Assembly (NCBI GenBank): GCA_027943245.1
Contig: JANDJZ010000097.1
Location: 1-64,000, forward strand
DNA length: 64,000 nt
Reading direction: 5' to 3'
Source: Acanthamoeba sp. SK_2022b
Taxonomy: Eukaryota; Discosea; Longamoebia; Acanthamoebidae
Positions 1-64,000 of the stretch are shown here, one piece after another. The notes below the pieces were generated by a model. It was not told the origin of the DNA and did not search any database. It was given only the letters and a program-made list of their open reading frames with translations. Both the position numbers and the translations under genes were made by a program. The first letter of the stretch is position 1; each line of letters opens with the position of its first letter.

Positions 1-156
1 AAGGTGGCCCTCGTCCAGGCTGTCGCCGATGCCGCCGCCGCCGAGGCCGAGAAGCCCGCCGAGTCTGCTGAGGCCCCCAAGGAGGCTGCCCCCGCCGCCA
101 CTGAGACCAAGGAGGAGAAGGCTGCCGAGCCCAAGGCCGCCGAGACCTCTGCCTAA
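1..156 (+). CDS. 3' end of a gene for a protein with an Ala/Glu/Lys-rich tail (partial)
   Basis: Frame 1 is open from the first base to TAA at 154-156 and gives about 51 residues. The start lies outside the window. The visible part is low-complexity: alanine, glutamate, lysine and proline in alternating AE/EK/PKEAA blocks, ending in ETSA. Codons are almost all G or C at the third position, as in the other genes here. Such tails occur on many abundant eukaryotic proteins, so no function can be assigned. An AATAAA at about 402-407 could be its polyadenylation signal. Confidence 0.6.
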   Translation, partial: KVALVQAVADAAAAEAEKPAESAEAPKEAAPAATETKEEKAAEPKAAETSA

Positions 157-662
157 ACCCATCTCTCTCTCTCTTTCATCGACCGACCGGGAAGGGGCAG
201 GATTGGCCACACGCGTGAGCTTGGAACCGCCATGCAACGCGTGTGGCTCCTCCTGCGCACCGATGACCCACCCACACAACGAATCGAGTCCCCACACCAC
301 CCAGGCGTGGAGGGACCGCGCGCCAACTCAAGCCCGTATGGGCGAGGGGATGGGGGCTAACCATTCTCTCGCCCACACCGGCTGCCGTCAGAAAAACCCC
401 AAATAAAAACACATAAAAATATATATCTCTTCCCACATGTACTCACGGTAGTGGGATGCGCGAGTGGGAAGTGGTGGACAAGGACCAGTCGACCGTCTTG
501 GTGAAGGCAGGGGCGCGTTTACACGGGGGGTGGGATTTCGGGGCATTTCGTGGCAGCGGCGAAAGGAAGAGTCGCCGATGACTCACGTGCTGGCGACCAG
601 GAGGCAACGACGCTGTCGCAGCGCCGACGCTGGCAGTACTCTACAAACAGCTTCTCTTCTTG
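157..662. other. Intergenic: 3' UTR of the first gene and upstream region of the HERC gene
   Basis: No convincing coding exon is seen. The stretch has CT-rich runs after the first stop codon and an AATAAA-containing A/T-rich patch at 401-425. The rest is GC-rich sequence leading to the ATG at 663. The overlapping open frames have the arginine- and proline-rich composition of out-of-frame GC-rich DNA. Confidence 0.5.
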
Positions 663-2165
663 ATGGAGGCAACGGAGGTATGGTGCTTTGGTGGCAACAC
701 TTCCGGTACGCATTCATCAGAATAGGATCCTGCGGCACAGCAAAGTTGGTCAATACAAAATCAAATAAATCTCACAATAATGATTGAATAATCAGGGCAA
801 CTGGGAGTGGGCAATGACGAAGCAGTTGCAACTGCCAGGCTGGCGGAAGACCTCACCACAAAGCGCTTCCTGCACGTCGCTTGCGGAGGGCAGCACACTG
901 CCGGTGTTAATGGTTCGACTCTATGCGCTTGCGCCGCGCCGTGACTGCTGGCGCTTACTCGCTGCTGGCGTCGTCACACCAACGCCAGAGCCTGGAGAGC
1001 TCTACACGTGGGGTAACAATGACTTTGGGCAGCTGGGCCGCTTGGGCAGGCAGTTTGCGGCTCAGCGCGTAGAAGCTCTCGAGACCATGCGTATCGTGCA
1101 AGTTGCCGCCGGCGGTACTGCGCACACAGTCATGCACTCACGCACACGACGTTGTGCTGATGGTGGTGGTGATGACCGTGACACGCGCAGCTACGCACAC
1201 GGCCGCGCTGAGCGAGAGCGGACAGGTGTACGCATGGGGGCAAAACCACAAGGGCCAGGTGGGCACGGGCGACTACAAGGATTACTCACGGCCCAAGCGG
1301 CTGAAGGCGGGCGACCAGTCGGTGGCACAGGTCGTGTGCGGGAACAACGTCACCCTGGCCCTCGCCCACAACGGGGAGGTCTACGCCTGCGGCGAAGGCA
1401 TGAACGGACGTACATGCACGCGCCTCCCCTCACTCTTCTTCCTCTCCTTTGCGTCGAAGCAGTGAGTCACGCTACGACTGCATGCTTCCTCCTCCACATA
1501 GAATTGGGGACGGGCGAGGTGATACCCAAGAGCTCGCTGACGCTTGTGGCGCCGTTGACCGGCATTCCCATCCGTCTGATCGCCGCCGGCAGCACGCACT
1601 GCATGGCGCTGACCGGTACGCGTTCGCCTCTCTTTGTCTTTCGTGGCCTTTCTGATCATCCATACGGCGTGTCCAATGCTGTGGCGTGCAGTATCTGGGA
1701 GTCTCTACTGCTGGGGAGGGTGCGTGCCCCTATCTCGACACTGCAGCGGTCAATGACATCTCGTTCACACGCCACCCACCATGCACATAGCAATACGTTT
1801 GGCCAGCTGGGCTTGGGTGATACTTCGGGTCGGCCCAGGCCGTCTCTCCTCACCTCCCTGCACCGCAAGCACATCACGCATGTCTCCTGTGGCGCCTTCC
1901 ACACCGCCGCAACCGCAGGTATGCGCCCGTGCGTAACGCGTGAATGCGCCGCGTCGCCTCAGCACGCCGACACTGTTTGCTTTGTGTGCTCTGCTCGACA
2001 GACTCGGGAGCGCTCTACACCTGGGGCCAGGGCTCGTACGGCCAGCTGGGCCACGGCGTGGCACACATGGAAGTGCAACCCCGCGCCGTGTTTGAGCTGC
2101 TCGGCACCAAGGTACTATGGCCTTTCCGCTTCGCACTCGTAGTTCATAGACCACTCACGCAACAA

Positions 2166-2232
<67 letters not shown>

Positions 2233-3383
2233 ACATGTGTGACAGGTGGTTCATGTGGCGTGCGGGCGACTACACACAGTGGCTTTGGTGGAGGGAATGG
2301 TGGAGGGCAGTGTCCACACCACAGCCTATGCATGGGGCTGCGCCTCCTACCTCGTACATAGGCCAAGTCTTGCACACGTTCTGCTTCTCGTTCGGCTGCT
2401 CACTCGTCTTTGGTCGCAACAGGGGATTGGCGCCAAGGCCAACTCGAATGTGCCCAAGAAGGTCGACAACCCGGGCCTACATCGCTGCGCGATCGAGCCA
2501 AATGACGTGATCGCGTCCCCGGCCGGCGACCACACCTTCCTCATGCTCAAGCCGTCCAGCGCCTCTCCCTTCCAACCACGCGCTCTCTCGCGCCTCTCGT
2601 ACGGCAAGCCACCTCATTGCGCGCGTCCGATGATGTTTCTGCTTACACCGGTGGTGGTGGTGGTGGCACTGGACAAGATTGGCCTCCCTTAAGGCGCTCT
2701 TTGCCACCAAGTCTTCGATGGAACTGCAGTCGGCGCTCTCCCTCATGTTCTCCTCGCCCATGTGCATGAACGCGTCGTTCCTTGCCGTACGCCTGCTGCA
2801 CCCTTAGGAGAGAGAGAGAGCCCCCCCCCCCCGCTCTGCCCTCTCCACATCTCATCGCTCTTCTCCAGCCCAACCACATGGACACGGGCGATAACGATCC
2901 GGGCATCGACCTCTCCGCCGTGCGCGACGCCTACTCCGTCATTCTTGAGCACGTACGTGCACGTGCTCACCCATTGCCAGGCGGGCGTGAGCTTCAACAC
3001 TTAATTCTCTCTCTCTCTCTCTGTGTGCACCAACCCGGAATGTGTGCGTGCGTGCGTGCGTGCGTGTTAGGGTCGAGGCAATCCCGCGCTCTTGAATGCC
3101 TTTGGCAATGCCACGGCGCGCCTTGTAAATAAGCTGCCCTCCATCCCCAACCCGGCCAGGTACACGCCCCTAGGCCTCTCCCGTGAGCTTGCGCCGAAAA
3201 GCTCGTTGTCGCTCTTCGCCATCTCCCATCTCCCATCTCTCATCGCCACACGCTGCATAGGCTCACGGAAAAGTTGCGTGTATATGTCATTGTATTTGAG
3301 GTACTCGCCTCTCTGACAACCTCTCTGTCGTGCGTGTGCACGATGGGGCTAACTTTGACAAACGCGTCTATTGCCGATCGCGC

Positions 3384-3459
<76 letters not shown>

Positions 3460-4104
3460 TGTGCGTGTGACCACACAGAACCCGCTATTCCTGGATACGC
3501 CCAAGAGCCACGTTGTGGTCGAGCGGTTGTGCGCCGCTCTCCTCAAACTCAACGACCCATCCAAGCAAATACTCTCAAACTGGTGGGCTCGGTATGTCCT
3601 TCCCCCCCCTCTTCGTATGTGCTGTGCTATCGCTGTTCAGTGCTATCGCTTTCGCTCACTCGGGGAATTGCAATCGCGGTCGGTGTCGATGTCGGGGGTG
3701 AACGCGCCAGGCTGCCAGCGGACCACTTCCAGAAGGTGGTCCGCATCGTGTCCGGCTATCTCTCGTTTCTCATCACCAGCAAAGGCGCGCCCGATCAGCC
3801 GATCATCTCCGCCACCCTCGCCCTCGATTTCCTATGTGCGCCTTCTCTCCCCTATTCCCACTACCCCTCTCTTCCTTGCCGACTGACCCTGCTTTTATTT
3901 GTCGACACGCGCACGCCGCACAGACAGGGCTAACGAGCAGGGCGGCATTGTGCCGTACACCGAGTTCTACAACGCAGCAGTTTCCGAGCGCGTCGACCTC
4001 GCCAAGGAGTACAAGTACGATGCGGAGAGCCCGGTAGCCCGCTGCGCCTGACTCTTGGCTCAGCTTTTGCTGTGTGTTGTGTGTTGTGTGTTGTGTGTTG
4101 TGTG

Positions 4105-4197
<93 letters not shown>

Positions 4198-6745
4198 AGG
4201 ACGTGGAAGTCGGGGAACAAGCTGGTCTTCAGCCTGTGCCGCTACCCGTTCCTGTTCTCCACCACGGCCAAGATCAACATCCTCCACATCCACGCCCAAC
4301 ACGAGATGGGCATTCAGGTCAACCAGGCACGCCCCCCCCCCCCAAATACCCGCCCCAATCAAGGCCCGTTCTCACGGAGCGGCGGGCGTTCTGCGTCGAA
4401 CAGGCCTATGTGGAGGCGCTGAGCGGGCGGGATGGCTCCTTGCCGCTGCTCGTCATCGTCGTCCGGCGCCAGCTGCTCATTCAGGACGCCATCACGCAGG
4501 TGCGACCATCTTCCTCCCCCCCAACGCCATCGTTGCTGACCACCACCGCCACAACGGCGACGGCCAACAGTTGCTGGCGGCCTCCCCGCGCGACCTGAAG
4601 AAGCCGATTCGGGTCATCTTTGCGGGCGAGGAGGCCATCGATCAGGTTTGGCTGAAGCCCCGGCGTGGTCTCAACTTCGCGTGGCGGCCGCTCGCTCACT
4701 CCCCCCCCGCCCGCTGTGTGGTGTCCCGTTCTCGTGACTCGCGTGTGGCGTGGTCACGACCAGGGCGGCGTGACGAAGGAGTTCTTCCACCTGGCCGTCC
4801 ACGAGCTGTTCGACCCCAACTACGGCATGTTCGCCTGCCACGCCGAGAACACCACCTACTGGTAACGTTCAACTCTCGTGCTTCCCCCCCCCCCCCCGCC
4901 CACACATCATCGCCTCGTCCCGCGTGCCTTGCGCGCTAATGTCACGCACGCACATAGGAGTGTCGAGTTGGTTGACAGTTGGTGTGTCGTGTTGTTGCAG
5001 GTTCAACCCTGCTTCGCTGGAAAACAAGCAAGCCTTCCGTTTGGTCGGATTGGTGCGTGCGAGCGGCAGCGGGGCTGGTGTATATGTTACCGCGGTGGAC
5101 TCATGCGCGCGCGCTCTCTCCCTCTCTCTCCCCCCTCTCTTTCGCGTTCGCTTTCGCCTCTCTCTGCGATTAGATTCTCGGGCTGGCCATCTACAACGGC
5201 GTCATTCTTGACATTCACTTCCCGATGGTGCCCTCCCTCCCACGCTGCGTGCACGCTGCGTTGTGGCCTTGGCTGCCGGTGGGTGTGGCGACTCACATGT
5301 GTCCTTGGGCTGTGCGGGGCTGCCCTCAGGTGATCTACAAGCAGCTTCTCCAGGGGATCGCTGCACCGATCACGCTCGACGACCTCAAAGACGTACGCGC
5401 TCGGGGGGAGGGGGAAGCTCACTCTGTCTTACTCGTTTGGCTCGCCGAGGGCTCACACTCCTTCGCTGTGTGTGTGTGTGTGTGTGTGTGTGTGGATTGT
5501 CGGCGCCCAGGCATTCCCCATGCTGGGCAACAATCTGGAGAAGTTGCTCCAATACGACGGCGACGTGGAGGAGACCTTTGCCCTCAACTTGGGTAACCAC
5601 CTTTCCCCGTTGCCTGTGGCCCCGGGGGACGTCGGGGCCATTGCGCGTTGCCGAGCTCATCACCGAATGAATGGGCGAACGGACGGGCGGACTGGGGGGG
5701 GGGCAGTGGCGACGGAGGAAAGGTACGGCGAGATGGTGGAGCACGAGCTGAAGCCCGGCGGGAAGGCCATCCCCGTGACCAACGACAACCGACAGGGTAA
5801 GTAGTTTTATTTATTTATTTATAATATATATCTTTTGTTTTTTTAAACGGTTATTTTGTTTGTGTTGTTGCAGAGTATGTGGACTTGTATGTGCGGTGGA
5901 TGCTGCGGGACAGCGTCCAATCGCAGCTGACGGCGTTCATCGAAGGCTTCCGCCTCATGCTCGACTCTGAAGTGCTCCAGGTGCCACAAACAAACGAAAC
6001 GCGAATCCGCGAATCGTACAAACCGTGGACTCACGCCTCGCGCTCTGTTCTGTGTTGCGTTGCGTTGCGTTGCGTTGCGGCGACAGTTGTTCCGCCCGGA
6101 GGAGCTGGAGCTGCTCGTGTGCGGCAGCCAGGAGTGGGACCTCAAGGACCTGGAGAAGGTGACCCTCTACAAGCCGCCCTACTCCGCCGACCATCCCACC
6201 ATCAGGTCCGCTCGGCTCCCTCCCCTTCCCGATTTCCCCTAAAGCGCCGCTCATTGTGTGCGTCTGCGTGGGGGGGGGGCAGAGCGTTCTGGCGTGTGGT
6301 TCACGAACTGCCGGTGGACCTGCAGAAGAGGCTGCTGTTCTTCTGCACGGGCTCGGACCGCGTGCCTGTCCAAGGTTCGCCTCCCCCTCTCTCTCTCCAT
6401 CTCTCTCCCCCCTCCGGTCTGCTCTCCACTCGAGGCGAGTGCGCCGCTGAACAGAAGTGCGCGTTTGTGTGATCAATACACACAGGCTTGGGCTCGATGA
6501 AATTTGTCATCCAAAGCATGGGCAAGGACAACGAGCACCTGCCCGCATCGCACACGTGCTTCAACATCCTCGACTTGCCCGTACTCTCGCGTCGCCCCAT
6601 GCTTGCTGTTGGTTTCATCAAACGCTAATACGTGTATACGTTTTTATTACTTTTCTGTATAAAACAGGAGTATGAGAACGAGGCCAAGCTCAAGGAGAAG
6701 CTCACCACCGCGCTCATGCACGCCGAGGGCTTTGGGCTCGTGTGA
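663..6745 (+). CDS. HERC3/4-type E3 ubiquitin ligase (RCC1 repeats plus HECT domain)
   Basis: Predicted HECT ubiquitin ligase that takes ubiquitin onto a catalytic cysteine and passes it to substrates. Exon 1 (663-705, MEATEVWCFGGNTSG) splices to 796 and begins an RCC1 propeller. About seven RCC1 blades follow to about 2570, with motifs such as ELYTWGNNDFGQLG, QVYAWGQNHKGQVG and ALYTWGQGSYGQLG. The middle aligns by eye with the human HERC4 linker (MFSSPMCMNASFLA). The HECT domain runs from about 4560, with KKPIRVIFAGEEAID, TKEFFHLAVHELFDPNYGMF, RLVGLILGLAIYNGV and a C-lobe with the active cysteine in HTCFNILDLP (about 6550). The end AEGFGLV-stop matches the family. More than twenty short exons are needed, giving roughly 1,050 residues, the usual HERC3/4 size. 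Many introns carry TG or other simple repeats. Exon borders are approximate; the family call is very secure. Confidence 0.93.
2167..2230 (+). repeat. (TG)32 microsatellite in a HERC intron
   Basis: Uninterrupted TG dinucleotides. The repeat lies in the intron between the exon ending FELLGTK and the exon beginning VVHVACGRLHT. It ends about 16 bases before the CAG acceptor, where a normal polypyrimidine tract would lie. Confidence 0.97.
3385..3458 (+). repeat. (TG)37 microsatellite in a HERC intron
   Basis: Uninterrupted TG repeat. It is followed by a short TG-rich spacer and the acceptor CACAG in front of the exon encoding NPLFLDTPKSHVVVERL. Confidence 0.97.
4071..4196 (+). repeat. Compound (GTGTTGT)n-(GT)n microsatellite in a HERC intron
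   Basis: About five copies of a 7-base GTGTTGT unit pass into a long GT run. The run reaches directly to the CAG acceptor at 4197-4199, before the exon encoding WKSGNKLVFSLCRYPF. Confidence 0.95.
5467..5494 (+). repeat. (TG)14 microsatellite in a HERC intron
   Basis: Short TG run in the intron before the exon AFPMLGNNLEKLL. It lies about 20 bases upstream of the CAG acceptor. Confidence 0.95.
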
Positions 6746-7096
6746 ACCACTCAAGTTGTAAAGACTCACAAACAAAAGGTGGTCATCTTATGCGTGTTGC
6801 ATGGCATTGTGCCGACGTCCCACACCAACCCAAACCACCACCCCAACACACCACCGCACAGGAGCCTTCCACAATTTTTCACCACACACACACACACACA
6901 CACCAACAAGCGGGCCATAGGGCCTTCACCAAGTTGGGTAGGGGTCCCCTCTGGAGATAGGGGGGTGTCGACGGTTGGGTGGTGTGTGATGGTGGGCTGG
7001 GGATGGGTGTGGCCGTGAGATCAGCGCTTGAATCTGTGGCTCGCCAAGAAAAAGCACGGACTTTTTTAGGGCACACGAAGCTGCCGGTTTGCTGGA
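6746..7096. other. Intergenic between the HERC stop and the U2 promoter
   Basis: Contains the HERC 3' UTR, a short CA run at 6883-6902 and GC-rich sequence. No coding exon or RNA gene is recognised before the TATA box at 7097. Confidence 0.5.
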
Positions 7097-7104
7097 TATA
7101 AAAA
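7097..7104 (+). promoter_or_regulatory. TATA box of the U2 snRNA gene
   Basis: TATAAAAA within GGATATAAAAAGGG lies about 26 bases before the inferred 5' end of U2. Vertebrate U2 genes lack a TATA box, whereas plant snRNA genes have one, so this is a useful clue to the polymerase and promoter class. Confidence 0.7.
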
Positions 7105-7129
7105 GGGCCAAGGCTGGGAGGGGAAAGGC

Positions 7130-7300
7130 ATCTTCTCGGCCTTGATGGCTAAGATCAAGTGTAGTATCTGTTCTTATCAGCTTAATCTCTGGTAGTGAAG
7201 CGCCTTCCTGCTTCACATCAAGATTAGACTTATTTCTTGTGGGCACCCCCTGGCACCACTGTCCTCTTGCAGCTGCGCTGTGAGGCGGGTCCAGGGGAGC
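7130..7300 (+). ncRNA. U2: U2 spliceosomal snRNA
   Basis: The 5' half is nearly the textbook U2 sequence: stem I (TTCTCGGCCTTGATGGCTAA), then GATCAAGTGTAGTATCTG with the branch-point-recognition core GTAGTA, then TTCTTATCAGCTTAATCTCTG of stem-loop II. An Sm-like site (TTATTTCTTG, about 7225) follows. The 3' part is divergent but keeps a long stem closed by CCCCTGG and CCAGGGG with TTGCAG in the loop (7267-7272), matching the U2B''/U2A'-binding loop of stem-loop IV. The RNA pairs with the intron branch site in the spliceosome. The 5' end is placed by homology; the 3' end is uncertain by about 10 to 20 bases. Confidence 0.93.
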
Positions 7301-7748
7301 AGCGATCGGCTTCACATTGCACCACCACTGTGGAGTTCTTCAAACGGTCCACCCTTCCCTCCAATCCAATCAACAAAGCAGTATGTCTTGTCAAGTAGCA
7401 CACCCAGCATGACCCGTCACTTCACAGAAGGAGAAACCCGTGTGCTGTCACACCATTCTCTACTTGACCATACACTGCCATCTCTTGTGGTTGTTTCCAT
7501 CAAACACTCAAGTGGCACAAACACAGACAGACAGACCGCGGCCGGCGAGTTCGTGGAGAAATGCAATGCGATTCATGAAACAGCAAAAAAGACCATGCGT
7601 CGACAAGGAAGAAGGCTTCCCGGTGGATGGGGGGGGTAGGGATGCGTAGGGATTACTTCGTTGGGCGAGCGCTCCGTTGAGCTGGTCGCATGCGCTCGCA
7701 AGAGTGTGGCGGTAACGATCGAGCGATCCTCTGGGCCGCCGAGCGACA
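7301..7748. other. Intergenic, 3' of U2 and 3' of the convergent lectin gene
   Basis: No protein or RNA gene recognised. The stretch should contain the U2 3'-end signal and the 3' UTR of the lectin gene on the opposite strand. Confidence 0.45.
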
Positions 7749-8537
7749 TCAAGCGGTGCAGGTCAGACCGGAGAGCGCGATCGACGGGAGGGCCTGCGAG
7801 GGCGACGACGTCTCGACGACGATACCGGCACCCTGGCTGGCACCCACCTGCAGCGGACCGAACCTGAAGGAGATGTTGAAGGCGTCGCTCGAGCCCTGCC
7901 TGTTCAGCTCCCACCACTCGGTGATGGTGGAGCCCGCCACGGGCAGAGTGAAGGTGATCACGCCGCCGTTGATGGGCCGGTTGTTGGTGTTGGTGATGGT
8001 GACGTCAAAGATCTGGAAGAACTGGTTGGCTCCGGTGGTCCAGTTGCCGTTGGCCGACGCCGAGCGAGCAACGATGCTGGCGCTGGCGCTGCAGCCGGGC
8101 TCAGTGGGCGGAGGCGTGGAGACGATGCAGCTGGCCGAAACGAGGCTCGTCGTGGGCGGCACCTGAGGGCCGGCAGAGATGGGCGAGCGGAGAATGTAGC
8201 CCGCACCGAGTGTGGCGCCAGGCTCGATGTTGCCGCCAGGGTTGCGAACGTTGAAGAGGGCAGAGGTGGCGCTCTGGCGCTCGAGGTTCCAGAACGAGGT
8301 GATGAGCTCCTGGTCGGAGGCCACGTTGATGGAGATGACGCCCAAGGTGACGGGGATGGAGCCCGAGTTGACCACGTTGACATCGTAGATTTGGAAGAAG
8401 AAGTCGCCCGAGGTCCATGAGCCGCCGGCCCGAGCCGTTTGGGTAACGGTGAGCTGGCAAGGGTCTTGCTGGCCAAGCGCGAAGCAGAAGAAGAAAGCGG
8501 CGAGGGTCGCCGCGAAGAGAAGTTGCTGGTGCTTCAT
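7749..8537 (-). CDS. Secreted two-CBM49 lectin, Luke-type cyst-wall protein
   Basis: A single exon encodes 262 residues. Residues 1-22 are a clear signal peptide (hydrophobic core LLFAATLAAFFFCFAL). Two homologous beta-sandwich modules follow, about residues 27-140 and 150-262. Each begins with a Cys (CQLTV, CSASAS) and carries W-T-S/T-G plus FFQI(Y/F)DV and a tryptophan in SFWNLERQ or EWWELNRQ. This matches CBM49, the cellulose-binding module of Dictyostelium cellulases and of the Luke lectins that coat the Acanthamoeba cyst wall. A Pro/Thr linker joins the modules. An ATAAAA-type element lies about 90 bases upstream on the minus strand (near 8630). The expected role is binding cellulose in the cyst wall, with expression during encystment; that timing is inferred from the family. 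Confidence 0.85.
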   Translation of the reverse strand: MKHQQLLFAATLAAFFFCFALGQQDPCQLTVTQTARAGGSWTSGDFFFQIYDVNVVNSGSIPVTLGVISINVASDQELITSFWNLERQSATSALFNVRNPGGNIEPGATLGAGYILRSPISAGPQVPPTTSLVSASCIVSTPPPTEPGCSASASIVARSASANGNWTTGANQFFQIFDVTITNTNNRPINGGVITFTLPVAGSTITEWWELNRQGSSDAFNISFRFGPLQVGASQGAGIVVETSSPSQALPSIALSGLTCTA

Positions 8538-9020
8538 GGTTGTCGGAACAGAGAGTTTTGCTTGTTGTTCGGTTGATCGGTTGGTTGAAAGCTTGGTGTG
8601 GTGGTGTGGTCAAGAAATGGGAGGCCTCTTTTTATGGCGCCGCCCGTCCAATCGCGGTCCTACCACAACATTAGAACGCTGGCGCAGTTCGCATGAAACT
8701 TGAGTTGCCCGACACACCTGGTGCCGAGCCAACCGCCACCACACGATGGTCTTTCTTGCCGAGCAGCCATTCCTCGGCGCCGTAAGCTTCCATCTCAGCT
8801 TGGCCTCTGCGGGCCGTGGCGAATTCCAAAGCGTTGTCTCCCCCTCTTCAAGCCGCCAATGCCTCGGCTTCGAGTCCCAACCACGACTACTTTCACTCTT
8901 CCACTCTCTCTCTCTCTCTCTCTTTCTGTGTGTGTGTCCACATCAAAAACAAGCTATTCTATTATTTACAACCCCACTTACTGAAACGTTGTGGTGTGTT
9001 GTGCCATACGATATGAAGAA
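8538..9020. other. Intergenic: lectin promoter and 3' flank of the PAC2-family gene
   Basis: Includes a minus-strand TATA-like CATAAAAA near 8630, an inverted CCAAT box near 8648 and a CT run at about 8908-8932 followed by TG. No coding exon recognised. Confidence 0.5.
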
Positions 9021-10675
9021 TCAGAGGTAGAGGTTGGAGGGAGGGGCGGTCTTGGAGGCGAGAGACGGCAGGGCCTTCATGACGGCCTTACGGACGTCCT
9101 CGAGCTCGTCCTCGAGCTTCTCCAGTTCGGAGATGGAGATGGCAATGCCAGGGACTAGCTTCTCGAGCAGGTGCAGCAGCACGATGGCCGACTTGGCCGA
9201 CGGAATGATCGTGCTCGTGGGCACCACCAGCCCCGTCACCTCCTGGTCCATCAGCGCAGCCTCGGCCAGGATCGCGCCTGCGCCCAGACCACGATGAGCT
9301 CCTTGCTCATTGTGCGCGCGTGTGTGGCTGGTGACAGTTACCTGTGACGCCGGAGATGACGCCGTCGACCACTGGCACGCAGTCGAGTCTGCGCAGCTTC
9401 TCTGCGAGCACGGGGTCGGTGGTGATAAAGTGCACCTTGTCGCCGTAGAGCTTGCGGGCCACCGCGTCCTTGCCCTCATCCTTGTCATCGCCGCCTCTCC
9501 CCTCCCCTTCCAGGTCTTCATCACCCACCTGTCCCTTTTTCCCCTTCTTCGTTTTTTTCGAGTCTTTCTTGGTGCCCACCGCCTTCTTGTTGTCTTCCTC
9601 CTTCTTCTTCTTCTTCTTTTCTTGGTGTCCCTTCTTGTTGTTCTTCTCGCCCTTTGCCTCCTTCAGGTCGGCAGCTGCTCCCTCCTCTGTTTCCTTCTTG
9701 TTTTCTTCTTGTTCTACGCCTTCTTTTCCCTTCTCCTCTTCCTCCTCCTTCTTCATGTGGGCCTCGGCGAGCTTGGAGTCGTCGATGAACGTGTGCATCC
9801 CCTCCTCTTCCGTTCCCTCCTCGTCCTCTCTGGCCAGCGACACCTCCTCGCCCGACTCCAGCTTGATTCTGTCACACATATGCACGCAGATACATGCAGT
9901 TGGCCTCGACGAACAACAGGCGCTGCTGCCGGGCAGTCGTGACGTACGTGTCTCCGGTGGCCATGCCTTCCACAGTGAAGATCATCGGGCACCGGTGCCT
10001 CTTGGCAAAGTCGTAGATCAGCTCGGCCACCGACCGCGACACCTCCTGCTTCGGTGTCGGTCCGCGGTCAGCGATCACCGACGAGTGATGGCTTGGCCAC
10101 TCTTCCCGAGAGGGAACGGGGTGGGTGGTAGAGAGGGAGGATCACCTCGACGAGGCTGATCTCGCAGACGAAGATGACGATGCCGCGGTTGCCGTAGACA
10201 CGGGCCGGGTGCGATGGCTGCTCGCACTGCACGGTGGCCACCGACGGGATGCTGGGCGACTTGAGCACGCCCACGAGCGGCAGCCCCATCGACTTTACCA
10301 GCTGCATCCCTGCTCCGTGTCCGTTGCGTGTGAGCGTCACGTTGCGTGTTAAGAAGCGGGGCGAGGTTACCTGCGAGAACGGAAACAACGCCGGTAGATG
10401 GGAAGGCATCCACGATGGGCGCCCCATCGCAGTCGATGTTGGCGAACTCGACGAGCGTCACGTCCCCCTTGCTGACCTGGATCCAGGGGAGGTGAGATGG
10501 CGGGCCGGACAGGTGGTGAAAGACGAGCGGTGTCTTGTACCTCGATGAGCGGCTTCTTACGCTTGATGATGCCGGTGTAGTCCTCCTCCTTCTTCGGGGT
10601 AGGCTTATCCACACAGTCCTTCTTGAGGCACACGCCGCTGTTGCTCGCTATGGCAGCCAGGCTTTCGGTGGACAT
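9021..10675 (-). CDS. PAC2-family (proteasome assembly chaperone-like) protein with a charged insert
   Basis: Exons read on the minus strand give MSTESLAAIASNSG at the start (ATG at 10675) and a stop at 9021-9023. The fold shows as NIDCDGAPIVDAFPSTGVVS, then QLVKSMGLPLVGVLKSP, ARVYGNRGIVIFVCE, SVAELIYDFAKRHRCPMIF and, after an insert, KLRRLDCVPVVDGVISGVTG and EVTGLVVPTSTIIPSAKSA, ending in a coiled acidic helix. This order (glycine-rich turn, identity strand, L-G-x-P repeats, C-terminal helix) is that of the archaeal PAC2 family (old name DUF75), related to eukaryotic PSMG2. A roughly 100-residue Lys/Glu-rich segment splits the domain (about 9470-9830). A role in proteasome assembly is inferred from the family only. 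Confidence 0.72.
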
Positions 10676-11019
10676 CGCTGTTATGAACGTGTGATGATTC
10701 TGGTACAGCACCTGCAGATGGCTTCTGGTAGTAGTAGTTGTTGGATGAAGATGACAAGCTCGGGCCTCAGGCCCAACATTTACCAACGGTTGCGGGGCAA
10801 CTTGGGCAGCTTCCCATCCGAGCCAACTCGGTTTAGGCGATGTTTCGTTGGTTTTTCGTCGACATTTCCACCATCTTCTCCCGAGCGTTGCGTCAGTGGC
10901 GTTTATTGGCCAAGTTGGCGATCCAACGTGCCGATGTCGGTGGGCGAGAATGGCGTGTACGACAGCGAGGCTCCGAGGGGAAGGAGGGAAAGGCTGGCAC
11001 GCGTGCGCGCGCGCGTGTG
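10676..11019. other. Intergenic: upstream of the PAC2-family gene, 3' of the PRCC gene
   Basis: No coding exon recognised. It holds the promoter of the minus-strand PAC2 gene and the 3' UTR of the minus-strand PRCC gene, in tandem orientation. No clear TATA box. Confidence 0.4.
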
Positions 11020-11221
11020 TCACCAGCCGTACTTGCCCCAGGTCTCGGACTTGGTCTTCCTGGCGTTGGCGCGCTGGTTGAGGAGCTCCATCTCCCTTTG
11101 CTTGGCTTCGAAGGCGAGCGCCGTGATCTGGTGCTTGCGCTTCTGCATTCCCATCGGGCGATCCTTGGCCGACACGCTCTGCCGAGGGCACACCAAAGCC
11201 ATGTCAGACGCATAACACACA

Positions 11222-11278
<57 letters not shown>

Positions 11279-12422
11279 AGCGGTATGTTACAGAGGTGGC
11301 CTTGGCGAGGTTCTCCTGGATGAACTCCTTGCTCCAGCCGCTCTTGTCGGTGATCTGGGCCTGGCTCACGTCGACGATCTTGGCGCCCTTGGTCAGATGC
11401 TCCCACTCTCGCGTGAACTGAGAGACGAGATGAAGAGAGGCGAGGAGGAGCGTCAGCCAAGGTCTGTCAACCGGGGGGGGCAGGCGCCGCACCTCTGGTG
11501 GAGGCTCAGGCAAATCGCCCAACGAGGCCTGAGGCTGCGCTTGCTGCTGAGAATAGTCGTAGCCGGGGTAGGCGCCCTGCGCCTGGTAGCCGTGGTACTG
11601 GTAGTAGGCCTCGTAGCCCGGGTAGGCACCGTAAGCCGCAGCGTCGTACGAGCCAGCGGTGGCATACTCGGCTGGCACTGGAGCCGGAGAAGGCGCGGCA
11701 GCTGCGGTCTGTTGGTACTGGTCCTGCTGCGGCGCCCGAGCAGAGGTGCCGGTGGACGGCGCTGGAGGCGCGGCGCGGAGCGAGCGTGGTGGCTGTCTGG
11801 CTGTCGCGCCCTGCGCCTCGCTCCCGGCGGTCGACTTGGCTCCGGCGGCAGAGGGGGCGGTGTCGGTGGATGTGCTTGTGGTCGTTTCGCTCTTGTCCTC
11901 GGTCTGCTCCATCTGACGGCGTACGACAGCAGCGGGAGTGGCCAGCCGCTGTCGCTTGGCCGGGTTGGGGTTCTTGGGGGCCGGGAGGAGCGCAGAGAGG
12001 CCGGAAGGCTTGGGCGCCTCGGGGAGGGCGGGGCCGCTCTGGCGCATGAACTCGTCCTCGTACTTGCCCCGCAGCGCTTCCTTGGAGATGGGGAGCATCA
12101 GTGACACGGTACGCTTCCCTTTACCTTTAGAATCGTCGCCAGTGGTGTCTCTACTCGATGACGAGGAGGGCGGGGGCAGGCGAGAAAAGAGGGTAGAAGA
12201 CGTCGAAGAGGTTGAAGAAGGTGGTGGCAGTTTAGAGAAGAGGGCTGCAGAAGATTTTGTTGATGTGGTTGCCGAACTGGATTCGGGAGAGCATTAGTGA
12301 ATTGGTTAAAATCCATGCGCATCTGGGAGGGCGCACCTTTCTGAACCTTCAGTATGCACTTCCTCCTTTTGTGTTTCATCTTCGTCATCGCTGCTGCCAT
12401 AGCCGGCTAAGAGGAGATCCAT
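11020..12422 (-). CDS. PRCC: PRCC homologue (splicing-associated, mitotic checkpoint-related)
   Basis: Exon 1 is 12422-12337 (MDLLLAGYGSSDDEDE), donor GTGCGC. Exon 2 starts at 12276 after a CTAAT branch-like site and CCAG, and the phase joins cleanly to SSATTSTKS. The N-terminus LLAGYGSSDDEDE matches the start of metazoan PRCC, followed by LFSKLPPP and LFSRLPPP boxes (compare LFASLPAPK). A Pro/Ala/Tyr/Gln-rich middle follows. The C-terminus (RKHQITALAFEAKQREMELL, ending WGKYGW) is the diagnostic PRCC tail. Human PRCC is a nuclear protein found with pre-mRNA splicing factors and MAD2L2. About 400 residues. The first exon is separated from the large open frame and is easily missed. One intron contains a CA repeat in the sense strand. 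Confidence 0.88.
11237..11276 (+). repeat. (TG)20 microsatellite, CA in the PRCC transcript
   Basis: Perfect TG run preceded by a CT run (11222-11236). It lies in the last PRCC intron, so the pre-mRNA carries (CA)n-(GA)n just after the donor. Confidence 0.95.
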
Positions 12423-13293
12423 CCTTACTGCTTTGCAAAGTTCTTCTTCTTTCAATGCTTTTCTTTTTCTTTTCTATTTCGTCAGGAAGGTCGGTGAACA
12501 AGATGGCCATGAACGGTCGAATGGGTTCGGTACTGTTTGGTCCTCTAAAGGTATTGAGATTGTCGATCAATAGCAAGTGGTAGTTCTCACTCAAAGTCCA
12601 TCTTTAGAATTGGAAATCTCATTTGGGGACTTACAGTAACTGTGATCTCTAATTCTAGGGCTTACAACTTCCCGTCCACATTTTGGTTATGTACTCTCCC
12701 ACAAAACGTCCTCAAACGCAGGGATTAGTTTCGTCGTCCAGGTCAATCGTTTGGCCATGGCACGGCAAGCCGACACGCTTGATCGGCAGCCACGCAGATA
12801 CAACAGGCAAACTATTTTCATCATCATTTTCCAATTATCTTTCCCTTTATTTTCTTTTCATCTTTTTCCACTTGCTTACAGCTGTACGATCAGTCCCCCC
12901 TACGCCCAACACCACAACGTTTCGTACCGGTTGTCACTCTCCTTCTTTTTAGAGGATCAAGAGCAAGTGACCGATACCTTAGATCCCATCTCCGGTCATC
13001 CGTAGCGGACCTAGCAGGCCCGTTTGCAAAATGCTCGCACGCCATTTTTACGCAACAGTGAGACTCGAACACACGCACCACAAAAACACAAAAGCACAAT
13101 CCATTCCAATAAGGTTTTGAGTTTAGTAATTTGGCTTCTTCGAAGCGTTTGCGTGCAGCGATTGGGGCGTGGGTGGACTGCGTAACGGATAAATTGTCCC
13201 TTCCTCCTTCACCGTTTATTCTCTCCAACAACCTACACTAGAACCTAGAATCACCTTCTTCTCTCACACCACCACCACCACCACCACCACACC
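12423..13293. other. Long AT-richer region between divergent PRCC and H15-WWE genes
   Basis: Base composition is visibly lower in GC than in the genes on both sides. I see no exon chain I can defend. Short frames such as the one starting ATGGCCATGAACGG (about 12508) do not resemble known domains. The right end holds a (CAC)n run at about 13268-13292 immediately before the H15-WWE start codon, as its 5' UTR. The region probably contains the divergent promoters of both genes. Confidence 0.45.
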
Positions 13294-14378
13294 ATGCCGA
13301 GAGAGCCCCACCCGCGTCGCGCCAAGGAGGTGAAGAAGGAGCCCACCGACTACGTGGCCCTCATTCAGCCGGCGTTCCAGCCGTCGCAGGTTGTCGGTCA
13401 CCGCAAGAAGGCCGAGGAAGAGGCCAAAGCCGAGGAGGCCAAGGCCAAGGCGGCCGCTACGCCCAAGAAGCTCACTGCCAAGCAGCGCAACGGCAAGCCC
13501 ACCTATGCGAGGATGATCGCGCGCGCCCTCATCGACCTCCAGGAGCGCTCGGGCTCGAGCGGTCCCGCCATCGCCAAGCACATCGAGGCCCACTTTGGCA
13601 AGTACCTTCCCGATAATTTCAAGATCTTCCTTCGCCGCGCCTTGAAGAAGGCCGTCGATGAGGAAATTCTCAGGCATGAGGGAGCCCGCTATCGTCTCTC
13701 CTCCTCGGCCAAGTCCAAGCTCGGCCTGAAGAAGCGTTCTCCCAGGAAGGAGACGACGAAGAAATCCTCTTCCTCTTCCTCCTCATCTTCCAAGAAGCGA
13801 AAGTCTTCCTCCTCGTCGTCACGTTCTAAATCGCCTAAGCGATCGTCCAAGAAGGACAAGAAGTCGGACAAGAAGAAGAAGAAGAGCAAGTCGAGCGACA
13901 AGAAGGAGAAGAGAAGCAGCTCGTCGTCCAAGGCCAAGGAAGCCAAGAGCGACTCGTCTTCTTCCTCTCGTTCCACTCGGTCAAGCTCGTCGTCCTCGTC
14001 TTCTTCTTCGGCTCCCAAGACAACGCCCGCTGGCTATGATCACTTCTGGCAGTTTCAGGAAGGCAGCCGGTGGCTCCCGTATGACTCGGCAGCTTCTGAT
14101 GTCGTCGAGAAGGCTTACCTCGACTACAAGAAGAACCCCGGCATGTGCGACGTTCGTGCTGTCAAGAGCGGCCAGTGGCAATACCAGGTCGATTTCCTCA
14201 ACAACAAGCAGACCGTACGTTCTCGCTCTCTCCTCTCATTCTGTTTTCGCTTCAGTCTCGTCGATTGCGTTTAACTAATTTTTCTCGTCGCTGTTCTCTT
14301 CTCCAACAGAACATTCAGCATGAGAACCACACTGTTAGGTCTATCCGTCGTGTAGCTGTCGGCAAGGAGTCACCCTAA
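13294..14378 (+). CDS. Linker-histone (H15) domain fused to a WWE domain
   Basis: Two exons (13294-14214 and 14310-14378; donor GTACGT, acceptor AACAG) encode 329 residues. After a Lys/Glu-rich N-terminus, residues about 67-143 are a linker-histone globular domain: PTYARMIARALIDLQERSGS, then IAKHIEAHFGKYLPDNFKIF and VDEEILRHEGARYRLS. A Ser/Lys-rich tail follows (about 144-240). Residues about 250-325 form a WWE domain: HFWQFQEGSRWLPYDSAAS, then YLDYKK, then WQYQVDFLNNKQTNIQHE and VRSIRRV, with the W, W and Q positions of the family. WWE domains bind iso-ADP-ribose in poly-ADP-ribose or serve in ubiquitin ligases. The simplest role is a chromatin-binding protein that reads PARylation; this is inference. 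Confidence 0.88.
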
Positions 14379-14559
14379 AAGGGGCGCAAGGAGGAAATGT
14401 GAAGTAGAAGGAGAGGATTGGCTTGTACATAGGCGGCTGCTCATTCTCATCGACAACTAAAGATTAAAACAAATCAAAAGCTTTTAAATAGGCCTCACGC
14501 GCCTTTCCCGCCCTTGCCTGTTACCGTTGAGGGCCGTTGCTGGTGCCAGATGAGAAGGT

Positions 14560-15590
14560 TTATTGCTTTTTGTCAAGCGGAGCAAACGTGATGGCGTCGC
14601 CCTCCATACCATCAATAACAGCCAACGAAACGATAGGCACCTCGGTAAGCTTGGATAGCAGTTCGCGACCGCCCTGCACGGTCACACGACCATGGCTGTC
14701 AGCGAACCGGCAAACACAAGCACAACCAGCAACAGCACGCGCGCACCTCAAAACTCTTCTCCACGAGGGCGCCGATGCCGACAAGCTTGGCGCCAGCTTG
14801 ATCGATCAGGTTCATAAGAGCTCGAATGGTGGTGCCGGAGGCTGCGCACAACAGCAATGAGCGCTCAACCAAGAAACAGTTGTGTGTGCAACTGAGAGCG
14901 CTCAAGTGTGGCAGCCCTACCCAAGAAGTCGTCAATGATGAGGACCTTGTCGTCGGCCTTCAGGTACTCCTGCGAAACGAAGAGCGAAACCGATCCTCCT
15001 TTCTGCACGGTTTTGGACGGAGGGGGAACGTTGGCACCACCCCGAGAGCCGCCAACATACTCCAGAGAACGAAGAGCGTACCGTGTGCGACACAGACTCT
15101 GTTGTGAGGAAGTGATCCATGGTGATGGGGCGCTTGCCAGAGCGACAGTATATAACCGGGCAACCTAGCTCGAGGCCTGTGCGAAACGATAGTGTGAGCT
15201 TGGCAGAGCTCGGACAAAGCACAACCGCTACAGCAAGAAGGGCGTGCACCAGTCATGAGAGAAGGAGCCACGCCCGAGGTCTCCACAGTGAGAATCTTGG
15301 TCACGCCCATGGCCTGCCAAGCAGGAGTCAGCAACGGTTTACATAAAGATTTACCACAACATTTTGTGCACCTTGAATCGTTCCGCGAGCTCTCCGGCGC
15401 ACGAGCGCATGAGCACGGGATCTATCATGTGGTTGATGAATCCCTGAAAAGAGCCACAACAACGGAGATGAGCAATCTCTGCATAGAAATTGCGAATTTG
15501 AAACGATGGGGGCCTTACATCGACTTTCAATATGCCACGCCCCAAGTTGCGGCCATCCTTGGCGATGCGTTCGCGGAGCAGCAGTGCCAT
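14560..15590 (-). CDS. Xanthine phosphoribosyltransferase (bacterial Xpt type)
   Basis: Minus-strand exons encode, in order, MALLLRERIAKDG, GRGILKVDV, GFINHMIDPVLM, MGVTKILTVETSGVAPS, GLELGCPVIYCRSGKRP, then an IDDFLG PRPP-binding loop, TTIRALMNLIDQAGAKLVGI and GALVEKSFE. The chain ends GDAITFAPLDKKQ. Each segment lines up with Bacillus subtilis Xpt (ILKVDSFLNHQIDP, TIESSGIAP, LIIDDFLANG, VIEKSF). The enzyme makes XMP from xanthine and PRPP in purine salvage. The start at 15590 fits the bacterial N-terminus, and an in-frame stop lies 15 codons upstream. About seven exons. The close match to the bacterial form suggests old lateral transfer, with introns gained since. Confidence 0.85.
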
Positions 15591-16589
15591 TTCTTCAAGT
15601 CGCCGGCGATTGTACCAATGTTGTGGGTGCTGCTGTCATTGCAGCAAACGAGCTCGCCCGTAGCTGCAACAAACGAGCACAAAAGTGTTAGGCCAACAGA
15701 AAGCTCGGGAGCTCGGAGAGAAAGGGAGCAATCTGCCGAGTCGGCAGTTTGACTTTAACAATGCGCGGGTAAGACCACAGTAAGCGCACCAACCGGGTGC
15801 AGCTGACCGACGGCAATGCACGATTCGCTGCTGGGGTTCGACTTCTTTCTGTGGGCGCTGGACAGCGGGTTGCGGGCCTTGGCACAGGAAGAAGGAGGAG
15901 TGGATTTGTGTAAGACGAAACACGCGCTTGGTCGCTGCAGCCCGAGGTCAACGGTGCCCTTTTGCCTTGTTGTAGACGTGGCCCAGAAATCACCAAGATC
16001 ATCTGCGTTGTTGGGTGCCGGCGTGCTTCCCAACCTCCGCTGCGTGACAAATCCAGAGACGTGCTTGACAAGGGGCCCTTTCGCGCAACATTTCCATGGA
16101 AATAGCAATGGCGGTGCCTCCGGCCACCACCCAATCGCCCGAGCAACGGGCTTACTTTACCTTGGAGAAAGCTGCCGAAAAGCCGCGTGCCGCCCCTGTC
16201 TCCCGCCAACGGCGTGTCCGGAAGCACGCTGTGCGAGAGCTGCAGGGAAACAGGATGGAATTTCATCCGATACCATCCGGTTCTTAGAAACGGCGGTAAA
16301 ATTGGGTAGCCATAAAAGCGGGACCGCCACATCACGCCACAATTCAAACTTTTTTCCACGCCCGACGACGTGACGCGTACACACAAGCGCGTCGTGCCAC
16401 CTTTGGTCTCTGTGTAGTTCGGAGGAACAAGCTTGCACCCCGCACACGTAGACAGACAGACAGACGCCACATTAAAACAACCAGCTCTCTTTCTTTCTCC
16501 TACATCGCTCCTGCAGCCAGCAACAACAGCAGCCGACGACGCAACTTCACAATCTTCACACACACAATTTCAAAGTCAATCTGGAGAAG
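15591..16589. other. Intergenic between divergent XPRT and kinase genes
   Basis: About 1 kb without a recognisable gene. Open frames on both strands exist but have no domain and poor codon bias. A CATAAAAG element at about 16312 on the plus strand could serve the kinase gene. A (GACA)n run lies at about 16449-16464. Confidence 0.45.
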
Positions 16590-17494
16590 ATGCAGCCCAC
16601 ACAAACGTCAACGACGATGCCCGTTCTCGGCAACTACTTCCTCTCCGACAAGGTCCTCGGCAGGGGCTCCAACGCCTCAGTCTACCTCGGCTTCTCGCGG
16701 CACTCACCCAGCAAGAAGGTGGCCGTGAAGGTTGTCGAGAAGAAGGCCCTCTCCGAGGAGAAGCGTAAGGAGCTCAACCAAGAGATCGACATCCTGCAGA
16801 GCCTTCAGGCTCACCCCGGCATTATCCAGCTCCTCGACGTGTACGAGGACGAGGCCCGCGTCTTCCTTGTTTTCGAGCACAAGTCGTGCGACCTCTACAC
16901 TTTCATCCGCAAGAACCGCCCGCTCTCGGAGGAGACTGTACGTGTCATCTTCAAGCAGCTCGTTGACGCCGTCGAGTTCTGCCACAACAACCAGATCTGC
17001 CACAGGGTACGCTTGCCCCGCCACCACCCCCTATTTGACGACGGCACACCCTTACTCACTATCTTCTCCCTTTTGACTGATAGGACTTGAAAATCGAGAA
17101 CGTGCTGATCGATGAGCACAGCCTCGAAGTCTCACTCTGCGACTTGGGCTTCGCTACTCGCTTCGAGGCCGACAAACCCCTCACCAAGTGGTGCGGCTCG
17201 CCTCACACCGTCGCTCCCGAAATCATCCTTCGCCAGCCCTACAACCCGGTCGCCGTCGACATGTGGGCTCTCGGCAGCATTCTCTACGCGCTCCTCTGCG
17301 GCTCGTTCCCCTTCCAGGCCAAGAACTTCAAGGAGATCTTCCAGCGCACCACCGTCGGCATGGTCCACCCCTTCCCCAACTTCGTCTCCCAGAGCGCGCG
17401 CGACCTCGTCACCCGCATCCTCAAGACTCGTCCCGACAAGAGGCCCAGCAGCGCCGAGGTTCAGCGTCACCCCTTCCTCGTCGACTGCGAGTGA
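16590..17494 (+). CDS. Serine/threonine protein kinase, CAMK/SNF1-like
   Basis: Two exons (16590-17006, 17084-17494) encode about 275 residues, nearly all kinase domain. Visible elements: nucleotide loop LGRGSNASV (third glycine replaced by Ala), VAVKVVEKK with the lysine, the alpha-C glutamate in ELNQEID, CHRDLKIENVL catalytic loop across the splice, CDLGFATRF (DLG in place of DFG), KWCGSPHTVAPE, DMWALGSILYALLCGSFPF, and RPSSAEVQRHPF at the end of the lobe. The Asp, Lys and APE residues are kept, so it should be active. The CGSPHTVAPEI activation segment and PF-x-A-x-N-x-x-E-I-F pattern recall SNF1/AMPK and KIN kinases. No regulatory domain is present. Substrates unknown. Confidence 0.9.
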
Positions 17495-18384
17495 AGTTTG
17501 CGCGAGCCTGACTACACCTCGAGGTGAAGCGAGAAATCATCATCATCATCATGTACCCATAACTACGTAGCAGTCACCCGCGACAGCGCGAGTGGCGCGC
17601 CCTCATCGAGACCTCTGTGCGAAACAGAAGCCGTTCCGCTCGAGAATTCAATCCCGCTTTCCACCGAACCACCATCGGATCAACGGCCTCAGAGGACCGT
17701 GTCTGTCGAAGCATAGGCGACGACGTGAACTTTACTTCTGGGCCGGCCAACAACACCGCGAAACGAGGAAAAAGCGAGCGAACACCACCAACGGGCCGCC
17801 GTTGTCGCCACGCAACTCTCGATACCTCTTGTGTAAACTACTCCCTATCCATCCGTCGACGACACATCGAGACCCACCCGAAGCTCTCTGGCCGGCGCCC
17901 TTCAACGAGGGAGGAGGACGCAGGGCCTGCGCGCACCGGGAATGGTTGAGACTCTATCTATTCTATCCCTCAATTTATTGTTAGCTTTTTGTATACTACC
18001 CCATTTGTACATCCTACTTGAATAGAACCATACCCAAACCATTCACACCACAACGGGTCCCTTTTCTTACGATCAAGTGAGGTGATGGTCTCTGCCCGCG
18101 GCGTGTCTTCGCTGCAAGAAGCTTTGACCGCACGTTGACCGAGATCAGAACTGTCCTAAGCCCATTCTTGTTTTGCTGGCCAAGGTGGCTCCCAAATAAG
18201 AATAGAAAACGAAGAAAAAAGCGATGTGACGAGCAAAACAAGAATAGTTTATTTACACGAGAAGAAGCCTAGCGGCGCTCGAACAGGCTTGGTTCACTCT
18301 GTCCCGCACCAGGCCGAGCGTCGGTGGTCTCTTCGTTTTCTTCACACCTCACTTTCCTCATTCCCAATTCCTCTTTTCCCCTGT
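17495..18384. other. Intergenic, 3' sides of convergent kinase and small-ORF genes
   Basis: About 890 bases. The first part follows the kinase stop and holds an (ATC)n run near 17537. A minus-strand AATAAA (18248-18253) serves the small gene to the right. No exon with domain or good codon bias is recognised. Confidence 0.4.
18248..18253 (-). terminator. Polyadenylation signal AATAAA for the 72-residue gene
   Basis: Read on the minus strand, AATAAA lies about 132 bases after the stop codon of the small open frame at 18385. This supports transcription of that frame. Confidence 0.45.
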
Positions 18385-18603
18385 TCAGTTCTCGTCCAGG
18401 AGCCACGAGGAAAAGGTGCCTGCGGGGTCGGTTGGCGTGTAGGCCTTGGCCTCGAAGCCGTAGGTGAGAGCGTCGATGAGTTCGCACCAGCCAGCCTCTA
18501 GCCCGTCCAGAAGGCTGGCCATGAGCGTGGGTGTCTGCGTGCCGGCGGGGTTGTCGCTGAAGACAGACGCCGAAGAGGTGCTAAGGTAGGCGACGGTGGT
18601 CAT
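18385..18603 (-). CDS. Small protein of 72 residues, unknown
   Basis: A single-exon frame from ATG at 18603 to the stop at 18385. It begins MTTVAYLSTSSASVFSD and ends GTFSSWLLDEN. The sequence is ordinary in composition, with a leucine/tryptophan-containing amphipathic middle (MASLLDGLEAGWCELIDAL). Codons favour G or C at the third position, as in the neighbours. There is no signal peptide, membrane segment or known motif. A poly(A) signal follows. I do not recognise the family. Confidence 0.5.
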   Translation of the reverse strand: MTTVAYLSTSSASVFSDNPAGTQTPTLMASLLDGLEAGWCELIDALTYGFEAKAYTPTDPAGTFSSWLLDEN

Positions 18604-19037
18604 GGCGGTGCTGGGATAGGGTGAAGGAGCAAACAAGGGAAGCAAGTGCGCAGCTTGTGTCCTGTGTGGGGATAGGTTTGGAAACAGAGGGCAGAGCAGG
18701 AAGGCCTCTTATGCAGCCCTGCTACCTTTCATCGCCGCTCCCTCACTTGGGACGTGTCGGCCAGGCTCGTGACGTAGGGTTGGGACAAGAGGGACACCAG
18801 CAACAGAAGGCGACCACCGCCACTTCCTGTTTTTTTCCTGGTTTAGGCGCGTGCGACGCTGTGGATCGTCGGACCTCGGTGTCGTGATGGTGACTTTTCG
18901 CTCACGCGTCGCCCGCTGGTCGCAAAGGTTCAAAGGAGCGATAAGAATCCCGCGCCTTGAATTCTTGTCGTAATTAACAATGCTACGTGGCTTCGCGCCA
19001 GCCTTTTGTTTGGAGTTTTCTCTATGAATTCTTTGCA
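18604..19037. other. Intergenic between the small ORF and the lipase gene (divergent)
   Basis: Probably a bidirectional promoter. A long minus-strand frame crosses it but is the antisense shadow of the lipase N-terminal region. No other gene recognised. Confidence 0.4.
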
Positions 19038-22000
19038 ATGGCCTTGGGCGGCAGTGGGGCCGACGTGGGAGACCTGATCTTGGCGACGATGGATGAAGGA
19101 GCGACAATGTGGGGAGATCCTGCCGCAGTCCCCGGTGGGACAAATCATCAACAAGACCAAGCCCTTGAAACACCACCAGTCTGCGAATCATCAAAATCTG
19201 CAGAAATTGAAACACCACAACAGTTGGAACGTAATCACGACGAGAGGCAAGAGCACGGAGAGGATTACTCACACAAGGCAGCACAAACCGAAGGCAACAT
19301 GCACGTCGTGGGCAGGACGCTCCATTCAGTTGCGAATGATGTGGCATCAGCGGCCACCTCTCCTCGCTACGAGCTGACCCGAGGAATCGACGAACGCACA
19401 TTCGACGGCAACCCAGAGGACCACAGTGCCAACCACGACCTCTCTGCAGCGTTGTACTCAACGTCCCCGTCTTCGTTGTCCTCTTCGGCCCCGGCCCCCA
19501 CCTCTTCGTCCCATGCCCAGGAGGGCTGGGGCTGGGGGTCGCTCTCGCGGAGCATGAGCTTCGTGCCCACGCGCTTCTCCTCCAGCACCGCGGGCCACGA
19601 CCGACCCGAGGACGAGCAAACGGCCCTCGACACCGAGCAGGCGCTGGTGTCCAAGCTCTCCTCCGCCACCCACCTCGTTGTCCTCGCGCACGGCCTTCAT
19701 GGCGGTACCGCTTTTGCGCCTCTACTTCTTCCTCTTCTACTGCTCTTTGCTCACACGCTTTCTGTCGCGTTGCGCTGCGGCTTGGCTTGGATTCGCAGGT
19801 GTTGGGGACCTGGTGCGCGTCGCGGGCATCCTGACGGCCACCTACGGAGACACGCTTGCCGTCGTACGCTCTCCCCTCTTCGCCTTCCGTATGCTGTCGT
19901 GTGCTCATCGCATTCGCGTTCTCCTGTGTCGTACGCTCTCCAGTTGATCGCCAAGTCCAACCACGGCTTCCTGGCCACACACGAAGGCATCGACGTGGGA
20001 GGCGAGCGTTTGGGCAAGGAGGTACCCTCCCCTCCCCCAACCTCTCATTCGGCATGCTCCTTTCCTCTCGAGAGAGCTCATCCGATCTCGCGTCAGGTGA
20101 TCGAGTTCGCCAAGAAGATGACGGCATGCCACAAGGGCAGCGACAGGAAGCTGCGATTTTCGATCATTGGTGCGTGCGACTCGACGACTCCGTGCGCGTT
20201 GTGGCCCATCTCACCTCCGCCTCGTGGTGGCACATAGGGCACTCGCTGGGCGGGCTATACGCGCGCTACTGCGTCGGCTACCTCTACGCCGAGGGGTTCT
20301 TCGACCAATGGGAGCCTTACGTACGTCACTGGCCCCGCCGTCTTTACACACGCTCTGTCTTCACAAGCCCAACTCACGTTTTTACGAAACTGTCGTGATT
20401 GCGCGGCTCCAGAACTTCATCACGTTCGCCACTCCGCATCTCGGGTCGCGTCGTCCGCAGCGAGGCCTCAACCCGCTCATCTCGTTCTTCACTTCTCACC
20501 TCTTTTCACGCACCGGTGCGTCTTCCCTTTTGATCTGGTCGTCTCTCGTCGTCTCGTGCTGGACCTCTCACCTCGCCCCGTTTCCTCTCCCTCTCCTTTG
20601 ACCAGGACGCCAGCTCATGCTCGAAGACAAGGAGCAGGACGAGCCGCTGCTCTTCCGTATGTGTGAGCGAGGTACATGCGCCTCGCGTTCTCGTTCACTG
20701 CTTGTCGATCGCTGACTGGCCCTTTGTGCGCGCGTTCTGCCTGCCAAGGCTCGCCGTTCTATCAGGCGCTCCGACTGTTCCTCCGCCGAGCGATCTACGC
20801 CAACGTGAGGAGCGACCTCCAGGTGCCCTTTTCCACTGCCGCCATCATGCCCTTCAACCCGTTCATCTCGCGCATCAAGTGCGTGCGGCCCTCGCTCTCT
20901 CATGCTCCGTCGGCTGCCCAGCAAAGAGCCCCAGCTCTAACTCTTGTTTTAATTATTTATGTTGGTGCGCTCTCCTTACTCAGAGAGCTGCGGGTGTCTG
21001 ACCGGTATGGCTGCATAATCGACGAGCCCATCGTATTTCCGAACGCCAGCGGGTCGCTCGCTTCAGCCGGGGCAAACGACACCAACGCCGACGTCGATGT
21101 CGATTGCTCGCCCATCGGACGGCTGGCTGAAGACGACGGTGAGGAGAGGACACAGCAAGATGAGTATGATTACGGGGAGGGGAACGAGAGGGCCGTCGAT
21201 GTGGCGGTAGAAACGAAGCGCACGGACGGGAGTGACGAGGAGGTGAAGGTGGACGTTGTTGTCGAGGATTGTACAGCGGAGACCGCCAGCGCCCCGACGG
21301 CCGAGGCGCAGGAGGGCGAGACTCCGGAGAGTGAACGCGACGAGACCGACGAAGATGAGGCCGAAGCCGAGGAGAGGGATCGCCGCGAGTTTTACAAGAA
21401 CGACTCGCGCGGGCGAGAGCTTCGGGCAATGTTGGAGGCATGCGTCTTCCCTCCCTGTCCGAGATCCAGCGACGCGTTCTCATGTAATTCAGTTTCTGAT
21501 TATGCGTGGCCTTCGTTTGTTTGCGCGAGAGCAGGCCCTCAGCGAGCTGCAGTGGGAGCGGATCGGTGTGCGGTTCGATAACTACCTCTCGCATGTAAAT
21601 ATCGTTTGTAAAAAGACGCTGCTCGAGAGGGTGCACATCCCTCTGATCAGGTACTGGCCCCCCTCCTTCTCTCCCTGCTTCCGTGGGCCAAGCTAATTGA
21701 CTCATCCGCGGGACCTGATCCACGGCGCAGTCACCATCACGAGAAGGAGGAGCTGGACGGCGTCAACCACATCGGCTTTGGCGTGCTACGACATCTGGCC
21801 GATCACCTCGTGCTCGCCGACGACGAGCAGGCGGCCAGCAGCGCCGCGGCGAGCGGCGAGCGCGAGGAGAACCACAACAAGGTGATCGTGGCCGAGGAGG
21901 AGAGGGACAAGCGGGCCGACGACGGCTACGCCGTGCGCGAGAAGCTCACCACGGCCGAGGCCGGCCAGGGGGACCACGGCGAGGACATCACCGACCTCAA

Positions 22001-22190
22001 GCCCCAACCGTCCGAGCCGCAGAAGGGTGCCTCGCCCCTGGCCAACAACTCGGGCGGAGGGGAGGCAGAGGGCGGCGACAGCGACGCAGCTGAGGCCGCG
22101 CCTCAGGAGGACCCGAGCGGCCAACACCAGAAGAAATCGTCGTCGTGGAAGGTGTGGCGCTGGTTCTCCTCCTCTTCGTCCCGGGAGTGA
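19038..22190 (+). CDS. Putative serine esterase/lipase, DUF676 (ROG1/FAM135-like)
   Basis: The spliced product has a long Ser/Glu-rich N-terminal region, then an alpha/beta-hydrolase domain. Motifs in order: HLVVLAHGLHG (oxyanion-hole strand), GVGDLVRVAGILTATYGDTL, GIDVGGERLGKEV, FSIIGHSLGGLYARYC with the nucleophile serine in GHSLGG (about 20236), FITFATPHLGSRRP, and YQALRLFLRRAIYANVRSDLQ. A His-containing DGVNHIGFGVLRHL segment near 21760 is the likely histidine position. The tail is an acidic low-complexity region ending SSSSRE. The HGLHG, GHSLGG and FATPHLG boxes are typical of DUF676 lipases such as yeast Rog1. The start is uncertain: ATG at 19038 is the first in the frame, and 19089 or 19107 are alternatives. 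Acidic insertions between 21050 and 21390 are not in the core family. Confidence 0.82.
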
Positions 22191-22486
22191 GCGCTCCGTG
22201 TATGCCACCATGACCGTCGTCATCTTGTACACATCATCAAATGCACTCACTAACCCCTCGAGTATCAAGCATTGGGCACTCCCACCCAACAAACGAACAC
22301 CACCCGATAAGGGCAATTCTGGCTCTCTTTCTTTCCTGTGCACAGCAACGTTACCGCGACTGGAGGGCCGGAGGGCTCCGCCAGCAAAGCTCTGCGCACT
22401 GAACAAAGGAGCTACAACAACAGATTGGAAACTCGAACATAGATTGATCACCAAATAATCGTCTGCACAATCGATTGGGTGGAGAG
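22191..22486. other. Short intergenic spacer
   Basis: About 300 bases between the lipase stop and the WD40-like start. No gene recognised. An AATAATCG patch lies just upstream of the next ATG. Confidence 0.4.
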
Positions 22487-23817
22487 ATGGACGCGTTTTG
22501 GAGCGGTGAACAGCAGGGAAAGTACACGGAGGGGCTGCTGTTGCGGCCGTCTGGACGGCTCATCAAGGGCTGGGTGTGGGCCGTGCACCCCCAGCTCCGT
22601 AACGGGCTCGCGGTCTCGCCGCTCAACCCGAGCCACTTTTATCTCAACCAGCAACATGGGGTACCTCTTGATCCTTATTCTTTTTTTAATAAAAGAATAA
22701 TTAAATTAAATCAAAAACAGTTGTTTTGATATTCATTGACCTCGTGTGCTTCTGGTGCAATGCCTGTGCCTGTTGGTGCCTGATGTCAGTTGGCCATGTT
22801 GAACATCGCCACGGGCCAGGTACCCACACCACCACGCCCCAAGACGAAGGCTGCCTAGTTGTCCCTCCTCCCTTGCTAAACCTTGCACAACAGAAGACCA
22901 GGGTGTGGCCCGCCCAAGGCCAGAGCTCGAGCACGGAGATCACCTGCTTCAGCGTTATCGACCACTACCTGGCGATCGGCACAGACAACGGCCAGTGCGC
23001 CACTCTCTCTTCTTGTCCCCCCCCCCAATAACTACTATCTTGCCACATTACTGTCCGTGCGCTGATTGCTGTTGCCGCTGCGCATCGACGTGCATAGGTT
23101 GATCGTGCTGGACATCGCCAATGGACACAAACAGCTGTTGGAGCGCGCCATGGCCCCCTGTACGCACTCTCGCGCCACATGAGCCGATGGCCGACTCGCT
23201 CATGGGCAATGTGCGTGCGTGTGCGTGTGCACGTGCACGGCGGCTTTGATCGACAGTCTCGCGCATGGTCAACGCCATCATCGGCTTCGTCCACGACGGC
23301 GAGCGACGCATCATCGTCTGCTCCAACAACCACTTCCTCAAAGGTAATAGTTTATTTTATTTTATTTCTAATTATTATTATTATTGTTGGTATTTACGCT
23401 ACTGCGGTGTGTCGTGTCTTGCGGGCACTCTGGGCAGTGTTCAAGTTTCCCGAGCTGACCAAGGTGTCGTCCATCAACCTTGGCCGAGCGACCAACTTTG
23501 TCGCGCTGAGCCCTGACGGTCAGTGGATGGTGGCCGTCGGTACGAACCATCGCCCTCCTCCCCCCCTCCAAACCGCGTACGACCACTCACCCGGTGCATG
23601 TGTCGTGGTCTCTCTCTCTCTCCCTCCCCACCAATCTCCCCTTTTCTTCTCTCACACCAGGCGATAGGTCAGAGCTCTATGTGTTTGCAGCGGGAGAGCA
23701 GAACTTTCACCTGAAGCACGTCGTGCCACAGTACGTACCAGCCCCCCACCTCCGCCTTGGTGATGGGAGGGAGCCCCCTCTCTTCCTCTCACGTCCTCCG
23801 TTTGTTGCGTGCCCGCG

Positions 23818-23867
<50 letters not shown>

Positions 23868-24924
23868 TGTCGAATCGGGCGTCGTCTCTCTTCAGCATCG
23901 GAGACGAGGTAGTGAGCGGCAACGGAAGCAACATGGTGTGCTGGGAACCCCATCCGCCCTACCGCTTCGCAGTCGCCTGCGAAGTCGGCGCCACTCTCGT
24001 CTTCGCCTACCCCGGCGACGTACGACCAGCCCACCCCCGCACGCCACAAGCTCGTTGCGCGCTGTGTGCGTGTTGTGTGTTGTGCGTGCGTGTGTGGCCT
24101 GGTTTGACTCACTCTCTGGAACACTCTGCTCCGCCAGGAGGGCTGGACTCCGAATCCGCTCTACTACCTTTGGGGCCACGGCATCCCGCCGTGGACGCAC
24201 GCCACATCGTTCCCCATCGACGCCGGTTCGCCTTCCTTGACCACCGAACATCGCCACCGACCCTGGCCTGGCTCACTGGACCTCGTGTTGCTGCTTGCGT
24301 CGTATGTACAGAGACGGCGCAACGACGACCTAAGCGGGACTTCGAGAATGGCAGCCACATGGCGTCGGTCAAGTTCATCTCGACGAGCAGCGCCACCGAG
24401 ACCGGGAGCAGCCTCCTGGTGGCCTGCAACGGCGGGGAGTTCATCCACGTCTACGACCTGGAGCGAAACCTGCGACAGGCCATCAAATTGAGCGCCCTCT
24501 CGTGCGTCGCTCTGCGCCCGACGTCCACGCCACAGGTCGCCGGCGACAACGACAGAGACAGGGACAGCGAGGACGAGCAAATGGCGATCAGCGGCGTCGT
24601 GCCGAGCTCCGACGGGTCCAAGCTCTACGTGAGCTTCGAGCTGACGCGATCCGTAGAGGTGCGAGGCGCCTCCCTCTCTCGCATTCGCCAACCCAGGCCA
24701 TGGCGTCGATCGCTGATCCCGTTCGTTACCTCTGCGTCGTTTTCGGGCGAGAGCAGCAGGGCTACATCGTCGAGCTGGTGGTGAACAAGCTGGCGTCGCT
24801 GCGGAGCCAGTGCATTCGATTCGTCAAGCAGCACCTGGGCCACTGGCACGGCGTCAACTGGGAGGAGAGACTCCCTGCCTCCATCCTGTGCGAGATCTTC
24901 TCGCCCTACAAGTTTCCCGTGTAG
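22487..24924 (+). CDS. WD40-like beta-propeller protein
   Basis: Starts MDAFWSGEQQGKYTEGLLL (ATG 22487). Exons give repeated propeller-like strands: ITCFSVIDHYLAIGTDNGQ, LIVLDIANGHKQLLERAMA, AIIGFVHDGERRIIVCSNN, FKFPELTKVSSINLG, NFVALSPDGQWMVAVGDRSE, MVCWEPHPPYRFAVACEVG, SSLLVACNGGEFIHVYDLE and ISGVVPSSDGSKLYVSFELT. The S-P-D-G-x-x-x-A-V-G pattern and the terminal V-Y-D strands mark WD40-type blades, though no perfect GH-WD repeat is present. The C-terminus is an alpha-helical block, LRSQCIRFVKQHLGHW, then LPASILCEIFSP, reminiscent of BTB/BACK or SOCS-like ends. No catalytic motif, so it is probably a scaffold or adaptor. An intron holds a 46-base TG repeat. Confidence 0.75.
23821..23866 (+). 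repeat. (TG)23 microsatellite in a WD40-gene intron
   Basis: Uninterrupted TG run, about 28 bases upstream of the TTCAG acceptor in front of the exon encoding IGDEVVSGNGSNMVCWEP. Confidence 0.96.
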
Positions 24925-25178
24925 ATAGCCTTATTTTTGTGATTGGCTTGTAGATAAAGTCTTGTCCAACAAATCACTACACATTCCATGGATTTATCAA
25001 TAATGGGTTTACGACACCCCAACGATTCCTACAGCTGAACCAGCGCCCGGCAAGCAGCGGCTGGCTTGCTGGCCGCCAGCTACAGGACCGCTCTTGTCTC
25101 GAGCGCGAGTCGCAGGGAGCCCACGGACACGAGGCCAGCGACCTGCTGACTTTTCACCTTGGGGGCACCGTGGGCTGG
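24925..25178. other. Intergenic: 3' of the WD40-like gene and upstream region of CBS gene 1
   Basis: No gene recognised. Contains GACTTTTCA at 25148-25156, shared with the next CBS promoter. Confidence 0.45.
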
Positions 25179-25185
25179 TATAAAA
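25148..25185 (+). promoter_or_regulatory. Core promoter of CBS gene 1: GACTTTTCA plus TATA box
   Basis: TATAAAA at 25179-25185 lies 91 bases before the ATG at 25270. GACTTTTCA at 25148-25156 is repeated upstream of the tandem paralogue's TATA box, so it may be a conserved element. Confidence 0.6.
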
Positions 25186-25269
25186 CCGAGTGCAGGGCCA
25201 AGCACATAACTAACCAAACCTGCTCTAGGCCGCAAAACTATCCTACAAGCACACCACGCTCTCACAACC

Positions 25270-25764
25270 ATGTCGCTCAAGCTCTCCGACGTACGCTTAC
25301 CGGTTTGTTTGCTAGCGTTTGGCTAAACCATACTTTCTGTGTAGGTCATCACCAGGAACCCGCACTGCCTGAAGGAAAACGACAGCGTGATTCAGGCGGC
25401 CAAGATCATGAAGGACCAGGGCGTGGGCGTGGTCCCCATCGTGGACGACAACCAGAAGCCCTGCGGCATGCTCACGGACCGTGACGTCGTCATCCGCTGC
25501 ATCGCTGAGAACCACGACTACAAGCAGTGCAAGATCAACACCGTCTACTCCAAGGGCGTGGAGAAGGTCTATGAGGACCAGAACATCGAGGACGCCATCG
25601 ACCTCATGAAGAAGAAGCAGCTCCACAGGCTGGTGTGCGTGGACCGCAACGACAAGCTGTGCGGCATGCTCACCCTTTCCGATCTCGCTCACCATGTGAG
25701 GGATAACAACCTGTTGGGCGACCTCCTCCGCCAGATTCACCTCGAGAAGGGACAGGGTCAGTGA
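25270..25764 (+). CDS. CBS-domain pair protein 1 (tandem copy)
   Basis: Exon 1 (25270-25290, MSLKLSD) joins exon 2 at 25345 after a 54-base intron. The protein of about 146 residues is two CBS motifs in tandem: ITRNPHCLKENDSVIQAAKI, GVGVVPIVDDNQKPCGMLTD and then KVYEDQNIEDAIDLMKKKQL, RLVCVDRNDKLCGMLTLSDL. These are the S/T-x-D and G-hydrophobic-L strands that bind adenosine nucleotides in CBS pairs. There is no attached enzyme domain, so it resembles the stand-alone CBS proteins of bacteria and plants. The next gene is a close copy. Regulation or sensing of adenylate ligands is inferred. Confidence 0.9.
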
Positions 25765-26142
25765 GCTTGTCTTTGAAGAACAAACAAAAAATACAAACGC
25801 AAGAATTGAATGCAGTGTTGCATCGTATTCCCATTTCACACCTCGTTTGATGCAAGTGTTGGGGATGCTCGCGCAACGATTGAAGCTTGAGCCTGAATGC
25901 GCTGGACGCATGGTGTTTGTAGGTGCCCCGCGGCGCTTCGTCTTGATTAGCGTTTGCAGGCGATGGAGGTGGAATGGCCGCCAATTTCGACGGAAGAGTG
26001 TTGGTGCGTCATTAGAAGGGCCTGGGTACTGCTGGGATTCCCTGTAATGGGCCCGTGTGGCTAGCGATACAGAGCCCATGAGTCCGCGCCCCTTCGGTAG
26101 CGCTTACGGGAGCGGCCACGGGGCGGTCGGGTGCTGGTGGGC
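25765..26142. other. Spacer between the tandem CBS genes
   Basis: Holds the 3' UTR of copy 1 and the upstream region of copy 2. No gene recognised. Confidence 0.45.
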
Positions 26143-26168
26143 GACTTTTCATGATGAGGGGGTATAAA
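26143..26168 (+). promoter_or_regulatory. Core promoter of CBS gene 2: GACTTTTCA plus TATA box
   Basis: GACTTTTCA at 26143-26151 and TATAAA at 26163-26168, 76 bases before the ATG at 26239. The arrangement copies that of the upstream paralogue but with shorter spacing. Confidence 0.6.
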
Positions 26169-26238
26169 GGGGCAATGCTGCGCTGCTCATAGCCACCACA
26201 CCTCAAACAGTACCCTAACCGAAACACCCACTTACAAC

Positions 26239-26832
26239 ATGACCACCACCCTCAAGCTGTCCGATGTGCGTTTCACCGGCTTCGTTCATTACTGTGTGTA
26301 CAAACGTTATTGACCCATGGTATGGCTGTGCAGATCATCACCAAGAACCCGCACTGCCTGAAGGTCAACGATAGTGTCTTCGATGCGGCCAAGATCATGA
26401 AGGAGCAGAACGTGGGCGTGATCCCGATCGTCGATAACAACCAGAAGCCCACCGGCGTAGTCACCGACCGGGACCTCATCATCCGCTGCATCGGTGAGAA
26501 CCACGACTTCAAGCAGTGCAAGCTCAACACCGTCTACTCCCAACAGGTCAAGACCATATTCGAGGACCAGAGCCTCGAGGAGGCCATCGACCTCATGAAG
26601 CAGAACCAACTGCGCAGGTCTCTCCCCCTTCACGCTGGACTTCTTACAAGGACTGACCCGTTCGCTAACAACAATGACCATTGACATGTCTCCATTCAGG
26701 CTGGTGTGCGTTGACCGCAACGGCAAGCTGTGCGGTGTGCTCGCCCTGACCGACCTCGCCAGGTGTGTGAAGGACAACAACCTGCTGGGCGACCTCCTCC
26801 GCAACATTCACCTCGAGAAGGGCCGCAAGTGA
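26239..26832 (+). CDS. CBS-domain pair protein 2 (tandem copy)
   Basis: Three exons: 26239-26265 (MTTTLKLSD), 26334-26617 and 26700-26832, with introns 26266-26333 and 26618-26699. The product of about 147 residues closely matches the upstream gene along its whole length (ITKNPHCLKVNDSVFDAAKI, GVGVIP-type NVGVIPIVDNNQKP, IRCIGENHDFKQCKLNTVYS, NNLLGDLLRNIHLEKGRK). Both genes share the first intron, after LKLSD. Only this copy has the second intron, which splits the codon in RR-LVC. The same two-CBS architecture is expected to bind adenine nucleotides. Confidence 0.92.
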
Positions 26833-27050
26833 ACCGCCGGCCCGCCCAGCCGCAGCACCAGGGGGGAGGGGCTACTCGGCCCCGACGCAAGCGGGGCCTC
26901 GCCTCTCCTCCTGCTCGCGCTCGCCTCTGCGCATTTCGACGAGCCTCCACTTCAAGCAGACATTACATAAAGGAAAGGATTGCGCCTGGCAACTTTGAGT
27001 TACTTGCTCTCCCCCCCAGCGGCCTACTACTGGGGTGAGGCCTCCTTGCC

Positions 27051-29211
27051 CTAGGCCACGGGCAGCCGCCAGGTTGGGTCGCCGTCGCCCCCGTTTGGTT
27101 CAGTGCTGTTGTGGGGTGCAGTGGGCGCAGCTTTCGGCACCGGCTCGCTGCGCCGCATGCCGGCGATGACGTCATCATCATCATCGCCGCTCGAGTCGCC
27201 GTCATCATCGCGCGCCTGATCGAGGGACGCTCCCTTGGAGAACAGGGCGGCGACTTCTCGCTGTCCCTTGGCCGTCGCCCACTCTGCGGCGGTCTTGCCC
27301 TTCCCTGCAAACCCGGATGGGGGGGGGGCGACGTCGGTCAGTCTCGCACAACCGGGCGTGCACGCACGCAGGGGTTCACTCACCGCGAGCATCCCTGAGG
27401 TCCCTGTTCGCTCCATGGCGCAGGAGGAGCGCCGTCACTCGTACGAAGCCCTTCGCGGCTGCACAGCCATCCCCAAGCACGCAAGGCAAGGCCGTGAGTA
27501 TCGAGTTGTGGCTTCGACGACACGGTGGACCAACGTGGACAACAAGACCCCGCAAGTACCAGCGTAGTGGAGAGGCGTGCGCCCGTTCCGCATGCGCGCA
27601 TCCACGTTGGCGCCGTGGTCCAGCAACAGCTCGCACAGCTCGTAGTTGTCCCTCGCCGCCGCTGGTGCGGGAAAGCCGAGTTAGTCGGCGGGCCCGATGG
27701 CCCAGGCCCACGCCAACGGAGGGGGAAGGCGGTACCGAGATGCAGGGGCGTCTTGCGTTGCTTGGACTGCGCGTTGACGACCACCTGGTAGCCCAGCACG
27801 AGCGCCCGAGCCACTGCGTTTTGATTGTGCTCGCACGCTGCGTGCTGCGCATAATATGAGCAGAGATATCGAGCGATGTGGCCCACAAATGTGTGAACAC
27901 ACGTACGAGGGGCGTCTCGCGGTCGATGTCCTGCGCGTGGGGATCGGCGCCTCGCCGAATGAGCGCGTGGCAGGCCTCTTCGCCGCCGGCGATCGCCGCG
28001 AAGTGGAGCGCGGTGCGGCCGTCCCGATCCTCGGCCTCAGTCTCCGCGCCGGCCCTGGAGGCCGACGGTCAGGCCCGCATGAGGCGATCGAGGGTGGGGC
28101 GCGCAAGAGGGGCGGGGGAAGCGTGGCGCACTCGAGCAAGAGGGAGAGGAGATAGGGGTTGTCCCGTTCGGCGGCCAAGTGAAGCGCGGTCTCTCCATTG
28201 TCGTCGCGAGCGTTCACGTCGGCTGTCGACAATAATACAGCGTGAGCCCACTGAGCTGCGTGTACGTATAAGAGAGAGAAAGAGAGAGAGAAAGACGCGC
28301 GTGCCTCCGGCGGCGAGGAGCATCTTCATGATGTCCTCGTTCTGCGCGATCACCGCGCGGTGGAGGGCCGTGCAGCCCTCGCTGTCGCGCAGGTTGGGAT
28401 CGGCGAGCGGGCCGCCCTTGACCTTGTTCCAGTGGAGCAGCACCCACACCACCTTCTTGTCCCCTCGCGACGCTGTGCACACGTGTGTGTGTTGACAACA
28501 TCGTTAGAAGTCTACCTAACGCACAACGCACAACATGCGCAACGACACACGCGAGGGAGAGGGGGCAGGCAGCAGAGAGAGAGAGAGAGAGAGAGTACCA
28601 GCAAGGGCGAGGGGGCTCCACCCGTGTCGGTCGGTCTGGTTGGGATCGGCGCCGGCCTGGAGGAGGGCCACCACGTCGCGGTCGCTGCCGTAGAACGTGG
28701 CCACGAACAGATCGGGGCGCGACCCGCCCGTGGCCAACGCTGCCGTGGTGGTGGAGGAGCTCACGACGGCTGGTGCGAGTGCAGTTGGCGTAGCGGAAGA
28801 TGAAGTCGAAGATGATGTAGTAGAGGTTGGATCTCGTTGGGTGGAGGGCTGGAGGAGCTGAGAAAGGTTGAAGAAGTTGATGTTGGATTGGTGCACGTCC
28901 TGCAGAGCGGGAGCGGGAGGGGAGGCCGCCTCTTCGTCCTGGTCGTCGTCCACAAGTTGTGGCAGAGGCGGAGTAGCTACGTGGCTGAGGTAGGAGGGCA
29001 TGGCCAGTATCTGGTGAGCAGCCACGAACGGAGCTCCGGGGACAGAGCCCGACGAAGACGCAGCAAGAGCGGCAGGACCATCAGCCACAGCAGGCATCAT
29101 GCGCTTGAACGAAGATGTAAAATCGCTAAAGCGATCTTCCTCCTCTTCCTCGTCATCGAGCTCATGATCAAGCTCTCCCTTTTCCGTTCGGTCCCAGTCT
29201 TCCTCTTCCAT
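27051..29211 (-). CDS. Ankyrin-repeat protein
   Basis: ATG at 29211 (MEEEDWDRTEKGELD). An acidic, Ser/Thr/Pro-rich N-terminal half of about 190 residues precedes seven or eight ankyrin repeats spread over several exons: LFVATFYGSDRDVVALLQAG, then DPNLRDSEGCTALHRAVIAQ, ADVNARDDNGETALHLAAER, DGRTALHFAA, QKRKTPLHL-type and GANVDARMRNGRTPLHYA. Those helices and the DxxGxTALHxA turns are clear. The last exon encodes KTAAEWATAKGQREVAALFS and an acidic tail ending DPTWRLPVA. Ankyrin repeats bind proteins and no enzyme domain is present. Exon borders between 27380 and 28500 are my reading. A (CT)n tract in sense near 28265-28290 serves as a polypyrimidine tract. Confidence 0.82.
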
Positions 29212-29307
29212 GCGAACTGCTTGCACCTAGCGCAGGTTTAATTTTTCTTTCTTTTTAAAATAATTTTTAAATCATTTAAAAAAAGACAACCACGAAGGAC
29301 AGAGAGG

Positions 29308-31013
29308 TCACTCCCAGGGCTTCCACCCCAACAGCCTCTCGCCAAGCCAGGAGAGCGTGGGCTCCTTGTGAAGTGGTATCTGAGCTCACGTGACGGTAAA
29401 GACACGTTCTCTCAGCCACACCGCCCAAACGCACAAAATCACACTCAGACAGGAGCAAGAGAGGCAGTACCTCCCAGTCAAAGTGCGCGTCATCGGTGGG
29501 GTTGCCCGTTGAAAAGAGCCGCGGCTTGAAGCCCTGGTGCGACGAGCGAGCCACCTCTGCCGTGTAGGCTGCCACCGAAACAAGCGGCGCCCCGTGGATG
29601 GTCAGCGAGCGTGAGTGGTGCGGCGGAGTAGGGGCTTGACGTACTCGCGTGTCTGGCGGTGGGAACCATGCGGATGTAGCACTGGATGCGCCACTCGGCC
29701 GTCAAGTTGGGCATGGCCGAGTGCGGCAGCCGCGCTGACCATACCACCATGTCGCCCTTGTTTACATAAAAAATAATAATAAATATAAAACAAAACAACA
29801 GAGGGCGACGAGAGAAACCTTCTCCATTGGCACTTGGATGGCCCTCTTCTGGATGGCGTCCTGATCCTTGAACCACACGAAGGTCTCATCGATGGGGGGC
29901 ACCCTGTGCTCGCCAAACTTGCCGTTCTCGAAGTCGGTTCTGTAGCGTTGGATCTCCTCCAGCTTGTGGAATCCTGATGGCGGGCGCCAACGTTGCGTGT
30001 ATGAGAATCGGACGCTGCAATCGATGGCCAAGGTGGGCGATGACATCTCTCTCACTCACCCGGAATGCACTGGAACCCGCCGGTGGGGCAGTCGTTCAAC
30101 GCAATGCCCGCCTGAAACTTGTTCTCCGAGAGATCCCTTAACCGCACGGAGCGGACATGGCAGAGGGAGGTGAGTAGACTATCCACAGCATGCGGAGGTG
30201 CGTGCATGCGTGAAATATGGTACCACAGGTTCATGTCGTTATGAATATGGAAGACCTGCTTCCTCCGTTCGGGGAAGTCGGCTATCAGCTTGCCTGTGGT
30301 TCACATAGGCTGAGTTTGTGTTCACACATCCATCATGAAGGCAACGCCTACGAGGAGGAAAGAGAATCGTAAATGAAGCAAACCTTCGCTGTCGAAAACA
30401 CAAGTGGGCGCATTGAGACACACGCGGTCCAGGGAGACGGTCAGATGCGGCTGGTTGAGTATCTGCGCAAAGATGGAGTACAGGCGCGGGTCCTGCCTCA
30501 ACGCGTAGTAGGTCGGGTTGTGCCAGATGTCAACAAACCCAATGGGGCCCAGAGCCTTTGGGCCGATAGCACGACACAAGCAGACACATATGGACGACGT
30601 GCGATCAGTCGGCAAGCGCCACAGCGTGTAGCGGGAAGGGGAAGCGTACCCCCCAAGTGTCGTGGTTGTCCTTGTCCACACCCATGAGCGTGTGGGCACG
30701 CTCAAAGAGCTCCTTCTTCATCTGCTCGCAGGTCGTGTCGGAGAACATGCCCTTCACCACTAGGTACCCGTTCTTGTCCAGGAACGCCTGCGCGGGACCG
30801 GTTAGTGTTGCAAATCGCTGACTGATTGAAAGGAGCAAGCAATACTTGATTCGTCTAAAATTAATGTATGATTAAATAACTGGTGAGTGGGTGCACCAAG
30901 TCTTCAGGCGAGAACTGGAAGTCGAGGGCATGAGGGTGCTTGCCCAGCACTTGCTTTTCCTCCTCGCTTCTGTAGGGCGTAATCTCTGCCTCGTTCGTCG
31001 ACAGTTGTGCCAT
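29308..31013 (-). CDS. Phytanoyl-CoA dioxygenase (PhyH) family protein
   Basis: The start MAQLSTNEAEITPYRSEEEK (ATG 31013) leads to FLDKNGYLVVKGMFSDTTCE, the PhyH N-terminal signature. GFVDIWHNPTYYALRQDPRL and LTVSLDRVCLNAP follow. The 2-His-1-carboxylate iron site is visible as HND in QVFHIHNDMNLWYH (first His and Asp) and LPHSAMPNLTAEWRIQ (second His plus the Arg that binds 2-oxoglutarate). The C-terminus reads GERLLGWKPWE (stop at 29308), a typical PhyH ending. PhyH enzymes are Fe(II)/2-oxoglutarate-dependent hydroxylases of small molecules. The substrate cannot be named from sequence. About eight exons. Retained metal ligands argue that it is active. Confidence 0.82.
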
Positions 31014-31565
31014 GTTGTGCTATTCTTTGTGTTGGCCTCGTGGGTTTTTTGGTGGTGCTGCTCCTCTAGCCCAACCTCCGAACTTGCGGTGCATGTTCGC
31101 AGGAGCTGCTGATGCTTCACGTATACGCTCGCACCATGGCGTGGAGGCCTAACGCAAGACGGAGGTGACCATTCTTAAGACGTTATCCTCTTGAGCGGGA
31201 TGTTGAGGGGTAAAACCGGCAACGTTTTAGCTCACGGACACCATGGTGTTCAAGCGATTGATCAGGTTATCACTTATACTTGGGTGGCTGCCAGGAAAGG
31301 ACAAAATGGGAGCTGAGTTGTAACCAATGGGCTTTGCCCCTAGGCCCGTTACTCTTTCCTTCTTTGCTCCCATCACGCCATTCAGGTGGTGCGATCCAAA
31401 AAGTACTAAGTAATTGATCTCGTGGTAGTAGAAAGGAAAAGGCTAAGGTGCTGAGGCGGGAACCTCGTCCCGCCTCCCTCCCGAGCTCGGAAGATAAGCT
31501 AGCTGGCTATCTCTGAATGTATACAGTCGTCGTCGCAGGTTGGGGCCCGAGAAGGAGTTGTTGTG
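31014..31565. other. Intergenic between the PhyH and GATA genes
   Basis: About 550 bases. Contains a perfect 9-base-pair hairpin at 31453-31476. No coding exon recognised. The left part should hold the PhyH promoter, the right part the GATA 3' UTR. Confidence 0.45.
31453..31476. repeat. Perfect hairpin GAGGCGGGA-6-TCCCGCCTC
   Basis: A 9-base stem with a 6-base loop, 90 bases beyond the GATA stop codon on the minus strand. It could form in the 3' UTR of that mRNA. Function unknown. Confidence 0.6.
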
Positions 31566-32363
31566 TCAGTTGAGCAGGTTGTAGATGGTGGACCGCTTGA
31601 CCGTCTCTACCGGCGAGGAGGGGTGGTGCGCGGCCTCGTAAGGTCGCATATCGGGCAGGTCGGTGGTGGGCGAGCCTACTGGACTGCTGCAGGAGAGCGG
31701 AGAGTTTGGCGAGATTGGACTCGAGGGCTTGTAGTTCCGCATACTGAGCGACGAGGTGTCGATCAGGATGCTGCGGTCGTACTGGGGTAGGAGCATGCGC
31801 TGCTGGGGAAGCTTCTGGTGTTGTTGGCGATGGGCGACCAACGAGGGCAGGTTAATGGGCTGCTGGTGGCTGAAATCCAAGCGCTGCTTGTGTTGCTCAC
31901 GTTGTCGGCCGCTCTTCTGACGCTCCTCTGCTGCCTTACGACGGTGATACCTCTGCCCGCAGGCGTTGCAAAGACTGTCCAAAACAACACGGCAATGGAT
32001 TAGCCCAAGAGCTCAGGCGCAAGATGTTATGTTCCTAGTCAAGAGCCGGAGAACTGCGACGTACGAGGTAGAGCCATCGGGTCCTTTGCGCCACTGGACC
32101 GTAGCGGAGGTGCCGCACTGGCCACACACTCGGCCAGCGGTCCGCTTGGCCCTCTTGTGGGTCGGGGGCCGGACGTTGCTGGGTAGATTTACCCGATGGT
32201 GATCCGCCGCCAAGGCCAGTGAGGCCAAGTCCACGCCTACTGCGGTCGGGTCTGAGGCTTGGCCCATAGGAAGAAAGACGAGTTGTGACAGCTTGCCGGA
32301 GGAGTTGATGATAAGATCGAGAATTGAGAGGTTGAGGCCCTGAGTCTGAGTTGTAGTAGTCAT
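31566..32363 (-). CDS. GATA-type zinc-finger transcription factor
   Basis: Two exons. ATG at 32363 (MTTTTQTQGLNLSILDLI). The single zinc finger crosses the intron: CGQCGTSATVQWRKGPDGST, then SLCNACGQRYHRRK, giving C-x2-C-x18-C-x2-C and the WRKGP and CNACG signatures. It is preceded by a basic stretch (HKRAKRTAGR). The C-terminal tail is Gln/Ser/Pro-rich (LPQQRMLLPQYDRS, SPISPNSPLSC) and ends STIYNLLN. Single-finger GATA proteins of the x18 type are common in amoebae, plants and fungi and bind WGATAR-like sites. About 235 residues. Upstream ATGs in the same frame are possible, so the start is moderately sure. Confidence 0.85.
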
Positions 32364-32912
32364 CTTCGATGTGGGGCAACGTGTGCTGCGTGGGCGAGGA
32401 AAATGAGAACGGCTGCTGTGCTGGCGCTGGAGAGAAGAAACGGGAATGAGAAATCGACGTTTGACTGATGCGGCCTTATGTAGTTCCGTTTCCACCTAGC
32501 GACCCCTTTCTCGTTCTGGGTGATTTGCAGGAGCTGTGGTGGAACTGGCCTACCAGCTGCTGTTGCCCTATACACAACTTCCCTAGGCTACAAGCTAGGC
32601 CGATTTGAACGGCGGCAGCTGCAAATACTTGAGGTCCCGTTTTGGTGTGCCGTGCCGCTTCGTGTTTTGAATTCCACGTGGCTACCTTGTAACCATGGTA
32701 CACAGCTGCTGTGCGCCTTCTTAAAGTAAGACTCGAGCCTGTGAACCGCCCTCGGTTACTGCGCAACAGATTGATAGTTGTTACCATCTCCGTGTAGTTC
32801 AGTTGTTGTTGTTACTGCCGGGCAACCAACCACAAAGAAAAGCGCTTGCGATGCTCCACGACGGAGGTAAGGGCAACAACGTTGCTTGGCTTCTGGGTCA
32901 CGGAACCAGCGA
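32364..32912. other. Intergenic between the GATA and RhoGEF genes
   Basis: No exon recognised. Holds the GATA promoter and the 3' flank of the RhoGEF gene, both minus strand. Confidence 0.4.
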
Positions 32913-35900
32913 TCAACCTCGGCTCTCCTTCTTGGAGTGGTTGGGGCTCCCTCCTATCGCGTTACCGGTTACGCTGGTCTTGCGGCTGAGCTTCTTGCCG
33001 ATGCCGAGAATGCCCTTGAGCTTGCCTTCCTTCTTTTTGTCGCCCTTCGTGTCCAGCTCCTGCAAATCGACACTCCGTCGCTTGGCGTGATCCAGGCCGC
33101 CTCCTGTTGTTGGTGTGTGCAACGTGTGTGCGATGTGTGTGCTTAGCAATACGCCGATGGCAAGGGCAACGCAATGGCAACCAAAGACACCAGCACACAG
33201 CCCGAATAAAGACAAAAGCGAGGAAGACGAGGGGGAGTTACCGGAACCGGGAGATGTGGGGCCATGGCCCTCCTTCATGTCGAGTATCCTTTCCACGATG
33301 GTCTCGAACGAGGCGTCGAGGGAGTCCTCCTCGGTCGACGCCACCCTGCCCAACGCGAAGAACACGAAGCCCTCCTCGCTGGCCGCCGCCTGTCCTGCCT
33401 CCGTCGACACAGCGTCGCCTGCGCCGGCCGAGAATAACACGTGGTCACGTCAGTCGCTCGTTCGGTGAACACTTGGGCGAGGAGGAGAGGAGAGGCGGGC
33501 GTACCGGCCGTGCTCTCTGTCGGATGGAAGGCGAGAAGGGTGCCGACGACGGGCGGATTGAGCTTCTTGATCTCCTTGATCCACCCACGGGCGGTCTCGA
33601 GAGACGCCGCGCTCGTCGAGTCGTACGCCACGATCAGCGCATGCAGGCCTCCGCGCAGGGCGCTCTCCCTGACCCCCCCCCCAACCAGCAGCGCGTCAGC
33701 CTCAGGAGAAAGGAAAAAGAAACAAAAGAAATAGAGGGCGGCTGGGCGTGTACGGGATGCCGGAGGGGGTGTCGTTGGGCTTCTGAAGCCAGAGCTGCAG
33801 CTTCACGACTTGATTGCGAGTCCGCACCGTGCGCAAACGGAACGGCATCTATGGAGAGTGAGGAGGAAGGCACGCGCGAAAGGAAATTGAGACGGCAGAG
33901 AGTGAGAGTGAGTGAGACGCGTTGCGGTCCCTCCCTGGCACACGTTTGGTGGGCGACCAAGGTACCTTGGCCCCCAGCTCGGTGATGTCCTTATCGGCCA
34001 GCGCGTCCACAAGTGAACCGCAGATTTCGTCTGCCCGCTCCTGCTCACCGCCACCGGTTCAGAACGAGTCGGCCATTTATGGGAATGAGGAGAGATGATC
34101 GCGAATACCTTCAGGCTGGGCCCGAGCGCAGGAAGGATGATGCCCTTAAACATGTGATCGTATTTGTACATTGCATTCTCCTTCTCCTGTGGTTCATGGC
34201 GGTGGTGTGAGTGTATGAGGGGAGAGAGAGGAAACGAGCACGGCCAAAGCTGTATCGCTGCTGGAGGGCCAGGGAATGGTGCACCTTTTGCGCCTGCAGC
34301 TGAGCCATCTTGGCCTCCTTCTCCTTCTTTTCCTTCTCCTGCTGCGCCTTCTTCAGTTCCTTCTCCTCCTTCTCCTTCTCCTCCTTGGCCTTCTTTTCGG
34401 CCACCGCCTCCTCCTTGAGGTCCTTTGGTCCCTCCAGCCCGAGCTTGGCTGCCACGTTTGAGATTAAAAATAGATAAATAAAAATTAATTAAATTAATAA
34501 ATCACAGCGTCGGCGTACGACCGGAGAGCAGAGCAGCCGCGAGAGAATGCACGCACCCATTTCCTCCTTGGCGTTGACGATGAGCTCCAGCCAGTCTTCC
34601 TTTTCGTGCCGCGACTTGAACTTGATGTGGACCTTGTCCTTGCTCTTGTGGTCCACCAGCAGAAGCATCAGCTCCGCCTCGGGATCGTCCACTACCTCGC
34701 CCTCGCTCTCCATGCTGATCGTCGCGCCATCGCTGCCCCCCACCACCGCCGCGTCGTTGTCCTCGCCCTGGCACAGCGGGAAAAACAAAGCCGGCACAGC
34801 CGTGAGCCAACATTCCTCGCATTACTGAGAGAGGCCGCGCCGAGGCGACGTATGTACGTTTGTGCTCGAATCTCCGTTCTGGATGCCCTCCATTGTGAGA
34901 TCGGACGACGATGGAAGCTGGGGCTCGGCCACGGCCACGCTCTTGAGGGACATGCTTCGGGTCGGCAGCGGGTGGCTGCCCGAGGAGGAGGGCGACCCGG
35001 TCGCAACACTAATGGGGCTCAGGGCCGACGAACTCGAGCCGAGCGCCCCCGAGTTCACTGTTCCACGACGCCACGCGCCACAGCAACAGATCATAGCTCA
35101 GCAACGACCCTATAGGGTCCCCACGCGTCACCGAGCAACGCAAGCACGTACTGGGGATTCCCTGCTGAACCAGGAAAACGTTGATGTGGAGCAGGTTGTA
35201 CATCACCCTGAAGGTGTACTTCTCGCTCTGTATATGTGTCGCGTCGTGTCGCGTCGCGTCGTGTCGTGTCGTGTCGTGTCGTGTCGTGTCGTGTCGTGTC
35301 GTGTCGTGTCGTGTCGTGTCGTGTCGTGTCGTGTCGTGCATGAGTGAGCGCTGGTCCTGCCCCCCCCCCAAACGACATGTGGCGAGATCGGCGCGTACCT
35401 TGGATTTCTTGACCACCTGGAGCAGGAAGTCGTCGAAAAGGAAGAAGTACTGAGACTTGAAGTCGGCCTTCCGGGGCGTCATGAACGAATCCTTGTCGAG
35501 GCCCACCACCGTGCTGCGTCGCTCCGACGACAGGTTCTTCTCGGATTTACGCGCCGGCAGCGGCAAGTTGAGGTCGACCAGCCTCGAGCTCTCGCTTGGT
35601 CGCTCCACCTACACGATCGCAGGTCACACACACACACACACCCGGTTAACATCGCTCTGCCGGGGGGCAGCAGCTAGTGAGAACGGCTCTGGTGGCCGGC
35701 GGCATATTCCTACCTTGCGGACAGTCACGTCCCCCTCGCGCAGCAGTCGTCGATCGGGTCTGCTGAAAATATCGACCCGGTGCTTGACGGCGGCCTTGAG
35801 CTTGTAGAGTCGCGCGCGCAGTATGGAGGCTCCCTTCTCCGAGTTCACGTGCTTGTTGACTTCGGCTACGGTGTTGAACACCTGCTCGATCTTGGCGTGC

Positions 35901-37566
35901 TCGCTGGCATCTGCCGTGTGCCTTAGGATGTCGCGAAGCAGCAGTTCGTAGCGCGGTAGCCGCTGAATTGGCTATAGAAACGCGCACACGGGAAGCGGTG
36001 AGCAGGTGCGTGCATGCGTGCGGCACAGAGACTGCGGGAGAACGTGCCATGATGAGGTAGGACACGAGGTCCAGTTTCTTGCACTCCGGCCGCGCTTTGC
36101 AGTCATTAAGGAACTGGGTGAACTTCTTGCTGGAGTTCTGGAGGTCTGTGATTCGTTTGTTCGCGTTATCAAAACTGTGAAGAGAAGGAGAGAGGAGGTC
36201 AGTCCACTTCAACAAGCCAGAGGAGCACAGACGCGGATGCAAGCAGTCATATACCTGTTGATGTACACAGTGTACATCTTGAAGAAGGGAATGAAAGCAC
36301 GGAGAAGGTCTCCCAACGATTTCTGGGTCTTGCTGTCTGACTTGGTGACTGCTGTACACACCGAGACATCAGCGATGAACGTCGTCAGTTCAGAGCATCA
36401 CTCTGAAAGAACCAAAATAAAATACACTAATTATAACAATAAAATAAATGCCTACCCGATTCGTAAAACGAAGGCTTCTTATCGAGTTTGGGCTGTGTGG
36501 ACTCTTCTGGCTGAGTGGCTGGCTGCGAAGCAGTGGCAGGTTCCTGGTGGAATCGGGGGGGGGGCGAGGGCGTGAGAAGGCAAGAAAGGCTCGGTCGCAT
36601 GCGTGCGGGTGTGCGCGTACCGCCTCGGACTGGGGGCAAAAGAGAGGTTTGAGGTCGAAGTAGAGGCGCTGATGGATCTGGTGGATGGTCTCGATGTTGG
36701 AGAAGATGGTGTCCATGTCCTGCTGCGAGATGATCTTGGCTTCACGCAGCGGCTTGACGTACACCTGCCAAGGGAGAGGGTTGAAGAGGTGAGTCGTTCG
36801 TTCGTTCGCCGCAGAAGGGCCACAAACTCGGATAACGATCGCTACCTCCACTACGATGTCCAGACTCTTGTAGTAGTTGTCCTCGGTCTCGAAGAACTCG
36901 CGCTCGACACGGTCCTTCATGAGCTTCTCCTCCTGCTTCCTGGCCAGCTCGGCTTGCCTCTTCTGCTCCGCCGTGCCGCCCTTGCTCGCCACCTGTTGCT
37001 CTCGGGCCTTGTCCTCGAAGAAGGACTTCATGCGATTCACGGGCGCGCCCGTGGCCGCTGGGGCCGGCACCTGCGTAGGCATTGGCCTGTTCGGCGATGG
37101 TGGTGGGAACGTCGAGGTGGAAGACGTCGGTCCTGTGGGCGAAGGGGAAGAGGAGGTGCTGGTGGGGGAGAGGGTTGCCGTGGTGCTGGCACCGTCGCCG
37201 CCACCTTCGAACAACGCCTTCATTTTGAGCGTGTTGACGCTGGCGCCGGGAACGATGACGGACTTGGGCCTGGCGGCAGGCGGCGGCGTGAGCCCAACGG
37301 GGCTGTTAACGGACGTCGAGAGGGGCCGCGGAGCCGCTCCCCCCACCGTAGTCGTAGATTTGGCACGATTGCCCTCGACCGCGTCAGTTGCGGCCGGCTG
37401 CATGGATCCATCCAGGGGAAGAAGGAGTATGAGGTTAGGCTTTGGTGGGGGGGGGGGAATGGGAAGGACGAGATTATGTATCGAAACAAAACTTCAAGAA
37501 GCACAATTGCAAATGATTGGCGAATAACAAAAACGCAAGGCGTACCTGGCCCGGTGGCGCGCTCAT
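32913..37566 (-). CDS. RhoGEF (DH-PH) protein with a C-terminal Rab-like pseudo-GTPase domain
   Basis: ATG at 37566 (MSAPPGQ), spliced to PAATDAVEGNRAK. A Pro/Ser/Thr-rich N-terminus leads to a DH domain: EREFFETEDNYYKSLDIVVE, then YVKPLREAKIISQQDMDTIF, then PFFKMYTVYIN and PIQRLPRYELLLRDILRHT (the DH CR3 helix). A PH domain follows in two parts (YFFLFDDFLLQVVKKSK, and KVHIKFKSRHEKEDWLELIV). A Glu/Lys coiled coil (about 34280-34440) comes next. The last part reads like a Rab/Ras fold: FKGIILPALGPSLK, PFRLRTVRTRNQVVKLQLWL, LRGGLHALIVAYDSTSAASL and a final basic tail. The P-loop, the Gly of DxxG and NKxD are absent, so this domain should not bind GTP. The stop at 32913 ends KKESRG. About 15 exons. 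Confidence 0.82.
35236..35338. repeat. (GTGTC)n minisatellite in a RhoGEF intron
   Basis: About 20 copies of a 5-base GTGTC/GCGTC unit. The RhoGEF transcript carries the complement (GACAC)n. It lies in the intron between the PH exons. Confidence 0.93.
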
Positions 37567-37924
37567 GCTTTCTTCGTGATGGGGCTACACACCAAAAGTG
37601 GTAACGATTTAAGCTTTCTCAGGCTATATTGCTGTTCTGCTTGGTTCAGGGCTGGAGAGCCGGCTTGAAAATTGACGAAACGATCAGTTTGGAGTCAATG
37701 ATTCCAGCAAACTGCAAACTTCGCCTTGTGGCGCCTCGTTTGGGTTCCCACCCTTGGCACTTACAAGTAAATTAGCCGTTAATAATAATCACTTAATAAT
37801 TTGCATGCCACACGAGCTTTGCATTCCAACCACACTGTGGTTCGCTGGCGTGGTGGTGTAGCGTGAGTGAACGATTCGCTTTTCGAAGTGTGCAGGCATG
37901 GTACATTTTATCGCGTTGTGCTTG
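37567..37924. promoter_or_regulatory. Divergent promoter region, RhoGEF and YOD1 genes
   Basis: The two genes point away from each other across about 360 bases of AT-richer DNA with TTAATAATAATCACTTAAT at about 37778. No TATA box is obvious. Control of both genes from this interval is inferred from layout. Confidence 0.4.
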
Positions 37925-39545
37925 ATGTCCCGCGTGGATATTAACTGTGAGCCAACTCGCCTGCAGAATCTGCGTGTAAGGTGTAGCGAAGGGGTGAAGA
38001 ATGTACGAGATCTCCCTGCTGACATCCGATGGTCAAGCTTTGTGCAGACCATCGCCCAGGTCACCTCTATTCCTGAGTCCCATCTCTCAGGTGTCCTTCC
38101 ATCTTGGTTGATGCACTACTTGTGATTTATTTCATCAATCCAGTGGCGTGTTGTGCTATTGGTGCTCACCAATGACCTCAGTGAAGGTGGGCTACCCGCC
38201 CAAGCCGTTGCAGATAAGTGATGGAAACGCGTTGGTGTTCCCCACGCTTGTGACCAACGGCGACACCATCACCGCCGAGCGATCTGCGGAGCCGCTTCCC
38301 ACGCTCGCCCCTGCGCCGTCCACAGCCTCGACGCCCGCCAGCGCGCCTGCAAGCAGCACCACGGCTGTCAGCGTCGAAGCTGCAGTGAGGCCCTCCAACT
38401 CGTCCGTAGCACGACCTGGCACGTACTTGACCAAAGCATGAGAGAGAGAGAGAGAGAAGAGAGAGCGAGCGAGTAGGCCTTCTCCTCCTTCTTCTTCAGG
38501 TGTCTGACTGACCACTTTCGCCGCGCAGCCCCACCACGAGAGGCGCCTCCGCTGAACACCGACGGCGTTCTCATCCGACGCGTCATCGCCGACGACAACA
38601 GCTGCCTCTTCAACGCCGTTGGGTCCGTTGCGCCCTCCGTGGGCATCGGCCCACATGTGCGATGTGCGTATGTTGTGTTGAACTCACCGTCCGTTGTTCC
38701 CGTTCGAATGCGAACAACCTCAGCTACGTGCTCGAGGGCCACTCGCGCACCAAAGCGCCCGTGCTCAGAAAGCTCATATCGGACATCGTGCGCTCTGGTG
38801 ATCTCTCCCCTCCCCCTTCTCTCTCTCCCTCCCTCACCCACTCACTCACTATTGGGTTTGATGCGTTGTAACCTCACGGGCGACCTTGTGGCCGCGCTCA
38901 CAGATCCGAGCACCTTCTCGGACGTCTTCCTGGGCCAATCCAACGCGGACTACGCCAAATGGATCCTTCAGCCCAAGACGTGGGGAGGCGCGATCGAGCT
39001 GTCGATCCTCAGCGACCACTACTCGACCGAGATCGGCGCCTTTGACGTGGCCACCACCAGAATGGATTGCTATGGCACACAGCCCCCCTCTCCCCTCCCC
39101 TCCTTCTTTCCCTGACTGACAGCGTCTGCGGCCGCGCAGGCGAGGGCAAGGGCTACAAGCAGCGCGTGTTCCTGGTGTACGACGGCCTTCACTACGACGC
39201 GTTCGGGCTCAACTTCGCGCCCGACGGCCCCGAGGAGTTCGACACGACAGTGTTCTCCCCGCACGACGACTACGTCTTCAACAACGCGCTGTCCGTCGTG
39301 CGGAGTCTCAAGGAGAAGCACCTCTACACCGACACCGCCTCGTTCCGTCTCCTCTGCGGCGACTGCCAGGCCGGTACCGCCTTGCTGCCCCACCGTCTTT
39401 TGTCGGCGCCGTGCATCGCTGCTCACTTCCTCTTCCTCTTCTGGCTTCCCTTCCACCTCCTCCTTCCCCAGTCCTCGTGGGTGAAAAGGGAGCTACGGAG
39501 CACGCCATGGCGACGGGCCACACCAACTTCACCGAGAAGAAGTGA
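37925..39545 (+). CDS. YOD1: OTU1/YOD1-type deubiquitinase
   Basis: An N-terminal UBX-like region (LRVRCSEGVKNVRDLP, then SFVQTIAQVTSIPESHLS, spliced to VKVGYPPKPLQIS) matches the p97/Cdc48-binding part of YOD1. The OTU domain follows: GVLIRRVIADDNSCLFNAVG with the catalytic Asp-Asn-Ser-Cys, then FLGQSNADYAKWILQPKTWG, GAIELSILSDHYSTEIGAFD and YDGLHYDAFG with the catalytic His. The C-terminus is the C2H2 finger LLCGDCQAV then HAMATGHTNFTEKK-stop, as in YOD1. YOD1 works with p97 in ER-associated degradation. The ATG at 37925 is chosen as the nearest to the domain; 37898 in the same frame is an alternative. About six exons. Confidence 0.88.
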
Positions 39546-39659
39546 TGACTCGTCTCTCTCTCTCTTTCTGTTTTTGCCTTGTACAGCTGCCTCGCTTCCT
39601 TCGAACGTTCTTCGTCCAGAACGCAAGTGTGTGTTGCCCCCGGCTTGGACGTTCCTCGC

Positions 39660-41195
39660 TCACTTTCTCTTCTTGCGGTTGCGGAGTGTGGTGGCGGCCG
39701 GGCTGCTGACGCTGTCATCGACTTGGTCGTCGTCGTCATCGGTGGCCTGCTGTTGCTTCTCCTGATTCCTGTGCTGCTTGGCCTTGCCACCGATGCTCTG
39801 CTGCTTCTTCTTTTGGCCGACCGTGTGCGCACCCGAGCGCCAGGTCTTGGCCAGCTCGTCGCCGCCGAGGAAGACGAGCCCAAACACGGCCTCCGCGACG
39901 GCGAACGGATTGACGGGGCACCAAAGCTCGGCCAGGATGGACCAGCCCACCAGCAACGTGCCGACCAGCACCTTGGCGTCGTCGAGGGACATGGTCGGCG
40001 CGAGAAGGCCGTGAGAGAGCGCCGCGGGATGCTGCGAGTAGTAGATCAGCCCGCACAGCAGGGACAGCTTCACGCCGCTGTGGTGATGTGACCCACACGT
40101 GAGCGCGTTTGAGTCCAAAGACAAGAGAGAGAGAGAGAGAGAGCCAGGGTGACATGACGCCTTGGACGTACAACGTGGAGGCGCCGCCTTCGTGGCCAAA
40201 GAAACACTTCTCGAGGTTCATCATCACTTCACCCGCCGAGCCTGTTCTTGGCGTTAAAATAGAAATGAATTGATTATAATCGATAAGATAAATAAATGAA
40301 TTGATTATAAAATAATAAATAAGATAAATAAAAGCATTGAGCGTTGGTCGTACCGGCGTAGATGGCAAGGATGAGGGGTGTTACGGACGAGTTGGGGAAC
40401 CGCGATATGCCCACGTCGATCGCCAAGCACACGCTCCTACACAACGATGTGAGGGAACAGCAAACGGACGGTGATAAGTGCTACGGCCTCGTGAGGAAGG
40501 CGTGTACCTCTGCCAGCATATGGCGCTGCCCACAATGAACAGCATCTGAGATGAAGCAGTCAATGTCAGTCGGCAGTTACCTACTTGGTGAGAGAGGGAG
40601 AGGCCCTACCTTGATGGGGAGGAAGGAGTAGAGGTGACGTAGGGGAGTGAAGAAGATCAGGAACCTGGGGTTCCACAGAGGAGAAGTGAGTAGAGGAGTG
40701 GGCTAGTGCTACGCCAAGAGCAGCAGGCGTGCGTACCAGGTCAGAGCCGAGGCGAGTAAGCCGACGTTGGACGCAAGGATAGGCGGAGCCTCACCGATGA
40801 CGATGTGCGACGTCGAACCCGCGTACGAGAACTGGCATGTACACATTAACCACCGATATCAACAATAACGACGTAACTCTCTGAGATTACATAGGGAGAT
40901 TGATTTGGGAAATGAGAATGGCAGAGTGGTGATGATTTGTTACCAGGAGGCAGGTGGCGAGAGCGTAGATGAAGGAGCGGTAGACGAAGGTACGGCGACG
41001 GTCGTAGCAGACTGCGGCCGTCCAGGCGACGTCCATCCACAGGTCCGGCGCGACGAGAACCAGCCACGCGAAGCCCTCCCTGGTCGATGCCCAGTGCTGT
41101 GCTGCGTCCTGCGAGAGCAGGGGCTCTACGGCCTTGTGCGAGGCGTTGAGCATGTCCGACCACAATCCCTGCATGTCGTCGAACGACACCGCCAT
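39660..41195 (-). CDS. TRIC-type (TMEM38-like) monovalent cation channel
   Basis: ATG at 41195 (MAVSFDDMQGLWSDMLNASH). Several hydrophobic segments follow: RSFIYALATCLL, PPILASNVGLLASALTWFLI, FFTPLRHLYSFLPIKMLFIV and later GLIYYSQH and KVLVGTLLVGWSILAELW. The block LLASALTWFLIFFTPLRHLY matches the TRIC-A/B block LLASAVWYLIFFCPLD, and YAGSAGEVMMNLEKCFFG matches the second repeat (GSG-x-NFEQLLRG). The C-terminal tail is Lys/Gln-rich (QKKKQQ to RNRKKRK). TRIC channels sit in ER/SR membranes and balance charge during Ca2+ release. The KEV motif after the first LP-x-K block of animal TRICs is not seen (MLFIVGSAICWQR instead). About seven exons. Confidence 0.8.
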
Positions 41196-41280
41196 CCTTT
41201 CCTCTTCTTCGTCACCGTCACAACGGTCTACTTTTTTCTCTTTCTATTTTTATTTTAATTAATAAGAAAACTAACCCTTA

Positions 41281-43254
41281 TCAACGTTGGGCTAGGATGT
41301 GAGCGATGGAGCTGACCATCACGCCGGGATCGTTTCCGGGCGTCCAGCCACCGGACACGACCATCACCTGTTGACCGAACGCAATCAGTGATCTTTTGAT
41401 CTACGTGTGCGCCAAGCTACGCGAGCGTACCAGAGGAATGGAGTGCGTGTCGACGGCAAGGCGAAACATCAGCGCATCTCTGTCCACCACCCACGCCTCA
41501 CCTGCAGCAGCAACGCCACGCGACCAGCAACTCTCAGAACATGCGCGGTGCCTGTGTGTGTGGACAGGTCGGGCGGGACCTTGCGTGGGATCTGCCGGCG
41601 ATGACCCGGTGACGTAGAAGATCATGTGCGGTCGGAAAGTGGCGATGGCGCCCTCCACCTCCGTAGCGACCCACCGCAGGTAGTCCTCCTTCGTCATGCC
41701 ATGCTTCGGAATCGTAAGACTGGCGCCGGAGTGCGGCTTGCGCTTGTAGGCACCGCTAACAGAGACGGTTGGTAGGTAAGCAACGGCAGCACACGCATAG
41801 CACAGTGCGGGTACAGCGACGAGCAATGAAAGCACGCTCGTACTCGGCTTGCACGGTGTGCGAGTCCACCAGGCAAACGTTCTCGTCGAGGCCAAAGTCG
41901 GCGACGAAGCCATCACCTATGTGTGTTAATCACCCCGCCAGAAAAAATCATCAATTTGTCAATCATAAGTTAAAGTAAAAAATGTCAAGGACCTTGCGTG
42001 GAAGTCAGATCAACTATCAGAAACCTCGATACTTTGCCCTTCTCGTTTTGTCGCACGTGATTGATCGCCAAGGACACGTCGTTGAACACATTGCCTGCCG
42101 ACCAGGACAACACCGTATGAGCGCTGAACGTCAAACCCTGGACATGTGCGCACGCATGGTGTGATGTCCAGAGCGTGCCTTGCGAGCCAGACGAAGCAGA
42201 AGCATGGCTAAAGCCACCGCCAAGATTGATCGCCCAGCCTCGCTCCAGCGCCACTCTGCTCGCCAGCACGGTCCCGCCGACCGCTTCGAGCATGAAGCCG
42301 GACTGGCGATGTACCATAACACGAGTCATGGGTGAGCACACCGCCGCTCAGCGCCATACGCACGAATGCCCCTATTGGTATACCACAAAGGTGTGAATGA
42401 CGAGGGACGGGAAGTAGCGCAGCGTGGGCCTGCTCAAGATTTCAGCGAGCCGGCGGCTCTGGTTGAGCGCCGTGAGGTACTTGTGCGTGTTGTACACCTG
42501 CAGATCCCCTCTCGTCGGGACCTCTGTGGCATTCGACAGCGGGAGACGATGAAGAGTCATATAGTAGGTGGGTGGGTGAGTGGGGGCCCAGACTTTCCCA
42601 CATGTGGCTCGCTGATGCTAAGTACCGGGCATGACGAATTGATCGGCCTGGATGGCCCCTTTGTCGACCAGGCCCTGCGCCAGCTCACCGTGATACTTGC
42701 GGTCCTGCAGCGTTAGCGGCAGAGGCAACAGCCTGAAGCCACCACATCAACGAGAAGGCAAGCCACACAGTGAGAGTTCATGACCGCGAGGGGCACACGT
42801 GTGTGTCCAGGCGGCTGTATCGCACCTTTCCAGGCCCCACCAGTTCTGGTCATAGTCGTCTGAGTAGACGACTGGCCGTTTGCTGTTGCTCAGTCGGTCC
42901 AGATGGTAGCACGGCTCGTCGCCCAGCCCGTTCAACCATGCTGCACGCACGGACGGTTGATGGTGAAAGACGCGGAAGGGAGGCGACGTAGAAACGGGTA
43001 CCGGACTGGGAGAAGTAGAAGGTGGAGCTGCCGGCGACTGTGAGGGCCATCAGGTGCACGGCCCAAGAGGGGCTGTACCGGAGCGACCCCTGCCCAAACG
43101 CGTACGGTGGCGGCTCCGAGCTGTTCGAATAGGTACGCACATGCTGACGCGCCGTGCTTCCCGCTGCAGAGGCCTTGCGACCAGCCACATGTGACAGCAG
43201 GACCCCGCCGGAAGGCCACCTCCTGCCAGCCCACCCGCTGCACGCCCGCCTCAT
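41281..43254 (-). CDS. HDAC11-like protein lacking the catalytic residues (pseudo-deacetylase)
   Basis: ATG at 43254. The N-terminus is Arg/Ala/Ser-rich (MRRACSGWAGRR), then a hydrophobic segment SWAVHLMALTVAGSSTFYF, so mitochondrial or membrane placement is likely. The rest follows class IV HDAC order: RPVVYSDDYDQNWWGLER, GDLQVYNTHKYLTALNQSRR, GGTVLASRVALERGWAINLG, GGGFSHASASSG, then RFLIVDLTSTQG joined to DGFVADFGLDENVCLVDSHT. RPHMIFYVTGSSPAD, RDALMFRLAVDTHSIPL and VMVVSGGWTPGN follow, with the stop at 41281. In HDAC11 these are GGGFHH, DLDAHQGNG, YNAGTD and TSGGY. Here the first His is Ser, both zinc ligands of DxDxH are Thr, the third ligand Asp is gone and the Tyr is Trp. It should be inactive. 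About eight exons. Confidence 0.82.
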
Positions 43255-43311
43255 CTTGTCCTGTGCTCCAAAATGATTGAATTTCTTTTTATTTTCTTTC
43301 TTGGCCCAGAT

Positions 43312-45084
<1,773 letters not shown>

Positions 45085-45419
45085 TTGGTGTTTTTATAGT
45101 GTTGCTATTGTTTTTTAGTTTGAGCTGTTGTTCGGTGGGGTTTTTATGCCAGTGCAGGTGTAAGGCGATTGGCGCAGTTATCATTGTTGCGATTGGCCCG
45201 TTGCTGGAATTCGAAGAAACTTCATAATGGCGCCGCGTTCACTTGGAGCGCCAGCCGGCGCAAGAGGAAAGAGACGCCAGGAGACATTGCATCAGGGAGA
45301 TGTACTTTGATTGTTGTTTATTTTTCATAATTAAGTGTTATCTACACGATAAAAGAACAAGCTCTTGCCCAGAAAATGAGTTGAGAGAGCAACTCGCTCA
45401 CCCAACCAGCAGTCGATCA
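45085..45419. other. Promoter of the aldo-keto reductase and 3' flank of the acidic-Trp protein gene
   Basis: Read on the minus strand: CCAAT boxes at 45192-45196 and 45168-45172, CATAAAAA at about 45141-45148, TATAAAAA at about 45093-45100. The remainder to 45419 follows the stop of the minus-strand neighbour and is A/T-rich. Confidence 0.5.
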
Positions 45420-46791
45420 TCAGAGGTCGGCGAGGTATCCCACCTCCTCGCAGGTCTCGCCTTCCTTCTCTACGAGCGCCGTGTAGACGTCGTAGAAGTT
45501 GGTCTCTCGCACCTTCCCGCCGGCGTTCCAGCTGTAGAGCACGCCGCGGTCGTCGAACTTGAAGATCTGGTCGTAGACCAGTATCAGGTCCTCGCCCAAC
45601 AGTCGCATCGTCACCGTCAGGTCCTCCGCGTAGTGCGCGCCACACAGCCGCTTCGACCTATTCGCGAATGAATGAATGAGCAACCAACACGATACGATGA
45701 TCACGATGAACGACGCGGACGAACCATTGCTGGAGCACAGGATCCCAACCGGCCGTTTCAAACGATGGCGGGTGGAAGGGCACATACGGGCCAGTCGTGC
45801 TGCAATCCCAGGAGGAACACAGGAGTGAGCTTGTGCCTTCTTTTCTTCCGGATGAAAAGAAAAGCAGAAAAGAAAAAGAAAAAGAAAATGTGGGCGCGCA
45901 CCTGGCGGCGGAGGAGAGGCTGCCGGATTCCTTGCTGGGCGGCGAGCTGAGGTCGCGGTGGCTCCTGCTGCCCTGGCCGAGTCGCGTCGCGCCCGAGTCG
46001 GTCTTCTCCTTGCGCACGATGCGCGGCGAGAGGAAGGACGAGAGCGACGCCATGATGGACGTGTTGGCCGCGCCCGAGGCCGACATGGCCCTGTCCGCGT
46101 CGTTGCCCAAGGCCCCCGCGGCCGCCGCTCGCGCGTTGCGTTCGCGCTCGATCCACTTGGGCGAACGCGAGTGGAGGTACTGCACCTTGACCACCGAGAA
46201 GCGGCCCGTGGGCGGCGACGCGCAGTCGCGCTTGCGATCCTCCTCGGCCTCGGCCTCGGCCAGGTCGCGGGACGACGAGGCGCGGGACGACGTGTGAGAC
46301 CGCGGCGTCGACGGCGTGGACGTCGAGTGCGGCGAGGGGAGCTCGCGGCTCTGGATCTCGATCCTACGCGCGGCCGCTGACGACTTGGTCCGCTTCCGCT
46401 TCTCTCGCTTGCTCCCGCCGCCCGCCTTGACCCCGCTCCCGCCAAAACTTGCCTTCTTGCCGTCCTTCTCCTTCTCCTTCTCCTTGTTGCCCTTGCGCCC
46501 CGACTTGGAGCCCTTCTTGGCCGGGCCGCCGTCGCTGGACCGCGCCTTGGCGGCCCCGCCCAGCACCAGCGGCTCGGTGCCAAAGGCCTTGCTCCAGTCC
46601 TCGTCCGCTTCGTCGCTCTTGCTCTCGCCGCCGCCCGCGGACTTGACGAGCTTGGCCGCCGGCTCGCCGTTGTCCTCCGTCTCGAACTCGTCGTCCCACC
46701 CGTCCTCCGTGCCCTCCTCCCACTTGCCCAGCGAGCCCAGGTTGAGAGTCATCCCCGCGCCGCTCTTCTTCCCGCTCGACGCCTTCGTGCC

Positions 46792-46822
<31 letters not shown>

Positions 46823-49800
46823 TCTTCCTGGTCAAACTCCTTGCCCCAGTCCTCGTCCTCGCTCTCCTCCACCGAGGCGGCCACCGCGCCGTCGCCTTCC
46901 TTTGCCTTCCCCTTGGCTTCCCCGTCCTTGCCGTTGTCCTGCTTGTGTTGCTCTGCCGCCTTGGCCGACTCGGAGGAGGCCGACGCGAACTCCTTGTCCC
47001 AGTCCTCGTCCTCGTCCTCGTCGTCCTCCTCGGTTTCCGTCGACGCCAGTAACGACTTGGCGCCCGTGCCTCCCTTCGGGCCGGCGCTTTCCTCGGTCTT
47101 TGCCGTGTGCGTCTTCCCCTGCTCCTCTTCGGCCGCGAGCTCCTTGTCCCAGTCCTCGTCTTCGCTCTCCTGCTTGCACTCCTTCTTGCTCTTGGTCTCC
47201 TCTTCGGCAGCGAGCTCCTTGTCCCAGTCCTCCTCTTCATCGTCGTCGTCGTCATCCTTGGCCGCCGGCTTGCCCTTCTCCTCCTTCAAATTCTCGGCCA
47301 TCTTGCTGACGTTCTCCGGGCTGTTGCCGCCAAACTCCTTGTCCCAGTCCTCCTCGTCCTCCTCGGCTTCGGCCTCGCTGACCGCCTTGCCTGCTGCGGG
47401 CACTGGGGGAGGCGCCTTCTTCGCGCTGGGCTGCTTGTCTTGTTGGGCCTCGCTCTCGAGCTGCTGCAGATCCCTGTCCCAGTCCTCGTCCTCGTCGCTC
47501 TCCTCGATCACGAGCCCGCCGCTCGACGGCCCCACCAGCTTGATGTGGTTGCCTGCGACCGCGTCCTTGCCCTTCTTGCTCTCGGCGGCCGCCAGATCCC
47601 TGTCCCAGTCCTCACCCTCGTCGCTCTCCTCGACCACGAGCTCGCCGTCGACGCCGAACAGGCGGATGTCCGAGGCCTTGGGCAGAGGCTGCGACGGCGG
47701 AGAATCGGCGGTCACCTTGGCCTTGAGCGTGATGGGCGCCGAGGCCTTCTTGTCCTCCTTCCCGCTGCCGCTCTCGTTGCCCGTCGTCGACGCTCGGGCA
47801 CTGTGTCGTCCGCTGCTGCTGTTGGCGCCGCTGCGCTGCTTGGCCGGGCCCGAGGCGGCGTTGCCAGACGTGTGGCTTGGCTCGAGCGTCACGTCTCCGC
47901 TTGGCCGCCGCGTGAGGCCGTCGCTGGTGTCGATGCGACTCGGCTTGGAGCCCAACGAACGGCTGGGCTTGGCCTGCCCGCCGCGACCCGCGGCCGTCGA
48001 CCACGAGACCTCTTCGTGGATCACCACCGTGAAGGGATCGCCGGCCATCATTCGCCGGCGTATGGCGCTCACGCCAGGCTCGCCGAGCACCTTGGGCGGC
48101 GGGGCCACGGAGAGCTTGCGGAGGCACTCGCGGGTCCTCTCATCGACCTCCTGCGGTCGCCGCCGGCCGCTGGTCGGATCCTCTGTCGAACCGGTCCGGC
48201 GCTTGACGTTGCTGCCCACGGTCGATCCGAGCTTGGACTCCTTCTTGCCGCGCTTCTCCTTCTTGCCCGCGCTGGCCGTCGAGTCGGTGCTCTCCTTCAT
48301 GCCCTTCTTCTTCTTCACCTTCTTGTTGTTGGACTGCTTCTTCTTCAGCTGCTGTTCCTCCTTTTTGATCGCGTCGTCCTTCTTGAGCGGCTGCTGGGGC
48401 TGCTCCTTCTCCTCCTTCCTCGCCCTCTCCTTCCTCGCCGAGCCCGATCGCTTCTTACGCTTCGACTCGCTCTCGCCCGCCTTCTCCCACTCCTCCTTGC
48501 CTTCCTCCTTTTCCCGTTCTTCCTTTTCCTTTTTTTTCTTGCGCACCACGGCGCCGATCGCTTCGCCGGCAGTGAGCGACTTGAGGCCCGGGTCAGGGTG
48601 CTTCTCGCGCTCCTTCTCCATCGTGGACACCAGGTTCTTGTACCTGGCGATCAGCCCGCCCTTCTTCCGGTCGCCCGCATCCGTGGAGGCCTTCTTGTCA
48701 CCTCCGCCGTTGGCGTGCTCTTTCGCCGACGTCGCCGTCTCGCTCTTTCCTCCGCCGCTGCCGCTAGCGGCAGCGTTGGCGTTGGCGTTGCCGGTGGTCG
48801 ACAGCAGCTGCGTGGCACCATCGCTCATGACTCGGTACAGCATGACGGTCCCCGTCAAGTCGCTGCCGCCCGACGCCGCTGATGCCAAGGCGGCCTCCAC
48901 CCGCTCGCTGCCGACGCTCTTGCGGCGTGTGGTTGAGTCGGAGGCGGTGGCGGTGGTAGCCAGCAGCAGCGCCTCGTCGGCGGTGTGAGCGGCCAGGTCC
49001 CTCGCGAGCGCCCGATCCCTGCTCTCGCTAGGATCGGTGTCGCTTGCATGAACTACCACATCAATGGGAGCGAGCCGGTCTCCCTTCTCTGCCGCGTGGT
49101 GATGCGAGGCCGCGTCCTTGCCGGAGGCCGCCTTGGCCTGTTGGTGCCTACCGCCGTCCTTGGCGTCCTCGACCGAGGACACGGAAGGAGAGCGAGATCG
49201 GTTGTTGCTTCGTTCGGTCGATGTCGTTGAAGCGCCCTTGGCTCCTTCGTCGCTATCTCGCTCCATGTGCTTTGTCGCAGACGATTTGCTGTCGCCGTCC
49301 ATGCCTCCCTCTGCTTTTGCTTTGTCGATGTGGTTGTCCGCCTCCTTTTCATCTGTCTTGTCGCCCGCCCCGTTGCAGGCGGCCGCTGTCGTGGAGTGGT
49401 CGCTCATCGTACTGGCGGTAGTGGTCGTCGTCGTGACGCACTGGAAGTCGGGCAGGAGTGTGCGGGTTCGGGCTTTCCTAAATTCCCGGTCCTCCCGATA
49501 TTGCTGTTGTTGCTGCTCGATGCCGCTCGCCGCCCTCGTGAGTTGCTCCTCCTGCTCTTGCGAGAGCTGCTGGAGGATGTCTGGGTCGGATGAGCTGCGA
49601 AACTTGGACCCGGCCGGCGATCGGTTGAAGTCGCTGATGTGTCGCTTGGAGGCGTCCTTGAAGAAGCGAAGGTTGCGCACGAAGCGTGACTTGCGTTCGG
49701 TCTCGAGCTCAGTGGTCGCAGGGAAGAGCTGCAGCAGCAAGCCAGAGGAAGTAAAGGAGGAGGAGGAGGAGGAAGAAGAAAAGGGAGGTGCTGCCTCAGC

Positions 49801-50082
49801 CGAGACCGACGACGCAAGTGAGGAGGAAGAGGGAACTCTGCGCGGTGATGCAACCTCTGCGGCGCCGATAGATATAGATCGAGGAGCCGAGTTGGAGAGT
49901 GGAGATATATGGCGAGTAGAGGGGACGGGAGTGGAAGATTGAAAGGGGGCTGGAGTTGCTGCAGATGGGTACGCGTGCGCGTCTTGCTTAGGGTGGGGGC
50001 TCGGGCTGGGGCTGGGCGTGGGGCTGGTGTTGGCACGTGAAAGGAAATATCTGATTTTATCCTTTACACCCCCGCTTTCCAT
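45420..50082 (-). CDS. Large low-complexity protein with nine acidic-tryptophan motifs
   Basis: Start MESGGVKDKIRYFLSRANTS (ATG 50082). One coding exon runs to about 45912. Two small exons then join (SAARC becomes SAAS-TTGPYVPFHPPSFET, then DPVLQQW-SKRLCGAHYAED), ending GETCEEVGYLADL. About 1,490 residues. The first half is Ser/Thr/Lys-rich with Lys/Glu tracts. Between about 47610 and 46580 there are nine copies of a short motif, consensus D-E-D-W-D-K/R-E/D-F/L, in Glu/Lys-rich linkers (DEDWDKELAAEEE, EEDWDKEFGGN, DEDWGKEFDQEEE, DEDWSKAFG). A CAG-encoded Gln run (46792-46821) lies among them. The C-terminal 80 residues form a compact domain (AHYAEDLTVTMRLLGEDLIL, FKFDDRGVLYSWNAGG), possibly PH-like, unrecognised. 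Function unknown; probably a scaffold. Confidence 0.8.
46792..46821 (-). repeat. (CAG)10 repeat encoding polyglutamine
   Basis: CTG triplets on the plus strand read as CAG/Gln in the coding strand. The run sits between two acidic-Trp motifs. Confidence 0.9.
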
Positions 50083-50799
50083 CCGTTGGGCTCACGCGAC
50101 AACTTGTTGGACTGCCCTCCCTCCGCGTGAGTGGTGACCTACCACAGAGAAATTTAATTAAGGAGGATGGCGTTCATGGTAAATTAATTCCAATTTCGAT
50201 GGCCCACAGCGTGTTGAGCTCAAAAGTCTACATAAATTGATGAAGGAGCGAACGCCACAACAAGCCAAAGGAATAGCTGATTACTCTCGAATTAAATTGA
50301 ATTTGCTCTCGTACCTTGTTGGATTTGGCAGCCGTTGTGCTAAGCCAGGTAGTGCATGTAAAAGGGCAGGGCCTCTCTTCTATTAATGGTAGGTTGATGT
50401 CCTTCGATGCTGCTTTGTTTTTGTTGCTGATTTGTTTTTGTTTTTTTTTCGCCTCTTCAAACGGCCGGTGGCCAGGCGACCAACACCAGCTCGTCGACAG
50501 TAAATGCGAACAACGGCCGCGGTGTGGCTCGCTTCACCACAAACCCTGGTGTCTGCCCGCTGGCGCAGGTTGGTAAAAACAGAGCCCTACGGCCATCGCC
50601 AGTAGTAAGGTCAGAAGATGGCGCGCCAGCCGCGAAGAGGGCGTGGCCTCGATCGCAGTGGCTTTTCGGCCGGATACTTGTCGACCAGTGGGCGGGGCCG
50701 TAGATTGTCCGTCGAGCCCCATAGGCCCATCGGCCGCTTTATTATCCCAATTTCTGTTTCAGGGCTACGGGCACGCCACACCAAGAGCAAGTGACGAGC
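50083..50799. promoter_or_regulatory. Divergent promoter region, acidic-Trp protein and PP2C-like genes
   Basis: About 720 bases between oppositely directed genes. It is AT-richer than the flanks (for example AAATTTAATTAAGG near 50150). No gene recognised. Confidence 0.4.
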
Positions 50800-53700
50800 A
50801 TGAACGGTCCGGGGGGGGAGAGGCGCACCCAGACGGAGAAGGAGAAGGAGAAGAAGCTAGCACGCCGTTCGAGCCGCAGCGAGGGAGAGAGCGACGAGCC
50901 CGAGCTCAAGGCCGATAAGATCAAGCGGCGGCGCAGTTTTAGGTTGAGCCGAGGCGCCACGGACAAGGAAGTGGCCAAGGCCTTGGCGAAGGAAAAGGAG
51001 GAGAGCAAGGCAAAGAAGCAAAAGAAGAAGGAGCTGCGTAAGTCGACAGCTCTTACCGAGAGGCACGTTAAGAGCGACGGCGACGAGCCCACGGAAAAAA
51101 GAGAGCGCAAGAAGGCGACCAAGCGCGAGGGCAGCAGCAGCAAGAAGAAGAGAAATAACAGGGGGAGTGTCATCCAGCAGGAGGACCTCAGCAAGAGCAA
51201 GTCAACCCTACAAGTTACCAAAAACGGTGGTTCTTCTTCCTCTATGGCGACAAACGACGACGCAGGGGAAAAGTCAAACTTGAAGAGATTGAGCAAATCG
51301 GACGACGAATGGGAGAAGGTGAAGCGTCTCGTGGACGCGACGGAGGCGCAGCGGGGCAAGGCGATGCGGGAGGCTGAGGCAGTAGATGAAGCGGTAGCCT
51401 ACTACGCTCAAAAGGCTGAAACCCCCAGGAAGGACGTCACATCGACATCCTCAGCATCTGCATCCTCGAAGAGACGCCTTACAGTTTCCCTAGGCCCCGG
51501 CGTATCACCACAAGGCAGTGGGATTGGCCACAGCAGAATGAATACGAATGCGCGCCGTGTTTCCTCCGAATTCAACATCAAAGTCAAGCAATTCAACATC
51601 GAGAAGGAGGGCGTCTTCAAGAGCTTCAAGTACCAACAGCTGCCGCCCTTGCGCGTCAAGCCCCTCTCCTCGCAATCGAATGTGATCGAATTGTTCGGCC
51701 CCAGCGATGAGCCCGCGACGGCAGACAGGCCCGAGATGCTGCCGAGCGGCGACGTCTACTGTCGTGCCATCTCCACCTACCCCTGGGACATGCACGCCTC
51801 GGCCCAGGCCGAGAGGGCCGCTGCCGCTGCCGCAGCGGCCGACCCCACCAAAGGGCTGAACACCAACTGGAGCCAGGTATTTGAAGGTCTCAACGTGGTC
51901 TCGTCTGCCGATGGCAAGACCAAGGATGAAGCCCGACCGAAGGTGCCCTCCCTCCCCGACCTCTTTGCTCCCACGTGGTCTCCTCGCCTCGTCTCATCGC
52001 GATGGCGCAGGTGCACAAGGTCAAGCGCGTGGGCGACCCCATCTGCGACGTCTTTGGCGTTCAGGTCTTCGCCAACCGCACCCTGGTCGCGCTTGCCGAC
52101 GGCTGCAACTGGGGCGAGAAGCCCAAGAAAGGTGAGGAGGGCTCCGCTTTGGCTGTCCTGTTCGCTCGCCCATGCCTGCTCGCTCACGTCCAACCCCCTT
52201 CACTCCCGCAGCCGCTCAAACTGCGTGCCGGGCCTTCTTGGAGCACATGAAGAGCAAGTTTGGCCAGGTGAACGACGTCAAGGTGCGCCGCTGCTGCCAA
52301 TCGGCTTAAAGCGTTGGTTGGTCGGTTCGCTGATCGTATTCTCGTCGGCTCTTTGGACAGACGGCGGGCCACTACATGCTCCGCGCCCTTGCCCATGCCC
52401 ACACTCAGATCATGAACACCTGCGCCCGCGACGCCCAAGCCAGCGGCAAAACGATGAAGTAAGATAGAGCTATTCCTTTCTTCTATCCCAACGAACGAGT
52501 TCTTCTCTCAAGCGTCAGCTGATCATCTTGCTCGCCCTGGTGATCGTCTGCGCACACACAGAGTGACTGATGGCGGCACCACAACGCTGCTGGGCGGAAT
52601 CCTCTTGGAACTGGAGGAGGTACGCTTGGCTCGACCAGACGCTCGCCGATTCGTTCGAGCCCCGAACGCTAACCAACGTCGCCTGTGGCGCTGCCTCGCA
52701 GTCCGACGCCGAGCAGCTGGGCAGCCGGTGGGTGTTTGTGTGCGTGAGCGTGGGCGACTGCAAGGCCTACCTCTACTCTCCATCTTCCAAGCAGGTCATC
52801 GACGTCACCCGAGCGTATGCACATCTCTGCCCACCTGCCCCCTCCCATTATCACTTCGCATGCACAACCCACGCCCAGCACGCGCCTCTGATTGACTTAC
52901 CCTCTCGTGTGCGCAGTGGCAATCGTTCCGCCAAAGCCGACATGAGTGATCCCGGCGGCCGACTGGGTCCCACAGTACGGTGTCTCTCCTTTGACGATCA
53001 AAAAGAGTTTCCCTCTCACGGGTCCATCTTGTGCAGATTGGTCGTGGAGGCGATGCCGACCTGCGAAATCTGGGCCTGTACATGGCCCCTTGCGAGGAGG
53101 ACTCGCTGCTCCTCGTCGTGTCCGACGGCGTGCACGACAACCTCGACCCCGAGGTACCCGATCACCTGCTCTTGCGGCGGAGATTGGCGGAAACTTGGAT
53201 TGATAAATTAATGCAGCAACCTTGTTTTTTCTCGATATCGATCGCCGGGAAACTGACCGCTCCTCCTTCCTCTGTGCAGCACTTGGGCCTCAGCCCCAAC
53301 GACGTGGGCGTGGACCAGGACAACTGGGACAGCAACTTTGAGGCCCTCGAAAAGGCGAAGCACCTCTTCCGTGCGAGCTGCCTCATGCAGAAAATCCGCG
53401 GGACCAACGATGAGGTACAAAACATTTTTTATTTCTAAAATCTTTTATTTTCCTTTTCTTATTTACCTGCTTTTGTTGGCTCACCTAATTCATCCGACGG
53501 CCTCAGGCCCGACCCAGCCCCGAGGACGCCGTCAACCGACTGCTGAACCACTGCAAACACGTTACCCAAAGGTGCAGTGCCCAATCTCAAACCTCTCTTG
53601 GCAGGCCTCGGAGGCAATGCGCGGCGCCAAGCACAGGCAACGCGACTGACTTGACACGTCTGTCGCAACAGGTCGCGGCAATGGATGATGGCCAACCCCA

Positions 53701-54414
53701 CGAGGCGATTGCCCAATGACCACGTTAAGTAGGGGACCTCCTCTCCCCCTCTCTCCCGTAAGCATATGAAAAGCAAGAACCGAGATGGCTCACCGTCGCC
53801 TCTCCCGTCTTGCGCAGATTCCCCGGCAAGATGGATCACACGAGCTGCATCGCTGTGACCGTGGGCAAGCGACAAACGCCCAAGGAGGGCGGCTCTGTCA
53901 TCGTGCCCGCTCCTGTACAAGGTGAGTACCAGTTGAGTCTCTATACAACTCTCCTCTCTCTCTCCATTCGTTTATCCATCCTCTCTTTAGCCTCACCCAC
54001 CTCTCGCGGCGGCTGCTGCGTGCTTGCAATTTCTCCGGCCCGCATCGGCGCGCAGTCCAGGATGCCAAGAAGAAGCCCACCCCCAATGCCGCAGCCGGCA
54101 CAACATCTAACATGCCCATCACAGTCACTATGGCACAGAACGAGCGTCAGGTGGCGATCATCTGCCGCACGCTGTTGATCAACAACCTTTCGTGCTCGGT
54201 ACAGGGCAACAAGATCGAGTTCACGCTCTGCAACCCCGACTCCAAGAAGGCGTCGCTCGTGCCCTCGGGCTTCCGCGTCTTTGGCGTGAACGAGGTCGAG
54301 GCCAAGAAGTGGAAGCGCGCGATGGACCTGCCGTGTCGCGTCTCCCTCGACTCCCAGCAGACCGAGCAGGTAGACGAACACACCATCGTCTTCACCTTCG
54401 ACAAGACCCTCTAG
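50800..54414 (+). CDS. PP2C-like (PPM) protein phosphatase with a basic N-terminal extension
   Basis: Start MNGPGGERRTQTEKEKEK (ATG 50800). A 400-residue Lys/Ser/Glu-rich extension precedes a PPM-type domain spread over ten or so short exons: RTLVALADGCNWGEKPKK (first metal Asp-Gly), VTDGGTTTLLGGILLELEE, WVFVCVSVGDCKAYLYSPS (GD), LLLVVSDGVHDNLDPE (SDG), GLSPNDVGVDQDNWDSN and GKMDHTSCIAVTVG, where the final Asp of the usual D-N-x-T is followed by His. The metal-binding Asps are kept, so activity is likely. A C-terminal module of about 100 residues follows (NERQVAIICRTLLINNLSCS, ending HTIVFTFDKTL); I do not recognise it. The PP2C fold resembles amoebozoan PP2C-like proteins with long N-termini. 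Substrates unknown. Confidence 0.82.
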
Positions 54415-54548
54415 TCCCGCCGGAAGCCATTTTTTGCTCTCCCCCCTGTGTACTCCTACGCCACTGACGCAACAATGAAGTGCCCAAATGCTCATGAAAC
54501 ATTTGCGAAACGATTTCAACAATTGTTGAGGTTAGGGCCGTAGGCAAC

Positions 54549-56724
54549 ATGGAACGCAACTGGAAGGAGGAGGGGAACGCTGCGTACAGAAGTCGGGACT
54601 ACGCGGGAGCAGTGCGACTCTACACGCTCGCTCTATCCCTGCGACGCACTGTCCTCGACAGCGATGACCCAGACAGCGCAGATAGGGCACTTCTGCACAC
54701 CAACAGGTGTCGTCCCCCCCCCCCCCGAAGTCATCGCTTCGTTCTTTCCTGACCAGAGCTCTACCTTGGTTTCGAGGAAAGGAGTGCGGCGTATGCAGCT
54801 TGTGGAATGGCAGCGGAGGCGCTAGCCGATGCCGACCGCGCCATCATCCTCGCTCCGCGGCACGTCAAGGTAGGAACAAGAAACCATGGTGCCGCCTGTT
54901 CGTATCCGTGATTGGTGTCCTTACGAGCGGCGGGGGCAGGCGCACTATCGTAGAGGGGTGAGCTTGATGGAGCTGCACCGCTTCCGGGAGTCCGTGGCGG
55001 CTCTACAGACGGCAGAGGCGCTGGAGGCTCACAATCGCGACATTGCCCGCCAGCTTCGCCTCGCACGCGAGCACCTTGAGAAGGTAACGGTCTCCGTAGT
55101 TCACTGCGTTTCGTGATGGCGCCTGACGATTTGGCGCGCCCAGGATGATCGCAATCGCAAGCGGCTACCCTTCTCCCCGTTCCCGGTCGAGTCGGGCTAC
55201 CTGCCCGCCAAGGGCCGAGCCCTCTTTGCCACTCAGTACGCTCCTCCCCCAAGTGCATGCGACTCACTCTGACTGAATATCCTTTGGTGGTGGCCAGAGC
55301 TCTGCAGCCCGGTGACCTGGTCCTCCGCTGTGCTCCCACCGCAGGTACCGCGCCACATTTTGTGGAGCGGTCCATGAATAGAGGCTACCCGGGTTAACTC
55401 GTGGCGTGATTCTCGGCTTTCGTGAACTGATACAGCGGTGCTGGATGATGATTGCTTGCTGAGCTACTGCAGTCTCTGCCTGGCTCCACTCGGCAGCGAT
55501 ACGGTGTGTGCCCGCCTAGTGGCTATTCTATCGATAGCTTCCTGTGCGCCTGCCCTGATGAGTGCGCTGTGTGCAGGAACCGTGCGCCGATTGCAAAATG
55601 TATAAGCTATGCCACCACTGCGCAGATGACCAGGTTTGCGTAACAACGCGCTCTATTCGCTCTGTGCCCTCATACGCGTGTTGGGGCCGGTGATGATGGA
55701 TGCGAGTGTGCTTGGATTACCATGCAGGAAGAGCGCGCGATCCATGCCGGGGAGTGCCGAATGATGCAGAAGCTTCAAGAGGGAGGCAAGAACCAAAACG
55801 CGGATCACAGGCACAGCTCTCACGCCTCTCTCCGCCACCCCCAGCGTTGTCTAACGTTAGACGATCGGTGGATATTGGCGCGGACCTGTACTCAGGGACA
55901 TTCGGCTAGCCATGCGCACATTGCTCTATCGATCGCGAGGCCACCAGCGCAACATCCACAGCGCCTCACGACATCATCAAGGCAACAGCGAAGGCGATGA
56001 TGTGGATGACTCATCGGCGGCGCTAAGCGAACGGGAGGGGTGGTGGTTGCAAGACTCAAGCGAAGCGGCGTTCGACGGCGAGTCTTTGACGGAACATCAC
56101 GACCAGCTGGCCGCGGAGGTCAGGGAAGGGTTTCGACAGCAGGCGCGCAACCTGCGATGGCTGGCCGCTCACGGACCCGCACTGCCGCTCTCCGACTCTG
56201 ACGAGAGCATGGCGCGGCTCTTCGCGGTGGCCCAGGCCAACGCGCTCACGCTCTCGGACCCTTCGTCGCTGCGTTCCATTGGTTCGTAAAACCTGCTCTC
56301 CTCCGCAGCCGAGATCGGAGCTGTAACGTCAAGTGATTCACGCGTACAGGCCAGGGTCTGTACGCATCGGTAGCGCTGCTCAACCACTCGTGCTTGCCTA
56401 ACGCCAACTGGTCTATCGGTTCGTGGATCTCGCGCCTCTCTTGCACGGGTTTTTTGAAGACCACCTACCCTTGCGCGTGTCTATCCCAGACGGTGAGGGG
56501 AGGCTCTGCGTGAGAGCCGTCAGATCGATCGAGGCTGGCGAGGAGGTGACAGTGTCCTACATCGACCCCACGCTGCCCTACCACACGCGCCAGCAGGAGC
56601 TGCGGGACAACTACTTCTTCGCCTGTCGATGTCCCCAATGTCACCCGCCACCCTTGGCGCTACGGTAGGCGCCCATCGTGAGCTGGGTATGACCGTGTCC
56701 CGGAGATCTTAGCCGCTTGTTACC

Positions 56725-56776
<52 letters not shown>

Positions 56777-57730
56777 AGGGACTACTTCGTGGCGGACGAG
56801 CTGATGGTGATGGTCAAGTGCCCCAACACGATGGACGACGAGCGCAACAGCAGTGGCGATGAAGGCGAAGTCGAAGAAGAAGACAGGCATCCATCTACGG
56901 GCGATGTGAGGATTTGTGGGCATGGGATGGTCACCATCGGCGTGCGTGGTGCGGCTGGAAAGCCATCCGAGGGCGGTTTCGACGACAGCGACGAGTGCGA
57001 GGGACGACTGGAATGCGTGGAATGCGGATACGAATTGCCTGGTGACTACGCGCGGTCGGTCGAGTCCCTCGTCCACGAGAGGGCCCTTGCACGGCTCACC
57101 GCCGGCACCTCAGGGGAGCGGCCCAATGGGACCGGCGACTACGGCGCGCTCGTCGAGGCGATCGAAGAGGGCGCGGGTCTCCTGCATCCGTGCCACCACT
57201 CGCTACGCGTGCTGGTGGAGCACCTGCTCTTCGCCTCCTATGGGCGCGGCGATGCCGTGATGCACGTCTACGCGGCCCAGACGCTCGTCCACACCTACCA
57301 TGCCTACCTCCGGCACCCGCGTCTTCACCTGCACGTCGCATTGATGCACCTCCTCTCCGGCCACGCGCTCCTATCCTCTTGTTCGCCCTCAGCCTCGCCG
57401 CATGCGTCGGCTTCACCGGCGTCCTCACCGTCGTGGTCTTTGGAAGAATCGCCTCTGCGCTTGGGCGTGCCGTCGGTCTTTGGCGCGCGGCTGAGCGCCG
57501 AGCGAGACAACTGGCCCGTGATCGGGGCCGAGTACTTGCGCATGGCCCACCGGCACCTCTGGCTCCTTCTGGGCCCGCAGCACTGGCTCCCGCGTGCCGT
57601 CCAGGGATGTGTCAAGGGAAGATGCCACCAGCACCGCTACGGTGGCGATGGACATGCCCGCAGATCTGACATGGCTGCCGCCGGCCAACCCCATGCGTGC
57701 TTCCTGATCCGCGCCTACCTAAACACCTGA
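54549..57730 (+). CDS. SMYD-type protein: TPR, MYND finger and SET domain
   Basis: Start MERNWKEEGNAAYRSRDYAG (ATG 54549), a TPR pair (AVRLYTLALSLRRTVLDSDD, then AHYRRGVSLMELHRFRESVA). LPAKGRALFATRALQPGDLV begins the split SET domain. A MYND-type zinc finger follows (YCSLCLAP, CADCKMYKLCHHCADDQ, HAGEC). A long Ser/Glu-rich insertion leads to the SET core: GLYASVALLNHSCLPNANW (the NHSCxPN cofactor/substrate motif), LRVSIPDGEGRLCVRAVRSI and EAGEEVTVSYIDP. The post-SET cysteines CRCPQCHPP come next. After (TTG)n in an intron comes a C-terminal region with a further Cys pattern (CGHG, CVECGYE) and helices. SMYD proteins methylate lysines of histones or other proteins. About ten exons. Confidence 0.85.
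56725..56776 (+). repeat. (TTG)17 repeat forming the 3' end of a SMYD intron
   Basis: TGT/TTG triplets run directly into the TAG acceptor at 56776-56778, in front of the exon encoding DYFVADELMVMVK. The repeat takes the place of a polypyrimidine tract. Confidence 0.95.
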
Positions 57731-58065
57731 CAAGGGACATGACTGACAGGTCTAAATACATGTGTGATCACGAGAGACAGACACGCCACGGGTGGATCAA
57801 AAGCGGCAGAGACCTCGCGACAAGAGGGGGGAGGTGAGCTGTCTCATTGCGAGACCCAGTAGAGAAACAGAAGGGAGGTCACTGTCCCAACCAATCGTGC
57901 ACGAAGCAGTCGACAGCAAAAGTGCCTAGGACGCCACGTTGTTTGACTTGCGGCGAGAGAAAAGAACGAAGAACGAACCACGTTCGAGACGGCAAAAACG
58001 AGCCAGGCGCAGTGGACACAGAGAAGAAGTAGAGGCAGACAACCTTCAACCAACCTCTTGAGACT
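57731..58065. other. Intergenic: 3' of SMYD, promoter of the receptor kinase gene
   Basis: No gene recognised. A/G-rich 5' UTR-like sequence precedes the kinase ATG at 58066. Confidence 0.45.
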
Positions 58066-61000
58066 ATGAGCGGTCTCTTTCGCTCTGGTGCGCCTTTGCT
58101 CCTTCTTTTCTCGGCGCTGTTGGCCGTGGCCTACTCCATCCCGGGCGTGCCCACAACCCAGGTTCAGCTGTCAATCCCTTGTTCTTTTTTTTTTTAACTT
58201 CTGCGTTTCCTTTTATAAATTATTTGAAATTTAATATCTCTTTTTTGCGGGGCAGTTGGTGGAGCCAGGCTGGTCGGCGGCGTATCGGGGGCGTCGCGCG
58301 GTGGCGAACAGCACGGATGACACCTGCCTGTACATCGCCACGCTCAAGGCGTCGATGGCCTCGGGCACCGTGGGCCTCAAGGGCTCTGTGGTGGCCTACA
58401 ACCAGAGCGGCGTGGCGGTGGCCACCTTCTCCTCCATGCCGCTCGCCGTGGCCGTCGACCCCGTCAGCAACAGTCTCTTCGTCTCCACACCTGTCAACAT
58501 CCAACAGTAACTCGCCCATGCTCTTGCCACCCATCACCGCCCCCACCTTTGACCCCATCCTATGTGTATATGGTGTCGTGTGGCGAGCAGGTATGACATC
58601 GAGGCCAATCTGGCAAGCGGACAGCAGTCGTGCCCGTGCTCCTTTTCCACGCTGGGCCTCGGTGAGAGCGTCATCCAGTACCGCGCTCCCCACCACTACG
58701 ATCTACCCTTGATCAAGGGCTGATCGTGTGTGTATGCATGCGTGCGTGCGTGCGTGCGTGCGTGCGTGTGTGTGTGTGTGTGTGTGTCGTGTGCGCTGTT
58801 GGCGATGCCGGCCAGGACAATGGCGGTCGACCAGGTGGGCGAGCGGCTCTACTTTGCGATCGAGTCCACCGTCTGCTACCGTATGATCTCCGGGTCTGAA
58901 ATCGCCTGCCGTTCCTACAACACGTCGGGCTCGACCTTCAACGAGCTCTACATCCCACCCCGTGCCCCTCCCCCTCCCCACTCGTGTGCGTGCTTGCGTG
59001 CAGGCTCGCCGTCGTGACGAGACTCACCGCCGGAGCGGTGTGATCGTGCAGGCTCTGAACGGATGTACATCACCTTGAACGAGCTGGCTCAGGTGTACGT
59101 CGTCTCGCTCGCCAGCGCCGACTACCTCAGCCTCGTCGCCGTGTGGAGCCCTCTCAATACTAGCGACTCAGAGTTTAACGGTGAGTTTGGGATTATGGGG
59201 GAGGGTCGCCCCTTCTACAAGAACTTCTGCAGTGGCTGACGCGCACAAACGACAACTACGGACATACGCGCAGGGATCACCATCGGTCCATCGGGCAACC
59301 TCTACATGCTGCTGCCGATGCGGGTGGGACAGCCCTGCGCGGTGGTCGAGGTCGACATCTCCAGCGGAAGCGTGGTGTCGTGCTTCTCCCCGCCGCTCGA
59401 GAAGCGCACGCTGTTCGAGACCATCTACGGGCTCATCTACAACAACTCGACCCGGCTCTTCTACACATTCATCTCCGTCGCCAACTCCAACGCCACGCAC
59501 GCCAACACCACCACCGGCTACGACGTGCGTTACTCTCCACTCGCCATCGCATTGCGTACTCTCCGCTGCGATTGACCTTAACGCACGCGCGCACAATAGG
59601 TCCAGCTGTTTGATTTGATGCCTTCCAACACATCGGGGCAGCTGACCAACTCGGTGATCGACTACCTGGTCACGGGCATTGTCTCGCCCGCCGACGGGAC
59701 GCTCGGGCCGTGTCCGCATCCGGCCAGCCCGAGTCCGAGCCCAGTGCGCAAGGCCTCCAGCTCCGCCGTCAACGCGGTGGCGATCGCCGTGCCGGTGGTG
59801 CTGGGCTCCGTGCTGCTCCTGGTCCTCGCGGCGATCGTCCTCGCCGGCGCATGTTTCCTGGTGGGCAAGCGACGGCGCAAGTATTTTGACTCGGGCGACG
59901 GCGGAGGCGGCGACCCCGATGATCCCGAGACCGGCGCGCAGCAGATGAGTAACATCAAGTTCACCTTCCGGTACGCACGCATCAAAAAGGCTTCGCTCTT
60001 TTTAACTCCGACTGATGGCAATTACAGGGAGATAGACGGCAAGGACTTGCGACTCGGCAAGCTGTTGGGCGAGGGCGCGTTTGGTAAGGTCTACAAAGGC
60101 GAGTACCGGTAAGTGGCCATTCTTTCATGACAATCGCCATATGATGAGCGACTGGAGCGCTGCGCTCGCGTCTTCGCGTTGACGTGGATTGCTGTGGCTG
60201 GGACACCATGCTGCAGAGGGGCGGTGGTGGCGGTGAAGATGTTCGAGGCTCTTCGGCTGGATCAGGCCGATGACAAAGTGCTCGCGGAGCTGCGTATGGA
60301 GGCGCAGATGATGGAGCGTTTGTCCAACCACCCCAACATCGTCAAGTTTGTGGGCGCCATCACCAAAGGTTTGCACCACCGATCACTCTGCCTTGGCGGT
60401 GGCCTGACCGCAAGCTATTCCTTGCGGCTCAGGCGACGAGGCCGCCAACTTTGCGCTGGTGACGGAGTTCTGCCCGCGCGGTTCGCTCTACGACCTGCTG
60501 GTACTCACGCACGCACCCTCGCCTCGCTCTCACCCGCATTGGCCGTGGTTCACGCGCAGCGTTTGTCTCTGTTACTATCGGCACGACGGTACAGGTGAAG
60601 AACAAGAAGAAGCTGCCGCTGATCACGCTCGTGCGGATGGCGCGCGACGCCGCGTCGGGAATTCTTCACCTCCACAAGGTACAGAGCCTGCCCTGAGAGC
60701 TCTCCCGGCGTCATTGATCGCCACTCACGGCGTTTCGCGCCCATGTCCGCCGATTGCCTGCAGGAACACATCGTGCACAGGGACATCGCCGCGCGCAACA
60801 TCCTCGTGGGCCAGAACTACGGTGCTCTCTCGGGAGAGTCCCAACTATTGCTGGGAAAGAGGAGGGAGGGGTCACGCTGACGATCATCGCCAACCATCGC
60901 CTCTGCGTGCAGAGGTGTACGTGTCCGACTTTGGGTTGGCGCGGGTACAGGAGGCCGAAGGCCAGGTGGCCACCACGAAGCAGAACTTTGGCCCCCTCGC

Positions 61001-62668
61001 CGTGCGCTTCTCCCGCTAATACTTCAAATAGTTATTTATTAACTTTATCATTATCACGCGATTTGTTATAAATAATAATAATGACAATAATAATAATAAT
61101 ACCATCATCAGTGGATGGCGCCGGAGGCGTTGAAGTCTCGGGAGTATTCCGAGCACACGGACTCGTTCTCGTTCGGCGTGCTCCTCTGGTACGGCGACCA
61201 CCCGCGCGTGCATGCGCATCGAGGTCATCGCTAACACCTGCACGGCCTGCGGGCCACACCGTGGCGCAGGGAAATGATGGCGAGAAAGCGGCCGTGGGCG
61301 GGAGTCGAGCCGGTGCAGGTCATCAGGTCTGTGACGTCAAACACCCGCCTTCGGATTCCCAAGGACTGCGATCCCATCTTCGCCCAGCTCATGAAGATGT
61401 GTTGGCGTCAGAACCCGTCGCAGCGGTAACTCCTTTGCCTCGATTGTTTGCCTTGAATGATGACTCATCTTTCTCTCTCTCCCCCCTCTAACACATACGA
61501 CATGTTTCGGCAGGCCTTCGTTTGAGAAGATAGCGGATGTGTTGTCGACCTACTATAAGAAGCTGCACAAGCTGCACGACATCAGCGCCGACGCGTACGA
61601 GCTCAGCGACCAGGAGAGCCAGGAGGAGTCCGAAGGTTTGCGGCCGCCCGCGCCTGCCGAGCAGCATCGTCCCGCTTCTCCCTTTCTCCCGTTTCCCCTC
61701 CAGCTCACACGAGGTGCCTGTGGCTGTTTTTGGGGTGGTGGTGGCAACAGATGAGATGGCGCTCGAGGGCCTGAGCTACGAGGAGTGGCAGCTGAAACGG
61801 ATCAAGGACGAGGTCAAGTCATTCATGAAGCAGCTCATCACCGAGGTATGCAGCTCGCATGTCCTGAAGTATGCGTGTGTAATGGCTTACCCTGGCTCTC
61901 GCGCCTCCTCGTGCGCGCGTGCAGCGAAACGACGACTTTGCGCTCGTGGCAAAGGCCAACAGCGCAGCCGTTGTCGAACTCAAGGAGGCTTTCGACGGGG
62001 TCGGCAGCGAAGTCTCGGACGACAGCGACGAGACCTTCGACAACGACGACGACGAAGATAATAACGACGAAGACCACAAGTCGACTGACTACCTGGAGAA
62101 CCAAGTCCTCTTCGCCGAATCGGGAGAGGCAGACCATCCGGACAGGGCGAGCGGAGACTCTGTGGCGCGAGCTACGCAGCTGCCAGTGTCGCACTACGTC
62201 CAAGTGGCGCCCAAGTCACAACCGACCGCGCGTCTCCCTACGATCACGTATGCTGAGGTTGGGAGAAGCGCCTTGTCGGGCGACACCGTCACGGCCCCAC
62301 CAGCGCCGTCTACCTCTTCCAGCGACGGCGCAGCAATAGCATCGCCTACCACGAGAAAGAAAACGGAAGCAACAGAAAGAACGAGGAGGGAGGAGGATGC
62401 GCCGCAGCAAATGCTAGACTCCGAATATGTCGACCTCGATCGGAAGAACACGAGTCCGCCACAGCAGGAGAGCCAAGTTTTCGAGCAGGCCTACGTTACG
62501 CTTGAATCGCGGAGAGGCGCCGAGCCCACGATCATGACGGCCAAGGAGTGGAAGGAGAGGGGGAGAGCGCAACCGGAAAGCCCCGCCAATGGGTATGAAG
62601 AGATCACGGCTGCAGCCGAGGCGGACCCCCTTCACCGACCGCAAGATTCGGGTTACTACGTGTTGTGA
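58066..62668 (+). CDS. Receptor tyrosine-kinase-like protein with a tyrosine-motif tail
   Basis: Start MSGLFRSGAPLLLLFSALLA, a signal peptide. The extracellular part shows propeller-like repeats (LAVAVDPVSNSLFVSTPVN, MAVDQVGERLYFAIES, ITIGPSGNLYMLLPMRV). A transmembrane helix (VNAVAIAVPVVLGSVLLLVL) is followed by KRRRK. The kinase domain: GKLLGEGAFGKVYKGEY, VAVKMFEALRLD, HRDIAARNILVGQ (about 60790), VSDFGLARVQ, FGPLAWMAPEALKSREYSEH and MCWRQNPSQRPSFEKI. HRD-x-AARN and W-M-A-P-E are TK/TKL marks. The activation loop (VQEAEGQVATTKQNF) has no tyrosine, unlike most RTKs. The C-terminal tail holds about eight Tyr sites in acidic surroundings (AYELSD, DYLENQ, HYVQV, TYAEV, EYVDLD, AYVTL, GYEEI, SGYYVL). 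Many short exons. Ligand unknown. Confidence 0.88.
58739..58788 (+). repeat. Compound (TGCG)n-(TG)n microsatellite in a receptor-kinase intron
   Basis: TGCG tetranucleotides followed by TG dinucleotides. The run ends about 27 bases before the GGCCAG acceptor in front of MAVDQVGERLYF-like coding. Confidence 0.93.
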
Positions 62669-64000
62669 AGTGAGCAATGAGCGATGCTCCACCCGTTGCA
62701 ACGGCCTAAGTAAGGTCAGGTTATGTACATAGATTGTTTTGAGAAGCGCCACCTTACTAGAGTGATCTGCGTGTAACCGTTGTCGTTCATCTGGCAGAGC
62801 GTTTCACGGAAAAGGTTGTGGCAGCTGGCGGCAGCCAGAGGTCACCAGATCACGACCACACACTATCAGACTGGATGAAGCACCCAAGAAGATCATCAAG
62901 TGATTGCCAGGAATTTGGTGGGACTGACCAGACATTGAATCAAACTCAACCCCAAGTGCATTTTATGTTCCTGTGCAGCCCTGTCTGATTTTTGATGTGC
63001 CAGCTACTCCACCCATCAGCAATGATTGGACATTGGCTTTGCATGGGCAAACACCAATGCAAAGACAGAATTTTGCAGCCTGGAAGTTACAGTTTCAGGT
63101 GATGTATGATCCATTCAGGGGTTTCTCTCCCTTTTCCTTTTTTGTCTTAGTGTCACAACACCAAACCACCTCCCCAACATCTTAATGATGACAGAGATAT
63201 TCCCATGATGCTGAGGTCATTGACATTGATGTTGTACCCATGGGTCTTGTGAGATTTGGGGACAGTGAAGTGACAAGAGGAATTGGATCATTTGGGAATA
63301 CACAGTAAAATAGAGGTGTACTTAGTTTTTGTGCTTGTGTTGATGGGAGGGAGGTGAGCAGCACTATGGTGAGCAATATTACCATGGCCACACAGGCCTG
63401 CATGATGCTGTTCCCTCTACAGCTGGCCATCATTGTGCTGGTGTTATTAGTTTCCCTTTTCTTTATCTTTTATTATTATCTTTCATCTCTCTGTTTTTCA
63501 TTTCACAAAAGGAGTGGGACTTCACTGAAGAACTGATGACTAGCGCTCCAACCACTTGGTGGTGGCTTCTGTATGTATTGCAATACTGGCATCAGCATTG
63601 GCTCATAGCCTCCCATCTCCTACTGTGATGTACAGAAGCCACACCAAGTGGTTGGAGCGCCAGTATTCTTGCCCTTCCTGTTTCTTGACCACACCTGCTG
63701 CTTCACAGGAGCGGGCCACTGATTTGGAAGGGCTATGCTTGGAGCCATAAGCCAATCAGGACTAGCATGGGGAGTTCAACTCCCTGTTGGCAATCATCTT
63801 TTTCTATGTTTGCCTCACTACCACGTCTTTGTGGGTGGGGCAGTCTGGTCTGCTCTTCCTCTCTGTGAGAGAGACCACCTCCAGCACCCTTCCTATTTTT
63901 TTGGTCGCCTTTGTGTTGACATAAAGTTTCCCACCAAAATCAACAGTGGTTTTGCGCTGTTGTGCTTCAGAAGAGGATTTATCTTTATTGAGATAAGTAA
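62669..64000. other. AT-richer terminal region with fragmentary ORFs and an inverted repeat
   Basis: After the kinase stop the third-position GC bias disappears. Three fragments look weakly protein-like. One is an open frame from 62761 to about 62988 without an early ATG. The second is a possible spliced frame, 62973-63098 joined to 63195-63308, giving WTLALHGQTPMQRQNFAAWK, then KLQFQ-RYSHDAEVIDIDVV and a stop after GNTQ. The third is an opposite-strand frame at 63182-63433 with a hydrophobic N-terminus. No known domain is identified. A 30-base inverted repeat lies at 63543-63660. The region may be a decayed mobile element or a pseudogene; this is inference from composition. Confidence 0.4.
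63543..63660. repeat. Imperfect inverted repeat of about 30 bases
   Basis: Left arm 63543-63573 and right arm 63631-63660 are reverse complements except for one extra base in the left arm. The arms carry GCGCTCCAACCACTTGGTG. A second, shorter pair (AATACTGGC at 63582 and GCCAGTATT at 63659) interlocks with the first. The spacer is about 57 bases. It can form a strong cruciform or RNA hairpin. Confidence 0.75.

Follow-up and report, generated by a model that had tools for sequence, protein, structure and literature searches.

Gene structure and domain content

The window analysed here, the whole 64,000-nucleotide stretch of Acanthamoeba sp. SK_2022b contig JANDJZ010000097.1, carries on its forward strand a short two-exon gene in which a linker-histone winged helix, a basic tail and a WWE domain follow one another (Table 1). 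Two Pfam families scored above their cut-offs in the encoded protein, without overlap, namely the linker histone PF00538 (51.2 bits, cut-off 22.4, E 1.5e-13) and WWE PF02825 (49.3 bits, cut-off 21.1, E 6.7e-13). A preliminary description of this DNA had read both domains from one short frame with a single 95-base intron and had proposed a search with these two profiles; the Pfam matches and the gene model agree with that reading. It had also taken the Ser/Lys-rich middle for an H1-type tail, with which the composition of this segment of about 107 residues (36 K/R, 7 D/E, 47 S) is in keeping.

Table 1. Features of the H15-WWE gene, in window coordinates
Feature	Position	Strand	Basis or remark
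Whole gene, ATG at 13294 to TAA at 14378	13294..14378	+	two exons, 329 residues
Exon 1, 307 codons, from the N-terminal tail through H15 and the basic tail into the greater part of WWE	13294..14214	+	
Linker-histone winged helix (H15, PF00538), aa 68-128	13495..13677	+	Pfam; fold in relative P0001
Ser/Lys-rich basic linker, aa 141-247, pI 11.3, predicted disordered	13714..14034	+	composition; low pLDDT in P0001
WWE (PF02825; domain at aa 251-321), part in exon 1, aa 251-307, with F254, Y297, Q306	14044..14214	+	Pfam, alignment
Intron, 95 bases, GT-AG (GTACGT...CAACAG), inside WWE, between codons KQT and NIQ	14215..14309	+	
Exon 2, 22 codons + TAA: end of WWE domain	14310..14378	+	
WWE end, encoded by exon 2, aa 308-321; includes R317 (codon 14337-14339)	14310..14351	+	Pfam, alignment

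In the alignment, KQTNIQHE is continuous and without an intron in relatives such as P0001 and P0004. The P0003 sequence diverges from the alignment precisely at the intron position and looks like genomic DNA read into the intron. Shortly 5' of the ATG lies a run of eight His codons (13267-13290), in frame and without a stop, in a frame that is open from 13249; an earlier non-ATG start, if the gene used one, would add this poly-His stretch. On the minus strand, a neighbouring gene at 14865-15635, apparently of several exons, resembles xanthine phosphoribosyltransferase: TIGR01744 matched two of its fragments (E 6.8e-7 and 4.9e-6, under the full-protein cut-off), and Pfam gave no match on fragments of this gene.

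A six-frame scan of the whole 45-Mb genome with the H15 and WWE models located the same place independently. At E up to 0.001 there were eight WWE and two linker-histone matches, and both occur together only here; the second linker-histone match lies on contig C198 in a frame whose tail is rich in Lys, Ser and Pro and in which no WWE was seen. Another WWE gene, L002 (C1049:14022-14249), reads as 183 residues from the first ATG in the frame shown, with the WWE domain near the C-terminus and no histone part in that frame. An H2A-WWE query matched H2A frames on C370, C954, C985 and C165 and shorter pieces on C299 and C429, and the eight WWE places sit on contigs other than those of the H2A frames; no H2A-WWE was found in this genome by that query, which could miss an intron-split copy. 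The genome also contains matches to PARP and to PARG, and PARPs have been described in Amoebozoa, including A. castellanii (PMC4245714). A search of the genome for HPF1 was silent, as were all its controls, so nothing follows from it. A profilin encoded in this genome agrees with Acanthamoeba profilin IA (PDB 1prq) at 120 of 125 residues, which points to Acanthamoeba or a near relative as the host.

A cellular family of H15-WWE proteins

A first protein search, run on precomputed Pfam annotation with the 7986 candidates sharing most words being scored, returned 68 homologues, named Amoebozoa among them. Fifty combine a linker histone with a WWE domain, the architecture that the preliminary description had proposed to look for in amoebozoan genomes; 11 have WWE alone, five H2A and WWE, one BRCT and WWE, and one a linker histone alone. 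When the WWE part alone served as query, 58 proteins were obtained from 62 candidates, nine of them with H2A parts and one with a bactofilin-like part, and a third search, with a divergent H2A-WWE as query, gave five proteins from 10 candidates, all already found. The named WWE-bearing matches are all Amoebozoa (Stereomyxa, Filamoeba nolandi and Planoprotostelium fungivorum), and the sole other named match, Parascaris, has only the linker-histone domain. No A. castellanii protein was named among the matches of the first two protein searches, the gene there being absent, unannotated or missed, and two scans of IMG/VR (51 and 19 pattern matches) confirmed no relative.

The closest relative, P0001, is 57% identical over 98% of the query and holds both domains in a 322-residue frame without an intron. 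When the 67 rows of alignment A1 were scanned singly, WWE was found in all of them and the linker histone in 64, with a weak Forkhead match as well in five. These data bear on the suspicion that the gene model is an artefact joining H15 and WWE from two adjoining genes, to which we give a negligible probability. Although the WWE domain is interrupted by an intron, H15 and most of the WWE profile (positions 2-57 of 67) share one 341-residue open frame, and the two domains can be placed in one protein because intron-less relatives, including transcriptome proteins from Stereomyxa and Filamoeba, carry them together. Separate genes or a chance frame are ruled out by the genome scans, the homologues and the per-row profile matches, chance being excluded by the E-values and the conservation.

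A tree of the WWE domain was built from 78 domains of 95 rows (2 short rows and 15 near-copies dropped; 71 columns), in which the label H1orNone stands for the lack of an H2A, BRCT or bactofilin signature and includes proteins without a seen H15. Forty-seven of its 75 branches are open and five are starred; it has five label changes for H2A, only one of which is forced by starred branches. The number of fusion events is beyond the resolution of this tree.

The histone end

The window protein shares with linker histones H1/H5 a winged-helix globular domain and a basic disordered tail; ordinary H1 tails, however, end without a folded domain, whereas this one leads to the WWE. Seven positions of H5 were scored as nucleosome contacts (K40, R42, K52, K69, R73, K85, R94), four of which are named in PMC11500106. 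Five of the seven are basic in the window protein (R42, K52 and R94 identical, K69 and R73 basic), while K40 is replaced by Q and K85 by G, which counts against a nucleosome-bound H1. Over 67 family rows, the position is basic in 37 for R42, 49 for K52, 60 for K69, 44 for R73, 47 for K85, 57 for R94 and 4 for K40. The HMMER alignment shifts helix 3, and the protein is still basic at K69 and R73 but not at K85. As judged from the sequence, the H15 end and the tether would fit a nucleosome-bound H1. Against this, Toner et al. reported three putative H1 genes in A. castellanii, of which H1.1, an acidic protein by their description, showed no DNA binding in vitro (PMC11500106).

The WWE domain and its ligand pocket

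The predicted structure of P0001 shows both a winged-helix fold of the H1/H5 type and the half β-barrel with one helix of a WWE domain, the latter being the fold on which the preliminary description had made its assignment depend. In both predicted models, P0001 and the H2A-WWE protein P0072, the WWE part is matched best by TRIP12-ATP/ADP. Based on the alignment, RNF146 Tyr107, Tyr144, Gln153 and Arg163 correspond to F254, Y297, Q306 and R317 of the window protein; the last three are identical, and the change of Tyr107 to Phe is conservative, with the hydroxyl missing. In RNF146, the substitutions Y107A, Y144A and R163A eliminate PAR binding (PMC9367489), and the conserved WWE glutamine makes a double hydrogen bond to adenine (PMC11269756). 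Across 95 WWE rows (94 homologues and the window protein), position 144 is Tyr and position 153 Gln in 95/95, position 163 is Arg in 93 with a gap in 2, and position 107 is Tyr in 79 and Phe in 16. With these pocket residues kept, the WWE domain of the window protein is likely to bind ADP-ribose or PAR.

The distal iso-ADP-ribose contacts of RNF146 are not kept: Arg110 falls in a gap and Trp114 is replaced by Leu261 in the window protein, the Trp114 position being Lys in 49 of the 95 rows. In RNF146, the preference for iso-ADP-ribose is given by residues that include Arg110, Trp114 and Tyr107 (PMC11269756). With the distal contacts lost and the Tyr107 hydroxyl missing, it is unsure whether the window protein would prefer PAR to ADP-ribose, ADP or ATP. 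The fold and the adenine-phosphate pocket are common to the window protein and the WWE domains of RNF146, HUWE1, TRIP12, DTX1 and PARPs; unlike those proteins, it has no RING, HECT, Deltex or PARP domain according to Pfam.

H2A-WWE and other fusions

Thirteen homologues outside the window join a WWE of this subfamily to histone H2A (P0047, P0051, P0060-P0062, P0071-P0073, P0076, P0082, P0086, P0088 and P0094), and their acidic-patch residues are invariant. No report of H2A-WWE fusions was found among the open-licence papers searched. P0072 is modelled poorly in its histone part (pLDDT blocks 42-61), and Foldseek placed nucleosomal H2A chains first for that part, with rmsd 7.5-20 among the matches listed; the H2A assignment consequently rests on Pfam and the alignment. 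Two further homologues have other partners before the same WWE type, a single BRCT domain in P0066 (228 residues) and a bactofilin-like domain in P0083 (314 residues). The bactofilin-like part stands in place of a chromatin module in this one family member, which counts against a chromatin reader.

MacroH2A is an H2A with a macro domain (PMC9145170). The macro domain of macroH2A binds ADP-ribose. The likeness of the window protein to macroH2A is one of principle, in that a histone bears, at its C-terminus and on a linker, a fold for ADP-ribose binding, and the layout of macroH2A is nearer to that of the H2A-WWE relatives than to that of the window protein. The macro domain is unrelated in fold to WWE, and the window protein is built on H1, not H2A; Pfam found neither an H2A histone fold nor a macro domain in it. 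By its layout, H2A-WWE is a putative analogue of macroH2A.

Viral H1-WWE proteins

The preliminary description knew of no protein joining H15 to WWE, a statement contradicted by the review of Talbert et al. (2022), in which H1-WWE proteins of clandestinovirus and LCPAC304 are described and chromatin condensation by them is doubted (PMC9145170). The original paper on clandestinovirus names a linker histone H1/H5, and the word WWE is missing from its main text (PMC8383183). Compared with BFVD, the P0001 model matched the clandestinovirus protein A0A8F8PQR7 first, over 275 columns at 28% identity (E 2.1e-15), with the next match far behind (E 6.5e-5); the rmsd of 32 is what one expects of two tethered domains. 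The LCPAC304 protein was not among the 50 BFVD matches listed for this model. The viral proteins resemble the window protein in having a linker-histone domain and a WWE in one chain, but the clandestinovirus protein has 226 residues, whereas the window protein has 329 and comes from a spliced amoeba gene in a wide cellular family. Among the open-licence papers searched, the term H1-WWE was found in PMC9145170 only, and no account of a widespread cellular H1-WWE family was found. The architecture is thus already known from viruses, and what is new is the conserved cellular family together with its H2A-WWE relatives.

Discussion

We propose, with a probability of roughly 55%, that the product of this gene is a linker-histone variant, anchored in chromatin, which reads ADP-ribose or PAR. 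The winged helix and the basic tail would hold the protein on nucleosomes and linker DNA, and the C-terminal WWE, on its flexible tether, would bind the adenosine-phosphate part of ADP-ribose or PAR. Its target may be the marks that PARPs put on chromatin, possibly at DNA breaks. The likely result would be an H1 variant enriched or retained on ADP-ribosylated chromatin, or nucleosomes cross-bridged through PAR. An anchor on linker DNA that also reads ADP-ribosylated sites had been put forward in the preliminary description; the idea is plausible and now better founded, because the pocket residues are kept, five of seven H5 contacts are basic and both PARP and PARG have matches in the genome.

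Other readings of the two ends deserve weight. At the histone end, the domain could be a divergent DNA- or protein-binding winged helix, and the protein no H1 variant but a factor that acts in transcription or repair in dependence on PAR; we consider this unlikely, albeit the strongest of the alternatives. It would suit the loss of K40 and K85, the weak Forkhead match in five of the 67 rows and the lack of a linker-histone match in three, as well as the doubt of Talbert et al. about a packaging role of the viral protein (PMC9145170) and the failure of A. castellanii H1.1 to bind DNA (PMC11500106); such a factor is compatible with PAR reading.

At the other end, the WWE might not read ADP-ribose but serve as a protein-protein adaptor, the role first proposed for WWE in ubiquitin and ADP-ribosylation enzymes; it would then recruit a ubiquitin ligase or some other partner to H1-bound chromatin. 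E3 ligases contain WWE domains, certain WWE domains of animals lack iso-ADP-ribose binding (PMC10115779), and the distal contacts are lost here; yet an adaptor surface would not need the pocket Tyr, Gln and Arg that nearly every row retains, and this conservation spans H1, H2A and BRCT partners, so that we hold an adaptor to be improbable. Less probable still is a pocket that holds ATP or ADP, by which the protein would sense nucleotides and not a chromatin mark. Crystal structures of the TRIP12, HUWE1 and DTX1 WWE domains contain ATP, an ATP analogue or ADP (PMC11269756), in line with the TRIP12 match of both models and the missing iso-ADP-ribose contacts, but the same pocket takes ADP-ribose in HUWE1 and iso-ADP-ribose in RNF146 (PMC11269756), and matches to both PARP and PARG occur in the genome.

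Returning to a linker histone that reads ADP-ribose, a broader picture can be sketched tentatively, and we think it rather doubtful as a whole. In Amoebozoa, one WWE subfamily would sit on both H1 and H2A, making nucleosome and linker alike readers of PAR; the H2A-WWE proteins would be convergent with animal macroH2A, and giant viruses would have taken H1-WWE to interfere with or exploit this layer of the host. In animals, H1 is displaced and modified in the ADP-ribosylation response. A linker histone with its own ADP-ribose reader would link packaging to damage signalling within a single molecule. Together with the H2A-WWE relatives, it would show that ADP-ribose readers have been attached to histones more than once in eukaryotes, and the viral H1-WWE proteins, whose role has been called doubtful, gain a cellular family for comparison.
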